This document shows, one piece after another, positions 1 to 62,979 of a stretch of 62,979 bases of DNA. The stretch's first letter is position 1. The number at the start of each line of letters is the position of its first letter. The position numbers and the translations under genes were made by a program. This DNA is from Oscillatoriales cyanobacterium M59_W2019_021 (GTDB lineage Bacteria; Cyanobacteriota; Cyanobacteriia; Cyanobacteriales; Geitlerinemataceae), in assembly GCA_015295945.1 (NCBI GenBank), contig DVED01000151.1:1-62979 (forward strand). The letters are read 5' to 3'. A model generated the notes under the pieces. It was not told where the DNA came from. It saw nothing but the letters and a program-made list of their open reading frames with translations, and made no database searches.

Positions 1-32
1 AGGTCTTTTCGCGTCGAGGGGATGGCTGGTAG

Positions 33-803
33 CTCGCTGTTCATTCTTCTACGCTACCTGTCTTCGACCGTTTGTCAACCCCACCACCTGAATGCTTACA
101 TTATCAAGATGATTTAAATATTCCATTTGTTCATATAGGTAACTATTTAGAAAGACATATCAACGTTGTCAAAAAAAATCAAAAGTTACTGATGAAACCT
201 TGGATTGCATTAGGCGGCATTGTGCCTAATTTGCTTCGCGCTCCTCAAGCAATTTCTCACTCACGAATACTAGAAAACCTTCTTCATTTTTGTCAGGAAT
301 TCAAAAATCAAAAACTCCACGTTTTTGGAATCGGTGGAACTGCAACCTTACATATTGCAGCTTTGCTAGGAATTCACTCTGTTGATTCAAGTGGTTGGAG
401 AAATCGAGCCGCTCGTGGCTTAATTCAGCTACCGGGGACGGGAGAACGAGTCATTGCCGACTTAGGAAATTGGCGAGGTCGTCGGTTAAGCGAAGACGAA
501 TTCAATCAGCTTAAAAACTGTCCTTGTCCAGCTTGTCGCCAGCATGGGGTAGAGGGTCTTAAGGCGAGTGGTGTTGTTGGATTTTCTAATCGAGCAACCC
601 ACAATTTATGGGTACTCTTGGAAGAAGCAAGACTGATAGAAGAACACTTGTTAGCCAGAACTTACAAAGATTGGTATAAAGAACATTTGGATAACACCAT
701 GTATCGTCCGCTAATCGATCGATTAGTTGAGACTTCTCTATCACAATATGCGGGTGCAATCGATTCACGCTTAATTTCCCTAAGCAATTGCCTGGAGTCA
801 TAG
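33..803 (+). CDS. TGT/DpdA-like protein, N-terminally incomplete
   Basis: This is the C-terminal part of a tRNA-guanine transglycosylase superfamily protein, closest in feel to the DpdA-type paralogues that insert 7-deazaguanines into DNA. The segment HVFGIGGTATLHIAALLG then VDSSGWRNRAARG matches the region of the TGT barrel carrying the catalytic Asp. CPCPAC followed 22 residues later by a His (ATHNL) is the TGT zinc site. Family members are roughly 350-400 residues, so about a third is missing at the front. The frame is blocked by TAG at 30-32, and the first usable codon is TTG at 72. Either the 5' half lies outside the window in another frame (a frameshift) or the gene is a remnant. Which nucleic acid it would act on cannot be told from here. 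No dpd partner genes follow; metH begins 40 bases downstream. Confidence 0.6.
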   Translation, partial: LAVHSSTLPVFDRLSTPPPECLHYQDDLNIPFVHIGNYLERHINVVKKNQKLLMKPWIALGGIVPNLLRAPQAISHSRILENLLHFCQEFKNQKLHVFGIGGTATLHIAALLGIHSVDSSGWRNRAARGLIQLPGTGERVIADLGNWRGRRLSEDEFNQLKNCPCPACRQHGVEGLKASGVVGFSNRATHNLWVLLEEARLIEEHLLARTYKDWYKEHLDNTMYRPLIDRLVETSLSQYAGAIDSRLISLSNCLES

Positions 804-842
804 GTAAAATTAGAGGACTAGCGTTTATCCTGATACCTGACC

Positions 843-3800
843 ATGAATAGCCCCTTCTTGCAACGACTCCACAGCGAAAATCGTCCCGTTCTCGTGTTTG
901 ACGGTGCGATGGGAACCAACTTGCAAGTGCAGAACCTCACTGCCGAGGACTTCGGTGGCGCAGAATACGAAGGGTGCAACGAATACCTCGTCCACACCAA
1001 ACCGGAAGCCGTCGCTAGGGTGCATCGGGGGTTTCTGGAAGCGGGTGCGGATGTCATCGAAACGGACACCTTCGGCGGCACTCCTGTGGTGTTGGCGGAG
1101 TACGACTTAGCCGACAAAGCTTACGAACTCAACAAAGCTGCCGCCGAACTGGCAAAGCGCCTCGCCACCGAATACTCTACGCCGGAAAAACCTCGCTTCG
1201 TAGCGGGTTCTATGGGACCGGGAACCAAGCTGCCAACCCTGGGACATATCGATTTCGATACGCTGCGGGATGCTTTCGTGGTTCAAGCTGAGGGATTGTA
1301 CGACGGTGGTGTCGATTTATTATTAGTAGAAACCTGTCAGGATGTATTGCAAGTTAAGGCAGCTTTAAATGCGATCGAAGAGGTTTTTACCAAAAAAGGA
1401 TCGCGTTTGCCGATTATGGTTTCGGTGACGATGGAATCTTTCGGCACGATGTTAGTCGGTTCTGAAATTAGCGCCGTTGTTTCGATTTTAGAACCCTACA
1501 ATATTGACATTTTGGGACTCAACTGCGCCACAGGTCCCGACTTGATGAAAAACCACATTCGCTATCTGTCGGAAAACTCCCCCTTTATCGTTTCTTGCGT
1601 TCCCAATGCCGGATTGCCGGAAAACGTTGGCGGACAGGCGCACTATCGCCTCACCCCGATGGAACTGCGGATGGCCTTGATGCACTTTGTGGAGGATTTG
1701 GGGGTCCAAATTATCGGTGGTTGTTGCGGCACTCGCTACGAACATATTGCGGCATTGGCGGAGGCTGCCAAAACCCTAAAACCCAAGGAACGCCAACCCC
1801 GTTACGAACCTTCCGCAGCCTCAATTTACAGTACCCAACCTTACATACAAGATAACTCATTTCTCATTGTTGGCGAACGTCTCAATGCCAGCGGTTCTAA
1901 GAAGTGTCGGGATTTACTCAATGCCGAAGATTGGGATGGATTAGTGGCGTTGGCGAAGTCTCAAGTCAAAGAAGGCGCACACATTCTGGATGTGAACGTG
2001 GACTATGTGGGACGGGATGGCGTGCGGGATATGCACGAGTTGGTATCTCGGATTGTGACCAATGTAAACTTGCCGCTAATGTTGGATTCGACGGAGTGGC
2101 AAAAGATGGAAGCGGGGTTAAAAGTTGCGGGGGGTAAATGTTTGTTAAACTCTACAAACTATGAAGATGGAGAGCCTCGTTTTTATAAGGTATTGGAGTT
2201 AGCTAAAAAGTACGGTGCGGGAATCGTTGTTGGGACGATCGATGAAGATGGCATGGCGCGAACGGCAGAGAAAAAATTTGAGATTGCTAAACGTGCGTAT
2301 GATGCAATCGTGGCTTATGGAATTCGTCCGGAAGAAATCTTTTTCGACCCCTTAGCTTTACCGATTTCGACGGGAATTGAAGAAGATCGCGCTAACGGAA
2401 CAGCGACGATCAAAGCGATTCGCCGTATCCGGGAAGAGTTGCCGGGATGTCATATTATTCTTGGAGTTTCTAATATTTCTTTCGGCTTGAATCCGGCGGC
2501 ACGACAGGTGTTGAATTCGGTGTTTCTCCACGAAGCGATACAGGTGGGAATGGATTCGGCGATCGTCAGTGCCAGTAAGATTTTACCTCTAGCAAAAATT
2601 GAAGCAGAACCGCAAGAAGTTTGCCGCAAACTGATTTACGACGATCGCGAATTTGACGGCGATATTTGTATCTACGATCCGCTAACGAAACTCACCCAAC
2701 TATTTGAAGGGAAAACGACAAAGCGAGATCGATCGGCTGATGAAAACCTTCCCGTTGAAGAACGCTTAAAACGTCACATTATCGACGGCGAACGTATTGG
2801 TTTGGAAGAACAACTCGCCAAAGCATTAGAACAATATCCCCCTCTGGAAATTATTAACGTTTTCCTTTTAGATGGCATGAAAGTGGTCGGGGAACTTTTC
2901 GGTTCCGGACAAATGCAACTTCCATTCGTCTTACAATCGGCACAGACGATGAAAGCGGCGGTTGCTTATCTCGAACCCTATATGGAAAAGTCGGAAGCGG
3001 GAGATAATGCCAAGGGAACGTTTATCATCGCGACTGTTAAAGGTGACGTTCACGATATCGGAAAGAATTTGGTCGATATCATCCTTTCCAATAACGGCTA
3101 TAAAGTCATCAACCTGGGAATTAAGCAACCCGTCGAGAACATCATCCAAGCGTACCGTGAACACAATGCCGACTGCATCGCCATGAGTGGCTTGTTGGTG
3201 AAATCTACGGCATTTATGAAAGATAATCTTGAAGTGTTTAACGAACAAGGGATTACCGTTCCCGTCATTTTAGGCGGTGCAGCATTAACTCCTAAATTCG
3301 TCTACGGAGATTGTCAAAATACGTATAAAGGACAAGTCATCTACGGCAAAGATGCGTTCTCCGATCTCAATTTTATGGATAAGTTGATGCCTGCAAAAGC
3401 GGCTGGAAATTGGGACGATATTCGCGGGTTTCTCGATGAAAATGGCTCGGCAAGCGAAGCGAAAGCTACCGACGACGAAGAAAGCTCGAAAACGTCTAAA
3501 AATGGAAAATCCAAAGCGAAAGATAATTTACCCGTCGATACGCGCCGTTCTGAAGCCGTAGAGATCGAAATCGATCGCCCAACTCCTCCTTTCTGGGGAA
3601 CCCAACTCTTGCAACCGGAAGATATTCCCCTAGAAGAATTGTACGGCTATTTAGACTTGCAAGCCTTAATCGCCGGACAGTGGCAGTTTCGCAAACCCAA
3701 GGAACAATCTCGGGAAGAATACGATGGATTCTTAGCTGAGAAAGTCTACCCGATTTTAGAAGAGTGGAAACATCGGATTGCCGAAGAAAAACTGTTACAT

Positions 3801-4394
3801 CCCCAAGCAATTTACGGTTATTTCCCCTGTCAATCAGATGGCAATTCTGTCCGCATTTATAAACCGGAAGAAGCCAAAACGGGAACTCTCACCCAACCCA
3901 TCGTTACTTGGGAATTCCCCCGACAAAAATCCGCACGTCGTCTTTGTATTGCCGACTTCTTCGCACTCCAGACAACGGGACATATTGATGTCTTCCCCAT
4001 GCAAGCGGTAACGATGGGAAATATTGCTACAGAATTCGCACAAAAACTATTTGCAGACGACCAATACACCGACTATTTATACTTTCACGGAATGGCAGTG
4101 CAAATGGCAGAAGCTTTAGCCGAATGGTTACACGCACGAATTCGCCGCGAGTTGGGATTTGGGGATAAAGAACCGGATAATATTCGCGATATTTTGGCAC
4201 AACGCTATCAAGGTTCTCGGTATAGTTTTGGCTATCCCGCTTGTCCGAATATCCAAGATCAGTACCAACAATTGGAGTTACTAGGGTGCGATCGCATTAA
4301 TCTCTATATGGATGAAAGCGAACAATTGTATCCCGAACAATCCACTACGGCAATTATTTGCTATCACCCCGTCGCGAAATATTTCACGGCTTAA
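843..4394 (+). CDS. metH: Cobalamin-dependent methionine synthase
   Basis: MetH transfers the methyl group of 5-methyltetrahydrofolate to homocysteine through cob(I)alamin in the cytosol, yielding methionine. All modules are visible in order over 1183 residues. The homocysteine-binding barrel carries zinc cysteines in GLNCATGP and [11 protein letters not shown] pterin-binding barrel begins near [15 protein letters not shown]. The cap and B12-binding domains contain [11 protein letters not shown], whose His is the lower axial cobalt ligand. The C-terminal reactivation (SAM-binding) domain ends with [12 protein letters not shown] low-complexity Glu/Lys/Ser linker lies between the B12 and reactivation domains, around residues 870-900. 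The length is normal for cyanobacterial MetH. No cobalamin riboswitch fits in the 40-base gap upstream. ahcY, which handles the other half of the methyl cycle, is at 26.3-27.5 kb but is not co-transcribed. Confidence 0.97.
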
Positions 4395-4406
4395 TTTCTA
4401 GAATTT

Positions 4407-4428
4407 AGGGTGATTTTTAATTCACCCT
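4407..4428 (+). terminator. Hairpin after metH
   Basis: AGGGTGA and TCACCCT form a perfect 7-bp stem around an 8-base T/A-rich loop, 13 bases after the metH stop codon. There is no T-run on the 3' side, so it is a weak intrinsic terminator or a processing hairpin between metH and the Uma2 gene. Confidence 0.4.
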
Positions 4429-4450
4429 CACAATCTATTTGGAGGTCGAA

Positions 4451-5101
4451 ATGCCAACAACGATCGAGATCCCTAAAAATCCATCTCCCCAACCCAACGC
4501 CGATCGCATTCTTCTCGAATCGATCGCTTGGGAGACTTACGAAGCTTTAGTTCGAGATTTAGAAAGTCAACCCGGATTGCGACTGACTTACGATCGGGGA
4601 CGCTTAGAAATTATGACTCCATTAGTTCCCCATGAAAGTTGCAAAAAATTAACGGGTCGTTTCATTGAAGCCTTAACCGAAGAACTCGAAATCGAAATTC
4701 GCAGCTTGGGATCTTTAACGTGTAAGCGTCGAGATTTGGCACGCGGTTTAGAACCCGACCAATGTTACTATATTCAGAACGAACTCGCAGTTCGAGGAAA
4801 AGATGAAATCGATTTCGAGCGAGATCCGCCGCCGGATTTGGCGATCGAAATTGATATTACTAACAGTTCGATCGACTGCATGGCCATCTATGCCGCTTTA
4901 GGCGTACCCGAACTCTGGCGTTATGATGGCAATCGCGTCATTATCTATCGATTAGAAAACCAAAATTATCGAGAATGCCATCGATCTCCTACGTTTCCAC
5001 AGATCGCTCCCGTTGAAATTTTGCGCTTTTTAGAGATGAGTCAAACGATGGGAGAAACCAGCTTGCTGCGATCATTTCGCCAATGGGTGAGAAGTCAATG
5101 A
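4451..5101 (+). CDS. Uma2-family (DUF820) putative endonuclease
   Basis: This 216-residue protein belongs to the Uma2/DUF820 family, which has a PD-(D/E)XK nuclease fold, is highly expanded in cyanobacteria and has no settled function. Supporting segments are AWETYEALVRDLESQPGLRLTYDRGRLEIMTPLVPHE at the front (quoted only for its YDRGRLEIM core), the ERDPPPDLAIEIDIT strand carrying the acidic active-site residues, and ALGVPELWRYDG near the end. A longer reading from TTG at 4439 would translate through the ribosome binding site. GGAG at 4441-4444 sits seven bases before ATG 4451, which fixes the start. The stop overlaps the ATG of a broken second Uma2 copy (ATGA), so the two were once translationally coupled. 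Confidence 0.88.
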   Translation: MPTTIEIPKNPSPQPNADRILLESIAWETYEALVRDLESQPGLRLTYDRGRLEIMTPLVPHESCKKLTGRFIEALTEELEIEIRSLGSLTCKRRDLARGLEPDQCYYIQNELAVRGKDEIDFERDPPPDLAIEIDITNSSIDCMAIYAALGVPELWRYDGNRVIIYRLENQNYRECHRSPTFPQIAPVEILRFLEMSQTMGETSLLRSFRQWVRSQ

Positions 5102-5350
5102 TTCAAAGTTTTCCCAAAACGATAACCTTCGATGAATTTATCGAGTAGTATTACGAACTGCATAACGGAATTCTTATCGAAATGCCTAAACCCACTGGCA
5201 AGCATTCTCGATTGGCAGGTTGGGTTAGCGGTCAGTTATTTCTAGAAATCGATCGCCGAGAATATCGTCGTTCATCTCAAAGGCGATCGAACTTTGGGTC
5301 TATACCCAATAACTTGAATTATATCGGCACAATCGTGACTTTGATGCTAT
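5098..5350 (+). pseudogene. Broken Uma2-family copy
   Basis: Starting at the ATG that overlaps the upstream Uma2 stop, the frame reads MIQSFPKTITFDEFIE, then TAG at 5146, then YYELHNGILIEMPKPTGKH and AGWVSGQLFLEIDRRE before drifting into unrelated sequence. ITFDEFIEWYP...YELH.G.I.EMPKPTGKH is the standard Uma2 N-terminus. Relative to that pattern a few codons around the stop are missing and the nuclease core is absent. It is a decayed tandem relative of the neighbouring gene, not a functional product. Confidence 0.7.
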
Positions 5351-5513
5351 AGCTATTAAGTGCATCTAGTGCAGTTGTCGTTACCCCAATGCACCGAATA
5401 ATAACTTCATTCGCATTTGGATGAGTTTGGAGTGCAGAACCGACGATTCCATCGAGCATGGGACGATTGATGCGAAGATTTTTGAACTCTCGAAAAACTT
5501 TGATATGTGCCAT
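5319..5513 (-). CDS. Unrecognised short reading frame
   Basis: This 64-residue frame begins MAHIKVFREFKNLRIN and has reasonable amino-acid composition, but I do not recognise a family and no clear Shine-Dalgarno precedes the ATG. It overlaps the decayed 3' part of the Uma2 pseudogene on the other strand, so it may be the intact start of a truncated gene or chance coding. Treat as doubtful. Confidence 0.25.
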   Translation of the reverse strand: MAHIKVFREFKNLRINRPMLDGIVGSALQTHPNANEVIIRCIGVTTTALDALNSYSIKVTIVPI

Positions 5514-5844
5514 GAGTCATCTCTGTTAGGAATAATCATATGGTCGGACTTCTTGCACTTTGTTCGGTCACTGCAAGAATGCAAATCGCAAAATTTATTC
5601 CTCCCTGTGTAGACTGACCGACAAATCGAGCCTACGTGTAGTATATAGTAAAAAATCACCAAACAAATAAATCGATAGAATTACTTTAGCAATCTTTTGG
5701 GGTTTTGAATTGAGAACCCTTACGGTCAAAGAGTTTCACCTTTGTATCCTAGTATAATTCTCTGAGAATTGCCTTCGAGTATTTCTATCGATCGCCACTC
5801 ATACTCGTTATGACACTATATAGAAAGAACGAGATCGCGCTACC
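5514..5844. other. AT-rich gap without a recognisable gene
   Basis: No start-to-stop frame with a plausible product was found on either strand. The base composition is AT-richer than the flanking genes. It looks like decayed sequence between the Uma2 remnants and the csaB region. Confidence 0.4.
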
Positions 5845-6006
5845 ATGCAACAGCAAATGCAACAATACATGGAATGGATGAAAACCGTCAATGGGTAATC
5901 TTTGCAGTCGATCGTCAATGGATTGGATGTTGCCAACACAGAGGTTACGCTGCCAGAGTTCGGAAAGAAAGCGGGGGAGCAGGTAGATATTTCCAGAAAA
6001 GAGTGA
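5845..6006 (+). pseudogene. Short frame interrupted by one in-frame stop
   Basis: ATG 5845 opens MQQQMQQYMEWMKTVNG, hits TAA at 5896, and continues in the same frame as SLQSIVNGLDVANTEVTLPEFGKKAGEQVDISRKE to TGA at 6004, just before the convergent end of csaB. Conservation of one frame on both sides of a single stop suggests a small gene recently broken by a nonsense change. Family not recognised. Confidence 0.3.
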
Positions 6007-6009
6007 AAC

Positions 6010-7056
6010 CTAACCCCGCAGCGATCGCAAAGCTTCCCGCAATAACTCTCGGTGCATCAAGGCACGATCGACCAAAGAGGCAATGCGATCGCGCCTTAGC
6101 GGCGATCCGTTGGCATACTGTTCCAACCACACTCTCGCGATTTCGTTAGCATCCTCGGGGATATCGTCCATCTTCCATCCCGGCATTTCCAACTCTTCCC
6201 TCAATCGATCGATTTTCGGATCGTAGCTGAGGGCAAAACAGCGACACCCTTCTGCCGCCGCCATAATCAAACTGTGTAAGCGCATCCCAATCGCCATTTC
6301 CACCCCTTGAAAAACCCCCTTTAACTGGCGCGGATCGGTCAAACTCAAAATCTGGCTGTTTCCAGCTAATCGATCATGAAGAAAACGAGCGATTTCAAGA
6401 TCTTGACTCGGTTGAAACGGTAAAAGTAAGATCAACGCACCTGTAGCTTTTTGCACTGTAATAACAGCGCGGGTCAAAGTTTCCAACCGTTGGGGGGTCA
6501 ATTTCGGGTGCGATCGCAGCGTCACCGCCACTCGAGGGGCGGGTAAATCCCACAACCCCTTCACGGGCAAGCTTTCCAGTGCCCATACTGGATCGGGGGC
6601 TAATAGTGCGGGAACGTTCCACTCCTGAAGCTGGAATGCTGACGCCCGATCGCGAACGCTAACCGCCTGACATCCCGAAAACGCCCGACGGGCAACCCAT
6701 TTCGTCAGCGATCGATTCAACGGTCCGATTCCCTGCGCCCAAGCGATCGTCTGTAACCCAAACCCCTGAGCCAGTCCCATCAATCCCGTATAATACAAAG
6801 GATTGAGAGCGCTAGTGGCATCTTGAACCAGCGATCCGCCACCCCAGATCAACAAATCCGATCGCCGCAGCAACGGCAACACCCGCAGCGATTTACGCGG
6901 ACAAACTTCCACCTGGTAGCGATCGCGAGTTTGCTTGGGATTGCCCGACAGCACTACAGGCGTCACGCACTCGGGCAGCATTTGCAACAAAGACGCCAGC
7001 AACGCCTCATCGCCCCCATTTCCCATCCCGTAATACCCGCACAAAACCCCTCGCAT
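6010..7056 (-). CDS. csaB: Polysaccharide pyruvyl transferase CsaB
   Basis: CsaB-type enzymes transfer pyruvate from phosphoenolpyruvate onto cell-wall-associated polysaccharide, creating a ketal used to anchor S-layer proteins. The protein starts RGVLCGYYGMGNGGDEALL, the typical N-terminal G-Y-x-G-x-GNxGDE nucleotide-binding motif. It also has LLIWGGGSLVQD, TIAWAQGIGPL and the C-terminal MAIGMRLHSLIMAAAEG strand common to the family. The length of about 348 residues is normal. Start choice: GTG 7077, ATG 7065 and ATG 7056 are all in frame; homologues begin at the equivalent of MRGVLCGYYG, so 7056 is preferred. It is a single gene on the minus strand, 89 bases downstream of cupB. Confidence 0.88.
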   Translation of the reverse strand: MRGVLCGYYGMGNGGDEALLASLLQMLPECVTPVVLSGNPKQTRDRYQVEVCPRKSLRVLPLLRRSDLLIWGGGSLVQDATSALNPLYYTGLMGLAQGFGLQTIAWAQGIGPLNRSLTKWVARRAFSGCQAVSVRDRASAFQLQEWNVPALLAPDPVWALESLPVKGLWDLPAPRVAVTLRSHPKLTPQRLETLTRAVITVQKATGALILLLPFQPSQDLEIARFLHDRLAGNSQILSLTDPRQLKGVFQGVEMAIGMRLHSLIMAAAEGCRCFALSYDPKIDRLREELEMPGWKMDDIPEDANEIARVWLEQYANGSPLRRDRIASLVDRALMHRELLREALRSLRG

Positions 7057-7100
7057 TTGACCCATCACTGCCCGCACCTAACTTTTACAAGTAATAATTT

Positions 7101-7145
7101 GGTAGGATGTGTTGAGGCACGAAACGCACCATCACCAATTACCCA
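7101..7145. repeat. Dispersed GTAGGRTGTGTTGAG...CGAAACGCACCAT repeat, copy 1
   Basis: GGTAGGATGTGTTGAGGCACGAAACGCACCAT (given in two parts: 7101-7120 and 7121-7132) is followed by ATTACCC-type repeats. The same unit recurs at 58171-58206. The internal pairing GGTGTGTT/AACGCACC lets it fold. It is a short intergenic element between cupB and csaB. Confidence 0.6.
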
Positions 7146-8279
7146 TTACCCATTAACATTTTCCACCCGAGAGGTAATCAAACGATTCATCCAAGTTTCC
7201 AAATACTGGCGATTGGCTTGCTGCTGTTCCAAATCCGTCGTCTCTAAAGGGTAGGGAGCGAGTCCTTTAATTGCCGCCGTGGTGACGCAAAACATAGACT
7301 TTTGAAACGTCTGGCAAATTTGCACCCGCAAATCGTCTTCGTTTCGTTTGCTTTTCCGAAACACTGCGTGCAAGTATTCGGGAATAAAATGCCGCATATC
7401 TTGCATGAGTTGAGTGGGCGGAATCCCCGCACCGCCGATTGGTAAGGGATCGGCATACAAAGCACCGTAGGTAAAATCGCTTTGATACAGGGGAATTTGA
7501 TAAGCTTGCGCGTTGTAGGAAATCGTCCCAGGAAAGGGCGTTCCTCGGAAGAATACAGCTTCGACATAGGGAACGGCAGTATCCATTAAAAAGGTTAATC
7601 CTGCCGATTTAGGAAGGATATCGTAAGTTTTACCTTTGATTTTGACGGCATAGGTAATTGGCTTGCTAGCATCGGCAACCAAGCCATCGAGAATGTGTTG
7701 GACGACTTGGGGAATGGTTTTAATTTCACCGCGATCGTAGCGATCGGACAGCGACATAAACATATCGCTCATCACCCGCCAAAACTGTCCCAAAGCGCTG
7801 TAGTAGGACATCATTCTCACTTGCTCGGGCAAAAATTCTGGAAATAGCTTGTGCAAGCCGAGTATGAAAATATTATTTTTAAATTTTGCTTGAATTGCCG
7901 CTTCTGCTAGTTGCTTGAATTCTGGCGTATCGACATACGAATCCAGTCCGCCGCCCCCATGCCAAAACATCGCTTTCATGCAATATTCGGCATATTCAAA
8001 GTTAATGCGATCGTGCCACCAATGACGGAATAATTTTTGAAAATTAACGTCCCCGTTAAAATATTTAAAAAATGGAAAAAAAACCAAAAACTGATTTTTG
8101 GATATGTAAATAAGATTGCGAGAGTAAGCATCGAGAACGATGCCGTAACTTTTGAGAATGCCGACGACTTCCAGAACGTTTTCGGGCGAGTCTTTGAGGA
8201 GAGCTTCGCCCGATTCCAATCGATGAACGTACTCGGCTAAGGGATGTTTGGACGGTTGAATTTTATCGGCACTTAACAT
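7146..8279 (-). CDS. cupB: CO2 hydration protein CupB (ChpX)
   Basis: CupA/CupB proteins bind to the distal end of specialised cyanobacterial NDH-1 complexes at the thylakoid and convert CO2 to bicarbonate using electron-transport energy, drawing CO2 into the cell. The sequence has the hallmark stretches HPLAEYVHRLESGEALL, FPFFKYFNGDVN, HWWHDRINFEYAEYCMKAM followed by a WHGGGGLDSY segment, and ADPLPIGGAGIPPTQLMQDM. At 377 residues it fits the shorter CupB/ChpX type rather than CupA/ChpY. It is the third gene of a leftward ndhF-ndhD-cup operon, and no cupS-like gene follows, again favouring the constitutive NDH-1MS' set. Assignment to CupB over CupA rests on length and context. Confidence 0.85.
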   Translation of the reverse strand: MLSADKIQPSKHPLAEYVHRLESGEALLKDSPENVLEVVGILKSYGIVLDAYSRNLIYISKNQFLVFFPFFKYFNGDVNFQKLFRHWWHDRINFEYAEYCMKAMFWHGGGGLDSYVDTPEFKQLAEAAIQAKFKNNIFILGLHKLFPEFLPEQVRMMSYYSALGQFWRVMSDMFMSLSDRYDRGEIKTIPQVVQHILDGLVADASKPITYAVKIKGKTYDILPKSAGLTFLMDTAVPYVEAVFFRGTPFPGTISYNAQAYQIPLYQSDFTYGALYADPLPIGGAGIPPTQLMQDMRHFIPEYLHAVFRKSKRNEDDLRVQICQTFQKSMFCVTTAAIKGLAPYPLETTDLEQQQANRQYLETWMNRLITSRVENVNG

Positions 8280-8281
8280 AA

Positions 8282-8394
8282 TTGGTCATTAGTCATTGGT
8301 CACTGGTCATTGGTCATTGGTCATTTGGGGTTTGAAGTAATAAGTAATAAGTTTGGGGTTTGGGGTTGGTCAATTACCCATTACCCATTACCTC
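8282..8394. repeat. Short tandem repeats between ndhD4 and cupB
   Basis: Runs of (T)GGTCATT, AGTAATA, GGGGTTT and ATTACCC units fill this gap. Similar mixtures occur at 9905-10092, 47563-47640, 58081-58260 and 61358-61390. They are STRR-like arrays of the type widespread in filamentous cyanobacteria. They are too short and irregular to be CRISPR. Confidence 0.75.
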
Positions 8395-9900
8395 TTAGTC
8401 GCGGGTCATCGATACCCGTTCGTTGACTGAAACGTGCGGTCTACCGTAGTCGGTGACGAGGGAGGCAATTTGCGGTTCGCTCCAGCGCGACATCCAATTG
8501 GGGACGATTCCCAGGACGATAATAAATAAGGATAGGACGATCGCCGGAATGCGATCGCCCCACCGCACCGGAGGCAAGTCGGTAACGGCATCCGAGAGAC
8601 GACCGAAAAAGACCTTATTAATCATCAACAAGAAGTACACGGCAGTCAAACCCGTGCCCACCATGCACAGTAACGTGGGAATGGGAAACAGGGGGAAACT
8701 GCTGCGGAAGATCAAAAATTCGGCGATAAAGCCCACCATACCGGGAATCCCGGCACTTGCCATCGCACCCAAAATCATCAAACTGCCAATCCACGGCAAA
8801 CCGCGTTCCGGGTTGAGCAAACCCCGCAACTGGTTGACATCGCGAGTTTTCGCCTTTTTGTAAACAATACCCACCAGGAAAAATAGCAACGCCGAAATCA
8901 AGCCGTGGGACACCATTTGGCATACTGCTGCCAGGAGACTGAGGCGGGTAGTCGCAGCAGCCGCCAGCAGGACGAACGCCATGTGAGCGATCGAAGAATA
9001 AGCCACCACCTTTTTCATATCCTGTTGGGCGATGGCACAAGATGCCCCGTACAAGGCGCTAACCGCCGCCCAAATCGCCAACCACGGCGCCAGATACGCC
9101 CAAGCTTCCAGAAATAAACCAATTCCAAACCGCAGCAAGCCGTAGGTTCCCAATTTCAACAATACCCCTGCCAACAGCATGGAAACCGGGGTTGAGGCTT
9201 CGACGTGGGCGTCGGGCAACCACGTATGGAAGGGGAAGAATGGGACTTTGATGCCGAATCCGATCAGCAAGACGATTAGTAGGGGTAGCTGTGTCTTTAA
9301 CGGAATGGCAGCAGAACGCAACTGCTCGTAGTCGAAACTTTCAGTTCCGGCAACCCACACCACCCCTAAGAAGGCGATCAAAATTAAAATTCCGGAAACG
9401 GCGGTATAAATGAGAAACTTGGTTGCCGCGTAACCCCGTCGCTGTCCGCCCCAAATGGCGATGAGAAAGTAGAGGGGGATGATTTCCAGTTCGTAGAATA
9501 GGAAAAAGAGCAATAAATCTTGTGCCAGAAATGCCCCGGTGACGCCGACATTTAAGAGCAAGATCAGAGCGTAGTAAAACCGAGGGCGATCGAGGGTGGG
9601 ACTGCTAGAGGCGATCGCGATAACCGTCAGCAAGCTATTGAGAAATAACAAAGGCAGCGATAAACCGTCTAGTCCCAACTGGTAGTTTAATCCCAACCAG
9701 TCTACCCACGGCACGAACTCGGTAAACTGCATTCCCGGTTGGCTCGGATCGAATTGCACGGCGATCGCGATCGTCAGCACGAGAAGAATACTCGAGACGA
9801 TCGTCGAGATCGATCGGTACTGCCTCGAATCGAGAGATCTCGGTCCGAATCCAATCAGAACTGCCGCAATAAACGGTATCCAAATTAAAGCGCTGAGCAT
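8395..9900 (-). CDS. ndhD4: NAD(P)H-quinone oxidoreductase subunit D4
   Basis: This 501-residue, roughly 14-helix antiporter-like subunit belongs to the membrane arm of NDH-1. Typical segments are FFLFYELEIIPLYFLIAIWGG, PFFPFHTWLPDAHVEAS, VAYSSIAHMAFVLL and MVSHGLISALLFFLVG. NdhD paralogues D3 and D4 define the CO2-uptake forms of NDH-1. Position between ndhF and cupB places this one in such a complex. The D4 label follows from adjacency to the CupB-type gene and from the divergent arrangement with ccmK2, which I recall from Nostoc-type genomes. D3 cannot be excluded from sequence reading alone. Confidence 0.88.
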   Translation of the reverse strand: MLSALIWIPFIAAVLIGFGPRSLDSRQYRSISTIVSSILLVLTIAIAVQFDPSQPGMQFTEFVPWVDWLGLNYQLGLDGLSLPLLFLNSLLTVIAIASSSPTLDRPRFYYALILLLNVGVTGAFLAQDLLLFFLFYELEIIPLYFLIAIWGGQRRGYAATKFLIYTAVSGILILIAFLGVVWVAGTESFDYEQLRSAAIPLKTQLPLLIVLLIGFGIKVPFFPFHTWLPDAHVEASTPVSMLLAGVLLKLGTYGLLRFGIGLFLEAWAYLAPWLAIWAAVSALYGASCAIAQQDMKKVVAYSSIAHMAFVLLAAAATTRLSLLAAVCQMVSHGLISALLFFLVGIVYKKAKTRDVNQLRGLLNPERGLPWIGSLMILGAMASAGIPGMVGFIAEFLIFRSSFPLFPIPTLLCMVGTGLTAVYFLLMINKVFFGRLSDAVTDLPPVRWGDRIPAIVLSLFIIVLGIVPNWMSRWSEPQIASLVTDYGRPHVSVNERVSMTRD

Positions 9901-9904
9901 TTTA

Positions 9905-10092
9905 TGGAATTTTGTTAGTGGTTAGTGGTTATTGGTCATTTGTTATTAGGGGTTCGGGGTTTGGGGTGGGTCATTGCTAGTTGCTAGTTGCTAGTTGCTA
10001 GTTGCTTTCTTCTCCCCCTGCCTCCCCTGCTCAAGAAAGCTCCCTCTGCCTCCCCCTGCTCAAGAAAGCTCCCCCAGCTCCCCCGGCTTTCT
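9905..10092. repeat. Short tandem repeats between ndhF4 and ndhD4
   Basis: TAGTGGTTA, GGGGTTTGGGG, four or more GCTAGTT units (9976-10005) and two CCTGCTCAAGAAAGCTCCC units (10028-10072) occupy the operon-internal gap. The CTGCTCAAGA(A/C)AGCTCCC unit also occurs near 62188. Confidence 0.75.
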
Positions 10093-10098
10093 TACCCA

Positions 10099-11970
10099 TT
10101 ACCACTGCAAGCCAAAGAGCCATCCCATCGCTACCAGCACCAGTACCCCCGCTCCCGCCAAGATGGTGAGAACGTAGAACTGAGACTGACCGGACACGTT
10201 GTATTTCAACGCTTGTCCGCTGAAGAGGGTTGCCAATCCGACGAAGTTCACTGCACCATCGACGACGTAGCGATCGAACCAGGATGTCAATTTCGACGAT
10301 GTGACGACCAACCACACCACGGTCAATTCGTAAACGCGCTCGATATAAAAGTCGTATGCCAGCAAATCCTGAAAGAACCGCTGAGTGCGATCGCTCGGTC
10401 TCGCCCAAAATCGTCGCAGTTGCAGCTTCGCACCGATAGTACAACCCACCACACCTGACAGAACCAGCAACGGCATCGCCACCCGAATCAAGGGTAAATC
10501 GGCATTCTCTAAAGGGGCGATCGGACTGAGCCACAACGACCAGCGAATGGGAACTGCCGGGACTAGAACGGCGACGACCGTTAAAGCCACCATCGGCACT
10601 GCCATCGGCCAAGCCACCTCCGGAGTCCGGCGGGTTTTTGGATGCGGATCTCCCAAAAATACCAAGCGGAACACGCGGGTAAAATTCAGCGCCGTCAGCG
10701 CGTTAACCAACATCAGCAGCGCCAGCAGCCCTCCCGAAATCTCCCACGACCCGCTCATCCAACGCTGCATCGTCCAAAAGATGCCCATCGGCAGGAAGGC
10801 GACCAAACTCGCCCCCCCCACGACAAATGCCGTCGTCGTTGCCGGCATCCGCGACCACAATCCCCCCATTTCGGTAATATTTTGATTGCTGGTCGTTAAA
10901 ATGATCGAACCGATGCTCATAAACATCAAGGCTTTGCCGATGGCGTGGGCGAACAGCAGCAAGAAGGCAATATCTACGTGTCCCAGTCCGACAGCAACGA
11001 AGACCAGTCCCAAGTAAGCGCTAGTCGAATGGGATAAGGCACGTTTGATATCGATTTGGGCGATCGCCATTAACGACGCCCCCACTGCTGTCACCGAGCC
11101 GATGGCAATCAGCACTGTCGAGGCGATCGGAGACAGGGTAAAAATCGGCTCCAGCTTAATTAAAACGTAAGCCCCCATGGACACCACCACGGAGTTGCGG
11201 ATAATCCCCGCTGGATTGGGACCTTCCATTGCCTCGTCCAACCACAGATTCAGCGGAAACTGCGCGCATTTCCCCGTCGGTCCGGCAATCAGTGCCAAGC
11301 CGATCCAGGTTGCCGTCCACGTTGAAATCGGAGCGGTTTCTACCCACGTTTCCAACTCGCTGAAATCCAGTCCCGCCCCGTAGCTGGACAGGGCAACAAT
11401 CCCCATCAGCAAGATGAGATCTCCCACCCGTTTGGTTAAGAAGGCATCTTTAGCCGCTTTGACCACCAAAGGCTGAGCATACCAAAACCCCACCAATAGG
11501 TAGGTCGAGAGGGTCATCATTTCCAATAGGGCATAACTGAGGAAAAGCGAGTCGCTGATGGCAATCCCGCTCAATGCCGCCTCGAAAAAGCCCATCAATC
11601 CGTAGAACCTTGCCAGTGCCCAATCTTTTTCTAAGTAACCCAAACCGTAAATTTGCGCTAACAGGCAGATTCCCGTTACCAGTTCCATCGCCCCCAAACT
11701 GACGGGAGACAATTCGACGGTCAGCGATAAGTCTAAGTCCGCCGCCTGGAACCAGTGGAAGACCAACTGGTGGGTGGGTTGACCCCAGCTTTGCCAAAAG
11801 GCAACCGTCCCGTGAACGAACGCCAAAAAGGTCATCAATAGGTTGATGTAAGCGCCCGGTCTCGGTCCGGTGCGACGGATGGTTCCGCTCGACCAGGGAA
11901 GCGTTAAAGCCGCGCCAATTAAGCCGTAAAAGGGGACGAACCAAAAGGTTTGGAGGAAAAAATCATTCAT
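10099..11970 (-). CDS. ndhF4: NAD(P)H-quinone oxidoreductase subunit F4
   Basis: This NdhF-type proton-pumping subunit has about 16 predicted helices and forms the tip of the NDH-1 membrane arm where Cup proteins dock. Recognisable parts are the N-terminal WFVPFYGLIGAALTLPW, AGPTGKCAQFPLNLWLDEAMEGPNPAG, HSTSAYLGLVFVAVG and the HAIGKALMFMSIGSI helix. Three in-frame starts lie close together (11994, ATG 11982, ATG 11970); homologues begin with an MxDF-like segment, which favours 11970. It is the first gene of the leftward ndhF4-ndhD4-cupB operon, transcribed away from ccmK2 across a 1.1 kb spacer. The product would act in the NDH-1MS' CO2-uptake complex. Confidence 0.88.
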   Translation of the reverse strand: MNDFFLQTFWFVPFYGLIGAALTLPWSSGTIRRTGPRPGAYINLLMTFLAFVHGTVAFWQSWGQPTHQLVFHWFQAADLDLSLTVELSPVSLGAMELVTGICLLAQIYGLGYLEKDWALARFYGLMGFFEAALSGIAISDSLFLSYALLEMMTLSTYLLVGFWYAQPLVVKAAKDAFLTKRVGDLILLMGIVALSSYGAGLDFSELETWVETAPISTWTATWIGLALIAGPTGKCAQFPLNLWLDEAMEGPNPAGIIRNSVVVSMGAYVLIKLEPIFTLSPIASTVLIAIGSVTAVGASLMAIAQIDIKRALSHSTSAYLGLVFVAVGLGHVDIAFLLLFAHAIGKALMFMSIGSIILTTSNQNITEMGGLWSRMPATTTAFVVGGASLVAFLPMGIFWTMQRWMSGSWEISGGLLALLMLVNALTALNFTRVFRLVFLGDPHPKTRRTPEVAWPMAVPMVALTVVAVLVPAVPIRWSLWLSPIAPLENADLPLIRVAMPLLVLSGVVGCTIGAKLQLRRFWARPSDRTQRFFQDLLAYDFYIERVYELTVVWLVVTSSKLTSWFDRYVVDGAVNFVGLATLFSGQALKYNVSGQSQFYVLTILAGAGVLVLVAMGWLFGLQW

Positions 11971-13093
11971 TAAAAGTTCCATGCAGAATCGCAATCGAGA
12001 ATGCTATCTCCTAGCTCCGCGCCGACGATCGCGGTTTGGGGCAAGGGGTCGGTCTTTCCCAGAAATTTTGCTTAAAAATATCGTTGTTACTTATTGCATT
12101 GTGGGTTGGGAACGAGCCATATTTTTCCATCGACCTCGAGGTCGATCGAGTCAAGGGATGAATGGCGGGGGTTGGGGATGAGAATCCCGTCCGGGGCGAT
12201 CGCTCGGCGGACTAGCGAGCGCATCCCCGACCGCCAATCCTAGGACGATCCCACTTCAAGAACATCCCACCTCGAAACACGATCGTCGCCATGCTAGCAG
12301 TCGCATTCAGCCGTCATAGCTTCAACAACAGAGATTTCATTCCCTTTGCCAACCGCTAGGAACGAATTCGATTCTTAACGCTCCGATACCGTACGGATTG
12401 GCGAACGCCTTGACTCGTTTGGCATGGGTTTTTCGGAGTGCTAGACTCTACGGCTTCAACAGGCATCGCCAAATACTGATAGGATGGATCTAGCGTTGAA
12501 TCGATTCCCGAGCGACAGGGATCGATTTTACGGCTTGCAGTATTTGTACCTATTCAAGGAAGGATAGCCCAGATTTCCATCTCGGCGATCGCCCGAGGTC
12601 TCAAAGCTCTCATCATTATATATAAATCCGTACCCTTTTTCGTTTCTAGAGCGTTGGCTCTAGGTTGATCGTCGCGAGTCTTCCACTGTTAAGTTTCATT
12701 AAACTATCGAATATAAAAAAATAATAATGTTTTATATTGTCAAATGAACCAAGCTTGACTATGATTTTTTTGAGGGAATAAAAGAATCGCCTTTGCCGTC
12801 ACGATTTTTGCCATCTGGAAATTTATTCGGTGTTCAGTGGAATAAGTATTCTGACGTAGAGGCACTCTGTTTGTCCGACCAGAGAGCTGCTTGGGTAATC
12901 CAATCGCCTTAGCCTTAGAGATAGCGACAGGTTGAAGACAATAACAGTTAGCTCGTTTGGGCCAGGAAACTCGTCAAGAGCGTTCTGGTCGAATTGAGTC
13001 GCGTTCCTGTTTGCCAGCCTCAAGACGGGCGATCGACGGACAAACAATTGCCAACTCGCACGTTGATTCAAATTTAATGGAGGAAATCGAACA
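11971..13093. promoter_or_regulatory. Divergent spacer between ndhF4 and ccmK2
   Basis: The spacer has no credible gene. It contains a perfect 18-bp palindrome ATCGACCTCGAGGTCGAT at 12129-12146, about 160 bases from the ndhF4 start, and a 7-bp hairpin CTAGAGC/GCTCTAG at 12646-12663. A strongly AT-rich tract at about 12700-12785 is the likely promoter area for the ccm operon. About 300 bases of transcribed-looking leader then run to ccmK2. GGAGG at 13080-13084, nine bases before ATG 13094, is a good ribosome binding site. Regulation of both carbon-concentrating operons would have to act here. Confidence 0.55.
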
Positions 13094-13405
13094 ATGCCAA
13101 TTGCTGTGGGAATGATCGAAACCCTAGGCTTTCCCGCCGTTGTGGAAGCTGCCGACGCCATGGTGAAAGCCGCTCGCGTCACCTTAGTCGGATACGAAAA
13201 AATCGGTTCGGGTCGCGTGACAGTGATCGTTCGGGGCGATGTCTCCGAAGTTCAAGCATCGGTCTCTGCGGGGATTGAAGGTGCCAAACGAGTGAACGGC
13301 GGAGAAGTCCTCTCCACGCACATCATCGCGCGTCCGCACGAAAACCTGGAGTACGTTCTGCCCATTCGCTACACCGAGGAAGTCGAGCAGTTCCGAACGT
13401 ATTAG
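13094..13405 (+). CDS. ccmK2: Carboxysome shell hexamer protein CcmK2
   Basis: CcmK2 is the main hexameric facet tile of the beta-carboxysome shell. The 103-residue sequence is a single BMC domain ([20 protein letters not shown], the pore-lining turn [29 protein letters not shown]) and is nearly identical to the standard CcmK2. It is followed 88 bases later by ccmK1, sharing most of its sequence. It opens the ccmK2-K1-L-M-N operon. Confidence 0.96.
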
Positions 13406-13493
13406 CCGATTACCTCGGTTCCCCGCACTCTCGATCGAGACCATCAACGATCGAGACCCCCGGACATAGGATAAATTTTAGGAGTCAAAATTC

Positions 13494-13835
13494 ATGGCAA
13501 TTGCCGTTGGAATGATCGAAACGCTGGGATTCCCAGCGGTTGTGGAGGCAGCTGACGCCATGGTGAAAGCCGCTCGCGTCACCTTAGTCGGATACGAAAA
13601 AATTGGCACCGGTCGCGTAACGGTGATCGTGCGCGGAGATGTCTCCGAAGTGCAAGCTTCGGTGGGGGCTGGGGTCGAGTCCGTCAAGCGTGTCAATGGC
13701 GGTCGCGTGCTTTCGACCCACATCATTGCTCGCCCCCACGAAAACTTAGAGTACGTCTTGCCGATTCGCTATACCGAAGCCGTGGAGCAGTTCCGAGAAA
13801 GCGTTGGCGCGCCGCGTTCGTTGCGCAGACCGTAA
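13494..13835 (+). CDS. ccmK1: Carboxysome shell hexamer protein CcmK1
   Basis: This is the second BMC-domain facet protein, 113 residues, about 90% identical to the neighbouring CcmK2 over 98 residues, with pore turn KIGTGRV. It differs by a C-terminal extension ([12 protein letters not shown]) rich in Arg/Pro, which is how CcmK1 and CcmK2 are usually told apart. AGGAG at 13480-13484 lies nine bases before ATG 13494. The stop lies three bases before the ATG of ccmL, so the two are co-translated. Confidence 0.93.
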
Positions 13836-13838
13836 GCA

Positions 13839-14138
13839 ATGCAAATTGCTAAAGTTCGGGGTACGGTCGTCAGTACGCAAAAGCTCCAAAGTCTTACGGG
13901 CGTCAAGTTGCTGATGGTGCAATTCATCGATGAAGCGGGGCAAGTCCTGCCCCGATACGAGGTGGTTGCCGACTCGGTGGGGGCGGGTTTGGATGAATGG
14001 GTCTTGATCAGTCGTCGGGCGATCGCCCCTCAGCCGGAAAACGACCTGCGTCCGATCGATGCCATGGTCGTCGGGATTATCGATACGGTTACCGTGGAAA
14101 ATCGTCGGCTGTATAGCAAAAAAGACGAATATCGCTAA
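13839..14138 (+). CDS. ccmL: Carboxysome vertex pentamer protein CcmL
   Basis: CcmL is the pentameric BMV protein that closes the twelve vertices of the carboxysome shell. The 99-residue sequence starts MQIAKVRGTVVSTQKLQSL and includes LLMVQFIDEAGQVLP, VADSVGAGLDEWVLISRRAIA and the C-terminal AMVVGIIDTVTV, all characteristic of the fold. The spacing of three bases from ccmK1 indicates tight operon coupling. Confidence 0.96.
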   Translation: MQIAKVRGTVVSTQKLQSLTGVKLLMVQFIDEAGQVLPRYEVVADSVGAGLDEWVLISRRAIAPQPENDLRPIDAMVVGIIDTVTVENRRLYSKKDEYR

Positions 14139-14246
14139 AGCTGTACTTGGGGAAACATCGGGGTTTGCCCTCGCAGAACCGATGGGCGGATTTCCCAAGA
14201 GCTATGCGTGGGTTGCCGAGCAAAAGTATTAGGAGGATTTTGAGAG

Positions 14247-16313
14247 ATGGTCGTCCGCAGTAGCGCGGCGGTGCCAACTCCGCGATCGACAAGCTTAACC
14301 GAACCGAACATTCACGAAACGGCTTACGTTCATTCGTTCTCGAACATTATTGGGGACGTGCGAGTCGGAGAGAACGTGTTAATCGCTCCGGGGACGTCGA
14401 TCCGCGCCGAAGAAGGGTCTCCCTTTCATATCGGTCGGGGAACGAACATCCAGGACGGGGTTATCGTTCACGGTTTGGAAAAGGGTCGGGTGGTTGGCGA
14501 CGACGGACAAGAATATTCGGCATGGATTGGCGATAATACCTGCATCGCTCACCTGGCGCTGATTCACGGACCGGTCTACATTGGCAACGACTGCTTTATC
14601 GGCTTTCGTTCCACCGCGTTCAACGCTCGGGTGGGTTCGGGTTGTATCGTCATGATGCACGCCTTGATTCAGGACGTAGAGATTCCGCCCGGAAAGTACG
14701 TGCCGTCCGGATCGGTGATTACCAGCCAACAGCAAGCCGATCGATTGCCCGACGTGCGAGAAGCCGATCGCCAGTTTGTCCGTCATATCGTTGCCATTAA
14801 CGAAGCTTTGCGAGCCGGAAACCGCCAGACGGGCGATCCGGCTCGTTCGATGTCAAATGGAACGCATCAAACCCCAGAGACTGGCGCTGCCCCCAACGGC
14901 GTCAGTCCCACCACTTACAGAACGCTCATGGAGGATGGAAACGTGAATGCAGAAATCGTCGCGCAGGTCAAATCGCTGCTGGCACAAGGCTATCGCATCG
15001 GTACGGAACACGCCGACAAGCGCCGCTTTAAAACCAGTTCTTGGTTGAGCTGTCCGGCGTTCCAAGGACAGCGTGCCGACCAGGTGCTGGCAGAATTGCA
15101 AGCTTGCCTTGCCGAACACGCAGGAGAATACGTGCGCTTGATCGGCATCGACCCCAAAGCTAAGCGTCGGGTGTTGGAAGTCCTGATTCAAGATCCGACC
15201 AACAGCTCTCCGGCTCGCGGCTCGACCCCCACAAAATCCTTCCGCAGCAGCCACACCTCGTCGAACGGTCAAACGGCTTCTGCCGTCGGCAGTTTGAGCG
15301 CCCAAACGGTGCAGCAAGTGCGATCTCTTCTGCAACAAGGCTACGGCATCGGCACTGAACACGCCGACAAGCGTCGCTTCAAAACCAGTTCCTGGCTGAG
15401 TTGCGCCCCCATAGAAGGCAAGCGAGAAGCCGACGTGCTGTCTCATCTAGAAGCCTGTCTTGCCGAACACGCGGGAGAGTACGTGCGCTTAATCGGTATC
15501 GATACCCAAGCCAAGCGCCGAGTGTTAGAGACGATTATTCAAGACCCCAACGGTCAGATCGCGCCGAGTTCCTCGAGTAACGGCTCTTACAGTAGCAACC
15601 CAGCGTCCTCTAGCTCTAGTAACGGTCGGGGGGCTTCTGCCGTCGGCAGTTTGAGCGCCCAAACGGTGCAGCAAGTGCGATCGCTGCTGCAACAAGGCTA
15701 TCGCATCAGCGCGGAACACGCCAACAAGCGTCGCTTCAAAACCGGTTCTTGGCTGAATTGCGCCCCCATCAATGGCACGCGGGAATCTGAAGTGCTGTCG
15801 CAGCTAGAAGCCTGCCTCGCCAACCATGCTGGGGAATATGTGCGCTTGATCGGCATCGACCCCCAAGCCAAACGTCGGGTGTCGGAAACGATTATCCAAG
15901 ATCCCGCCGATGTGTTGGCATCGACTCCAGCAGGCTCGAAATCCAGCTATTCTAACAACACCAGTCCCAGCTATAGCAACAGTCCCACCTACCCCAGCCG
16001 CAGCCAGAAGAATAAGACTTCTAACGGCGCCGTGTCCTCGAAGAAACTGAGTGCGGAAACTGTGGAACAAGTGCGCTCGCTGCTGCAACAAGGCTATCGC
16101 ATCAGCACGGAACACGCCGACAAGCGTCGCTTTAAAACCAGTTCTTGGTTGAGTTGCGCCCCCATTCAAGGTACGCGGGAAGCCGAAGTGCTGTCGCAGC
16201 TAGAAGCCTGCCTCGCCGACCATACCGGGGAGTACGTGCGCTTGATCGGCATCGACCCCCAAGCCAAACGTCGGGTGCTAGAAACCATCGTCCAAGAGCC
16301 GGTGATGGCTTAG
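14247..16313 (+). CDS. ccmM: Carboxysome scaffold CcmM with four RbcS-like modules
   Basis: CcmM condenses RuBisCO into the procarboxysome. Residues 15-200 form a left-handed beta-helix of the gamma-carbonic anhydrase type ([31 protein letters not shown] with His ligands). Four SSUL modules follow, each with SLLxQGYxI...EHAxKRRFKTxSWL, separated by Ser/Pro/Asn-rich linkers at roughly residues 310-350, 430-470 and 550-590. Each SSUL keeps two Cys 18 residues apart (WLSC/WLNC and ACL), the pair that forms a redox-sensitive disulfide in Synechococcus SSUL1. The end of the gamma-CA domain reads [15 protein letters not shown], without the CAxxxAC-like pair associated with carbonic anhydrase activity in CcmM of strains lacking CcaA. 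AGGAGG at 14231-14236 precedes ATG 14247. A short isoform is expected from an internal start. Confidence 0.95.
14930..14945 (+). promoter_or_regulatory. Internal ribosome binding site and GTG start for short CcmM
   Basis: Inside ccmM, GGAGG at 14930-14934 is followed eight bases later by an in-frame GTG at 14943 (residue 233), immediately before the first SSUL module. Cyanobacteria make a short CcmM lacking the gamma-CA domain by internal initiation at this place. Here the product would be 456 residues carrying all four SSUL modules. Confidence 0.75.
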
Positions 16314-16412
16314 GATCGGGTACTTCATCTCGAAGCCAGAGGAAAGCAGAACGGCAGCCGGTGGAATTCCGGAATATTCTCCTTTCCTCGTCCATTTTTT
16401 TTCAAGGCTTGA

Positions 16413-17210
16413 ATGCATACTCGATCGGCTATGAATTTGCAGACCCTACCCTCGATCGGGTTGGGGTGGGATGCCCATCCTTCCCCAGCGATCGCCAGCG
16501 GCGACGTGACGATTCATCCAGGTGCGGCGATCGCCCCTGGTGTCATCCTCCAAGCGGCTCCCAACAGTCGAATTACGATCGCCGACGGGGTTTGCATCGG
16601 TATAGGCGCGGTTTTGAACGCTTATGACGGCACGATTTCCATCGAAAGCGGCGCGACTCTCGGTGCGGGGGTCTTAATCGTCGGTGGCGGCACTGTCGGC
16701 ACTCGCGCTTGCGTGGGAGCAGCGACGACGATTTTTAACCAGTCGATCGCTCCTTGGCAAGTCGTTCCGGCGGGTTCTTTAATCGGCGACTCCAGCCGCC
16801 ATCCCGATGGAGAAGAAGCGGCTACCTCGAATGGTGATCGCCATTCGGCTGGCAATTGCTTGACGGACGCGGGAGAACTCGATGACTACTGGCAAACGCC
16901 AACGGAAGATGCTCCGGCTGTGTCAGATGTCCCGTTAGAAGGTGCGGCGGTCGCAACTAGAGAAGTGGCAACTGGAGAAGCTGAAGCCTCGGGAACTGAC
17001 AGCAGGGGTGGCAATACTCCCAAAGGGAGTCGCTTGCGCGATCGCGAAGCGGCGAACGACAACGCCCAAGCTCAAAAGCCTGCCGAACCCCAGAAAGAGA
17101 AAGCTAAGGCGGCAGGGGAAGAAGAAACCCCCGTCTACGGTCAAGTTTACGTGAACCGAATTTTATATACGATTTTCCCCCAAGGTCGTTCTCCGAATTC
17201 GTCTTCATAA
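16413..17210 (+). CDS. ccmN: Carboxysome assembly protein CcmN
   Basis: CcmN links the CcmM/RuBisCO core to the shell. The first 130 residues are hexapeptide beta-helix repeats (VTIHPGAAIAPGVILQAAP, IGAVLNAYDGTISIESG). A long Glu/Ala/Lys-rich low-complexity linker follows. The end, VYGQVYVNRILYTIFPQ, is the amphipathic encapsulation peptide that binds CcmK hexamers. Alternative ATGs exist at 16413 and 16431; neither has a strong ribosome binding site. It is the last gene of the ccm operon, converging with ccmK4. Confidence 0.93.
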   Translation: MHTRSAMNLQTLPSIGLGWDAHPSPAIASGDVTIHPGAAIAPGVILQAAPNSRITIADGVCIGIGAVLNAYDGTISIESGATLGAGVLIVGGGTVGTRACVGAATTIFNQSIAPWQVVPAGSLIGDSSRHPDGEEAATSNGDRHSAGNCLTDAGELDDYWQTPTEDAPAVSDVPLEGAAVATREVATGEAEASGTDSRGGNTPKGSRLRDREAANDNAQAQKPAEPQKEKAKAAGEEETPVYGQVYVNRILYTIFPQGRSPNSSS

Positions 17211-17225
17211 GTGCCGGGGGAGACG

Positions 17226-17257
17226 GGAAAATGGAAGGCGATCTCGCTTCCATTCCC
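17226..17257. terminator. Hairpin between convergent ccmN and ccmK4
   Basis: GGGAAAATGGAAG pairs with CTTCCATTCCC across a short loop, in the 63-base gap between the two converging stop codons. It probably ends transcription from both sides, although no long T-run is present. Confidence 0.45.
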
Positions 17258-17273
17258 TCGCTAGGTCACGAGC

Positions 17274-17618
17274 TTACGATCGTCCCGGCAGTCTCAGTCC
17301 TTCGACAGCAGCACGGTATTCTTCCACAGCGGGGGTATAGGCAATTGGCAGTACGGCGACTACATTTTCGTGAGGTCGAGGAATGATCACCCAACTTTCA
17401 AGGGTCGCACCGTAGGTTTTTTCGACGGCATCGATGCCTGCGTCCATCGCAGTTTTGACTTCAGAAACATCGCCGCGAATGAGGACGGTAAATCGGGCGC
17501 TGCCCACTCGAATATACCCGACGAGGGTGACTCGACCGGCTTTGACCATGGCGTCGGCTGCTGCCAAAATTCCCGGAAAACCTTTCGTTTCGATCGAGCC
17601 AACTGCTTGTTCTGCCAT
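17274..17618 (-). CDS. ccmK4: Carboxysome shell protein CcmK4
   Basis: This is a BMC-domain minor shell protein of the CcmK4 type: AVGSIETKGFPGILAAADAM, pore turn RVGSARF, WVIIPRPHENVVAVLPI and a C-terminal VEEYRAAVEGLRLPGRS. CcmK3 and CcmK4 form mixed hexamers thought to tune metabolite passage through the shell. It lies 240 bases downstream of ccmK3 on the same strand, forming a two-gene unit. In most beta-cyanobacteria ccmK3-ccmK4 sit away from the main ccm operon; here they lie between ccmN and rbcL. Confidence 0.92.
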   Translation of the reverse strand: MAEQAVGSIETKGFPGILAAADAMVKAGRVTLVGYIRVGSARFTVLIRGDVSEVKTAMDAGIDAVEKTYGATLESWVIIPRPHENVVAVLPIAYTPAVEEYRAAVEGLRLPGRS

Positions 17619-17810
17619 GACGCTCTCTTCTCCAAGTTTAATTCGCGTTCGTTCGCTAACAATTGTACAAGTTTAGACCTGTATTTTTTCGTTTTGTGCG
17701 TTTATCTCAAGGGATTTTACAAGTTGATATTAGAGAGCGGATTCCTCCGTAGAAACTCCCCAACAATTTTACGGGTACGTTGACATGAGGAGAACGATAT
17801 TCCGAGAGCC

Positions 17811-17866
17811 TAAATTCTCGAACTCCCGAACTTCTGAACTCCTGAACTCCCGAACTCCTTATCTAA
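17811..17866. repeat. GAACTCC(C/T) short tandem repeat
   Basis: Five imperfect copies of GAACTCCY/GAACTTCT run between ccmK4 and ccmK3, ending at the ccmK3 stop codon. It is a simple short repeat with no coding potential. Confidence 0.7.
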
Positions 17867-18164
17867 AGGGTTCGCTGACTTCGGTATATTCGATCGGCAG
17901 AACGGCAACTACATTTTCGGGAGGATTGGGAACGATGTAATGGGTGACGACTTCGCCGCCGAATACGTTCTCAGCGGCTTTGATTCCAGCATCCAAAGCA
18001 GGCGTCACTTCCGAAATCGGTCCGCGAATGGCAACCACAAAGTGACCGGATTCGGCAATATCGTAATAAACGAGGGTCACTCGTGCGGCTTTGACCATGG
18101 CATCGGAAGCAGCAAGGATTGCGGGAAAACCTATAGTTTGAATCACACCAACGGCAACGGGCAT
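17859..18164 (-). CDS. ccmK3: Carboxysome shell protein CcmK3
   Basis: This 101-residue BMC-domain protein is divergent from CcmK1/2: AVGVIQTIGFPAILAASDAM, with the usual pore region replaced by DIAESGHF, and IVPNPPENVVAVLPIEYTE. The altered pore turn and NPPEN in place of RPHEN are typical of CcmK3, which does not form stable homohexamers and needs CcmK4. An open frame extends back to 18221, but AGAGGAGAG lies just before ATG 18164, fixing the start. It is transcribed divergently from rbcL. Confidence 0.9.
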   Translation of the reverse strand: MPVAVGVIQTIGFPAILAASDAMVKAARVTLVYYDIAESGHFVVAIRGPISEVTPALDAGIKAAENVFGGEVVTHYIVPNPPENVVAVLPIEYTEVSEPFR

Positions 18165-18521
18165 TCGTCTCTCCTCTAGGATAGGTATGTCTTCTCCCAA
18201 TTGTACGAGTTGAGGCGGCATCTGTTACTCGTTTGGGCGGCAAAGGAAGTTAACTTCCAGATAGACTTGCCGCTGGCTTTTTCGTTAAGTTTTTTTACCT
18301 ATTTTTATGGGATATTAATTAATTTTATGTCTGGTAAAAGAAAAGATCGTCTGCCACGAGAGACGATCGAAAAAATTTCTAAAAAAAATGTAAAAAGCGT
18401 GATAGGATAAAAACTCAAGAAAACCAATTAATCGGCAGCTTTCTCGTGCAGAGCGATCGCCCGATCGTTCGAGGTTTGCCATCACAAAATAGAGCCTCTC
18501 AGTCAAGGAGGAAAGACTTCA
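18165..18521 (+). promoter_or_regulatory. Divergent ccmK3/rbcL promoter and rbcL leader
   Basis: No gene is present. The stretch from about 18280 to 18415 is AT-rich with an ATTAATTAAT palindrome at 18313-18322. A GATCGTCT/AGACGATC hairpin lies at 18345-18368. TAGGAT at 18404-18409 could be a -10 box. AAGGAGG at 18507-18513 serves rbcL. Cyanobacterial rbc promoters are commonly controlled by a LysR-type RbcR, but I cannot assign a binding site with confidence. Confidence 0.5.
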
Positions 18522-19940
18522 ATGGTACAAGCAAAATCATCGGCTGGCTTTAACGCTGGCGTTCAGGACTATCGCCTGACCTACTACATGCCGGAGTACA
18601 CGCCCAAGGATACCGACCTCCTGGCAGCCTTCCGGTTTATCCCCCAACCCGGCGTTCCTCCCGAAGAAGCCGCCGCAGCTATTGCCGCAGAATCCTCCAC
18701 CGGAACTTGGACGACGGTGTGGACTGACGGTCTGACCGACCTCGATCGCTACAAAGGGCGCTGCTACGACATCGAGCCGGTTGCTAACGAAGATAATCAA
18801 TATATTGCTTTTATTGCTTATCCTTTAGACTTATTTGAAGAAGGGTCGGTCACCAATATGCTGACCTCCCTGGTGGGCAACGTATTCGGGTTCAAAGCCC
18901 TGCGCGCCTTGCGCTTGGAAGACTTGCGGGTTCCCATCGCTTACCTGAAAACCTTCCAAGGACCGCCCCACGGCATCGTCGTCGAGCGCGACAAACTGAA
19001 CAAATACGGTCGTCCCCTGTTGGGTTGCACCATCAAACCCAAACTGGGTCTGTCGGCGAAAAACTACGGTCGCGCCGTTTACGAATGCTTGCGCGGCGGT
19101 TTGGACTTCACCAAAGACGACGAAAACATCAACTCCCAGCCCTTCATGCGCTGGCGCGATCGCTTCTTATTCGTTCAAGAAGCCATCGAAAAAGCTCAAG
19201 CGGAAACCGGAGAAGTTAAAGGTCACTACTTAAACGTCACCGCTCCCACCTGCGAGCAAATGATGCAACGCGCCGAATTCGCCAAAGAAATCGGCACGCC
19301 CATCGTCATGCACGACTTCCTCACCGGTGGTTTCACCGCCAACACCACCCTGGCGAAATACTGCCGCGACAACGGTCTGTTGCTGCACATCCACCGTGCC
19401 ATGCACGCGGTCATCGACCGTCAGAAAATCCACGGCATCCACTTCCGCGTCCTCGCCAAGTGCTTGCGGATGTCCGGCGGCGACCACCTACACTCCGGTA
19501 CGGTTGTGGGCAAACTCGAAGGTGAAAAAGGCATCACCATGGGCTTCGTCGATTTGATGCGCGAAGACCACGTCGAAGAAGATCGCGCTCGCGGCATCTA
19601 CTTCACCCAAGATTGGGCGTCCATGCCCGGCGTGATGCCCGTGGCATCCGGCGGTATCCACGTCTGGCACATGCCTGCCCTGGTGGAAATCTTCGGCGAC
19701 GACTCCTGCTTGCAGTTCGGTGGTGGCACCTTGGGTCACCCCTGGGGCAACGCACCCGGTGCAACCGCCAACCGCGTGGCATTGGAAGCTTGCATCCAAG
19801 CTCGGAACGAAGGTCGCAACCTCATGCGCGAAGGTGGCGATGTCATCCGCGACGCTTGCAAGTGGTCGCCCGAACTGGCTGCGGCTTGCGAACTGTGGAA
19901 AGAAATCAAGTTCGAGTACGAAGCGATCGATACCGTCTAA
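18522..19940 (+). CDS. rbcL: RuBisCO large subunit, form IB
   Basis: RbcL is the catalytic subunit of ribulose-1,5-bisphosphate carboxylase/oxygenase. It is 472 residues with the usual landmarks: [20 protein letters not shown] (active-site Lys), [17 protein letters not shown] (carbamylated Lys and metal-binding Asp/Glu), [31 protein letters not shown] (loop 6) and [12 protein letters not shown]. Form IB assignment follows from rbcX between rbcL and rbcS and the beta-carboxysome context. Codon use is strongly GC-ending, as expected of a highly expressed gene. Confidence 0.98.
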
Positions 19941-19989
19941 TCCGCAGTCCTCTGGTATAAGAGGTTGGGAAAACCCCTGTGGAGGCGAC

Positions 19990-20409
19990 ATGAATCTAAA
20001 ATGGGTGGCTCGAGAAACGGCTAAAACCGTGCAGAATTACCTGACGTATCAGGCTGTGCGGATCGCCATCGACCAATTGAACGAAACCAATCCTGGTTTG
20101 GCAATTTGGTTGCGCCAACACTCGGCTAACAACAACTTTCAAGATGCCGAAGCGTATATCGAAGGGTTATTGTTAGCCAACAAAGAGTTGGGGCTGCGAA
20201 TTATGACCGTGCGGGAAGAACTGGCTCAAACCGCCCTGGACTTTCTCACCGAGCGCGTTCGCAGTAGCATCCACGAGGCGAATATCGAACATCGCCGTCA
20301 CCTGTTGGAGCGCATGACGCAATCCGCACCTCCCACCTCTTCCCCACCAGCGGAGTCTTCCCATCCCGAGTTGGATCTCAACGAACCAACCGATCGATCG
20401 ATAGATTAA
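19990..20409 (+). CDS. rbcX: RuBisCO assembly chaperone RbcX
   Basis: RbcX dimers clamp the C-terminal tail of RbcL and assist assembly of the L8 core. The protein is all-helical with AKTVQNYLTYQAVRIAIDQL, NPGLAIWLRQHSA and YIEGLLLANKELGLRIMTVREE, all standard. The disordered tail after residue 110 is Ser/Pro/Glu rich. A longer open frame starts inside rbcL, but GGAGG at 19981-19985 just before ATG 19990 marks the true start. The protein is 139 residues, 49 bases after rbcL and 21 before rbcS. Confidence 0.95.
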   Translation: MNLKWVARETAKTVQNYLTYQAVRIAIDQLNETNPGLAIWLRQHSANNNFQDAEAYIEGLLLANKELGLRIMTVREELAQTALDFLTERVRSSIHEANIEHRRHLLERMTQSAPPTSSPPAESSHPELDLNEPTDRSID

Positions 20410-20430
20410 TTTGACTGAGTAGGAACCCAA

Positions 20431-20766
20431 ATGAAAACTTTACCCAAAGAGCGTCGTTACGAAACCCTCTCTTATCTGCCCCCGCTGAGCGACCAGCAAA
20501 TCGCCAAGCAGATCGACTACATGCTCGAGCAAGGGTACATCCCCGGTATCGAGTTCAACGAAACCTCTGCGGCAGACGAGCATTATTGGACGATGTGGAA
20601 GCTGCCTTTGTTCAACGCACGCACTTCTCAAGACGTTCTCAGCGAAGTCCGCGAGTGCCGTGGCGAATACTCCAACTGCTACATCCGCGTCGTCGGTTTC
20701 GACAACATCAAGCAGTGCCAGATGATCAGCTTCATCGTCTACAAACCCGGTATGAGCCGCTACTAA
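20431..20766 (+). CDS. rbcS: RuBisCO small subunit
   Basis: RbcS caps the RbcL octamer. The 111 residues include [46 protein letters not shown] and [15 protein letters not shown], the canonical cyanobacterial form. It shares ancestry with the SSUL modules of CcmM encoded upstream. It is the last gene of the rbcL-X-S operon, followed by two hairpins. Confidence 0.97.
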
Positions 20767-20805
20767 GTTAGTTGCCCCAGATCTCCATAGAAGGGAGAAA
20801 AAATT

Positions 20806-20875
20806 AAAACTAGAGTGAGAATTTATTTTCTAGTTTTCGATTGCCCGACAGACTGATAGTTGTCAGTTTGTCGGG
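20806..20875 (+). terminator. Tandem hairpins ending the rbc operon
   Basis: The first hairpin is AAAACTAGA/TCTAGTTTT at 20806-20837. The second, stronger one pairs CCCGACA-GACTGA with TCAGTTTGTCGGG at 20844-20875 and is followed directly by ATTTTTCG. The second is a convincing intrinsic terminator; the first may protect or process the 3' end. Confidence 0.75.
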
Positions 20876-21023
20876 ATTTTTCGATTGCATGAACTTTGTG
20901 GATTGGCAAAAAAGAGTGTCGAGCAAATGCTACGCCCCTACAGAAATTCGTCATCAGGACAGTAGCGACTGCTATAACGCGACTGTGAAACTAGAATCCC
21001 TTGGGTTCTACGCATGAGAAGTG

Positions 21024-22229
21024 TCAAACCCAATTGGTATTACTCACGGGAACCGGGTACTGCAACACCCCTTCGTACATCGCTTCCAACTCGGTAATAT
21101 TTTTGCTGAGGGTATACCGTTCTAATACGCGCTGCCGCGCCTTATAGCCCAGTAATCCCGTCATTTCGGGATGGTCGCGAAACAACGGCAATAGGGTTTG
21201 TAATTGCGCCGTCACCCGTTGGGGATTGAGAATCACTCCCGCACCGTCGGCTAAAGCTTCGCCATCTGCCCCCGCATCGGTTGCCACGCTTGCCAAACCG
21301 CATGCCATCGCCTCGAGAAGCGATAGCGACAGTCCTTCCACCAAGGAAGGCAAAATAAAAACATCCGACCCTCGGAGAATGTTAATTCGCTGTCGTTCGT
21401 TGCCCACAAAACCGAACCACAAAATGCCGGATTCCGACCCGTAGCTTGCCATCAGCGACGATGCCAGCGGTCCGTCGCCGACGATGAGTAATTTACTGTC
21501 CGAACCCATTTCCGACTGTTTCCAGGCCTTGAGGAGGGCTTCGACGTTCTTTTCTAAAGCGATGCGACCTTGATACACAAAGATGCGTCCGGCGTTTAAT
21601 TCTGCCTTTAAATTGGACGGACCTGGCGAGTATTTCAGGGCGTCTACACCGTTGGGGATGACGGCGACGCGATGTGGGGGGACGCCCAACCGGACGAGGA
21701 TGTCCCGTTGGATGTGGGAAAAGACGATCGTGCGATCGTAGTGGGCTAGGAAGGGGGCGTACAGTTGATAGGTGAGGTGTTGGGTGCTGGCAGTGAGGGT
21801 GGAACGTTTGCGATCGAAAGGCGGATGGAAGGTTGCCACCAGCGGCAAATTTAACTCCTCGCAAATTTCCGGTAACAAGAAATCCAACGGAGAGAGGGTC
21901 AGCGAAGCGTGAACCAAATCGGGTTTGAGTTGACGCAACGACTGGGCGAGGACTTTACTCGATTTGAAGGTAGGGATGGTGTAGAGGGTTGATTTGTAGA
22001 GACAGGGGAGGGGAACTTCCGGACAGGAAGGCCAAGATCGATCTTCGGTATGAGAGGCGATGGCACTGCCTCTTGACGATAAGAGGGGATTTTCAAAGGG
22101 CGAAGCGTCTTGGGCAAAATGCAGAAAACTGACGTGATGTCCTCGTTCGAGGAGGGCATTAGTAACTTCGCGACTGTAGGTGACGTTGCCACAAAAGGGC
22201 GATTTCTTTCCCAGCCAAGCAATGTGCAT
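21024..22229 (-). CDS. Family 4 glycosyltransferase, possible DgdA-like lipid galactosyltransferase
   Basis: This 401-residue GT4 retaining glycosyltransferase has a GT-B fold. The N-domain starts HIAWLGKKSPFCGNVTYSRE. The donor-binding domain contains VIPNGVDALKYSPG, YQGRIALEKNVEALLKAW, LLIVGDGPL and the E-x7-E type segment FILPSLVEGLSLSLLEAMACG. It resembles from memory the cyanobacterial glycosyltransferases that include DgdA (digalactosyldiacylglycerol synthesis), but this cannot be confirmed by eye; other lipid or cell-surface glycans are possible. It stands alone on the minus strand, convergent with the rbc operon. Confidence 0.8.
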   Translation of the reverse strand: MHIAWLGKKSPFCGNVTYSREVTNALLERGHHVSFLHFAQDASPFENPLLSSRGSAIASHTEDRSWPSCPEVPLPCLYKSTLYTIPTFKSSKVLAQSLRQLKPDLVHASLTLSPLDFLLPEICEELNLPLVATFHPPFDRKRSTLTASTQHLTYQLYAPFLAHYDRTIVFSHIQRDILVRLGVPPHRVAVIPNGVDALKYSPGPSNLKAELNAGRIFVYQGRIALEKNVEALLKAWKQSEMGSDSKLLIVGDGPLASSLMASYGSESGILWFGFVGNERQRINILRGSDVFILPSLVEGLSLSLLEAMACGLASVATDAGADGEALADGAGVILNPQRVTAQLQTLLPLFRDHPEMTGLLGYKARQRVLERYTLSKNITELEAMYEGVLQYPVPVSNTNWV

Positions 22230-22366
22230 TTAAGTTCTGTATTCTAAAACATCGATCGGGCGCGATCGGCGTTCACCTCTAACGTCAGCTTGTTGGCAGC
22301 AAGCGATCGACGCTGAGAAGCGAGCGCTGACGGCTGAATTCTTAAAGTTTATTAAAATTATTTAAG

Positions 22367-23728
22367 CTATTTAAGCGCCTGACCGGAAATATACCAGGTT
22401 ATCAGCCCTGCGGCTACTACGATCGCCGCCAAGCTTAGCAAAACGACGCGGACGCCAACGTAAGCCTCGGCAATTCCCGTCAGTGCTAGGGGCAAACTCA
22501 GGGCGATATTGACGGCATTGTTCTGCAAGCCGAACACCTTTCCCCGCAATTCTTCCGGGGTTTCCGCTTGGATGGTGGTTTGCATGGGAATCGCTACCAG
22601 TGCCCCGCAGAACCCCATCGTGGCAATCAGCACTAGGGTAGGGATGAGTTGTTGGGTAAAGAAGCTCATACCTGCCAAAGACGCGGCAATGCCGATCGAT
22701 CCCACGCCGCTGAGGAGGCGACGGGGGAACTGATGACCGACGTGTCCCACCCCCAACGCGCCAACTGCCATTCCCACCCCTGCCGCCGCCAGCAGGAACC
22801 CGAATTGGGTCGATTTGATCGCCGGCATAATTTCGGCAAGGCGGACGGCGAGGACGGTGAGGGAGGCAAACACGCAAAACAGGACGATCAGTTGGATTAA
22901 GGCGCTGCGAACTCGAGTATGGTCGTTGAGAAAGCGCAAACCGTCTTTAAGATCTTGCCAGAATTGAGAGAAGGTCGTGTCGTGGGATTGTACTTTTTCG
23001 TGGGGACGAATTAACAATAGGAGGAGTCCGGCAATGGCGTAACTGCCGCCAACTGCCAGTTCTTTACCGAACCCCAACGGGTTGAGAAAGCGATCGGCGA
23101 GTGCTAGCATGGGTTCACCCACGGCAAACCCGACGATGACCGATGCCATTGCCGTGGTGGTATACAGGGAATTTGCCGAGAGTAAATCCTGCTTTGGGAC
23201 GATCAGGGGAATGACGGATTGTTCGGCAGGCGCGAAAAATTGGGTGAGGGTGGAAACCAAAAACGTGACTGCCAGCAGGACGGCAAATCCCAAGGGTATC
23301 CCAGCGATCAGCTGTCCCCCACACAGCCACAATAATGTGGGAATGGCGAAAACCAATCCCCCGCGCAATAAATTGGTGACAACTAATACGGATTTTTTCG
23401 AGTGGCGATCGACAAAAATCCCCGCCAAGAAACCGAATAAGACTGCCGGGATGGTAAAGGCGATGGTGATTGCCGAAACCCACCCGCTAATGCTCTGATT
23501 TTCCCCCTGAAATTGCGCGGTGACAATGGCGATCGTCAGTACCAAATAGACTTTATCGGCGAGTTGCGAAAAAACTTGTCCGCTCCACAGCGCCAAAAAG
23601 TTACGATTTTTGAGGACGGCAGCGAACCCCGCAGTGGATTCGGTCTCGGGTTCGGGTGGGTTGCCGTTTGGGAGAGTTTCGATTAGCGGGTCGATCGGCT
23701 GGAGATCGGGGTCGGACAGGGGTTTCAT
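22367..23728 (-). CDS. MFS transporter
   Basis: This 453-residue major facilitator has about 12 predicted transmembrane helices after a 35-residue Pro/Glu-rich cytoplasmic N-terminus. Family marks are FLALWSGQVFSQLADKVYLV (helix 1), GFLAGIFVDRHSKKSVLVV in the 2-3 loop and AGVGMAVGALGVGHVG in the second half. It resembles the EntS/multidrug-exporter branch. The substrate is unknown. It ends before a 137-base gap upstream of the glycosyltransferase start; co-transcription is possible. Confidence 0.85.
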   Translation of the reverse strand: MKPLSDPDLQPIDPLIETLPNGNPPEPETESTAGFAAVLKNRNFLALWSGQVFSQLADKVYLVLTIAIVTAQFQGENQSISGWVSAITIAFTIPAVLFGFLAGIFVDRHSKKSVLVVTNLLRGGLVFAIPTLLWLCGGQLIAGIPLGFAVLLAVTFLVSTLTQFFAPAEQSVIPLIVPKQDLLSANSLYTTTAMASVIVGFAVGEPMLALADRFLNPLGFGKELAVGGSYAIAGLLLLLIRPHEKVQSHDTTFSQFWQDLKDGLRFLNDHTRVRSALIQLIVLFCVFASLTVLAVRLAEIMPAIKSTQFGFLLAAAGVGMAVGALGVGHVGHQFPRRLLSGVGSIGIAASLAGMSFFTQQLIPTLVLIATMGFCGALVAIPMQTTIQAETPEELRGKVFGLQNNAVNIALSLPLALTGIAEAYVGVRVVLLSLAAIVVAAGLITWYISGQALK

Positions 23729-23896
23729 AACTGTGAGGGATGATCGGCGAGGGGCAACGACAACCCGCCTTGGAAGTCGCGAAACAGACGCGGGGCATCT
23801 TCTTAAGAGTGTTTCACATTTTCGGGAAACTGGCTAGGCGAAGTGGCGATCGTCCGGAAAATGACTCGAGTTTTATCGCCTCGCATCGAAGTTAAA

Positions 23897-24115
23897 TCAC
23901 TTAAGTTGCGTCTCGGCAAACGCGCATTCAACGGTAACTTTTAAGTTACTTTTTGCCGTTCCTTTAGTGATATAAGGAACGCCACATTCTCCCCCAACTT
24001 CTAAGCCGAATTCTAGGGTGACTTTGCGAATATATAAAAGTTCAAAACAATCCCAAAATATCAGATCGATAATGTTGAATTCAATGGAAGTGTCCTGTCT
24101 TGAAGTTTAGAGGTT
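23897..24115 (-). pseudogene. Trypco1-like (CU044_2847 family) C-terminal remnant
   Basis: Between a TAA at about 24113 and TGA at 23897-23899 the minus strand encodes a frame with no start codon whose end reads IRKVTLEFGLEVGGECGVPY then ITKGTAKSNLKVTVEC. This closely follows the V.LEFG...GG.AG.P...GTA.SN..V..EC pattern of trypsin-co-occurring domain 1 proteins. The N-terminal half is replaced by unrelated residues (LIFWDCFELLY). Too short to appear among ordinary gene calls, it is a decayed fragment. Confidence 0.5.
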
Positions 24116-24597
24116 AGATCGATCCACTTTTTCGGAGCAAACAGATCGAAAGTGCTTTGGTATTCTAACTCGGTGTGGGGGGGGAATTTCGAGGGTGGTT
24201 TCGATCGTGCTGTCTTCTGCCACTGCTAGATCGGGGATCGTGCCGGGTGATGTATTTTTGGCGATGTAGATGCCCGGAATTAAGCCCGCTTTCTCTTTCA
24301 CCGCCCCTTGGAGTTCCTGGCAATAGGGCGCGATCGTATAACTGTGGGGCGATGAATTGGCAATTCGCAACTGCTTCGCTTCCCGAAAAGCCGAGATCTG
24401 AAAACCCGTACCGTCATCGTAGACGGGGGTTTCTGGCGGTTGTTGCCAGCGTTGCAGTTCGACGTCGCATCGAGATCGATCGAGTTGGAACAACGAACGC
24501 ATCGGCTGGCATCCCACTGTCCCAATTCGGGGGTAGAGCCAACTAAACCGATGGATTCGCCGGGTTGCGTGCGGGCAATAATCTGGAAACGGTACAT
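24107..24597 (-). pseudogene. Frameshifted fragment with a CBM20-like start
   Basis: ATG 24597 opens MYRFQIIARTQPGESIGLVG then STPELGQWDASRCV, a good match to the N-terminal strand pair of starch-binding CBM20 modules. The frame then becomes nonsensical. Shifting by one base near 24495-24515 restores a plausible continuation (QLDRSRCDVELQRWQQPPET), which runs to a stop at 24107 without further recognisable CBM20 residues. This looks like a broken gene, although the second frame alone (24107-24517) could be an unrecognised protein. Confidence 0.4.
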
Positions 24598-24881
24598 AAA
24601 TTTGTTGGAATAACTTGTTCGAGTTGAAGAATCCGCAACTGGAGAGCGAGGATTCCCAAATCTTGAATCTGCTGTTGAGACAATATCACAGAGATTGTTG
24701 AGGGTCTGTTGTTGATATCACCTTTAAATCGAACGCAGCGCGATCGCTTTGCCGCCCCCACGACAACTCATAACAAACCCCAAACCCCAAACTCCAAATT
24801 ACAAATCTACGGTTTTTCGATCGAGATACGCGGTTTTGTGCTACAATCTGGCAAAAGAAGAATACAAACTAGTTGTAGATC
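24598..24881. other. Gap upstream of the gamma-glutamylcyclotransferase-like gene
   Basis: No supported gene. It contains a few CAAACCCCAAAC-type short repeats at about 24774-24794 and presumably the promoter of the gene starting at 24882. Confidence 0.4.
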
Positions 24882-25427
24882 GTGACAGTCAACTGGTATA
24901 CCAACCTTCCCCCTCAAGCGACGGCTACCGAACCTACGTTTTACTATTTTGCCTACGGCAGTTGTATGTGTCCTGTCGATTTGCAGCGAACCCTAGGGGA
25001 AAGCACGCACCGTTATGTAGTGGGGAGTGCCATTTTGGAGGGGTATCGCTTGGGATTCAACCGCCGATCGCGCCGTCGCAACTGTGGCGTTCTCGATGTG
25101 GTTCCCGATTGCCGATCGACCGTTGAAGGGGTACTGTACCAACTCCCCTGGCGGTTGAGCGATCGCCTCGACGAACGAGAAGAAGTCCCCACGGGAGGCT
25201 ACCGCCAGGAGAGTGTAACGGTTTGTTGCGGCGATCGCCCCTATGCCGACGTTCGCACCTACGTCGTCGTCAACAAACTCCCCCAAGAACTCGCCCCCAA
25301 CGACTGGTATTTCGATGTGGTGATGCGGGGGGCAACCACCTGCGGCTTATCCGAAGAGTATTGCTGGCGCTTGTTCCATCGAATGTACCACTTGCAACAA
25401 CAGCAACGCACCAATTTATGCGCCTAA
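24882..25427 (+). CDS. Gamma-glutamylcyclotransferase-family protein
   Basis: This 181-residue protein has the AIG2/GGCT fold. TFYYFAYGSCMCPVDLQ matches the YGSN-like substrate loop (here YGSC). VVGSAILEGYRLGFN, VEGVLYQLPW, and DEREEVPTGGY, containing the catalytic-type Glu, follow in order. Such enzymes cyclise gamma-glutamyl compounds; the exact substrate is not predictable. The start is GTG 24882, since no ATG precedes the fold. Its stop overlaps by four bases the stop of the convergent exoD-like gene. Confidence 0.8.
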   Translation: MTVNWYTNLPPQATATEPTFYYFAYGSCMCPVDLQRTLGESTHRYVVGSAILEGYRLGFNRRSRRRNCGVLDVVPDCRSTVEGVLYQLPWRLSDRLDEREEVPTGGYRQESVTVCCGDRPYADVRTYVVVNKLPQELAPNDWYFDVVMRGATTCGLSEEYCWRLFHRMYHLQQQQRTNLCA

Positions 25428-26074
25428 CCCCCCAACTGCAATTTCAACCAATCTAGCAAATTCGTCCCGCCAAACCACAAGGCAATGAAAATCGAAGACG
25501 AGAGAATCAACCCCATCAAACAGACCCCGAAACCCGCAAGGCTAATCAAGCCATCGTCGTCCAGCAACCCGAAACCGACGACAAAAATCCCGATTGCGGG
25601 TAGAGTATTAGTACCCGGAATCGGAATCATCATCGAGATCGACATCAAGGCGATGGCGATGCCAATAGCCACTCGTCCCGGCAAGCTGGTACAGATGTAA
25701 CTCAACCGGGGACGGGAGATGAGTTCGATCCGCCGCAACCACGGCAGACCCGCTTTGACAACTCCTTGGATCGTTTTTAACGCAATCCCGTGATTCATCA
25801 CCTTGGACGGCAGCCAAGGAATGTCCGCACCCGCAATGAGTTGAACGGCGAGCAAAAAAATTGCAATGCCAAACGGGATGGAATAACCGGGGGCGGGAAC
25901 GGGTAATGCCGACGGTAGGGAAAGCAGAACGAATAAAAAGCCAAAAATCCGTTCCCCTGCCAGTTGCCAGATATCGGCTAATTTGACTTCGGGCGATACT
26001 CCCACAGGGAGTCGCTGACGCGATCGATCTTCTTCAAAAAAATAGCGGTTGAGTTCGACGGAGAGTTTTGCCAC
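25424..26074 (-). CDS. Exopolysaccharide synthesis ExoD-family protein
   Basis: This 216-residue membrane protein has about four or five hydrophobic helices. It contains RIFGFLFVLLSLPSALPVPAPG, MIPIPGTNTLPAIGIFVVGFGLLDDDGL and a conserved helix rich in Gly and Ile, all typical of the ExoD family named for a Rhizobium exopolysaccharide gene. Its biochemical role is unknown. The N-terminal 40 residues (EVKLADIW) are cytoplasmic and hydrophilic. It is a single gene with tail-to-tail contact with the GGCT-like gene. Confidence 0.82.
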   Translation of the reverse strand: MAKLSVELNRYFFEEDRSRQRLPVGVSPEVKLADIWQLAGERIFGFLFVLLSLPSALPVPAPGYSIPFGIAIFLLAVQLIAGADIPWLPSKVMNHGIALKTIQGVVKAGLPWLRRIELISRPRLSYICTSLPGRVAIGIAIALMSISMMIPIPGTNTLPAIGIFVVGFGLLDDDGLISLAGFGVCLMGLILSSSIFIALWFGGTNLLDWLKLQLGG

Positions 26075-26212
26075 AGTCCTCAGAGATAGAATTTAGCAAT
26101 TGGGGTAAAGATGACCTTAGTATCCGTTTAAACGTGAAAGCTTGGGAAACGTCCTGTTATAGCCGTTCAAATTTGTAGGGGTAATCTCCCTTAATTGGCG
26201 ATAGATACGGCT

Positions 26213-26246
26213 ATAAAAATTAGGAGCATCGGATAGCGATGCTCCT
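26213..26246 (-). terminator. Intrinsic terminator of ahcY
   Basis: On the minus strand AGGAGCATCG and CGATGCTCCT form a perfect 10-bp stem with a 5-base loop, followed by AATTTTTATAG. It lies 24 bases after the ahcY stop. Confidence 0.85.
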
Positions 26247-26269
26247 CAGTCAAACCGGACGATCGATCG

Positions 26270-27559
<1,290 letters not shown>

Positions 27560-27771
27560 TTACTTAAGCGGGTAAATTACACTCTAGAGTAGCGTCTCTG
27601 GTGGCAATTTGACCAAAGAAGCGACAGGGTGCAAGGGAGGCAAGGCAGGGAAAATCGGCAAATTTTGACGCGATTTGGCATTCCCAACATTGCCATAAAA
27701 ATGAGGATCGATCACCAAAAGTTGGGGTCGAGTCTATCCTCATTGATTGCGGGTTTAGTTTTCGGGTAGGC

Positions 27772-27788
27772 AAACCCCGATGGGGTTT
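27772..27788 (-). terminator. Hairpin overlapping the rbp stop codon
   Basis: AAACCCC GAT GGGGTTT is a perfect 7-bp stem with a 3-base loop whose first arm contains the TAA of the RNA-binding protein gene. There is no strong T-run on the minus strand, so it may act as a 3' stabilising hairpin. Confidence 0.45.
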
Positions 27789-28248
27789 AGGAATTGGTCG
27801 TTTGAGCGGCTAACATTTCCTTGAGTTTTTCTAACTCGGTTGCCCAACGGGGGTCGGGACCGCTCGCGGCTGCGGGACTTGACGAGGTGGACGAATCGTT
27901 CTGGCGGGAGCGGTTGCCGTTCCCGCGACGACTGGATTTGTTATTGCCACCGGACGCGGGAGAACCTCCGCCAGCTTCGCCTTCCTCTTTTTTACCTTTC
28001 GCGCGGGGTTGGGCTTTCTCGATTTTCAACGGGCTTTCTTTAAAGGAATTTCCGTTATATTTTTCGATAAAGACATCGGCTTGTTCGTCATTTTTGACGG
28101 TGACGAAGCCAAAGCCCCGGCACTTCCCGGTTTTGCGATCGACGATCACTTTCACCGAAATCGAGTCGCCAGCATCGGCAAAAAAATCTTGCAGTTCCTG
28201 ACGTTCGACTTCTTTGGGCAAGTTACCGATATAAAGACGGACGGACAT
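27787..28248 (-). CDS. rbp: RRM-type RNA-binding protein (Rbp)
   Basis: This is a single-RRM protein of the cyanobacterial Rbp family, implicated in RNA handling, in cold response in some members and in mRNA localisation in others. RNP2 is RLYIGNL and RNP1 is KCRGFGFV. The domain covers residues 1-80. The tail is Lys/Glu then Gly/Ser/Asn/Arg rich (GEAGGGSPASGG, RRGNGNRSRQN), ending with a short helix. GGAGG at 28257-28261 (minus strand) precedes ATG 28248; a longer frame from 28263 would read through it. The product is 153 residues. Confidence 0.92.
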   Translation of the reverse strand: MSVRLYIGNLPKEVERQELQDFFADAGDSISVKVIVDRKTGKCRGFGFVTVKNDEQADVFIEKYNGNSFKESPLKIEKAQPRAKGKKEEGEAGGGSPASGGNNKSSRRGNGNRSRQNDSSTSSSPAAASGPDPRWATELEKLKEMLAAQTTNS

Positions 28249-28263
28249 ACACAATACCTCCAA

Positions 28264-28951
28264 GCTATTTTTTTAGGCGTAACACATGGAAAAGCGTTTA
28301 TTTTTAGGGAGTATCGCTCGATCGCGACAGACGTCGATCGATTGAAACCCGATTCTCTTCAACCAACCTTTGGGGTCGGAGACCGACTCTCGAGTATCGG
28401 TCTGAAGCTTTATCTATCTGACGGCTATTCCCCAAACTCCATCGTTGGCTCGGATGGTTCGGAGGAGCTAGATTGTGGCGTGGGTTTGTAGTCATTCTAA
28501 ATCGTTTGAGGCACTGTGCCGCACTTCAGGCATATATTCAAAAAATTCAATTCTCGCTGACAAACTTTTGACTTGCCGCAACCGATCGCGATTGGCGAGC
28601 CACAACTCGAGTTTCGCGAAAGATCGGCAGCCATCCATCAATTTTGGAGTACGACTTTTTTGTCTCGGTGTGGGTAAAACTGTGCCATTTGTCTGTATGG
28701 ATGCTGCCCAAATCTTTGAAACTTAATGTGGATTTTACGTAGGTACTGAGATGGAGTTTTTGCCCTCGGACACTGGGAATCTAATTTTTCGGTCGTCTTT
28801 CGAGTAGCCCCATACTACGGTATCACAGCCTTGGTATTAGAGCTAGTGTGAGATCGCCTGAAAATTAAATTATTTTCGATCCCAATTGTAAACTAATGTA
28901 ACAAAGATGGGAACGCTCTGCAACTGAGGCCAAAAATTTTAGCAACCAGTT
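28264..28951. other. Gap between rbp and the M48-like gene
   Basis: The first 70 bases are the rbp leader. An open frame of 83 codons (28475-28726, plus strand) has no recognisable homology and poor composition, so it is not called. Nothing else was identified; the sequence becomes AT-rich near 28860-28900. Confidence 0.4.
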
Positions 28952-31411
28952 TTACAATCCGCCCCCCGCAATCAAATAGGCGCTTCCGGCTGCCGTCAGG
29001 GCAACCAATAGCGTAGACCAAATGGGATGACCGTTTGCCGGGGTTTGCGAGCGATCGCGTTTGAAGGTATCCGCGTCGATCCAAACCGTTGCCCCGCGAC
29101 GCCACCATCCCGTGACGATCGCCCTCGACGCGATCCAATCGCTGGGACGAATTCCTTGGGGTAGAAGGTTTCCCGCGAATCCGAACTTAGAAGAATGGTG
29201 TAACTTGACCGCCAACTTCTCCGTTTGCACGATGAGATCTTGTCCCAACCAGTTGGCAATTCCCCGCCGTCCTAACAGTTTACCGGAAAACCGCACCGGA
29301 TAGCTGTCGAGGGGGAGCGATCGCGGTTGGGACAATCGTTCGAGTAAATTGGGTTCGACGGACAGCGCCGAGGGTTTGAGATCCCCGAAAAAGGGGTTGA
29401 TGCGGATCAGCGTACCGATACTGAACCCCGCCAGCATTAACCCGGGAATCAGCCACGCGCGATCGCGAAAAATCCAGGCAAATTGGCGCATATTGAGTTC
29501 CTCGCCCACCCAACCCACCAGGGTGAGGGCAATTCCCAAACCCAATCCGGCAGCCAAACCGAAGAACGGCGCCCCTTGCAGCCACATTCGGGAAGGTTCG
29601 GGTTGTCGGGGAGGTGTGGCAACTTCGAGATCGAACTCCGGTTCCAGCTTCCAGAAGCGGGCGCAGCGCGTCAACCCGGCGAGGCGTTCTCCCAAGAGGG
29701 GATGGGTATTATTGAGTGTCAACCAGTGGCGCTGGGGGTTGCCCAGATCCCAAGCGAATAAAGATTCGATGCCGAGGTGGGGGTAGGCGCTACCGATACT
29801 CAAAGCTTGACGGTGGGACACGGGCATCACCCCCTCGAAACTTTCCAGGAGATAGCTGGTTTGTTCCTGTTGTTGGATGTCGTCGGCGATGCCGATGGCG
29901 AGTTTGAGGAGGGCGCGGGCGAACCCGTTGGGGTTTCCGGTGGTGGCGGCGGCAAAGCGATCGCTTTCGGTAAGACGCTGCCGGGACAGAGGGAGGAGGG
30001 GCAGTCGCAGCAGCCAATAGAATCCGTAAGCGACGGCGGAAATGACGGCAAACGTCCAGGTGGCGATGGTTAAACTATAAAACTGATAGGCATTGCCCTG
30101 TCGTTTGTGAGCTTCTTCGTGCAGTCGATCGCCGAATTGGGCAGCTTTCCAATACAAAGTGTAGGGAATTTGCGTCAAAATTAAGCCCAAGGACATGACC
30201 GCCGCATCGCCGTAGAGGATGTGAGCGAGTTCGGCGGCGTAGAGGGTGGCAATTTCGTCGTCTTCGAGGCGATCGAGCAGTCCCTGACTGACGGCGATGC
30301 GGGCGGTTGCTGGGACGTGACCGTAGGTAAAGATAACCGGGGCGGCGTCGGGTAAGATTCCCAAGGTGGGGATGGAAATTTTCTTCTGGCGGCACACTTG
30401 GCGCAGTAACTTTGCCGCTTCCGGACTGGAATTACCTAGAGTTTTCAGGGACAAAGGTTGACAACCGTAGGCAAAGCGTAAGAGGGCATCCAACAGCCAG
30501 GGGGCGGCGATCGCGAATACTACCAGGACGATCGCCAAAAACCGCGTTAGATTGCCGTAAAAACCGGAAAAAGGAAGCGGGATGGGAAAAACGTAGAGGA
30601 TTTCGTTATATATATGGGTGAAGATTCCCACCGTTCCCAGTAAGAGGGCGAATAGGGCGAGGATCGTTACCAGTTGCAGCAATCGCAATTGCCCGAGGCG
30701 AGAGCCTTTGAGGGGTTTGGGGCGATCGGCGCGATCGGCGTTGCGCCACGTTTTCGGCGGCAGAGGAACCTCGGTGGGACTGGCATCGACTGGGTGCGGT
30801 TCGTCGCCATCCGATGCCGTGGCAGGCGGTTCGTCGAGACTTTCGATTTCTTCGTTTTCGGGAATGGGACGATACTCCTCTGGAGTCGCTGTGCGATCAA
30901 GAACGGACTCGCGGTTTTGCGGGGGTTGGTAGTCGTGTTGTATTTCTCGAGGTTTTTCTTCTAAAGGAACGAACCCCGTCGGTTGAGGAACGGAGGCAGA
31001 TAGATTTTGGGCATCTTCTTCAGAAAAAGGAACGAATCCCGTCGATGTAGGGGGGGGAGTCGAGAGATCTTCCTCAGAAAAGGGAACGAATCCTGTCGGT
31101 TGGGGGGGATGGGTTTCTGGTGAAACTCCCCATCGATCGAGCTTCTGAATTGCCCACTCTTTGGCTTTAGGGTTGGGACTTTGGCTCAGTTCCCGGCACA
31201 GGGCGATCGATCGATCTCTTTGCCCGACTTTATCGTACGCCGCAGCCAAACCGATTTGCGCTTGCAACAGGGCATCGGATGGGGGTAGCGTTGCTGCTAG
31301 GGGTTCCAATTGGGCGATCGCGGCTTGGGCATTTCCTTGTTTCAATGCCGCTAATCCCGCCTTCACCAATTTTAGGTGCGAACGAGTCGAGTTCTGGGGA
31401 ACCGATGCCAT
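28952..31411 (-). CDS. M48-type membrane protein lacking key zinc ligands
   Basis: This 819-residue protein has four parts. A TPR-like helical N-terminus covers about residues 10-90. A Pro/Glu-rich linker contains three copies of TGFVPFSEED or TGFVPLEEK. An M48 (HtpX/Ste24-like) domain has four or more transmembrane helices. The C-terminal ~250 residues have two more membrane segments and a soluble domain (RFSGKLLGRRGIANWLGQDL). The zinc motif HExxH is replaced by AELAH, and the downstream SRxxExxAD helix reads SRQRLTESD, so two of three metal ligands are gone. It is therefore probably a non-proteolytic membrane or chaperone-like homologue. GGGAG eight bases before ATG 31411 supports that start over 31441. 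No partner gene is obvious. Confidence 0.75.
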   Translation of the reverse strand: MASVPQNSTRSHLKLVKAGLAALKQGNAQAAIAQLEPLAATLPPSDALLQAQIGLAAAYDKVGQRDRSIALCRELSQSPNPKAKEWAIQKLDRWGVSPETHPPQPTGFVPFSEEDLSTPPPTSTGFVPFSEEDAQNLSASVPQPTGFVPLEEKPREIQHDYQPPQNRESVLDRTATPEEYRPIPENEEIESLDEPPATASDGDEPHPVDASPTEVPLPPKTWRNADRADRPKPLKGSRLGQLRLLQLVTILALFALLLGTVGIFTHIYNEILYVFPIPLPFSGFYGNLTRFLAIVLVVFAIAAPWLLDALLRFAYGCQPLSLKTLGNSSPEAAKLLRQVCRQKKISIPTLGILPDAAPVIFTYGHVPATARIAVSQGLLDRLEDDEIATLYAAELAHILYGDAAVMSLGLILTQIPYTLYWKAAQFGDRLHEEAHKRQGNAYQFYSLTIATWTFAVISAVAYGFYWLLRLPLLPLSRQRLTESDRFAAATTGNPNGFARALLKLAIGIADDIQQQEQTSYLLESFEGVMPVSHRQALSIGSAYPHLGIESLFAWDLGNPQRHWLTLNNTHPLLGERLAGLTRCARFWKLEPEFDLEVATPPRQPEPSRMWLQGAPFFGLAAGLGLGIALTLVGWVGEELNMRQFAWIFRDRAWLIPGLMLAGFSIGTLIRINPFFGDLKPSALSVEPNLLERLSQPRSLPLDSYPVRFSGKLLGRRGIANWLGQDLIVQTEKLAVKLHHSSKFGFAGNLLPQGIRPSDWIASRAIVTGWWRRGATVWIDADTFKRDRSQTPANGHPIWSTLLVALTAAGSAYLIAGGGL

Positions 31412-31598
31412 AGAAACACTCCCAACGCTAGTCTTTTCCAAGATAGCAATTCCCGGACTGTCTCGATTGTGCGCGCCCGAGGCGGAATGAAACCGTCCTG
31501 CTGGTATTTTACAGCGAAGGGTAAGGCGAAGACGGGATGTCTTGTCAGAAGTTCATCCCGTCGAAAGTTTGAAGATTGGGAACGCTCGGCCTCTAAAC

Positions 31599-31817
31599 TT
31601 ACTTAAATTTCTTCAAGCTTTGACTGACGAGATCTTTAAGCTTAGCTTCTTCTTCGTTGGGATATTTGCGCTTGAGGTAGCCCAAACTGACATCTTCACA
31701 CAGATTTTGAATGTCTTGCTGTTCTTTTTTCTTCTTTTTCTCTTCTTCCGTTTCTATTTTTTGCGGTCGTATTTGGTAGGCAATGAAGCAAATTGCACCG
31801 ACAAGTAGAATCTCCAT
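31599..31817 (-). CDS. Small single-pass membrane protein of unknown function
   Basis: This 72-residue frame opens with a hydrophobic segment (EILLVGAICFIAYQI). A highly charged stretch of Glu/Lys (ETEEEKKKKKEQQ) follows, then an amphipathic C-terminal helix (EEAKLKDLVSQSLKKF). The layout is typical of small bitopic cyanobacterial proteins, but I recognise no family. It lies on the same strand as, and upstream of, the M48-like gene, 190 bases away. Confidence 0.5.
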   Translation of the reverse strand: MEILLVGAICFIAYQIRPQKIETEEEKKKKKEQQDIQNLCEDVSLGYLKRKYPNEEEAKLKDLVSQSLKKFK

Positions 31818-32275
31818 AGTGGGTAAATTCCTCGATCAAACAGTAGTTTTGATGTAGATTTCGTATTTGCACCCTATAAAACTTTGTCTGTTGTTGGAGT
31901 TAAGTCAACCGCTCCGAGCCTCGATAGTGAAAGTTACAACCCATCGAACGGCTCGAGCGATTTAGGCGAGCCTTAAAAAAGATGGAGGAGCGATCGCACT
32001 TACTTAAATCCAGAGCAAACTCGCTAAAAGATTACTGCGTGTGGCATTTTGGATAAGAACCAAGAAGGATTTATCCATAGTTTGTCAGGGTTTTTCTTGC
32101 TTCTTCCGTTATAGTACAAGTTTTTTAGGTTGATGCGTATCTTTACGGAAAGCTTATAAATACCACCGATCGAATAAGATTTAAGGGCGATCGCCCTGTC
32201 CCGGCAGCAGGCTAACTTTATCCCGCATCTTACGGTTTTGGGTAGGGTGGGCAGTTTCGTTGTCAGTTATGGCAA
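31818..32275. other. Gap without recognisable gene
   Basis: No supported gene was seen on either strand in this stretch. It precedes a fragment of a PIN-like gene. Confidence 0.4.
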
Positions 32276-32443
32276 CCGCCAAGGCGGTTAGGACTGAATG
32301 TGAAAGGGACTCCGGCGATCGTTAAGAAACTGCAAACGGAAGGTAAGATCGCGATCGATAGTTTAGATGCGTTTTATCAAAAAATTTCAGAGATGAATTT
32401 TCGAGTTACGAGAGCGATATTTGATTCCATTCTTGAGGATTGA
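32276..32443 (+). pseudogene. DUF3368 (PIN-like) C-terminal remnant
   Basis: The plus-strand frame reads RRLGLNVKGTPAIVKKLQTE, then IAIDSLDAFYQKISEMNFRV and ends DSILED at TGA 32441. This follows the LGL.VKGTLGIL..AK..GLI pattern at the end of DUF3368 PIN-domain proteins, a family linked to toxin-antitoxin modules. The frame is closed upstream by TAG at 32243, so the catalytic Asp-rich core is missing. No antitoxin gene is visible. Confidence 0.45.
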
Positions 32444-32507
32444 TTATGGGCGGGTTGGGGGAGATCGCCCTTGGGAAGTTGGAAGGGCGATCGAAAATAG
32501 TTTCAAG

Positions 32508-35500
32508 TTAGATTATAACTTGACCTGAAATCTCACCGTTGACAACCACTTTATTGACAAATGGTTGGGCAATGCGACCACGGTGTTGAAGATGCCACAT
32601 GGCTCGCAATGGAAACTTTAAAGGATTTTCTGTCAGTTCCACATTATCTCCATCCCCAGCACCAAAGTCATCATAAATCACAAAGTCTAGATTGGTCGAG
32701 TAGTTCATGACATTAGAGCTATTAACTGACGTGATTTCTGCATTGAATTGATTTAGGTAAAGTTCTGTTCCTTGAGTTCCCCCAAGGGTTCCCCATAATA
32801 TTTTTCTGTCATCATTTCCAAATATTCCAGGAAATTCAAAATTGATTGAATACAAATCGAGATTAAAATTCACATCATTTAAATTGATGGAATTCGTAAA
32901 ATCAATCTGAGATTGCAGCTTTTGCTGAAATGTCAGAGCTATATCATCAAACATCTGTATAAAATCATCATCAGACTCAACGAGTTGAGATAGCTCGCTA
33001 CCATGAGAGTGTTCCCATAAGTCTCCAGAGCCAGCCAAAAAACGATCTGCCATCTGAGTTGCTAAATCTCCAGGAATAGGAAGAATGCCAGCCCAAAAAT
33101 CTGCTTCAAATCCCCAGTGACCAAAAAGCGAACTGAGATAAGGCTCTCGATCTCCCGAGACAAAATCAGAACCTGTACCCCAGCCAGGATTAGAACGTTG
33201 TCCAATGAGTAACGGTACTTCTGAAAGAGGCTCGATGTCAATTAAAACCGTTTCTGGGTCATTCCCATGTTCATCTCCAGGTTGTTCATCATTTATTGGA
33301 GCTTCATTGCCAGAATCTTGAGAACCATCATCAGGTGGATTGGTGTTCCCGTCACTGGAATTCCCATCGGGCAAATAGACAATCGTACCGCGTGAAATTT
33401 GGGCAGCTTCAGCACTGGTATATGTCGTACCATCGGCTTTGCGAATTTCTGTCCACCGGAAGCCACTGCCCAACTCCCGTTCGGCAATCTCCCAGAGGGT
33501 ATCGTCGAGAGATCCCAAATGACCGAACTCGTAGGCACGCATTCCATCCGTCGAACCATTGGCGGGAGGATTGGAGACGGGGTTGCCGTCACCAGTTTCG
33601 TAAGTGACAGGCAGATACACCGACTGTCCAATTTGTAATAATTTCGCTTCTTCAGAAGTAAATGTCTCGCCATTGGGAGATTTCATAATTTCGGGCCAGC
33701 GATTGGCATCGCCTAGATACCGCTGTGCGATCGCCGAGAGAGTGTCTCCGGGTTTGATGATGTACTCAGCCTGTTCGCCGGGAATAGCAGGTTGAGAACC
33801 CCCTGGAGTCTCCGGATCGATCGGGGCGAAGGAGTTTTGATTTTGAAGTTCCCAGAATGACTTGACCGGGTTGAGAGTCGCATTTCCAACCACATTTTGG
33901 TCGGCACTTTGGGATGGACTGTAGCTCGGTCCCGGCTGCACTTCTAAATGCAAGTGGCTGCGAAAACCGATCGTCCCGATCGTCTGTCCGGTCTCGATTC
34001 GACCACTTGGAACCGCAACTGTTCCCAGATGACCGTAAATCCAAAGTTTACCGTCGTCACCTTGAACGCCCATGAAGTAATCGCCACTAATACCCTGGAT
34101 GGTGACAACATTTCCCCCAACGGCTACCTTAACGGCATCACCAGGATCTGCATCTAAATCGATTCCAGAGTGCCACTTACCAATCCCTTGGCGATAACCC
34201 GGATCGAGCAAATATCCGGCGGTGACTAGACCGCGTTTACCTAAAACGGCATTGGACAAGTCCGTATAGATATCGCGAATGGGCTCAGGAGTGAGATGAC
34301 GCTCGTCTCGGAAGTCCGGCCAACCATAGTCAAACCGAGTATTATCTCCGGTGTAATCATTCCACTGGGCATCGGAGAGCGATGCTAAATCGGGATAGTA
34401 TGCGGGGTCGGGAGTCGGTTCGAGAGTCGGGTCGGGAGTCGGTTCGGGTGAGATAGTTGGTGGCTCACCTGTAGTGATTGCTGCTGAAATCCACAAATCA
34501 GTTTCAGCAATCCGATACCAGCGATCATCTTCTCCTAAACCGGGATAGGAAATGAATTCGCCTACAGTCCAAGCATCATAGTCGAATTGCTGGTTGTAAT
34601 CTACTGTTTCAACAATGGTGTAATCTGTACTCGGTCCCGAACGTAGATTAGCACCAATTGTGGCAGTGACTTGACCGCTAAAACTACCTAGGTAAGTCTC
34701 AACGGCTCGTTCACCTGGAATGAAGATGTCTTCTCCACTCCAAGTATCGGGAATGAAGCTCATCGGTGGCGTATACTCTTCCGGAGCCGTCACCTTCGCT
34801 AACTTCACTGCGGCATCAATGTTTAACAATCCAGATCCCGTTTCTGCATCCCAGTTCGTCGTGCTTAAGTCCGTAGATGTATCTTTGAGGATTTGAAGGA
34901 CTTGGCGATAATTCAAACCCGGATTCGCCGCCCATACTAGCGATGCTCCACCGGTTACGTGTGCGGCAGCAATGGAGCTTCCTGCCATTGTGCCAATACC
35001 AGTACCGACTGTGGAGAAAATCGGGTTGTCTGTGGTTCCACCTTCTGCCACCAGATCCAGACCGTAGCCGTAACTCGAGTAATCGGCGCGGATAAATGCT
35101 TCAGAAGCCCGAATGGAGGGATCGACATCTAAACGCTTGGCAGCACCAACAGTGGCGATGTTGTCGAATTCTTGCCCGGCCTGTCCGAGGGCAGACATGA
35201 CACCGTTATCGTTCCCGGCTGCCACCACCAGTAAAACGTTATTCTGGCGAGCATATTCGATCGCCGCACGTTCTTTGGGGGTCAATTCATAACGGGTCGC
35301 AATACTGCCATCGGGGTTAGTTTGGATTAAATCCTGACTGAGGTTGATAATTCCATTGGGTTGTTCGGATTCCCGAATTCGATCGACTAACGCAATTAAT
35401 GATTCTGTCCACTCCCCAGAACCAATGGCGCGTTCTATAACGATCGGCGCGTCGGGATTAATTCCATCGATACCAATACCGTTATCTTGTTGAGCCGCAA

Positions 35501-37292
35501 TAATTCCCACAACATGGGTTCCGTGTTGGCTACCTTCTCCCGGTTGCAGTAAAGGGTCGGCGTCGCCATCCACTCGGTCTGTTCCCGAGGTGATGTTACC
35601 GTAGTCGATGTCGGGGTTGTTGGCTGCCAAACCCGTATCGAGGATGCCAACCAGGGGTTGCTTGGCTTGGGGAAAGTCGAACCGTTCTGGCGGACTGCTA
35701 GAAATGCTTGGAACTTCGGCAACTTCGGGAAGTGCTTCTACAGTCTCGTTGTCTGCGGGACTTTCTTCCTCAGTGGGAAGAGTCGTGGTGTCTTCCACTA
35801 CTTCGGACTCTTCAGAAGTCGTGTCGGTGGGTGCGTCAACGACTATCTCGTCTTCTTCTGTATCGCTGCTATTGTCGCTAACCACCTCATCCTCGCGGAT
35901 AATCGTGGTTTCTAATCCCGCTTCGGCGGTGTCATCGTCTCGAGTGATGGGAGTGTTTAATTCGGCATCATCGCTGGGTAAATCTTCAATTTCGTTATCG
36001 TCCAAGGGTTCGTCGAGAGGAGAATTGATAGGCGCAGGCGAGAGATAAGGATTGCCGTAGTCGATTAACGCTTGTCCCATATCCTTCGACCAAAAACCCT
36101 GTTTCGGATCGATAACATCGGATAATAACGGAGTTTGACCTTCAATACCGCGCATTTGCAGGACGATATCGTTGAAACTCTTGTCGGAATTCCGATCGAG
36201 TCGTAAATCTTCAAAGGCAAACAAATTGCCATCTGCACCACCTTCGGAAACTTGCACGAACTGGGTGTGTTTTCCGGGATTAAGGTCGGAAACGGAGAAC
36301 AGGAGGCGCCGCGATCGATTTGTGGCAGATGTATCTAATGTTTCTTGGAAGGTGCGGTTGGGAACCATTACCACCATAAAATTCTCGCCGGTATTCATCT
36401 GGAAGGATTTGACACCTAAGTAAGTTCCAGAATTACGATCGGGTCCCCATTTGGAATTGCTAAACCGAGCGCCTTCGGTAACATCGTCGATAACAATATG
36501 ACCGAGTTCGGAATCACTTAATGCTCGACGGGAAACTTCGGCGTTAAACTCAGAAAAGTCGCCATCTGTGGGGAAAAAGTCTTCGAGTCCCACCGTACTG
36601 ACGATCGCCACTTGTGACTCGAATTTGCCATGGTCGTAGTTATAGTCGATGAGAACTTTGCCATCGCTACCGACGGTGTAGATACCGGGTGTGCTGTTGG
36701 TAAGTTCGAGAACGGGAACGGGTTCGATTTCGGGGATGGGATCGACAACAGCTTCTACATCATCGGCGATCGCATCTTCCTCAGTTTCTTCAGATTCAGA
36801 GGTGTTGGAAACGTTAGTCTCAGCCGCTTCTACGTCTTCCTCAAGGGTTTCATCTTCTTCTACACTTTTCTCTTCCTCCTCGTCAGTTTCGGTCAAATCT
36901 GCCTGAGTTTCGACGGTGGTATCGTCAATTTCTGGCAGGTTATCTGTCTCATCTGAGGTGGAGTCGATCGCTTCACTGTCGGCATTGAGTAGAGGATCGT
37001 CTTCTTCTATTTCCAGATCTGGGGAATCTGTCGTCTCGATCGCCTCTAAACTAGTATCGGTTTCGGATAACTCATCTAAATTTTCGGAAACGACAGGCGA
37101 TTCTACAACATTTCCAGAAGAATCGATAACGGGATTTTCAATAACCGTAAATGTCGGTTGACTCAGCGGATCGTTCGATCCAGGTTGTGGCAGTGGATCG
37201 TCGGCAAGGCGATCCTCTAGTGGCGGAAGTCCCGCAACTAGAGGATCGGATTCTATAGAGGAGTTGAGAATAATTGGATTAGAAAGTTCCAT
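32508..37292 (-). CDS. Giant modular protein: DUF4114, subtilase, SH3, M23, two LysM
   Basis: The 1594 residues divide into these regions (positions approximate): an acidic low-complexity N-terminus (1-205); DUF4114 with FAFEDLRLDRNSDKSFNDIV (212-376); a second acidic linker (400-535); an S8 subtilase with intact triad signals GILDTGL, GTHVVGI and GSSIAAAHV (541-832); an SH3-like segment ATIGANLRSGPSTDY (about 870-930); a Pro/Glu/Asp-rich spacer; an LytM/M23 endopeptidase with HSGIDLD and HLHLEV (1037-1120); two LysM modules (1176-1227, 1254-1307); and a C-terminal beta-rich region. There is no N-terminal signal peptide. The acidic composition and calcium-binding-type DUF4114 suggest type I-like export. 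Likely an extracellular wall-binding protease; target unknown. It is transcribed alone. Confidence 0.88.
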   Translation of the reverse strand: MELSNPIILNSSIESDPLVAGLPPLEDRLADDPLPQPGSNDPLSQPTFTVIENPVIDSSGNVVESPVVSENLDELSETDTSLEAIETTDSPDLEIEEDDPLLNADSEAIDSTSDETDNLPEIDDTTVETQADLTETDEEEEKSVEEDETLEEDVEAAETNVSNTSESEETEEDAIADDVEAVVDPIPEIEPVPVLELTNSTPGIYTVGSDGKVLIDYNYDHGKFESQVAIVSTVGLEDFFPTDGDFSEFNAEVSRRALSDSELGHIVIDDVTEGARFSNSKWGPDRNSGTYLGVKSFQMNTGENFMVVMVPNRTFQETLDTSATNRSRRLLFSVSDLNPGKHTQFVQVSEGGADGNLFAFEDLRLDRNSDKSFNDIVLQMRGIEGQTPLLSDVIDPKQGFWSKDMGQALIDYGNPYLSPAPINSPLDEPLDDNEIEDLPSDDAELNTPITRDDDTAEAGLETTIIREDEVVSDNSSDTEEDEIVVDAPTDTTSEESEVVEDTTTLPTEEESPADNETVEALPEVAEVPSISSSPPERFDFPQAKQPLVGILDTGLAANNPDIDYGNITSGTDRVDGDADPLLQPGEGSQHGTHVVGIIAAQQDNGIGIDGINPDAPIVIERAIGSGEWTESLIALVDRIRESEQPNGIINLSQDLIQTNPDGSIATRYELTPKERAAIEYARQNNVLLVVAAGNDNGVMSALGQAGQEFDNIATVGAAKRLDVDPSIRASEAFIRADYSSYGYGLDLVAEGGTTDNPIFSTVGTGIGTMAGSSIAAAHVTGGASLVWAANPGLNYRQVLQILKDTSTDLSTTNWDAETGSGLLNIDAAVKLAKVTAPEEYTPPMSFIPDTWSGEDIFIPGERAVETYLGSFSGQVTATIGANLRSGPSTDYTIVETVDYNQQFDYDAWTVGEFISYPGLGEDDRWYRIAETDLWISAAITTGEPPTISPEPTPDPTLEPTPDPAYYPDLASLSDAQWNDYTGDNTRFDYGWPDFRDERHLTPEPIRDIYTDLSNAVLGKRGLVTAGYLLDPGYRQGIGKWHSGIDLDADPGDAVKVAVGGNVVTIQGISGDYFMGVQGDDGKLWIYGHLGTVAVPSGRIETGQTIGTIGFRSHLHLEVQPGPSYSPSQSADQNVVGNATLNPVKSFWELQNQNSFAPIDPETPGGSQPAIPGEQAEYIIKPGDTLSAIAQRYLGDANRWPEIMKSPNGETFTSEEAKLLQIGQSVYLPVTYETGDGNPVSNPPANGSTDGMRAYEFGHLGSLDDTLWEIAERELGSGFRWTEIRKADGTTYTSAEAAQISRGTIVYLPDGNSSDGNTNPPDDGSQDSGNEAPINDEQPGDEHGNDPETVLIDIEPLSEVPLLIGQRSNPGWGTGSDFVSGDREPYLSSLFGHWGFEADFWAGILPIPGDLATQMADRFLAGSGDLWEHSHGSELSQLVESDDDFIQMFDDIALTFQQKLQSQIDFTNSINLNDVNFNLDLYSINFEFPGIFGNDDRKILWGTLGGTQGTELYLNQFNAEITSVNSSNVMNYSTNLDFVIYDDFGAGDGDNVELTENPLKFPLRAMWHLQHRGRIAQPFVNKVVVNGEISGQVII

Positions 37293-37444
37293 TTTATATA
37301 CCTTGATTGTTCGATCGGTTAAACTAGGTATAGGTCTCGATCGCGAGATGCAGATGAGTTATGGATTGGCAACTTTATTTTTAAGATTCAGTTTTGATAA
37401 GGTCAAAATGAACTGACGTTTTCAAAGCTACCAATCCAAAATTT

Positions 37445-37720
37445 TTAGCGAACGATCTGTTGGTTTAAGGTCAGATTTGGAGTCAGATTGATGGGTCGAT
37501 TGGGTGTTGGTCGCAGTTGGCTGAGAACGGAGGCGATCAGAAAGGCGATCGCTCCGAAGAAGGCAACCGAACTGAGTTTAGGCGGCTCTTTTTTCGGCGG
37601 TGGAGGATTGCTATTTTTTTTAAACTTGCACGACAAACAAACATACTCGGTAGATCCGCTATTTTTGGGAACGACGCTGTTTTTGCCGCATTCGGGACAT
37701 TCAATACCACAATTTGTCAT
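37445..37720 (-). CDS. Small zinc-ribbon membrane protein
   Basis: This 91-residue protein has an N-terminal four-Cys zinc ribbon (CPECGKN ... CLSCKFKK, spaced about 18 residues), a Pro/Lys linker and one transmembrane helix (VAFFGAIAFLIASVL) followed by an Asn/Pro/Thr-rich tail. Function unknown; comparable small ribbon-plus-helix proteins are common in cyanobacteria. It lies upstream of, and on the same strand as, the giant modular gene, 150 bases away. Confidence 0.6.
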   Translation of the reverse strand: MTNCGIECPECGKNSVVPKNSGSTEYVCLSCKFKKNSNPPPPKKEPPKLSSVAFFGAIAFLIASVLSQLRPTPNRPINLTPNLTLNQQIVR

Positions 37721-38371
37721 GTCTTTAATTCCTGAATCTGTTAATTGACGTGCGTTAGTATCACTGAGATTGGAATTGAGAAATGCTGCGGAAAAATCCG
37801 CTGGTATAGATGAACCCGGACGGTTTTATAGATCTGCTTTTGAATCTATTTGGTCAGCTTCCCGACAATTTGCTACCGCCATCCCTCTATTAGACATCTC
37901 CGAAAACTCAATTTTTGCCTAGACGGGGCAAGGGTTTCAGGGGTATTTCTGGAGATGTCTATTGGGTACAACTCCTCCAATTTATGCGCGTCTTTACACA
38001 CAGTTACAAACGGTACGGGTAGACGAGGACTCAGGATCGATCGACTTCATCCCGCGTCTTCCAGCAAGGTCTGACTGACTCAATCCGTATAGAGTCAGTG
38101 CTATTTAGCCCGATCGCCCTCCTAAGTGAGATCGATCGGTATCGGAACGGACTGATAGAATAGCGCTAGCACAGCAAGATCGTTAGCGCTTACCCTTGAA
38201 TAATAGAGGTTTCTTGGTTAGGATAGTGTAGTATCAACCTTAGCATAGGTTTTATGCTAGCGAAAGTAGAAGTGATAAAAATCAACAAATAACCGGTTTG
38301 ACTACTCTCATACAAACCAAGTTTTGACCAAACTTTGACACTTGCGATCGTTCTAGTCCTACCAGCATGAT
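37721..38371. other. Gap holding a MITE-like repeat and the ACT-gene promoter
   Basis: No gene is supported. It contains the 71-bp inverted-repeat element listed separately, a CTGACTC/GAGTCAG hairpin at 38075-38098 and a TAGCATA/TATGCTA hairpin at 38241-38259, about 115 bases before the ACT-domain gene. The last may be an operator or leader structure. Confidence 0.45.
37891..37961. repeat. 71-bp MITE-like element, copy A
   Basis: It is bounded by perfect 11-bp inverted repeats TAGACATCTCC and GGAGATGTCTA. The interior (TTTTTGCCTAGACGGGGCAAGGGTTT in two parts, 37912-37937) is shared base for base with a second copy at about 50829-50898. There is no coding capacity. It resembles the two ends of an insertion sequence joined together. 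Confidence 0.6.
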
Positions 38372-39232
38372 ATGACTAACAAATCCGTTCGCGTCTCAAT
38401 GTCAGACTATACCCAGCAGCGTCTCGAGGCTCTCGCACGCCAGTACGGTTGTCTGTATGGCGGCAAACCCAAGATCGGTGGTCTTCTGGCTCACATTGCC
38501 GACGGACAACTGACGCTTAATAAGGAAGTTCCCTATATCTCTACCGAACCTTCCCTTCCCTTGCTGAAATTGCGGCTGTGGCTTCCCGTACATTTGCGGG
38601 GGATGTTTGCCTGCATCGCCAGGACGATCGCTGACTATCAGGGAAATATCTTCCAAGCGGAAGCTGCCTCTGAAGTCGATCGACGCGGCGTGGCATCTAT
38701 CTTGTTCTCCATGCCAGAAGACGGCAATCTCAAGGATTTGATAGATGCGTTACAGAAACTCTGCATTCGGGATGTCGAGGGTTTTAATAACAAGCGAGAA
38801 ATCTTAAATGCCAATATTTATCTCGAAGGAGATACGATCGACGACAATCTCGGCGAACCATCCGAATCGGGACTCGGAACAGACCGCAACCGACTGGTCG
38901 AACGAATTTACAGCCGCCAGCTTTTGCGAAAAATCTCTTGCACGATCGCCTTGAGAATCGTCGCTCGCAACCAAATAGGAGTCTTGGCAAAAGTCACCCG
39001 TGCGATCGCCGAACAAGGATTTTTTGTAGCTCAAGTGCGGCAAGAATTTAACGCAAAAGATAATCTCGATATTATCGAACTCCTCATCTCTTTAGAAGAG
39101 AACTCTTTGAGTCAAATGTCTCAAGAGATTGAGAAAATTAAAACCATTGCCAACACGCTTGAGAAAATTCCCGAAATCAAAGATGTGCAGCGTTTGGGAA
39201 CCGATCGAATCTGGAACGTTCGGGCAATTTAA
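38372..39232 (+). CDS. Protein with RHH-like N-terminus and two ACT domains
   Basis: Of 286 residues, the first ~45 (VRVSMSDYTQQRLEALARQ) resemble a ribbon-helix-helix DNA-binding arm. Two ACT-type segments follow: LWLPVHLRGMFACIARTIADYQGNIFQA (about residues 70-130, quoted here for position) and LRIVARNQIGVLAKVTRAIA with FFVAQVRQEF (about 195-270). ACT domains usually bind small metabolites, often amino acids, and a DNA-binding arm would make this a ligand-responsive regulator. That role is inference; no target or ligand is visible. The start follows a 650-base gap. Confidence 0.65.
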   Translation: MTNKSVRVSMSDYTQQRLEALARQYGCLYGGKPKIGGLLAHIADGQLTLNKEVPYISTEPSLPLLKLRLWLPVHLRGMFACIARTIADYQGNIFQAEAASEVDRRGVASILFSMPEDGNLKDLIDALQKLCIRDVEGFNNKREILNANIYLEGDTIDDNLGEPSESGLGTDRNRLVERIYSRQLLRKISCTIALRIVARNQIGVLAKVTRAIAEQGFFVAQVRQEFNAKDNLDIIELLISLEENSLSQMSQEIEKIKTIANTLEKIPEIKDVQRLGTDRIWNVRAI

Positions 39233-39363
39233 CAATTATCGAGTTTAAATTAGTTTCAACGAGCCGATCGCTCGAAATGATGAAGATTCAAACATGAATC
39301 TCTTGGGCGATCGCTCAAGTGTGATAGGATTGTCATATCATTTATTGATGGAGCTACAAGTTT

Positions 39364-39540
39364 ATGGTTCCACAAATTAGAACTGACTCGATATCCCAAC
39401 CCATTATTTACCCTGAAGACGATGGCAATTCCATGTCTGAAAATACCGAACAATATCAATGGTTGGTTTTAATTAAAGAGAATTTGGAAATCTGGTTTGC
39501 CTCTGTCGCTAATGTCTTCGTTGCCGGAGATTTGTTATCG
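39364..39540 (+). pseudogene. Uma2-family fragment cut by a palindromic repeat
   Basis: After ATG 39364 (GGAG ten bases before) the frame gives PIIYPEDDGNSMSENTEQYQWLVL (shown for the YPEDDGNSMSENT core) and FVAGDLL, a standard Uma2 N-terminus. Immediately after GDLL the sequence becomes TCGAAGTCCGCCTGCACGGACTAAG, which supplies foreign residues and a stop. The remaining ~130 residues with the nuclease core are missing. Confidence 0.7.
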
Positions 39541-39562
39541 AAGTCCGCCTGCACGGACTAAG
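39541..39562. repeat. Small palindromic insertion AGTCCG-CCTGCA-CGGACT
   Basis: A 6-bp inverted repeat with a 6-base spacer sits exactly where the Uma2 fragment departs from family sequence. It is a short mobile-repeat remnant; only one copy was noticed in the window. Confidence 0.45.
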
Positions 39563-39614
39563 TAACTCTTAAACCCTTGATTCTCCATTTTCAATTTTTC
39601 GATCGCGCAGCGAC

Positions 39615-40832
39615 TCATTTGGAGTATCGCCCCAACTCCCGATCCAACACCCATAAAATTCCCCAGGGAACGGCAACACTCGCCGCCAACCCCAGCCAAA
39701 ACCCATGAGAAATCGCATCCGATCGATCCATCGCCCAACCTCCCAACGGCGGACCGATGGCGTATCCCACCGCCCAACACAGGGAATTAATCGATAGGTA
39801 CACCCCGCGCAAATTGGGCGGAGCGAGATCGGCAACCAGTGCCGATGCCGACGGCGTATAGGCAACCATCGCGATCGCCAACACCCCCAATCCTGCCACT
39901 GCCCAACCGACGGCGTAGCTGGGAATTGCCCACACCGCCCACACCAGCACGAACCCGACGATCCATCCTCCCCCGGAAATTGCCAATGCCCGACAATGCC
40001 CAAACCGTCCCAGAAACCGCGAGATGGGCAGTTGCAGCAACACAGACAGGGCAATGTGCCACGTAAATAACCCGCTAATCCATGGGGCAGAAAACCCAGT
40101 GGCGTTGGCCGTGCCGTTGCTGAGATACAGCGGTAGGGTGGTTTGCAGTTGGGCGAGGTAGGTGGTGAAAACGATATTAACGACGGCAAAAATCAGCAAC
40201 GGGCGATCGCTCAATGCCGCCATCCATCCCGCCCAAATATTGCCCGATTTGGAACCTGTCGGGGTATCCGGTTCCCGAATCGATGCCCAAACCACGCCCA
40301 GAAATAGCAAAAACGAGATCCCATCTACCAAAAATAACAGTCGATAGTTTCCCGCCGTGCTGATGATAACACCACCCAATACTACCCCCACTTGCAACCC
40401 CAAACTGTCGGCGAGGCGGTTCCAGGCGTAGGCTTCGCGGCGGTGTTCCGGCGGGGTGAGATGGGCGACGATCGTGTCTGATGCGGGCCAATACAAACCG
40501 ATCCCCATTCCGGCAAATAAGTTACCTAGCACTAACGTGGGAAAATCTCGGGTTGCCGCTAACACGAACGAGGCGATCGTCGATACAATGGCGGAAAAGA
40601 GCAACGTGCGCCGACAACCCACGCGGGGCGAGTCGGAGAGCGAACCGCTCAACACGCGACCCGCCACTCCCACGATCGACGCACTTCCCAACCCGATACC
40701 GACTTCCGTTGCCGACAGTCCGACGCCCTTGGTAAAGAAAATCGGTGCGTAAAATAAAGTAAAGCCCGTACCGATTTGCGAGATAAAGCGCCCTGCGACC
40801 AAAACCCAAATTTGGGGATCGAGTTTTTTCAT
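39615..40832 (-). CDS. MFS transporter
   Basis: This 405-residue, 12-helix major facilitator lacks a long N-terminal extension. WVLVAGRFISQIGTGFTLFYAP is helix 1, GRVLSGSLSDSPRVGCRRTLL the 2-3 loop motif, and HLTPPEHRREAYAWNRLADSLG the central segment, which is common in the MDR-type (YajR/MdtG-like) branch. The C-terminal SPSASALVADLAPPNLRGVYLS has the repeat of that motif. Substrate unknown. It starts 224 bases from the divergent TPR gene. Confidence 0.85.
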   Translation of the reverse strand: MKKLDPQIWVLVAGRFISQIGTGFTLFYAPIFFTKGVGLSATEVGIGLGSASIVGVAGRVLSGSLSDSPRVGCRRTLLFSAIVSTIASFVLAATRDFPTLVLGNLFAGMGIGLYWPASDTIVAHLTPPEHRREAYAWNRLADSLGLQVGVVLGGVIISTAGNYRLLFLVDGISFLLFLGVVWASIREPDTPTGSKSGNIWAGWMAALSDRPLLIFAVVNIVFTTYLAQLQTTLPLYLSNGTANATGFSAPWISGLFTWHIALSVLLQLPISRFLGRFGHCRALAISGGGWIVGFVLVWAVWAIPSYAVGWAVAGLGVLAIAMVAYTPSASALVADLAPPNLRGVYLSINSLCWAVGYAIGPPLGGWAMDRSDAISHGFWLGLAASVAVPWGILWVLDRELGRYSK

Positions 40833-41056
40833 AAAAAATGGATAGCGATAAGTGGTGCGGGGTTAGCCATTCGCCTCTGGATCGAAATCTCTTCCGGCTT
40901 GGCGCAGCCTGCGTTTTGGGACGCGAGGAAGTCGAGCGATCCCCGCTCGACTGAGGGGAAACTGTTAGCTCGATCGGGGATCGACTCGAACTTTTCGATT
41001 TTTGTCTGTCGCCATCGCAATTTTGTTACTGTAAATATGTTTGTCAAAAAATCCAT

Positions 41057-41839
41057 ATGAACCCGATTCGCCTACTCATCGCTCTTGTCGGCATGACGAT
41101 CGCCCCGGCAATCTTAACCCCGGTGGTGGCGGCACAAGTGCAACCCACCCCCATCGAAGAACGCAATAGTGCGGCTGCTTATTTTGAGGAAGGGCTGACC
41201 CGCATCAATCGCGGCGACTACCGAGGGGCGATCGATGCGTTTACCGAAGCCATCGAAGCCCAACCCAACCTAGCCTCTGCCTACTACAATCGCGCCAAAG
41301 CCCATACAGAACTGGGCAATTACCAACGGGCGATCGACGATTATACCCAAGCCATCGAGATTAATCCCGAACACGCCCCCGCTTATATTAACCGAGGAAA
41401 CATTCGATCGGCACTGGGCGACTCGGAAGCGGCGATCGAAGACTTTACCCAGGCGTTGCGCCTCGATCCCCGAGATCCCGATGCCTACTACAACCGCGCC
41501 ATCGATCGCTCGAATTTGGGAGATTTGGAAGCCGCCATCGACGATTACACCCGCACGATCGAACTCGATCCCAATTACATCCCCGCCTATCTCAATCGCG
41601 GTGTCGTTCAAGGATTGCGGGGAAAACACCAAAAAGCGATCGCCGATTTCACCCAAATTTTACGCCTCGATCCCAACTACGCCGAAGCTTACGGCAATCG
41701 AGGCTTAGCTTACGTGAGTGTGGGCAACCTCGATGCGGCAATTTCCGACATGGAGCAAGCGGTAGAATTATTCGAGCAACAAGGCAGAGTCGAAGACGTT
41801 CGACGTGCCCGCGAAATCCTCCGACGATTGCAAAATTAA
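41057..41839 (+). CDS. Exported TPR-repeat protein
   Basis: A signal peptide (LLIALVGMTIAPAILTPVVAAQ) is followed by six tandem 34-residue TPR units with the usual A..NRG....G....AI.D...AI...P pattern (for example YRGAIDAFTEAIEAQPN). The protein has 260 residues. Such proteins act as periplasmic or lumenal scaffolds; the partner is not evident. Repeats between positions 60 and 230 are highly regular. Confidence 0.85.
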   Translation: MNPIRLLIALVGMTIAPAILTPVVAAQVQPTPIEERNSAAAYFEEGLTRINRGDYRGAIDAFTEAIEAQPNLASAYYNRAKAHTELGNYQRAIDDYTQAIEINPEHAPAYINRGNIRSALGDSEAAIEDFTQALRLDPRDPDAYYNRAIDRSNLGDLEAAIDDYTRTIELDPNYIPAYLNRGVVQGLRGKHQKAIADFTQILRLDPNYAEAYGNRGLAYVSVGNLDAAISDMEQAVELFEQQGRVEDVRRAREILRRLQN

Positions 41840-41849
41840 TTTGAAAAGG

Positions 41850-41989
41850 CAGGAGGCAGAAAGAGGAAAAGGAGCAGGGGAGCAGGGGAAGCAGGAGACA
41901 CGGAGACGCGGAGACGCGGAGACGCGGAGATCGTGAATGCGAAAGCGCAAATCCCCAAATGACGAATGACAAATGACCAATGACCAACC
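41850..41989. repeat. GC-rich short tandem repeat (CGGAGACG)n
   Basis: Four to five CGGAGACG units (about 41900-41930) are flanked by GGAGCAGGGGAAGCAGGAG and ATGACCAATGA-type repeats, between the converging TPR and HlyD genes. Confidence 0.75.
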
Positions 41990-43120
41990 TCAATTCCCAA
42001 CGACCAAGCGAGCTTTTTCCAGGAGCGATCGCAAGACGGTTTCGCGTTGGGTGATAATATCCGCTCTCACGTCCATTCCCGGTTTGAGAGCGCATTGACG
42101 ATCGCCATGACCTAACGCATGGTTTTGCGGTTGAATCGTGACTTCGTAATAGGGAGCAACACCCGCGCTATTATTAGCAGGAGTGGCGATATCCGGGGCG
42201 ATCGCCCGCACGGTTCCCCCCAATAAACCATACTCCGTGTAAGGACACGCCGACACCCGCAATTGCACCGTTTGTCCGAGTTGCACCTTGCCAATATCCC
42301 GGACGGGAACCCCTGCTTGAATCGAGAGCGAGTCCGTCGAGACAATTTCTGCCAATCGATCGCCCACTTGCACCAGTTGACCGGAACCTTGCAGATTTAA
42401 CTGCCGAATGGTTCCCGTCGTAGGGGTGCGAATGCCGCCGGAATCTAACTGCGCGGAAATCGCCGCCAACGCCGCAGATTCGGTTTGGACTTGACGTTGC
42501 AATTCGTCTTGCTGCTTGAGGGCAGCCAGCCATTGAGTTTGCAACTGTCCGGCAGTGACGGGAGAGGTGCTTTCCAGCTTCTCCAACGCCACGGCAACGC
42601 TATAAACGGCATCTTGTTCGGTTCCGGTTAACGTTCGCCCCGCCAACTTGAAAATTTGCTGTCGCAGGCTTTCGATTTGGGCATTGGCAGCGTTGAGTTG
42701 CTGTTGATACCCCTGAAGTGCGGTTTTATGCTGCTGCTGTTGCGTTGTGAGAGCGCGAATTTGCGGGCTGTCTTGGGTTTCCAGATACATTAAGATGTCT
42801 CCGGCACTCACCGCTTGATTTTCCGCCACCTCGATACTGCTGACGATTCCTTGACGATCGGATTGTACGATGTGTACGGGGGAATGCACGCGCCCAGCCG
42901 CTTTGACGGTAACGTCGTATTTAACGATCGCCGACAGAATCCCCGCAATTCCTAGCATTCCCACTAAAAATAGCCCGCCAACGGTTGCCCAACGACTGAC
43001 CGGGGGCAGCAGGTCTTCGCTGTTGAGAATGGGAAGTGGCTTCAAATCCGGTGGTTCCGACATAATCGCAAACTCGGGCGGGACTGCTATCATGCCTTTA
43101 CAAACTTCTAGGGCGATCAT
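41990..43120 (-). CDS. HlyD-family secretion adaptor
   Basis: This is a periplasmic adaptor (membrane fusion) protein. It has one N-terminal transmembrane helix (VGGLFLVGMLGIAGILSAI), a biotinyl-lipoyl half-motif (VHSPVHIVQSDRQGIVSSIEV), a coiled-coil hairpin of about 150 residues, the returning half-motif TPTTGTIRQLNLQGSGQLVQ and beta-barrel end domains. About 376 residues from ATG 43120. ATG 43093 and 43063 are also possible, and an open frame reaches 43204 from TTG. Adaptors of this size work with ABC exporters, including those that cleave double-glycine leaders. It is divergent from four peptide genes carrying such leaders, so they are its likely cargo. The ABC subunit is not in the window. 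Confidence 0.85.
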   Translation of the reverse strand: MIALEVCKGMIAVPPEFAIMSEPPDLKPLPILNSEDLLPPVSRWATVGGLFLVGMLGIAGILSAIVKYDVTVKAAGRVHSPVHIVQSDRQGIVSSIEVAENQAVSAGDILMYLETQDSPQIRALTTQQQQHKTALQGYQQQLNAANAQIESLRQQIFKLAGRTLTGTEQDAVYSVAVALEKLESTSPVTAGQLQTQWLAALKQQDELQRQVQTESAALAAISAQLDSGGIRTPTTGTIRQLNLQGSGQLVQVGDRLAEIVSTDSLSIQAGVPVRDIGKVQLGQTVQLRVSACPYTEYGLLGGTVRAIAPDIATPANNSAGVAPYYEVTIQPQNHALGHGDRQCALKPGMDVRADIITQRETVLRSLLEKARLVVGN

Positions 43121-43204
43121 CCGGATTTTCTCTGTTGTTTTAGATTTATGGATCGAGTGTCGCGCTTGAGCCAGTTGGAGAATGCCGCTTCTCGGGAATC
43201 CCAA

Positions 43205-43574
43205 GCACGGCTGGCTTTGATTTTTGTTCGTACCGCTGCATAACCCTAGCCGTCAGGGAACGATCGATCGGGAAATCGATAAATTATTTAAGTCAGATTT
43301 GCAAGCATCTATTTGATCGAGCTAGAAACAGATCCGAGAAATCTCCCCATTTTTGAATCGATCTCTATCAATTTTAGATATTATCACAAATTCCCATAAT
43401 AGATCTGTTTATAAATGGTAAATATACCCGGATTTCTCGTTTTAATTCAATCGAACTCAATCTCGATCTTCAAAATATCCGGATTCTTTTTACAGAAGCT
43501 AGAACAAATCGATATAGGTGACAAAAACTCAGTCTCGACCGGACTGAATTAACTCGATTGTTCGCGATATAAAC
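43205..43574. promoter_or_regulatory. Divergent spacer between the HlyD gene and peptide gene 1
   Basis: AT-rich, with no gene. It must contain the promoters of both divergent units. No operator could be assigned by eye. Confidence 0.45.
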
Positions 43575-43589
43575 TTGATGGAGTCTCTC

Positions 43590-43799
43590 ATGCAAACGAA
43601 TTCTCAAGATCGGCTTTTTGTGGAATTAACGGCAGAAGAATCTGCAACCGTTAATGGCGCTTACTACTACCACAATCCCTATGCCTTCAACCCCGTCTAC
43701 TATGATGGATATATGGCAGGGTATGGTATCGGTTACGGGCAGGGTCAAGCTAGCTCGATCGTGCAAACCACCCATGTAAATGTCATTATCGAAGACTAA
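43590..43799 (+). CDS. Tyr/Gly-rich peptide with double-glycine-type leader, paralogue 1
   Basis: This 69-residue peptide has leader MQTNSQDRLFVELTAEESAT then VNGA. The core (about 45 residues) begins YYYHNPYAFNP, is rich in Tyr and Gly, and ends IVQTTHVNVIIED. The leader fits the LxxELxxEExxxVxGA/G pattern cleaved after GA or GG by peptidase-containing ABC exporters. GGAG at 43580-43583 precedes ATG 43590; in-frame starts at 43575 and 43578 would read through it. No modification enzyme is adjacent. Function unknown: an antimicrobial, adhesive or signalling peptide are all possible. Confidence 0.75.
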   Translation: MQTNSQDRLFVELTAEESATVNGAYYYHNPYAFNPVYYDGYMAGYGIGYGQGQASSIVQTTHVNVIIED

Positions 43800-43815
43800 G
43801 CAATGGTGTTTTTTT

Positions 43816-43846
43816 TAGGGAACAATCGCGAGTCGATCGTTCCCTA
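43816..43846 (+). terminator. Hairpin after peptide gene 1
   Basis: TAGGGAAC and GTTCCCTA form an 8-bp stem, 17 bases after the stop of paralogue 1. A T8 run precedes rather than follows the stem, so direction and strength are uncertain. Confidence 0.45.
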
Positions 43847-44431
43847 GATTTGATCGCGAGTTTGAGTTTTCTCGTTCGGCAAGATCGCTCTCAATATCTG
43901 TGAATTCAGCAGACTTTGAAAATGAACGTTTTTTCCTCAATCGCATAACAAAATTTGAGATTTTGTTATCCTTCGTTTGGATGTCAACCACATCTTGCAA
44001 GCAATCGCAGATTAGCGACCGCTCGCTCGACGTTCGGAACTGCGATCAATGAAAGATTTGTAGTTCCAAATTTCATATGCCAGTCATACCGATCGAAATA
44101 GGTATCGCCGTGTACATGAAGCCGGCATCTCTCGCTGTTTTCCAAAAAAGTTTGCAGGTAGTACAGCTATAAAATAATCTTCCATATAGACAGAAATAAG
44201 GTTTTTCTGAAATAGGAATTGGGTTCCGACTTTTGAATGATCGGAACTATTGCTATGAAACTTCATTCTTAATATTACAGTAATAGAATTTTTCAAGAAA
44301 AGAATTTAAAAATTTCCGGACTGTATTTTGAACCCTAGAATAATGAAGTAGATAACACGGGAAAGTGACCTGTGAATCTTCTACGAATCGTTAGATTCAA
44401 GAACTCTAAGAGACTAAAGGAGTCAACTATT
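43847..44431. promoter_or_regulatory. Spacer and promoter region of peptide gene 2
   Basis: This AT-rich spacer of nearly 600 bases has no supported gene. GAATAATGAAGTAG at 44338-44351 lies 94 bases before ATG 44432 and recurs at the same distance before paralogue 3. Confidence 0.45.
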
Positions 44432-44617
44432 ATGCAAAAGCAAAAACTGTTTGTCGAACTGAACGAAAAAGAAGCGGCTACCGTCAATGGAGCTCACCAC
44501 TACTATCCTTGCTACTGGGGTTATCCCGTTTACTACGGTGGTGGATATGGCTACGGTTCCGGTTCTGCCAGCAATGTCACCCAAACCACCAATGTGAACG
44601 TCGTTTACAACGACTAG
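44432..44617 (+). CDS. Tyr/Gly-rich peptide with double-glycine-type leader, paralogue 2
   Basis: This 61-residue peptide has leader MQKQKLFVELNEKEAATVNGA. The predicted core starts HHYYPCYWGYPVYYGGGY and ends SNVTQTTNVNVVYND. It is the shortest of the four and has one Cys and one Trp in the core. AAAGGAGTC at 44417-44425 serves ATG 44432; the frame extending back to 44372 is unrelated to the family. The shared C-terminal TQTTNVNVV with paralogues 1 and 3 suggests the tail has a conserved role such as assembly or export. Confidence 0.78.
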   Translation: MQKQKLFVELNEKEAATVNGAHHYYPCYWGYPVYYGGGYGYGSGSASNVTQTTNVNVVYND

Positions 44618-44753
44618 TTTCTGGCTAGTGATGGATTGAAGGCACACGACGATCGAGTTTTGAATGCGAATGAGACTTTCTCAATTTCGCCTTAAACAGG
44701 CTCGATCGCGTGTTAAAAAATTAAAGTTTCGTCATTTCATTCTACATAAAAAC

Positions 44754-44790
44754 ATTCCTGAGACGATTGCTTGGCAATTATCTCAGGAAT
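44754..44790 (+). terminator. Intrinsic terminator after peptide gene 2
   Basis: ATTCCTGAGA pairs with TCTCAGGAAT, and within the loop ATTGC pairs with GCAAT, followed by TTTTAG. It is a strong two-tier hairpin about 135 bases after the stop, separating paralogues 2 and 3 into different transcripts. Confidence 0.75.
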
Positions 44791-44930
44791 TTTAGTGTCA
44801 TTTAATGAGTAGAAAATCGCAATGTAAATTTGCAAGTCGGTAAGAGAGCGATACTCCTTCATGAGTCGCTGCGCGATCGAAAAAGTTCTAGATTTTCCGC
44901 TTAACATTCCGGATAGTCTGTCAATTCTCC

Positions 44931-44944
44931 GAATAATGAAGTAG
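44931..44944 (+). promoter_or_regulatory. Shared GAATAATGAAGTAG element
   Basis: This 14-base string is identical at 44338-44351 and 44931-44944. Each copy begins exactly 94 bases before the ATG of its peptide gene, while the sequence between has largely diverged. A common promoter part or regulator site is the simplest reading. Confidence 0.5.
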
Positions 44945-45024
44945 CTGATGCGAAAACCATTCACAAAAGCAATTCTCGAATTCAATTGATTCGAGATTCC
45001 CCTTGATTGAATAAGGAGTCAACA

Positions 45025-45267
45025 ATGGAAACCAACACTCAAACTCAACTGTTCGTGGAACTGAGCGCTGACGAATCTGCGACCGTCAACGGCGCTCACC
45101 GCTACTACTACGCTCCCCGCTACTACTCCCCCTGCCGCTACGGCGGATACGGTGGTGGCTACTACGGTGGCGGCTACGGATACGGTGGTGGCGGCTACGG
45201 CGGTGGCTACGGCTCCGGTGGCTCGGTGACCCAAACCACGAACGTCAACGTTGTGATTGAAGACTAG
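45025..45267 (+). CDS. Tyr/Gly-rich peptide with double-glycine-type leader, paralogue 3
   Basis: This 80-residue peptide, the longest of the four, has leader METNTQTQLFVELSADESAT then VNGA. The core HRYYYAPRYYSPCRYGG is followed by a run of GGY/GGG repeats and SVTQTTNVNVVIED. The central 30 residues are almost only Gly and Tyr, so the core looks like a glycine-rich structural or amyloid-prone segment. AAGGAGTC at 45013-45020 serves ATG 45025. Codons here are GC-rich (GGC TAC), unlike paralogue 1. Confidence 0.78.
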   Translation: METNTQTQLFVELSADESATVNGAHRYYYAPRYYSPCRYGGYGGGYYGGGYGYGGGGYGGGYGSGGSVTQTTNVNVVIED

Positions 45268-45419
45268 TCAAACGAATGATGCTAGCGGAGCGAAACCTTG
45301 AGTCTGCGCGGCTGTGAGATCGGGAGCAATCCGATCAGCGCATCTCGTTGTTTCTAATCTGCGACTAGCACCAAACGTTTCACAGTTACAGATTTGTCCG
45401 AATACTCGCTTCGGAGTCT

Positions 45420-45450
45420 GCACCCATAGAGTATTCACCCCTATGGGTGC
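45420..45450 (+). terminator. Hairpin between peptide genes 3 and 4
   Basis: GCACCCATAG and CTATGGGTGC form a perfect 10-bp stem with an 11-base loop, 30 bases before paralogue 4. There is no T-run. It could terminate the paralogue 3 transcript or control paralogue 4. Confidence 0.5.
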
Positions 45451-45480
45451 CTCCCCATATCATACCAAATCGGCTTCGTC

Positions 45481-45705
45481 ATGAAACCCACGGAAGATTG
45501 CAAACCCAACTCAACCGCTGACAATCCCTTGTTTGTCGAGCTATCGGCTGAGGAATCGAATCAGATTCGAGGAGCTTACTACGGGTACTATAACCCCGTG
45601 GCAACGCCCTACTACGAACCCAGTTTTTATTACAGACCGAATCCGTATCCTCAGTACCATTACACCTACTACAACGTCGCCAATCCGGCGTATCTCCTGT
45701 CTTAA
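45481..45705 (+). CDS. Tyr-rich peptide with double-glycine-type leader, paralogue 4
   Basis: This 74-residue divergent member of the peptide family has a longer N-terminus (MKPTEDCKPNSTADN), then LFVELSAEESNQIRGA. The core is YYGYYNPVATPYYEPSFYYR with PNPYPQYHYTYYNV, about one third Tyr with many Pro, and little Gly. The TQTTNVNVV tail is absent. The ribosome binding site is poor. The leader conservation marks it as cargo of the same route; the core change suggests a different or specialised product. Confidence 0.68.
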   Translation: MKPTEDCKPNSTADNPLFVELSAEESNQIRGAYYGYYNPVATPYYEPSFYYRPNPYPQYHYTYYNVANPAYLLS

Positions 45706-45938
45706 TCGCGCCAGCGGGAAACCGCAACGCGAGCCTCAGTTTAGTCTCGGATTCGATCGCGAGACGTTAGCTTCGGGTCGTTTCTTTCCGGATAACTGAG
45801 GTCGAACGGAGAACTAGGAATATAGCTGCCACACATCTCGCCACTGCTGCCAGATGAAGGCAAATTTCAACTCTCATAACTTTTAAAATTGGCAATTTGC
45901 CAAACTATTGTCCACTGTTAGCATCCTAGGGAAGAGAT

Positions 45939-46388
45939 ATGCCACCAAAAGCTCACCTAGAACCCCACCTCTCTACCGAGCAAATCAAGAGTCGCTATCG
46001 GCAAGCCAAAGATACGACTGAATCTCGGAGATGGCACCTGCTGTCTCTGGTCGCCCAAGACTGGACGATCAAACAAGCGGCTGAAGTGGTAGGTTTGAAC
46101 TACGATTACGCCAAGCAAATCATTCAGCGCTACAACCAAGAAGGTCCGGCTTCGACGATCAACCACAGCAAGAAAAAACGAGTTTCGTCTCGCTCTCTGC
46201 TGACCCCCGAACAGCAAGCCGAACTCGCCCGCGCGCTCAAACATCCCGCGCCGGATGGGGAAGCCTGGTCCGGACCGAAGGTCGCTCATTGGATTGCCCA
46301 GAAAACCGGACTCAAGCGAGTTTGGCCCCAGCGAGGTTGGGACTACCTCCGTCGTTTGGGAAATGCCCCCATCGACAAAAAAAACTGA
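45939..46388 (+). CDS. Free-standing IS630-type helix-turn-helix protein
   Basis: This 149-residue protein equals the DNA-binding half of IS630/Tc1-like transposases. It has a first HTH (WTIKQAAEVVGLNYDYAKQI), a linker and a winged second HTH ending VWPQRGWDYLRRLG. The DDE catalytic domain is absent; the frame ends GNAPIDKKN and no DDE sequence was found in the following 400 bases. It may be a truncated transposase or a DNA-binding protein derived from one. Its frame is intact and codon use normal. Confidence 0.7.
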   Translation: MPPKAHLEPHLSTEQIKSRYRQAKDTTESRRWHLLSLVAQDWTIKQAAEVVGLNYDYAKQIIQRYNQEGPASTINHSKKKRVSSRSLLTPEQQAELARALKHPAPDGEAWSGPKVAHWIAQKTGLKRVWPQRGWDYLRRLGNAPIDKKN

Positions 46389-46826
46389 GGCAAAAAAGCG
46401 GCTAGAACCTTAACGCTCTATTCGCCAAAATGAAGAACCGAAAACGACAAGGAAGTGGGAGGACGAAGACGTTCCTTCTTCCTTGTTCTGTCGATGGCGA
46501 TCGATTCTTCGCGACACGAATCGATCGCCAGCGGATACAACGGAGGGTTGGAGATCGATTGATCGGCAACTGCAATGCTGGAATTTGTCGAAAATCCGTT
46601 GGAATCGCCAGGATGGGGAAAATCTTTCCTATAGAGAGCCGAATCGCGGGTTAAGGGACGGATATTCCCACAAATTTTTCCGGATTACCCGAACGATCAG
46701 GAGAAAGGCTTTGTAAGAAGGAGAACGAAGCAGCCTCAAGGGTCTAAAGGTTAAAATCTCGGACTGCGATCGTTCTCGGTTGGGGTCGGACCCCAGAAAT
46801 ACACAACTACACCCATATTAGCAAGT
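46389..46826. other. Gap between the HTH gene and the COP23 gene
   Basis: No gene or transposase remnant is recognised. The sequence around 46500-46620 is rich in CGATCG. The last ~80 bases should contain the promoter of the secreted protein at 46827. Confidence 0.4.
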
Positions 46827-47555
46827 ATGAAACTCGCATTATCGATTTCCGCTCTGGCTGCCAGCACGATCGCCTATGGAATTAGCATGGCAGCGCCTGC
46901 CGCCGCTCAAACCCCCAGCGCCACTCAAACGGTGAACTTAGAAAAAGTTTGCCACGAGGATGTCTGCGTGGAAGTTCAAGTCGAACAGTCGGTGAATGCT
47001 TCTGAAGACAATCCAGGAGTGGTTTCCCACGTCGAACCGGAGTTTTGCGGGGAAGTACCTTGCGAAACTGAGGAATATCCCGTTTATGAAGAAGAATATC
47101 CCAGTGCTTATCCGGTCGTCGATCCCATCAGCTACGAAGGCGGAGATACCTTCTTCTGCGGTAGCAACGATTATGGTACGCCGACCACTTACGTCAACAG
47201 CGGCGGACAATCTTTGCCCCTGATTAGCTGGGTGTCTCACTACTTCTCCGGTTCGGGTTACGATCCCGTGACTCGTTGCGAGCAAGTGACCGAACGGTTC
47301 AATCGTTTCTATCAAGACGGTCGGTTGAACTTTATCACCACGGGATTTGTCAATCGCCAGCCGGTGGTGTGCGTCTCCAGCCATATCGGCGGACCTTGCA
47401 CCGACGTTCTGTTCACGCTGAAGCCGGGAGAAGATGCCGCTCAAGCCATTCAACAATTGTTTGACGTGCGCGTGGGAGCAGACGGTCCGCTGTACGAAAG
47501 CGGTTCTCGGGTGTACTTCGACCTCAACGAGCGTTTGAATGAGTTGAGCCGATAA
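46827..47555 (+). CDS. Secreted COP23-domain protein
   Basis: A signal peptide (LALSISALAASTIAYGISMAAPAAAQ, cleavage after AAA) is followed by an acidic Cys-containing region and a COP23-type domain: TFFCGSND, LISWVSHYFSGSGYDPVTRC, VTERFNRFYQDGRLNFITTG, QPVVCVSS and CTDVLFTLKPGEDA. COP23 was described as a circadian-oscillating protein in Cyanothece; its function is unknown. The even number of Cys suggests disulfides in the periplasm or outside. It is followed 125 bases later, same strand, by a trypsin-TPR gene. Confidence 0.75.
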   Translation: MKLALSISALAASTIAYGISMAAPAAAQTPSATQTVNLEKVCHEDVCVEVQVEQSVNASEDNPGVVSHVEPEFCGEVPCETEEYPVYEEEYPSAYPVVDPISYEGGDTFFCGSNDYGTPTTYVNSGGQSLPLISWVSHYFSGSGYDPVTRCEQVTERFNRFYQDGRLNFITTGFVNRQPVVCVSSHIGGPCTDVLFTLKPGEDAAQAIQQLFDVRVGADGPLYESGSRVYFDLNERLNELSR

Positions 47556-47562
47556 GACACGG

Positions 47563-47640
47563 GTAATGGGTAATAGGTAATAGGTAATTGACCAACCCCA
47601 AACTTATTACTTATTACTTATTACTTATTACTTAAAATTC
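47563..47640. repeat. GGTAAT / ATTACTT short tandem repeats
   Basis: Three GGTAATAGGTAAT-type units and four TTATTACT units form an imperfect palindromic array (ATTACC versus GGTAAT) between the COP23 gene and the trypsin-TPR gene. Confidence 0.75.
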
Positions 47641-47680
47641 CCAGCCCCAAACCTGATGTCTGTTGTGAGGAGGTCGAACG

Positions 47681-49285
47681 ATGAGTGGTTTTTCTAAATA
47701 TCCAGTAGTCTTGTTAGGCGGTTGTTTGGCGATCGTCTCTTATGCGGAAACAGCGCAGGCGTTGGTTGCCGACGAGGTGCGCCAGATTGCTGAGGAGGTG
47801 ACGGTTCGCATCGATGGGTTGAATCCGGGTTCTGGGGTTTTGGTGGCGCGTGAAGGCGATACCTATTGGGTTCTGACTGCCGAACACGTGGTGGCGACGG
47901 AAGATGAGTATTATATTATCGCGCCGGATGGGGCGGAGTATCCCTTGGATTACAGTACCGTAGAGAAGCTGCCGGGGGTGGATTTGGCGCTGTTGCGGTT
48001 TACGAGCGATCGTGTCAGCGACTCCCTGCGGGAGTATCGCCCGTATCGTACTGCTACCTTGGGAAATTACGCGGTGAATGCTAACGATGCTTACGTCTTT
48101 GCTTACGGTTGGGATGCGGACAACCGCCAACCGTTAATGACGGCGGGACAGATTATCGCCCGTGATTTTGCGTTGGGGGTGACGCGCAATCCGATCGATC
48201 GCGGCTATAAGCTCTTTTATACCAACGTTACGGAAAAGGGTATGAGCGGCGGTCCGATTTTGGATACTGACGGACGGCTAATTGGCATTCACGGACAATC
48301 AGACGGACAGGAATTGTACGACGAGACATCGGGTCGATTGCTGCGGGTGAAGTTGGGATTCAGCGCGGGAATTCCCATTTCGGGAGGGTTGCGGGCGCTC
48401 GATCGATCGGGTTTGTCTCCGGCGTTGCAAATCGAAAATTCGGCTCCCGCTCCCTTATCTCAACAGAGTTGGGCATCGATTACTCCGTATTTAGGGGTTT
48501 CTCGTCCCCCGGAAAATGCCAGTGCGGTGGATTGGTCGAATTGGGGCAATCATTTATATCGCACCGGACAGTTTATGGAGGCCCTGCGGGCGTTCGATCG
48601 CTCGATTGGGTTGCAGTCAGATTTCTATCCGGCGTGGTATCAGCGCGGTAATGTATTGTATGCGCTGGGGGACGAGATTGCGGCGATCGGATCGTTCGAT
48701 CGCACGGTGGATATCAAACCGGATTTTTATTGGGCGTGGCGAGATCGCGGGGCGTTGCTATCGGCGATGGGGGATGTGGAAGCAGCGATGGAATCTTTTG
48801 ATCGAGCGGTGGAAATTCAGCCGGACGACCAGGTAGTATGGTACATGCGGGGGAATTTGCTGACGCAGAATTTCGCCCGGTACGAAGAGGCGCTGGCATC
48901 GTACGATCGCGCGTTGGATGTCAGTCCGGAGTTTGCCCCGGCGTGGATGGGACGGGGGAAAGCGCTATCGGAAATGGGACGCTACGATGAGGCGATGCGG
49001 GCGCTGGATCGATCAATCGAACTCGATCCGGAATCGGCAACAGCGCGGATTTTGCAAGGAACGGTGTTTCAAGAAATGGAAAAACCGCAACAGGCTTTAG
49101 CCTCCTTCGATCGGGCGCTGGCATTGAGTCCGGAAGACGCGCAGTTATGGGCGATTAAAGGTCAATTACTGGTGGATTTGGGGCGGCGTTCGGAGGCGAT
49201 CGATGCGTTGAGTCAAGCGCTGCGATTGCAACCGAATAACCCGGAAATTCGATCGCTGTTAGCGCGTTTGGGCGGTTCCCGTTAA
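47681..49285 (+). CDS. Trypsin-like serine protease fused to TPR repeats
   Basis: The 534 residues comprise a signal peptide (VVLLGGCLAIVSYAETAQA), an S1 trypsin/HhoA-like domain (about residues 30-235) with catalytic His in LTAEHVV, Asp in GVDLALL and Ser in GMSGGP, and seven TPR units from about residue 275 to the end. GAGG at 47670-47673 precedes ATG 47681. The architecture suggests a periplasmic protease whose TPR arm binds partners. Proximity to the COP23 gene suggests shared function. A strong terminator follows. Confidence 0.88.
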   Translation: MSGFSKYPVVLLGGCLAIVSYAETAQALVADEVRQIAEEVTVRIDGLNPGSGVLVAREGDTYWVLTAEHVVATEDEYYIIAPDGAEYPLDYSTVEKLPGVDLALLRFTSDRVSDSLREYRPYRTATLGNYAVNANDAYVFAYGWDADNRQPLMTAGQIIARDFALGVTRNPIDRGYKLFYTNVTEKGMSGGPILDTDGRLIGIHGQSDGQELYDETSGRLLRVKLGFSAGIPISGGLRALDRSGLSPALQIENSAPAPLSQQSWASITPYLGVSRPPENASAVDWSNWGNHLYRTGQFMEALRAFDRSIGLQSDFYPAWYQRGNVLYALGDEIAAIGSFDRTVDIKPDFYWAWRDRGALLSAMGDVEAAMESFDRAVEIQPDDQVVWYMRGNLLTQNFARYEEALASYDRALDVSPEFAPAWMGRGKALSEMGRYDEAMRALDRSIELDPESATARILQGTVFQEMEKPQQALASFDRALALSPEDAQLWAIKGQLLVDLGRRSEAIDALSQALRLQPNNPEIRSLLARLGGSR

Positions 49286-49319
49286 GAGTCGATTTCCAGG
49301 TTTTTGCAAGTGCTCCCAC

Positions 49320-49345
49320 AGCCCGATTTTTGCAAAAATCGGGCT
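49320..49345. terminator. Bidirectional terminator
   Basis: AGCCCGATTTTTGCAAAAATCGGGCT is a perfect 26-bp palindrome (given as 49320-49345; arms AGCCCGATTTTTG/CAAAAATCGGGCT) located between the converging trypsin-TPR and Uma2 genes. The A/T tracts inside the arms allow termination in both directions. Confidence 0.8.
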
Positions 49346-49355
49346 TAAATTTGTG

Positions 49356-49949
49356 TCAACCTTCCACGGCTTCTGATGAAAACTTAATACCTTCGTAGAT
49401 ATCGCACAAAGAAATTTCGACATCGATCGACCCCAAAGAAACCGTATCTTCTGCCGTGGTATAATCTTGAAATAACCACTGTCTGGCATCGGTTTTCAGA
49501 TAGTGTTGCACCCAAAATTCGTATTGGTTAATTAAGACATATTCGCAGAACTGGGGGATCGATCGATAAAAGCGGAACTTATCTTCGAGATCGAACTCTT
49601 CAGTCGATTTAGATAGAACTTCAACAATCAGCGAAGGGTTGAGAACTTCATCTTGCCGACCTTCATGAAAAATCGGCTCTCCTCGAATGACCATCACATC
49701 TGGATAAGTGCCGCGCCGAAACTGCGGAATCCACAATCGCAGATCGCTCGTAAACGGCTCGGCATCCTTTCCGCGTAGCGCAAATTTGAGAAAAGCATAG
49801 ACATTTCCTGTAATCCGGTTATGGTTAATCGTTCCCCCTGGCATTTTGACAATGACTCCATCGCGGTATTCGTGTCGGAACTCTGCCGTTGCTTCTAATT
49901 GCCGATATTCTTCTGGTGTATGGATTTTGGGTGGAGATTGAGCTAACAT
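49356..49949 (-). CDS. Uma2-family (DUF820) putative endonuclease
   Basis: This is an intact 197-residue Uma2 protein: HTPEEYRQLEATAEFRHEYR, IVKMPGGTINHNRITGNV, RGTYPDVMVIRG, NPSLIVEVLSKSTEEFD (acidic active-site strand), KFRFYRSIPQFCEYVLINQ and QHYLKTDARQWLFQDY. The full catalytic core is present, unlike the fragments at 5.1 and 39.4 kb, and the subgroup differs from the gene at 4.5 kb. Function is unsettled; mobile-element-linked nuclease activity is the usual guess. Confidence 0.9.
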   Translation of the reverse strand: MLAQSPPKIHTPEEYRQLEATAEFRHEYRDGVIVKMPGGTINHNRITGNVYAFLKFALRGKDAEPFTSDLRLWIPQFRRGTYPDVMVIRGEPIFHEGRQDEVLNPSLIVEVLSKSTEEFDLEDKFRFYRSIPQFCEYVLINQYEFWVQHYLKTDARQWLFQDYTTAEDTVSLGSIDVEISLCDIYEGIKFSSEAVEG

Positions 49950-50097
49950 TGTCCTGTTCGATCTTTGCTATCGATAAATTTATCGTAACGCTAACCCAGG
50001 ATTGCCGCGATCAATCTCGCAAATTTTGCCATCTTCGATCGTCCTCTAGTATTTTCGGGAGGTGCAGCGTTCTTAATCAAGACTTTATCAATACGCT

Positions 50098-50568
50098 CTA
50101 ATCTCCCTTTTTTTTAGTATTCATACTGCGGATGATTAAATAACTAATTGAAAGGGTGAGAACGGCGATCGAGAGAGCAATCAGGTCGAAAGCCTCTTTC
50201 TTTTCGATATCGAATATGATAATTTTTCGAGCAATGGCAATTAACGAAGTGGCGACCACTAACTCATACTGAACGTAATGTTCCTTGAGGTAAACCGTAA
50301 TATTTTCAAGAATTTCTAAAGCAATGAGAACGTTTAGAAATAATCCAAATGCTTCAAATAGACCTTCTTTAGGAAAATTAAAAATGGGCTGATTGATGTG
50401 CTGAACGAGTAACTCAGACAAAAAGACGCAGAGATCGTATACAGCTACTAAGCTGAGTCCGACCATTAAAAGCGATAAAAACTTGGCAACCAAAACTTCT
50501 AGTTTTTCTAGAAAGTTGAGGAAAAATTCATCGCTACCTATTTTTTTCAGAAACCGCCTAAATCGCAT
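50098..50568 (-). CDS. PsiE-like membrane protein
   Basis: This 156-residue protein of the phosphate-starvation-inducible PsiE family has four transmembrane helices, for example AKFLSLLMVGLSLVAVYDLC, GLFLNVLIALEILENITVYL, LVVATSLIAIARKIII and LSIAVLTLSISYLIIRSM. The ALEILE and ATSLIAIARKIII segments are family signatures. Function is unknown; no Pho-box was located by eye. Confidence 0.78.
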   Translation of the reverse strand: MRFRRFLKKIGSDEFFLNFLEKLEVLVAKFLSLLMVGLSLVAVYDLCVFLSELLVQHINQPIFNFPKEGLFEAFGLFLNVLIALEILENITVYLKEHYVQYELVVATSLIAIARKIIIFDIEKKEAFDLIALSIAVLTLSISYLIIRSMNTKKKGD

Positions 50569-51095
50569 AGTTTAATCGAGTTGTATCGATTTTTACTCTT
50601 TACGAGGATACTATATTTGGGGTCGCATTTTTGGTCGATCGTCGGGCGCGATCGCATTTCTCAGGTAAAGACGATATCGGCGTTGCGGGTGAAGCTGAGA
50701 GATTTTACAGAGCCAAACGCGAAAGCTCCGTGTCAATGGCCAAGACCCTCCATCAGCATTCAGTTATTCTCATTCCGAGACACGACGCCACCTGAAACCC
50801 GTAGCGTTTCCACAGGCGTATCGCTAATGGAGATTTCCGAAAACTCGGTTTTTGCCTAGACGGGGCAAGGGTTTGAGGGGATTTCCTCCAGATGTCTCAT
50901 GGATGACACCCATTCCCTGCCCTCGCCAACACGGTCTTATCCCAGACAGACGTTGCTCCACATCGCCGCGCGACTAGCTAAACTAGACATAGCAGATCGA
51001 CTAGGAGTGAAGGATCGATCGGTTCGGGAGTTCCGAACTCCTCAGTTCAATCCACCGAGTACACCCGAAAAGGAAAGATAAGGATCGATAGAATT
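50569..51095. other. Gap with MITE-like copy B and vipp1 leader
   Basis: No gene is supported; two short frames (50581-50859, 50899-51081) lack recognisable content and overlap the repeat. The last 100 bases should hold the vipp1 promoter. AAGGAAAGATAAGG lies around 51069-51082, about 13 bases before ATG 51096, a distant ribosome binding site. Confidence 0.45.
50829..50898. repeat. MITE-like element, copy B
   Basis: This copy shares the CCGAAAACTC and 26-base TTTTTGCC...GGGTTT interior with copy A at 37891-37961 and ends in AGATGTCT like copy A. The left end is degenerate (GAGATTT instead of AGACATC), so the terminal inverted repeat is imperfect. Confidence 0.55.
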
Positions 51096-51854
51096 ATGGG
51101 ATTATTCGATCGCATTAGCAGACTGGTTAGAGCGAATCTTAACGATGTCGTTAGCAAGGCTGAAGATCCGGAGAAAATTCTGGAACAGTCGATTATGGAT
51201 ATGCAGGAAGACTTGGTGCAACTGCGCCAAGCCGTCGCCCAAGCCATTGCCACCCAGAAACGCAGCGAGCAGCAATACAACCAAGCCCAGTCTCAAGCCA
51301 ACCAGTGGCAGCAACGCGCCCAACTCGCCTTGCAAAAAGGGGACGAAAATCTGGCTCGCGAAGCCCTCGTCCGCAAGAAAAGCCACGCGGAAACCGCTGC
51401 CACCATTAAAGCGCAATTGGACTCTCAAAGCGGTCAGGTGGATACGCTCAAACGGAACTTAATTCAACTCGAAAGTAAGATCTCCGAAGCGAAAACCAAG
51501 AAGAATATGCTCAAGGCGCGGCTGCAATCGGCAAAAGCGCAAGAAAGGCTGCAAAATACCATCGGCTCGCTCGATACCAACAGCAGCATGGCAGCTTTCG
51601 ATCGCATGGAAGAGAAGGTGCTGCAAATCGAAGCCCGTTCCCAAGCGGCTGGAGAGCTGGCAGGCGCCGATCTCGAAAGCCAATTTGCCAAGTTGGAAGC
51701 TGGCAGCGATGTAGATGACGAGTTGATGGCGCTCAAAGCCCAAATAACTGGGAGTCCGGTTGCCCAACCGCAACTGGAAGCGGGGAAATCTCAACCCAAC
51801 GACGTGGTGGATGCCGAGCTGGAAGAGTTGCGACGGGAATTGAAGGATTTGTAG
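51096..51854 (+). CDS. vipp1: Membrane-remodelling protein VIPP1/PspA (IM30)
   Basis: This 252-residue ESCRT-III-like coiled-coil protein, MGLFDRISRLVRANLNDVVS, KAEDPEKILEQSIMDMQEDL and AIATQKRSEQQYNQAQSQ, polymerises on membranes and supports thylakoid integrity. Helix a0 is amphipathic. The C-terminal extension ending VVDAELEELRRELKDL after a flexible linker fits VIPP1 rather than PspA proper. It is a single gene with a strong terminator. Confidence 0.9.
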   Translation: MGLFDRISRLVRANLNDVVSKAEDPEKILEQSIMDMQEDLVQLRQAVAQAIATQKRSEQQYNQAQSQANQWQQRAQLALQKGDENLAREALVRKKSHAETAATIKAQLDSQSGQVDTLKRNLIQLESKISEAKTKKNMLKARLQSAKAQERLQNTIGSLDTNSSMAAFDRMEEKVLQIEARSQAAGELAGADLESQFAKLEAGSDVDDELMALKAQITGSPVAQPQLEAGKSQPNDVVDAELEELRRELKDL

Positions 51855-51935
51855 CTGAAAATTCGGGCGATCGCGTTTTCGCCATCCCTCTTAACAGTGA
51901 TCGTCCGGTGTCAGACCCTTTCCGTTCCCTTTCAG

Positions 51936-51967
51936 ACTCCCAGTCACAACTGAGGAGTTTTTTTGTG
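51936..51967 (+). terminator. Intrinsic terminator of vipp1
   Basis: ACTCC-CAGT pairs with ACTG-(A)-GGAGT around a CACA loop and is followed by seven T residues, 81 bases after the vipp1 stop. Confidence 0.85.
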
Positions 51968-52038
51968 TCCCGATCGCCCCCCCCTCGTTCTAAACTATTT
52001 ATACGGGGGAGTTAACCCAGAATTAAGAATCATTAAGA

Positions 52039-52365
52039 ATGAGTAACGTTGTTATCCTTTCAGATCCAGAATTTGAAACCGAAGTTCTGAAATCGCCCAC
52101 CCCGGTTTTAGCCTATTTTTGGGCGCCTTGGTGCGGTCCGTGTCGTTTGGTGTCGCCCTTGATCGAAACTATTGCTGCCGATTACAGCGATCGCCTGAAG
52201 GTGGTGAAACTGGAAGTCGATGTTTGTCCGGAATCGGTGAAGGCATACAAAGTGGAAGGAGTCCCGGCGTTAAGATTGTTCCACAATGCCGACCTGATTG
52301 CCACCCACGAAGGGGCAATTCCCAAACCCAAATTGATGGAGTGGATCGACTCCCATTTGCCGTAA
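52039..52365 (+). CDS. Thioredoxin-family protein
   Basis: This 108-residue thioredoxin fold has the redox motif WCGPC in AYFWAPWCGPCRLVSPLI and the cis-Pro loop VEGVPALRLF. The FFxxWAxWCGPC context differs slightly from thioredoxin m (AYFWA), so it is probably one of the smaller cyanobacterial thioredoxin types. It is cytosolic. It lies 75 bases upstream of, and on the same strand as, the aminotransferase gene. Confidence 0.9.
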   Translation: MSNVVILSDPEFETEVLKSPTPVLAYFWAPWCGPCRLVSPLIETIAADYSDRLKVVKLEVDVCPESVKAYKVEGVPALRLFHNADLIATHEGAIPKPKLMEWIDSHLP

Positions 52366-52411
52366 ACCCTCGTCGTCTTGAGTCGATCGACTCTAATTTA
52401 CCGTAAACCCT
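52344..52411. repeat. Imperfect tandem duplication at the thioredoxin 3' end
   Basis: A 27-base stretch covering the last codons and stop of the thioredoxin gene (52344-52370) is repeated at 52385-52411 with three substitutions; the offset is 41 bases. Confidence 0.7.
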
Positions 52412-52440
52412 TAGCGTATCCATCGTCCCGTTCGCCCGCC

Positions 52441-53610
52441 ATGCAATTTGCCACCCGTCTAGCCCCCCTCGAGTCCAACGTGTTCGCGGATATGGATCGC
52501 ATCAAAGCTCAAGCGATCGCCTCTGGACTCGAGACGATCGACTTGTCCTTGGGATCGTCCGATTTGCCCGCAGAAGGTCACATCCTCAAGGCGATCGCCC
52601 AATCCCTCGACGATCCCACCACCCACCAATACCTACTGTTTCACGGCACTCTCCCCTTCCGGGAAGCGGCAGCCAAGTGGTATACCGACAAATACGGCAT
52701 CCCCGTCGATCCCCACACGGAAGTGATGCCGTTGGTAGGTTCCCAGGAAGGTACGGCGCACTTACCGCTAGCCGTCTTAAATCCCGGCGATTTTGCCCTG
52801 TTGATGGACCCCGGCTATCCGTCGCACATGGGGGGCGTTTACCTGGCTAGCGGGCAAATTTACCCGATGGAATTGCGGGAAGAAAACGGATTTTTGCCCC
52901 AATTTAACGAAATTCCCGATGCGGTTTTGGCGCAATCGCGGATGATGGTGCTGAGCTATCCCCACAACCCCACCAGTGCCGTTGCCCCCTTATCGTTCTT
53001 TGAAGAAGCGGTGGCATTTTGCCGAGAACGCGACATCGTTTTGGTTCACGACTTCCCCTATGCCGATATCGTCTTCGACGATGTAGCACCGCCTTCTGTC
53101 TTGCAAGCCGATCGCGAGAAAACTTGCTCGATCGAATTTTTCACACTGTCCAAATCGTATAATATGGGCGGTTTCCGCATCGGTTATGCCATCGGCAATG
53201 CCGAGTTAATTCGAGCCTTGCGGCAAGTGAAAGCAGCGGTTGATTTTAACCAATATCGGGGCATTCTCAACGGGGCGATCGCCGCATTTACGGGTTCTCA
53301 AGACGGCGTGAAAGCCACTGTCGAAACCTACCGCCGCCGCCGGGATGCCTTCGTCGGCGCCCTCAACCGCATCGGCTGGCAAGTGCCGCTACCCACCGCC
53401 ACCATGTACATTTGGGCGAAACTTCCCGAACCCTGGCAGAATGATTCCGTCGGTTTCTGCACGAAACTGGTGGAACAAACCGGGGTTGCTGCCTCTCCCG
53501 GTGCGGGATTCGGCAAAGCTGGGGAAGGTTACGTCCGTTTCGCCTTGGTTCACGAACCGGAAATTTTAGAAGCCGCCGTCGCTAAAATTGCCGAGTTTTT
53601 GGGACGTTAA
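52441..53610 (+). CDS. Class I/II aminotransferase, LL-diaminopimelate aminotransferase-like
   Basis: This 389-residue fold-type I PLP enzyme includes LGSSDLPAEGHILKAIAQSL, VMPLVGSQEGTAHLPLAVLNPG, MVLSYPHNPTSAVAPL, VHDFPYADIVFD (PLP-binding Asp/Tyr) and FFTLSKSYNMGGFRIGYAIG with the Schiff-base Lys. It most resembles cyanobacterial relatives of DapL, which convert tetrahydrodipicolinate to LL-diaminopimelate, but the substrate is not certain. ATG 52441 is preferred over the TTG-initiated extension to 52378, which would translate the duplicated thioredoxin end. Confidence 0.85.
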   Translation: MQFATRLAPLESNVFADMDRIKAQAIASGLETIDLSLGSSDLPAEGHILKAIAQSLDDPTTHQYLLFHGTLPFREAAAKWYTDKYGIPVDPHTEVMPLVGSQEGTAHLPLAVLNPGDFALLMDPGYPSHMGGVYLASGQIYPMELREENGFLPQFNEIPDAVLAQSRMMVLSYPHNPTSAVAPLSFFEEAVAFCRERDIVLVHDFPYADIVFDDVAPPSVLQADREKTCSIEFFTLSKSYNMGGFRIGYAIGNAELIRALRQVKAAVDFNQYRGILNGAIAAFTGSQDGVKATVETYRRRRDAFVGALNRIGWQVPLPTATMYIWAKLPEPWQNDSVGFCTKLVEQTGVAASPGAGFGKAGEGYVRFALVHEPEILEAAVAKIAEFLGR

Positions 53611-53744
53611 TCCCAATTTGACGGAACTGATGGGGGAACGAATTGTCTTGGAATTTCGTCCCCCTCACGTTTGACTGCATACCGATGATGCGATCGCGTA
53701 GTTGGGGCGAATTGCGATCGAGTTTGCGATCAGTTGAGGTGAGT

Positions 53745-53900
53745 TCATGACATTTCTAGTAGCTTATTTAAAGCACGGTGTATTTCACTTTTAGATTGGC
53801 TCCACTGAATGAATCGATCGGCTTGGTCTTTCCACGGAAACGCAATCAAAGGTTCATTGCCTATTTTTCCCTCAAGCAATTCAGCAGTTAGTTCGCGCAT
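53745..53900 (-). CDS. Possible 51-residue small protein
   Basis: ATG 53900 to TGA 53745 encodes MRELTAELLEGKIGNEPLIA, FPWKDQADRFIQWSQSKSEI and HRALNKLLEMS. The composition is that of a compact helical protein. AAGG abuts the ATG, too close for a good ribosome binding site. Family not recognised; it could be an antitoxin-sized remnant. Confidence 0.35.
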   Translation of the reverse strand: MRELTAELLEGKIGNEPLIAFPWKDQADRFIQWSQSKSEIHRALNKLLEMS

Positions 53901-53967
53901 CCTTAAATTTTAAGTATAGAATAGCTAACTCACCAAAGTCCAATCGTAGTAAGTTAGCTATTGTTGA

Positions 53968-54008
53968 TTGACTGACTTTCGAGAGTTGCGCTCTCGAAAG
54001 TCGGTCAA
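53968..54008. terminator. Long hairpin downstream of the FKBP gene
   Basis: TTGACTGACTTTCGAGAG pairs with CTCTCGAAAGTCGGTCAA (18 positions, one mismatch) around TTGCG and is followed by ATTTTAAAG on the plus strand. On the minus strand it lies 44 bases after the FKBP stop. It is probably a bidirectional terminator. Confidence 0.65.
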
Positions 54009-54052
54009 ATTTTAAAGCTTTAGGCAGTTGCCCTAACTTTCTGTGGCGGGCG

Positions 54053-54661
54053 TTAACCCGCGATTCTCAACAGTTCTACGTCGAAAATCAGGGTAGCGTT
54101 CGGGGGAATGACACCACCAGCACCGCGCGCGCCGTAGCCCAATTCCGGGGGAATAATCAGCTTCCACCGATCGCCCACGTGCATCATGCCAACGCCTTCA
54201 TCCCAACCTTTGATGACTTGTCCGACGCCAATTTTGAAATCGAAGGGTTGATTGCGATCGCGAGAACTGTCAAATTTCGTCCCATCTTCCAAAGTTCCGG
54301 TGTAGTGAACCACCACCCGCTGACCTTGTTGGGGTTGGGCGCCATCTCCCTCCACGAGTTTGACGTATTGCAATCCGGATTCGGTGGTAATGACTTCTTC
54401 TTGACTCACAGTTTCTTCTCCCGTATCGGGCGCTTGCGCCACTAAATTTTCACTTGGAATCCGATCGCGAACGGCGGTTTCGACAGATGCCGGAGGCGGC
54501 ACTTTCATCTCTGCCGCGATCGCCTTTTGGGGTTGATTGCCGAGTTGGGCGATAACGATCAGCACCGCGCAGGCAACCATAACGCCCAAACTAATTAAAA
54601 TAGCTTGCACAATTATTCCTCTCAAGGGTTCGACAATCGCTGATCGGCAACTGGCTATCAT
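54053..54661 (-). CDS. FKBP-type peptidyl-prolyl isomerase
   Basis: This 202-residue protein has an N-terminal membrane anchor ([21 protein letters not shown]), an acidic linker and one FKBP domain (residues 90-202). [60 protein letters not shown] and FDVELL carry the active-site aromatic and Asp residues. It catalyses cis-trans isomerisation of prolyl bonds, probably in the periplasm or thylakoid lumen. The start at ATG 54661 is plausible; a shorter start near the anchor is possible. Confidence 0.92.
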
Positions 54662-54829
54662 GTTGCGATCGACCGATCGTTTTTCACTGTATCACCGAAG
54701 GTAAGCATTCAGCCATCAGCTTAGCAACAGAGGTGTATAGCCATTGAAAATTAGATCGCGCCTACTTCTAACCAGCCTCGCGGCTGAAGGCTTACTCTCG
54801 AAGCACCATCGTCTAGTTTTTGCTTCCCC

Positions 54830-55153
54830 TTACCGCCAATTCCGATTTTCCAGATCTCGAAGTTGGTGTTCCAGGCGATCGATCCGACCCCGCAACTCGT
54901 CGATTTCCTTCTGCTGGGGAACGCCCAAATCGTACATCACGTTACGCATTTGCCGTTCCATCTGGGCTTCAAAGTTCCCTTGCTCCACCTTCATCTTATT
55001 CATCAATTCATCGACAAAGGTTTGAGCCTCTTCGGTATTCAGTTTGCCGTCACGAACCCATTGGTCGCTCACTTCCCGAATTTTATCGGCGACCAAAGAA
55101 GTCGTGCCGATCCCAATCATCAAAAACTGTTTGATTACATCGTTACAGTCCAT
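54830..55153 (-). CDS. Phasin-like coiled-coil protein
   Basis: This 107-residue helical protein, IGIGTTSLVADKIREVSDQW, EEAQTFVDELMNKM, then a coiled coil EIDELRGRIDRLEHQLRDLE, matches the short phasin-family (PhaI-like) proteins widespread in cyanobacteria. Classical phasins coat polyhydroxyalkanoate granules, but no pha genes are near, so a general coiled-coil role is equally likely. Confidence 0.75.
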   Translation of the reverse strand: MDCNDVIKQFLMIGIGTTSLVADKIREVSDQWVRDGKLNTEEAQTFVDELMNKMKVEQGNFEAQMERQMRNVMYDLGVPQQKEIDELRGRIDRLEHQLRDLENRNWR

Positions 55154-55520
55154 GGGCTTTCTCGCGATCGAATGTCAGCGCTAAATCTAGGTCGATCTTA
55201 GCGTGTTGGCGGGGGAACGGGCGATCGGTAAATACGGTATGGCAGCAGAAGCGAGAAAGAGAAGAGAGTCCGGGGAGCAGGGGGAGAAAACAGTGACAAA
55301 ACCCAAACTCCCAACGCCCAAGGTAAAGGGTAGAAAGGGAAAGACCGATCGGTCAATCATCGCTTAATTCACAAAATATGAAATTTAGCTACTTTTGTTA
55401 CAAAAATTTTTAAATACTGCGTCTATGCTGGACGCCAAGCGATCACAACTGCTGCATCGCTCGATCTATGGGTTAAATCCAACCCGCGATCCTGCAATCC
55501 TAAGTGGTGGAGGAACATTC
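55154..55520. other. Gap between divergent phasin-like and zinc-finger genes
   Basis: No gene. It contains GGAGCAGGGGGAG-type short repeats near 55270-55290 and an AT-rich block (55380-55415) that probably holds the promoter of the downstream gene. Confidence 0.4.
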
Positions 55521-55745
55521 ATGAGCGATACTCAAACCTGTCCGACCTGTGGCGTGTCGATCGTGCGAGATGTCGTGTATTTTTCCAACGGTAGCCCCGG
55601 ATCGAGAGCCAGACTCTACGCTCGTGTGTGCCAGTATGCCAAGCAACGGGACTGTCTCAACCAAGATGCCGACAAAATCGGTCTTGTGGGCGAGGGCGAT
55701 CGGTACGCTCCCATGCCGCAGATTTCCCGAGCGAAGAACTCGTAA
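55521..55745 (+). CDS. Small cysteine-rich (zinc-finger-like) protein
   Basis: This 74-residue protein has CPTCG near the start, then VCQYAKQRDC, giving a possible four-Cys metal site. The middle part (VYFSNGSPGSRARLYARVCQ) is conserved-looking. GGAGG at 55509-55513 precedes ATG 55521; the frame open back to 55395 is ignored. I recall similar small proteins in other cyanobacteria but know no function. Confidence 0.65.
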   Translation: MSDTQTCPTCGVSIVRDVVYFSNGSPGSRARLYARVCQYAKQRDCLNQDADKIGLVGEGDRYAPMPQISRAKNS

Positions 55746-55887
55746 CGCTAACACCCCAAATCTGAGTGGGCAAGGGCGGAGAGCCGCTCTCACTTGAATC
55801 TAGAATCATGCCCTTACCGCTATTGCCTACCTCACAAATCCAGGGCGCAAACCTTGCGCCCCTACATCATCTTTAACTTATCACTTA

Positions 55888-56544
55888 TCACTTATTACTT
55901 AGAGACCGATCGATCCAAATCCCCCGCAACCCAAAAGCCTTCGCCCCTCGGTAGTCTTCGAGATCGCTATCGCCGATGTGCCAAGCTTCCGTTGGTTCGC
56001 AGTTGTGTTTCCCAAGGGCGGCGGAAAAAATGGCGGGTTCGGGTTTGGCCGCACCCACTTCGGAAGAGATGGTGATGGACGTCAGAAACGGCGCAAGTTG
56101 CAATTGCTCGAGTACGGGATATAAGCGAGTATCGAAGTTAGACACCACGCCTAACTCGATCCCTTGCTGTTGCCAGTATCGAAGTGCGGGCAATACGTCC
56201 TCGTAAACCACCCAAGGTTCGGCAGTGGCGAAGTAGTGGTACAGTTCGGCGAAAAACTCCTCGAAATCCGGAAACCGATCGATCGCCCCAATGGTTTGAA
56301 AAGTTTGGGTGGCAATCGATCTCCACCATTCGTACTCGTAAGAGGGCAAATCCAGGGGATCGATCCCCGGAAACGCACAGGGAGGCGCGGCTTTAAAACT
56401 CTCGTAAAATGCGCGATCGAGGGCTTCGACATCTACCTCTACCCCGGCTTGGCTCGCCAATTCGCCGTAGACGTCTCCAACACTACCCCGAACGCCAAAC
56501 AGCGTCCCCACGGCATCGAGTAAAATGACTTTCGGCACAGACAT
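55888..56544 (-). CDS. HAD-superfamily hydrolase, subfamily IA
   Basis: The first motif is KVILLDAVGTLFGVRGSVGD, where DAVGT replaces the usual DxDGT: the nucleophile Asp is present but the acid/base Asp position is Val. Later motifs are LGVVSNFDTRL (motif II, Ser/Asn) and GAAKPEPAIF with HIGDSDLEDYRGAKAFGLRG (motifs III/IV). At 218 residues with a helical cap it is a HAD-IA member close to HDHD3-like proteins, in which the second Asp is also absent. The catalytic status is therefore uncertain. Confidence 0.85.
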   Translation of the reverse strand: MSVPKVILLDAVGTLFGVRGSVGDVYGELASQAGVEVDVEALDRAFYESFKAAPPCAFPGIDPLDLPSYEYEWWRSIATQTFQTIGAIDRFPDFEEFFAELYHYFATAEPWVVYEDVLPALRYWQQQGIELGVVSNFDTRLYPVLEQLQLAPFLTSITISSEVGAAKPEPAIFSAALGKHNCEPTEAWHIGDSDLEDYRGAKAFGLRGIWIDRSLSNK

Positions 56545-56627
56545 AGTTTGGGAAGGACTTCGGGAGACAGTGACCAGTTACCAGTAAGTAACTAGCGATC
56601 AGTGTACAACTAACCAATAACCCAACC

Positions 56628-58034
56628 CTAAATTACGATAAAATCCGATCGATCGATCGTAACGAAATTGACGCCTTGTAACGTAATCGACAGTCCTCCG
56701 GCTGCCGTCACCACGGTATCGCTCCCCACTTGGACGATCGCCAATTGCTCGAAGGTCAACCCCTCTTTCAACCCCAGCAGATCCTGTCCGTCGGTAAAAT
56801 CGGTGATGATATCCGCACCGTCAATCGCCCGAAAATCAAAGCGATCGCCCCCGTCTCCCCCGGTCAGCACGTCGTTGCCCAAATCTCCGCTTAAAATATC
56901 CTCGCCCGCACCTCCGTGCAGCACATCATTCTCTTGTCCGCCAAAAATCGTATCGTTACCTCCATCACCCGTAAGAATATCTGCTCCTAAGTTTCCGCCC
57001 AACCCATCGTTCCCTTCACCACCAGAAACCACATCGCTATCCCGTCCACCCAAGGCAATATCGTCCGCACCCAACCCCTCGATCGTATCGTTGCCGCGAT
57101 TGCCAAATAGCATATCGTTGCGATTCGTTCCCAGAACAGCGTCGTTGCCACTGCGAGACACCGCCAAAGTTTGAGCAATATACCCACCATAGAAAAACGT
57201 GCGAGTATCGACGCTGTACTCGCCAAAACTGACATTGCCATCCACGCCGTCAAAGTCAATTCCCGGCGTCGTCGGCGAAAATCCATTAGAGACGATGCCC
57301 GCAATTTTACCATCGATAAACGAGGGTCCTCCCGAGTCTCCGCTAGACGATCCGACTTCTTGGGGGACGCCGAGATCGACCAGTCCGAATTCCCGACCGA
57401 AGGCATCGTTGGCAAGTTGACCGCTATCAAAATCGTACGCTAACTGCGTGCCGCCAATGACGCTAACCGAATTCGACGACGTGTTAAAAACATCCACGAA
57501 AGCATCGTAGCGGTTTTGACCGAAGCGTTTAGTGGCAGCAGGATCGTTCTCGTTTTGTCCTTGAAACCCAGTCCCGCTGTTCCCGTACCCCACTCGGACG
57601 ATGGTTTTGCCCACTTCGTCGGCGGTAGGATAGAGTTCGTAGCGATCGGCGGCTTCGGGAGCCGTTTGCGCCAGTTTGAGGATGGCGAGATCGTAGTTGA
57701 GAACCGCGTCCGACGTCCAGTTGGGATGCACGAAAATCGCCTCCACCGCTACGGGAACCCGACCTGTGGGTAAGTCGAAAAATACGGTATATTCGGCGGG
57801 ATTGGGGTTGAGATTTGCCGTTTCGTCGTCGTTGTTGAAGCAATGGGCGGCGGTGAGAACGTGCCGTCCGTCCCCCGCCAGCAGCGCCCCGGTACAATTA
57901 ATCGCGCCTTTACCCCACCCCACGACGCCATCGTATCCCGTTCCCGGTCGGACGAGAAACGCGGGATCGTCGGCATTGGTGGAGGAAACGGCAATGCGGG
58001 GGTAACGTCGATTGATCGGTTGCAATTCGGTCAT
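56628..58034 (-). CDS. Trypsin-like protease with RTX calcium-binding repeats
   Basis: The 468 residues comprise an S1 protease domain (about residues 15-285) with His in HVLTAAHCF, Asp in LNYDLAILKL and Ser in SSSGDSGGPSF. Six or more RTX nonapeptides follow (GNDTIEGLGADDI, GGDGGDRFDF), then a terminal beta region. RTX repeats bind calcium and mark cargo of type I secretion; there is no N-terminal signal peptide, consistent with that. The start at ATG 58034 is preferred over GTG 58076. No T1SS genes are next to it. Confidence 0.9.
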   Translation of the reverse strand: MTELQPINRRYPRIAVSSTNADDPAFLVRPGTGYDGVVGWGKGAINCTGALLAGDGRHVLTAAHCFNNDDETANLNPNPAEYTVFFDLPTGRVPVAVEAIFVHPNWTSDAVLNYDLAILKLAQTAPEAADRYELYPTADEVGKTIVRVGYGNSGTGFQGQNENDPAATKRFGQNRYDAFVDVFNTSSNSVSVIGGTQLAYDFDSGQLANDAFGREFGLVDLGVPQEVGSSSGDSGGPSFIDGKIAGIVSNGFSPTTPGIDFDGVDGNVSFGEYSVDTRTFFYGGYIAQTLAVSRSGNDAVLGTNRNDMLFGNRGNDTIEGLGADDIALGGRDSDVVSGGEGNDGLGGNLGADILTGDGGNDTIFGGQENDVLHGGAGEDILSGDLGNDVLTGGDGGDRFDFRAIDGADIITDFTDGQDLLGLKEGLTFEQLAIVQVGSDTVVTAAGGLSITLQGVNFVTIDRSDFIVI

Positions 58035-58080
58035 TGTGACAGTTAGAGGTTTCTCGACTACCTCGAGTATAGTCACTGGT

Positions 58081-58260
58081 CATCGATCATTGGTCATTTG
58101 GGGTTTGGGGTTAGGAATTTTAAGTAATAAGTAAGTAATAAGTAATAAGTGGGACTTGGGTTATTAAAATTGTAGGGTGTGTTGAGCGAACGCGAAACGC
58201 ACCATTACCGATTACCGATTACCGATTACCCCATTACCCATTACCCATTACCGATCGCCC
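58081..58260. repeat. STRR-like arrays plus GTAGGGTGTGTTGAG repeat, copy 2
   Basis: GGTCATT, AAGTAATA, ATTACCG and ATTACCC units flank a second copy of the GTAGG.TGTGTTGAG...CGAAACGCACCATTACC element (58171-58209), in the gap upstream of the M16 gene. Confidence 0.7.
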
Positions 58261-58471
58261 GTAGCTTTGGTGCTAAGCTAATGCTGTCTCCGAGAGATTC
58301 ATCCTCGCCGCTGCGCCTTGAGATTGAGTGCCAAGTTCTGGCAATCCGAGCTAAACTCTAAACTCCCCGAGAGAAACTGCGATGTGGCTCGCCGATTGTC
58401 GGGACTCGAGGTTGCGTGCTTCTCGGGGTTGCGGGTTAGAGAATTTTGAATTTTGCCGTTTTGCGTAACTG

Positions 58472-59758
58472 ATGACCTATAGAACCGTTTTAGACAATGG
58501 GATGGCGATCGTCGCTGTCGAGAATGCCACCGCCGAAATTGTAGCAGCACGCATTTTTATCGGTGCGGGGAGTTGTCGCCAAACGCGGCAACAAGCAGGA
58601 TTGGCGCACTTACTCGCTGCCGTGATGACCAAAGGCACCGAGAATTGGTCTTCGATGGAGATCGCGGAAAAAGTGGAGTCGGTGGGGGCGAGTTTGGGAA
58701 CGGAGGCAACGCCGGATTATTTTTTGCTGAGTTTGAAGACGGTAACGTCGGATTTTGAGCCGATGCTACACTTGGCGGGGGAGTTGTTACGATCGCCCGT
58801 TTTTCCCGAAGCAGAAGTCGAGTTAGAACGGCGTTTGACCCTGCAAGCCATTCGTTCTCAGAAAGAACAACCGATGTCGATCGCCTTCGATCGCCTGCGA
58901 CGCAACCTATACGGGGATCATCCCTACGCGATATCCAGTTTGGGTTTAGCCGAAACCGTTGCCGAACTCACCCGTGCGGATTTGCAACGCTACCATCAAA
59001 CCTATTTTCGCCCGGATAACATCGTGGTGAGTTTGACCGGATGCACCCAACCGGAAGCGGCAGTCGCCCAAATCGAGAAAGTCTTTGGCGACTGGAAAGC
59101 GCCGCTAACGCCGCTACCGCCTTATGACTTTCCCGAAATCTTCCCCCAACCACGCCACAGCATCGTTCCCCAAGACACCCAACAGTCGATCGTTATGTTG
59201 GGATATCTCGCCCCCTCGATCGCCCCCGATACCCTCTTCCAGGGTAAACCGAGCGATTATGCCAGCTTAAAATTGCTGAGTACCTATCTCGGTAACGGTT
59301 TATCCAGTCGGTTGTTCGTCGAATTGCGGGAAAAGCGGGGGTTAGCTTACGATGTATCGGCATTTTTCCCCACCCGCCGCGCGACTTCGCATTTCATCGC
59401 CTATATGGGAACGGCTCCCCAAAATACGAAAATCGCGCTGGATGGGTTGCGCTTTGAAATCGATCGCCTGCGGGAGGTGTTGCTGAGCGAAGAGGAACTG
59501 CAAACGGCAAAAAATAAGCTGTTGGGTCAATACGCCCTCGGCAAGCAAACCAACGCCCAAATCGCCCAATTGAACGGCTGGTACGAGATGCTGGGATTAG
59601 GGATCGAGTTTGATCGCGGATTTGTGGATGCCATTACTGCCGTGACGCCGGAAATTGCCCAGGAAACCGCCCGACGGTATTTAACCGAACCTTACATTTC
59701 TTTGGTCGGTCCCGAATCGGCGGTCAACCAGAACTTGACCAACCATTCTTTGACTTGA
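58472..59758 (+). CDS. M16-family peptidase-like protein without catalytic motif
   Basis: This 428-residue clan ME protein (pitrilysin/MPP-like) has TYRTVLDNGMAIVAVENA, GAGSCRQTRQQAGLAHLLAA, LRRNLYGDHPYAISSLG, LRRNLYGDHPY-type helix, FVELREKRGLAYDVSAFFP and LSEEELQTAKNKLLG. The zinc motif HxxEH is replaced by HLLAA, so it cannot bind zinc in the normal way. Bacterial M16 proteins often act as pairs of one active and one inactive subunit; no active partner is present beside it. The 3' end overlaps the convergent nuclease gene by 67 bases. Confidence 0.88.
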   Translation: MTYRTVLDNGMAIVAVENATAEIVAARIFIGAGSCRQTRQQAGLAHLLAAVMTKGTENWSSMEIAEKVESVGASLGTEATPDYFLLSLKTVTSDFEPMLHLAGELLRSPVFPEAEVELERRLTLQAIRSQKEQPMSIAFDRLRRNLYGDHPYAISSLGLAETVAELTRADLQRYHQTYFRPDNIVVSLTGCTQPEAAVAQIEKVFGDWKAPLTPLPPYDFPEIFPQPRHSIVPQDTQQSIVMLGYLAPSIAPDTLFQGKPSDYASLKLLSTYLGNGLSSRLFVELREKRGLAYDVSAFFPTRRATSHFIAYMGTAPQNTKIALDGLRFEIDRLREVLLSEEELQTAKNKLLGQYALGKQTNAQIAQLNGWYEMLGLGIEFDRGFVDAITAVTPEIAQETARRYLTEPYISLVGPESAVNQNLTNHSLT

Positions 59759-61290
59759 TAGGTAGCGCGGCAATCGTCCTCGTTGTACTGCACGATCGCG
59801 TCGAGATACGCGCGATCTCCCGTTTCCAGCCATTGATTGTACCAACAGATGCACTGCGCCCCGTTCGCCGAGGCATCCCGCCATTGAAAGCCCAACCAGC
59901 GGGCGATCGGTTTGAGAGCGTAGCTTTCCACGGGTAAAATTGCCGTTTGCGTCGTCCACCAATGGATATCCACGAACCGCGACATCAGGGGTTGCCACAG
60001 TTTGCGGGGGGTTTTGTAGCGCTTGGCTAACTTGCTGGTGGTTTTAACTTCGTAATCGCAAAAATGGAAAATGGGGGCGCGGGGGTACTGCCAAACTAAG
60101 TCCAAAAATTGCTCCCAAATTTGGCTTTCTTCCTCCGGTTGTTCGGCAACTAAGGGATAAAACGTTTCGGTTTGGCGATCGCGATCAACGATTAAAACCC
60201 CGAACATAAAATCGATATCCAATTCCGGTTCGGCTTCCAAGTCAAAATGAATTTCGATGCGATCTTGGAATTTCGGCGATCGAGCGAGGACGGTTAACTG
60301 AGACAATCGCGGATCTCGACCGCTCGATCCATTCAAATCGGCAGGGGTTAATTCTACTCGATCATCCAGGGAATTACGAAGGGCAATCGATCGGTCTATC
60401 TCGAGAACGTGGGAAGATTTCGATTGCGACTCCAAACTCGCTCTAAAAATTGCGCGATCGTCAAAAGTCGATCGCGCTTGAGTAATTAATTGTTCTGCCA
60501 TTTCTGCCCCGAAAAGCGGCGTCAATCGGGCAGGCGTTAGTTGTATCAACGCTTCCAACGTCGTCACCCCGATCGCCCGTAACTGTTCGTAACGATTGGG
60601 GGTAATTCCCGGTAACAGTGACAGGTGGTGCTGCTGTTGGGCAATGCGGTAGCAACTGCCGTACCAAGGACACAAATTGCAGCGCTGTCGGGAAATAAAC
60701 ACTTCCGGAGTGGCGCGATCGCGGAGCATCGAGATACAATCTGATAACATTTGGTGCATCTGCGGCATGCGCTGTTCCAAACTCACCGCATAGGGGGGGC
60801 GCTTGCGCAGCAGCAACCACGCTGTCGGCGGCCAAGCCCCTTGAACGTTCGCCAAAACCTGAGCGTCAAATGCCCCGGCAATTTGGTACTCCAACTTTGA
60901 TCGCTTGCCCAATTTGATACTTTGGGGAACGTAAATCCAATCGCCAAACTCTGAATTTCCCGGTTCCTTCACGAGTAAATCCGGCAAACTCAGTAACGTC
61001 ACTCCCGGAGTCCACTCGCTCGTCAACACTCCCTGATAAATGCACTCTACCCCTTGCCGCATTAACTCGACAGTGGCGTGCATTCCCGCTCTCCAATTTC
61101 CGCGATTATAATCGGGTTGATGGTACGTATGGGAAGCTAAAATCGACTGTCGATGCGATCGACTATCTTGATGCAACTTCAGCAAAAAATCACTCTCCGG
61201 CTCTTTTTCCCGAGAATCCCCGTATACATCTAAAAAAGCGCGTCGAGCGCAGCGTTGATAAAACAGTAGAAGTTCGGCAGTCAGCAGCAT
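59692..61290 (-). CDS. TM0106-type RecB-like nuclease
   Basis: This 532-residue protein of the TM0106 family has an N-terminal PD-(D/E)XK (Cas4/RecB-like) nuclease region. It includes YQRCARRAFLDVYGD, LSLPDLLVKEPG and IKLGKRSKLEYQIAGAFDAQ, with Cys residues (RQRCNLCPWYGSCY) that suggest an iron-sulfur cluster as in Cas4. A helix-hairpin-helix-like segment, GITPNRYEQLRAIGVTTLEAL, follows, and then an RNase H-like C-terminal domain (FHFCDYEVKTTSKLAKRY, YNEDDCRATYQVKEWL). Probably a DNA repair or processing nuclease. There is no CRISPR nearby. Confidence 0.82.
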   Translation of the reverse strand: MLLTAELLLFYQRCARRAFLDVYGDSREKEPESDFLLKLHQDSRSHRQSILASHTYHQPDYNRGNWRAGMHATVELMRQGVECIYQGVLTSEWTPGVTLLSLPDLLVKEPGNSEFGDWIYVPQSIKLGKRSKLEYQIAGAFDAQVLANVQGAWPPTAWLLLRKRPPYAVSLEQRMPQMHQMLSDCISMLRDRATPEVFISRQRCNLCPWYGSCYRIAQQQHHLSLLPGITPNRYEQLRAIGVTTLEALIQLTPARLTPLFGAEMAEQLITQARSTFDDRAIFRASLESQSKSSHVLEIDRSIALRNSLDDRVELTPADLNGSSGRDPRLSQLTVLARSPKFQDRIEIHFDLEAEPELDIDFMFGVLIVDRDRQTETFYPLVAEQPEEESQIWEQFLDLVWQYPRAPIFHFCDYEVKTTSKLAKRYKTPRKLWQPLMSRFVDIHWWTTQTAILPVESYALKPIARWLGFQWRDASANGAQCICWYNQWLETGDRAYLDAIVQYNEDDCRATYQVKEWLVKFWLTADSGPTKEM

Positions 61291-61393
61291 TTCTCTAGGC
61301 TAGCAGGAATTTAGAAAATCAGTCATTGGGTTTTAAGGCAGAAGGTTTGTACGAACAACCCATCACCCATCACCCATCACCAATCACCACTCC

Positions 61394-61930
61394 CTACTCA
61401 ACAAATAACAGCCGCAGCACTTCCGGCGTAAATGGATTTGTGCCTTTTTCCAAGGCATCGATCCAGTCTTGGCGTTGGAACTTGCGAACGTCGTCGCCAG
61501 CCCCTTCGACAAAGGTGGTAAAATCGGCGATCGCCCCGGAAATATCCCCAGACAGCGCCCTCGCCAACCCGCGACTGTCAATGATGTTGATATTGTCCGG
61601 AGCTAAGGAAACGGCGGTTTCGCACGCCTCGAGGACGCGATCGGCATAGCCCCACAAACTACCGTACCAACACAGCTTATTCCAGGAATTCGCCCCAATG
61701 GTCAAGAAACTGTTGAGGGTTTGCGCTTCGGTGTAGAGGGCAATCGCTCCCTCGATATCCCCTTCTAAAACCCGCTTTTCGCCTTCTTGCAGCAGTTCGT
61801 TAAAGGTGCGGTAGCGGGCAACGGCAAGGGGATCTCGATCGGGGGGAGTGGTTTTGCCGACTGGGGCAAACGTCAAACTGGCAGTGGCGACAACGATCGC
61901 CCACACTGGGGCAAATCTCGGGCATCTCAT
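61394..61930 (-). CDS. Exported TPR-containing protein
   Basis: This 178-residue protein has signal peptide VWAIVVATASLTFAPVGKTT and two or three TPR-like units (GDIEGAIALYTEAQTL, RVLEACETAVSLAPDN, GDISGAIADFTTFVEG), ending DWIDALEKGTNPFTPEVLRL. The C-terminal LEKGxNPFTPEVL phrase recurs in cyanobacterial TPR proteins. Role unknown. Confidence 0.75.
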   Translation of the reverse strand: MRCPRFAPVWAIVVATASLTFAPVGKTTPPDRDPLAVARYRTFNELLQEGEKRVLEGDIEGAIALYTEAQTLNSFLTIGANSWNKLCWYGSLWGYADRVLEACETAVSLAPDNINIIDSRGLARALSGDISGAIADFTTFVEGAGDDVRKFQRQDWIDALEKGTNPFTPEVLRLLFVE

Positions 61931-62245
61931 GTCGATTCTCGGGATGAATGATTAAGTAGATCTAGATACGACAACCATTGCGTTTTGCAGATCTCATCCA
62001 TCCTACTTTAACGTGAGTAAGGACGAAGAACGAATGACCAATAACCAACACCCAACCCCGAACCCTCGACGAGCGTTATAGCTGTATTCAGTGAGGTTAG
62101 GACAGCCCGATTCAACATGAGCGTATCTTTGTTTTGCTTCCCCTGCCCATCTCCACCCGGAATCTAAAAAACATTCCCTTGTAAGCTCCCCCTGCTCAAG
62201 ACAGCTCCCCTGCCCACGATCTCTTGTGTCCTAACACGACTGCAT
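61931..62245. other. Gap upstream of tadA
   Basis: No gene. It contains a CTGCTCAAGACAGCTCCC short repeat (62188-62205), related to those at 10028-10072, and must hold the divergent promoters of the TPR gene and tadA. Confidence 0.4.
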
Positions 62246-62773
62246 ATGGCTATACCCCCGATCGACCTTCCCCCCCCACCCATCGACGATCGCACCTATC
62301 TCGCCCATCGGCACTGGATGAAGCGGGCGATCGAACTGGCGCAGGCGGCGGGAGAAGCCGGGGAAGTCCCCGTCGGCGCGATCGTCGTCGATGGGCAAAA
62401 TCGCTTAATCGCCACTGCCCAAAACCGACGAGAGCGCGATCGCAACCCGATTGCCCACGCCGAAATCCTCGCCCTCCAAGCTGCCAGTCAAATTTTACAA
62501 ACCTGGCGACTGCACAATTGCACGCTCTATGTGACGCTCGAACCCTGTCCCATGTGTGCTGGGGCGATCGTCCAAGCGCGACTGGGTTGGCTCGTCTACG
62601 GTACCGACGACCCCAAAGCCGGAGCCATCCGCACGGTTCTCAACCTTCCCGACAGTCGGGCATCCTATCACCGCTTACCCGTCCTCGGCGGCATCCTCGA
62701 ATCGACCTGCCGCCAGCAGTTGCAAGCCTGGTTTGCCCGACGCCGCCAGGCGTCCGACCGATCGGGACACTAA
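62246..62773 (+). CDS. tadA: tRNA-specific adenosine deaminase
   Basis: TadA deaminates A34 of tRNA-Arg(ACG) to inosine. The 175-residue protein has HAEILALQAA (zinc His and catalytic Glu), PCPMCAGAIVQARLG (two zinc Cys) and YGTDDPKAGAIRTVLNL. GEVPVGAIVVDGQNRLIA and the N-terminal helix HRHWMKRAIELAQAAGE are standard. The N-terminus carries a short Pro/Asp-rich extension. Confidence 0.95.
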   Translation: MAIPPIDLPPPPIDDRTYLAHRHWMKRAIELAQAAGEAGEVPVGAIVVDGQNRLIATAQNRRERDRNPIAHAEILALQAASQILQTWRLHNCTLYVTLEPCPMCAGAIVQARLGWLVYGTDDPKAGAIRTVLNLPDSRASYHRLPVLGGILESTCRQQLQAWFARRRQASDRSGH

Positions 62774-62786
62774 TCCAAGTGTCCCG
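62763..62786 (+). terminator. Hairpin at the tadA stop
   Basis: CGGGACAC and GTGTCCCG form a perfect 8-bp stem with an 8-base loop that contains the TAA stop codon. There is no T-run. A second small hairpin (GCCTA/TAGGC, then TAAAAA) lies at 62911-62925. Confidence 0.5.
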
Positions 62787-62979
62787 CCAACCCGAGACAA
62801 GCGCTCGGAACTGCCCTAGTGTAAAAAATGTGACGACTTTGAAAAGTCCGATTGAATACCCTCTTTTTAGATTTTTACAATAAAGATAGGGAAGTCGATA
62901 TTGGCAGGGTGCCTATTTTGTAGGCTAAAAAGGGCTTAAAAACCGGATCTCGGTTTGCGACCCAACACCGTTGATCGGA

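Follow-up and report, generated by a model that had tools for sequence, protein, structure and literature searches.

Four tandem genes with a shared leader

The window, i.e., the whole stretch of 62,979 nucleotides that was analyzed, had been described in an initial annotation as carrying four tandem genes with a shared leader and Tyr-rich cores. All four open reading frames (P1 to P4) were found there on the plus strand (Table 1). Their leaders are of the type LFVELxxxExxx(V/I)xGA and are followed by cores of 40 to 56 residues with a Tyr content of 20-33%. As the initial annotation had also noted, P1 to P3 have a 14-residue C-terminal tail in common. This tail is absent from P4, which shares only the leader with the other three and has a Tyr/Pro core of its own. 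Over the aligned part, P3 is 61% identical to P1 and 70% to P2.

Table 1. Features of the window and the exporter gene on contig C47
Feature	Position	Strand	Remarks
P1 precursor	43590-43799	+	69 aa; leader 43590-43661, ends VNG-A; core 43662-43796, 20% Tyr
P1 C-terminal tail SIVQTTHVNVIIED	43755-43796	+	tail type found again in several clades
P2 precursor	44432-44617	+	61 aa; leader 44432-44494; core 44495-44614, 23% Tyr
P2 C-terminal tail NVTQTTNVNVVYND	44573-44614	+	same tail type as P1
P3 precursor	45025-45267	+	80 aa; leader 45025-45096; core 45097-45264, 34% Gly, 23% Tyr
P3 C-terminal tail SVTQTTNVNVVIED	45223-45264	+	same tail type as P1
P4 precursor	45481-45705	+	74 aa; leader 45481-45576, ends IRG-A; core 45577-45702, 33% Tyr, 17% Pro
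P4 C-terminal tail HYTYYNVANPAYLLS	45658-45702	+	HYTYYxVANPxYLL(G) kept in two sister genomes
HlyD-type periplasmic adaptor (membrane fusion protein)	41990-43204	-	divergent from peptide genes; N-terminal start uncertain
IS630-type transposase part	45939-46388	+	NF033545, 8e-13; just 3' of P4
COP23 (circadian oscillating protein)	46827-47555	+	downstream of peptides
Trypsin-TPR protein	47681-49285	+	downstream of peptides
S8-type serine protease	32508-37292	-	1594 aa; LysM-like match
M48-type metalloprotease	28952-31441	-	829 aa
Short-type C39-ABC exporter	C47:32187-34328		sole short-type C39-ABC of the genome

The leader motif LF[VT]EL..[EDK]E[SA]..[VI].G[AG] gave four matches in the six frames of the window, compared with none in 100 dinucleotide-preserving shuffles. 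Differences at codon positions 1, 2 and 3 number 27, 17 and 55 among the four leaders, and 10, 4 and 19 among the tails of P1 to P3. Since they fall mostly at third positions, they show selection on the protein. The intergenic gaps of ∼210 to 630 bp indicate that the genes are tandem paralogues and not a tight operon. A Shine-Dalgarno-like GGAG is located 5' of P1 to P3 but not of P4, and alignment of the four upstream regions revealed a single common piece, a short one before P2 and P3 (GAATAATGAAGTAG). The predicted net charge of the four cores lies between -3 and +1. An AlphaFold model of P3 built with eight sequences, which is of low confidence (pLDDT 48) and cannot show self-assembly, consists of a short leader helix and an unfolded core; this is what would be expected for such leaders and disordered cores and proves nothing.

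Export genes recur beside the peptides

The neighboring gene on the opposite strand indeed encodes a HlyD-type adaptor (PF13437, 1.7e-21; TIGR01843, 7e-44), as the initial annotation had claimed. In a phylogenetic tree, this HlyD groups with the peptide-linked HlyDs of relatives (support 100/99), apart from the five other HlyDs of the genome that could be placed.

To describe the neighborhood, 42 peptide loci from 14 clades (roughly genera, according to our own grouping) were compared. A C39-ABC exporter gene is present in 35 of these loci (13 clades) and a hlyD gene likewise in 35 (11 clades), which supports the assignment of the leaders to the double-glycine type handled by peptidase-containing ABC exporters. 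Homologues thus almost always lie near export genes, the opposite of what the initial annotation had named as evidence against its reading. The usual order in relatives is HlyD divergent from one to four peptide genes, followed by the C39-ABC exporter on the same strand as the peptides. No neighbor other than ABC and HlyD occurs in more than four clades, the runners-up being a protein kinase, the pilin-like Pilin_GH, an NB-ARC protein, an HTH protein and housekeeping genes. Among proteins of at least 110 aa, no modification or immunity gene recurs beside the 42 loci, in line with the earlier remark that a modification enzyme is missing. The linkage of such an enzyme to the precursor that would mark a RiPP was accordingly not found, and only ABC and HlyD recur widely.

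In the window's family, three genomes carry the peptides, and in each of them the COP23 and trypsin-TPR genes come next, with 52 and 64% identity to their counterparts in the sister genome G004. They were rejected as parts of the system because they were seen in this family only. The IS630-type transposase part next to P4 has a 76% identical copy at the same place in G004 (L035:4002-4457) and sits roughly where other lineages have the exporter. Outside the order, a Pilin_GH (type IV pilin-like) gene is found near the exporter in three clades (L152:9870-10472, L034:5421-5981, and relatives in f48).

The putative exporter is encoded elsewhere in the genome

The window genome contains four C39-peptidase matches, none of them beside the peptide genes. 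The short-type exporter on contig C47 shares ∼64% identity with exporters that are peptide-linked in relatives, compared with ∼34% for the long-type one, and groups in the exporter tree with the exporters of sister genomes. It has the C39 motif with Cys, His and Asp (QHSETDCGAACL...NHWVVL...VDPG). A TolC-type outer-membrane protein is encoded on contig C52.

In the sister genome G004, an exporter 74% identical to that of C47 is also located on a different contig from the peptides. A second sister genome, G002, shows the order exporter, TPR gene, HlyD, peptides, and the TPR gene preceding the C47 exporter is homologous to the one in G002 (41% identity over 153 aa, 4e-35). Because this homologous TPR gene lies beside the C47 exporter, it seems that the system has come apart in the lineage of the window, with TPR gene and exporter on one side and HlyD and peptides on the other.

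Among 293 genomes, the exporter is present in 66 of 66 that carry the peptides and in 78 of the 227 others (Fisher 2e-25, a value that overstates the case because related genomes are not independent). Strong peptide matches (E < 1e-7, read from tables) occur in 34 genomes, and in 28 of these only a few kilobases separate exporter and peptides, the exceptions including the window genome and G004. In genus g92, six to seven Tyr-rich GG peptides are encoded in arrays (L101, L104) with neither HlyD nor exporter in the region covered. Another contig of these fragmented assemblies carries the exporter, so splitting may have occurred more than once.

A family of Tyr-rich precursors

Of 293 genomes belonging to the same order, 66 had related precursors according to profile searches (E 1e-3), the weaker precursors matching by the leader only; further ones were found in other orders of the class. 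The relatives include a Leptolyngbya MAG and an uncultured cyanobacterium MAG. Two candidates were dropped: the match in G124 (L045), a chance match containing stops, and the peptides of G083 (L044), which are a different kind of GG peptide.

Composition and conservation were determined for 75 distinct Tyr-rich precursors from 38 loci. Their cores, 23 to 57 aa long, consist of 25% Tyr, 18% Arg and 11% Gly. Together, Tyr and Arg make up 43%, while Ile, Leu and Met account for 1.8%, and Leu, Ile, Met and Lys are almost lacking. The ratio of Arg to Lys is 570:19 in the cores as opposed to 5:81 in the leaders, and the mean core charge is +6.4. The cleavage motif is GG in 55 precursors, GA in 19 and GS in one. 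That leaders are more conserved than cores, a further expectation of the initial annotation, was borne out by mean identities of 63 and 39%, respectively. Given the 33% obtained for shuffled cores, the cores are conserved mainly in composition. The 14-residue tail S(V/I)(T/N)Q(T/S)(T/V)NVN(V/I)x(I/Y)(E/N/D)D characterizes one subgroup, found in five of 14 clades within and beyond the order.

No Pfam or NCBIfam family reached its cut-off for P1 to P4 or for 22 relatives, and P3 had no match in plasmid records. The open-access literature yielded no paper describing Tyr-rich double-glycine peptides of cyanobacteria, which is weak evidence of absence. The Tyr-rich substrates form a family that is widespread in cyanobacteria, and this family and the detached exporter appear to be the parts not described before.

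Comparison with EbfG1-4/PteB and with bacteriocin families

In Synechococcus elongatus PCC 7942, efficient EbfG1-4 secretion and biofilm formation both depend on the catalytic Cys of PteB, and EbfG4 is cut after GA (PMC4997328). EbfG1-3 form amyloid, while EbfG4 is found on the cell surface and in the matrix (PMC9981879); PteB, HlyD and EbfE have been described as the cognate secretion system (PMC12647202). We located the S. elongatus locus with a pattern taken from the published EbfG peptides, namely TTYNPPSYPYPSYPK and SGYSIPTYPK after GG and LLQTANSVAAAIAK after GA. The gene order there is EbfG precursors, PteB, HlyD.

PteB and the C47 exporter are 54% identical across all 714 residues and belong to one clade (100/100); the window genome's two long-type C39 exporters, to which PteB is 32 and 29% identical, are placed outside it. 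A model of the peptide-linked HlyDs scores 345 bits with the window HlyD and 307 bits with that of S. elongatus, the two being 32% identical (5e-53). The window genome also contains four PmbA/TldD-family genes, whose link to EbfE rests on a Pfam family assumed from the phrase 'microcin processing peptidase'.

Like EbfG1-4, the window peptides are encoded by four tandem small genes with GG/GA leaders, and they share with that system an orthologous short C39-ABC exporter and its HlyD partner; the GA-leader substrates lie beside HlyD here and beside HlyD and ABC in relatives. The cores of EbfG1 and EbfG2 also begin with Tyr/Pro-rich stretches (as in TTYNPPSYPYPSYPK). However, P1 to P4 gave no significant match to EbfG1 and EbfG2, the EbfG precursors do not match the leader pattern of the Tyr-rich family, and apart from the general leader type there is no homology in either the mature cores or the leader sequences. 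EbfG1 and EbfG2 have Ser- and Ala-rich cores with amyloid hot spots and 7-8% Tyr, whereas those of P1 to P4 contain 20-33%. Moreover, in the window genome exporter and peptides are encoded at separate places, unlike in EbfG/PteB. Judged from these sequences, the window system would work like EbfG/PteB at the export step, with peptides that fall outside the EbfG protein family.

A related exporter next to PteB in the tree (L044:9906-10873) lies beside HlyD and other GG peptides, with cores like GLIAFNIAIASKLTYQENGALVIASGNAIGFGNQAGVAIVQTNLA. Since the related exporter clade is found beside such other peptide kinds too, exporter orthology does not fix substrate function.

Group III of the putative bacteriocin clusters of cyanobacteria, as catalogued by Wang, Fewer and Sivonen (2011; PMC3140520), likewise combines a short-type C39-ABC exporter and HlyD with several small precursors whose leaders are of the double-glycine type. 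The text of that survey assumes a bacteriocin function and speaks of cores in which Gly, Cys, Ser and Thr are abundant; it mentions no Tyr-rich family, although the 150 precursors of 'other' type may include some relatives of the present one. CTB family bacteriocins (NCBIfam NF038167) have a similar GG leader. Their match to P3 is weak (12.9 bits, with a cut-off of 32) and covers the leader only, leaving the core unmatched, and the window genome has no members of this family. The proposal that the window holds an undescribed system appears to hold for the Tyr-rich substrates and the detached exporter but not for the export machinery, which is orthologous to the known PteB and HlyD and occurs in layouts similar to those catalogued in 2011.

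Proposed function

We propose that P1 to P4 are precursors, the products being small peptides with a structural role outside the cell. Their leader, LFVELxxEExxxVNGA, would be recognized by the C39 peptidase domain of the short-type exporter on contig C47. This exporter would cut after Gly-Ala and drive the core through a tripartite channel that it would form with the HlyD of the window and the TolC-type protein encoded on C52. The freed cores would be disordered Tyr-rich polymers, either unmodified or modified by general enzymes only. After release, Tyr-Tyr and Tyr-Arg contacts and the beta-strand-like tail would make them stick to one another and to the cell surface, giving them a matrix or adhesive function like that of EbfG1-4 in S. 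elongatus.

The steps of this model differ in strength. Homology, conserved linkage and co-occurrence support the leader type and the partnership of exporter and HlyD, and make export with leader removal by C39-ABC, HlyD and TolC very probable; for cleavage at GA in P1 to P4 we rely on inference. An extracellular structural or adhesive role is somewhat favored by the orthology of the exporter, the sticker-like composition and the lack of recurrent immunity or modification genes. Because the cores are not homologous to EbfG and the leaders differ, this matrix role is drawn by analogy. Surface placement or self-assembly of the products is plausible, and the C-terminal tail may, by inference only, be a self-association strand. 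Binding of metals by the product, which the initial annotation had also suggested, found no support. Taken as a whole, secretion of EbfG-like matrix proteins or adhesins with new Tyr-rich substrates is the best explanation, and one that we consider reasonably probable.

The peptides could instead be unmodified class II-type bacteriocins or microcins whose cores, cationic in many relatives, disrupt the membranes of competitors. Leader and exporter type are those of the clusters catalogued as putative bacteriocins of cyanobacteria in the survey (PMC3140520), the leaders weakly match the CTB bacteriocin (0.009) and Bacteriocin_IIc (0.09) families, and Arg-rich members, with a mean charge of +6.4, could be antimicrobial. 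Nevertheless, the absence of any recurrent immunity-like gene among the neighboring proteins of at least 110 aa, the nearly neutral window cores, poor in the aliphatics usual in membrane-active peptides, and the fact that matrix proteins are the substrates of PteB, the closest exporter studied by experiment, make this function unlikely. It is similarly doubtful, and slightly more so, that the peptides are RiPP precursors whose Tyr residues are cross-linked, oxidized or sulfated by an enzyme encoded elsewhere to give a bioactive product or pigment. The very high Tyr content and the frequency of GG leaders among RiPPs would fit, and distant modification enzymes are possible, since nine cyanobacterial lanM genes lie far from other biosynthetic genes according to the same survey (PMC3140520); yet no enzyme recurs beside the 42 loci, and the cores vary too much, in both sequence and length, to give one fixed product. 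A role as pheromones, cut and exported for cell-cell communication, is highly improbable, for although C39-type exporters carry GG-peptide signals in other bacteria (PMC7018657, PMC7595303), the present cores are long, of low complexity and conserved mainly in composition, and no receptor or kinase recurs in more than four clades.

The preferred reading, matrix or adhesin secretion, can be extended to the whole class only tentatively: disordered Tyr/Arg/Gly 'sticker' peptides secreted via PteB-type exporters might condense or cross-link in filamentous cyanobacteria that form mats, giving rise to their adhesive matrix or sheath. Double-glycine peptides are frequent among the orphan gene products of cyanobacteria, and the usual label for them is bacteriocin. 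The present family ties a large and recognizable class of them to orthologs of PteB, the one cyanobacterial exporter in the literature consulted that is shown to secrete matrix proteins. It provides a concrete candidate, open to testing, for what proteins contribute to the matrix in filamentous cyanobacteria, and also a bacterial source of short polymers that are rich in Tyr and Arg and possibly adhesive. If the sticker-peptide reading is true, many so-called bacteriocin clusters of cyanobacteria would be matrix-building systems.
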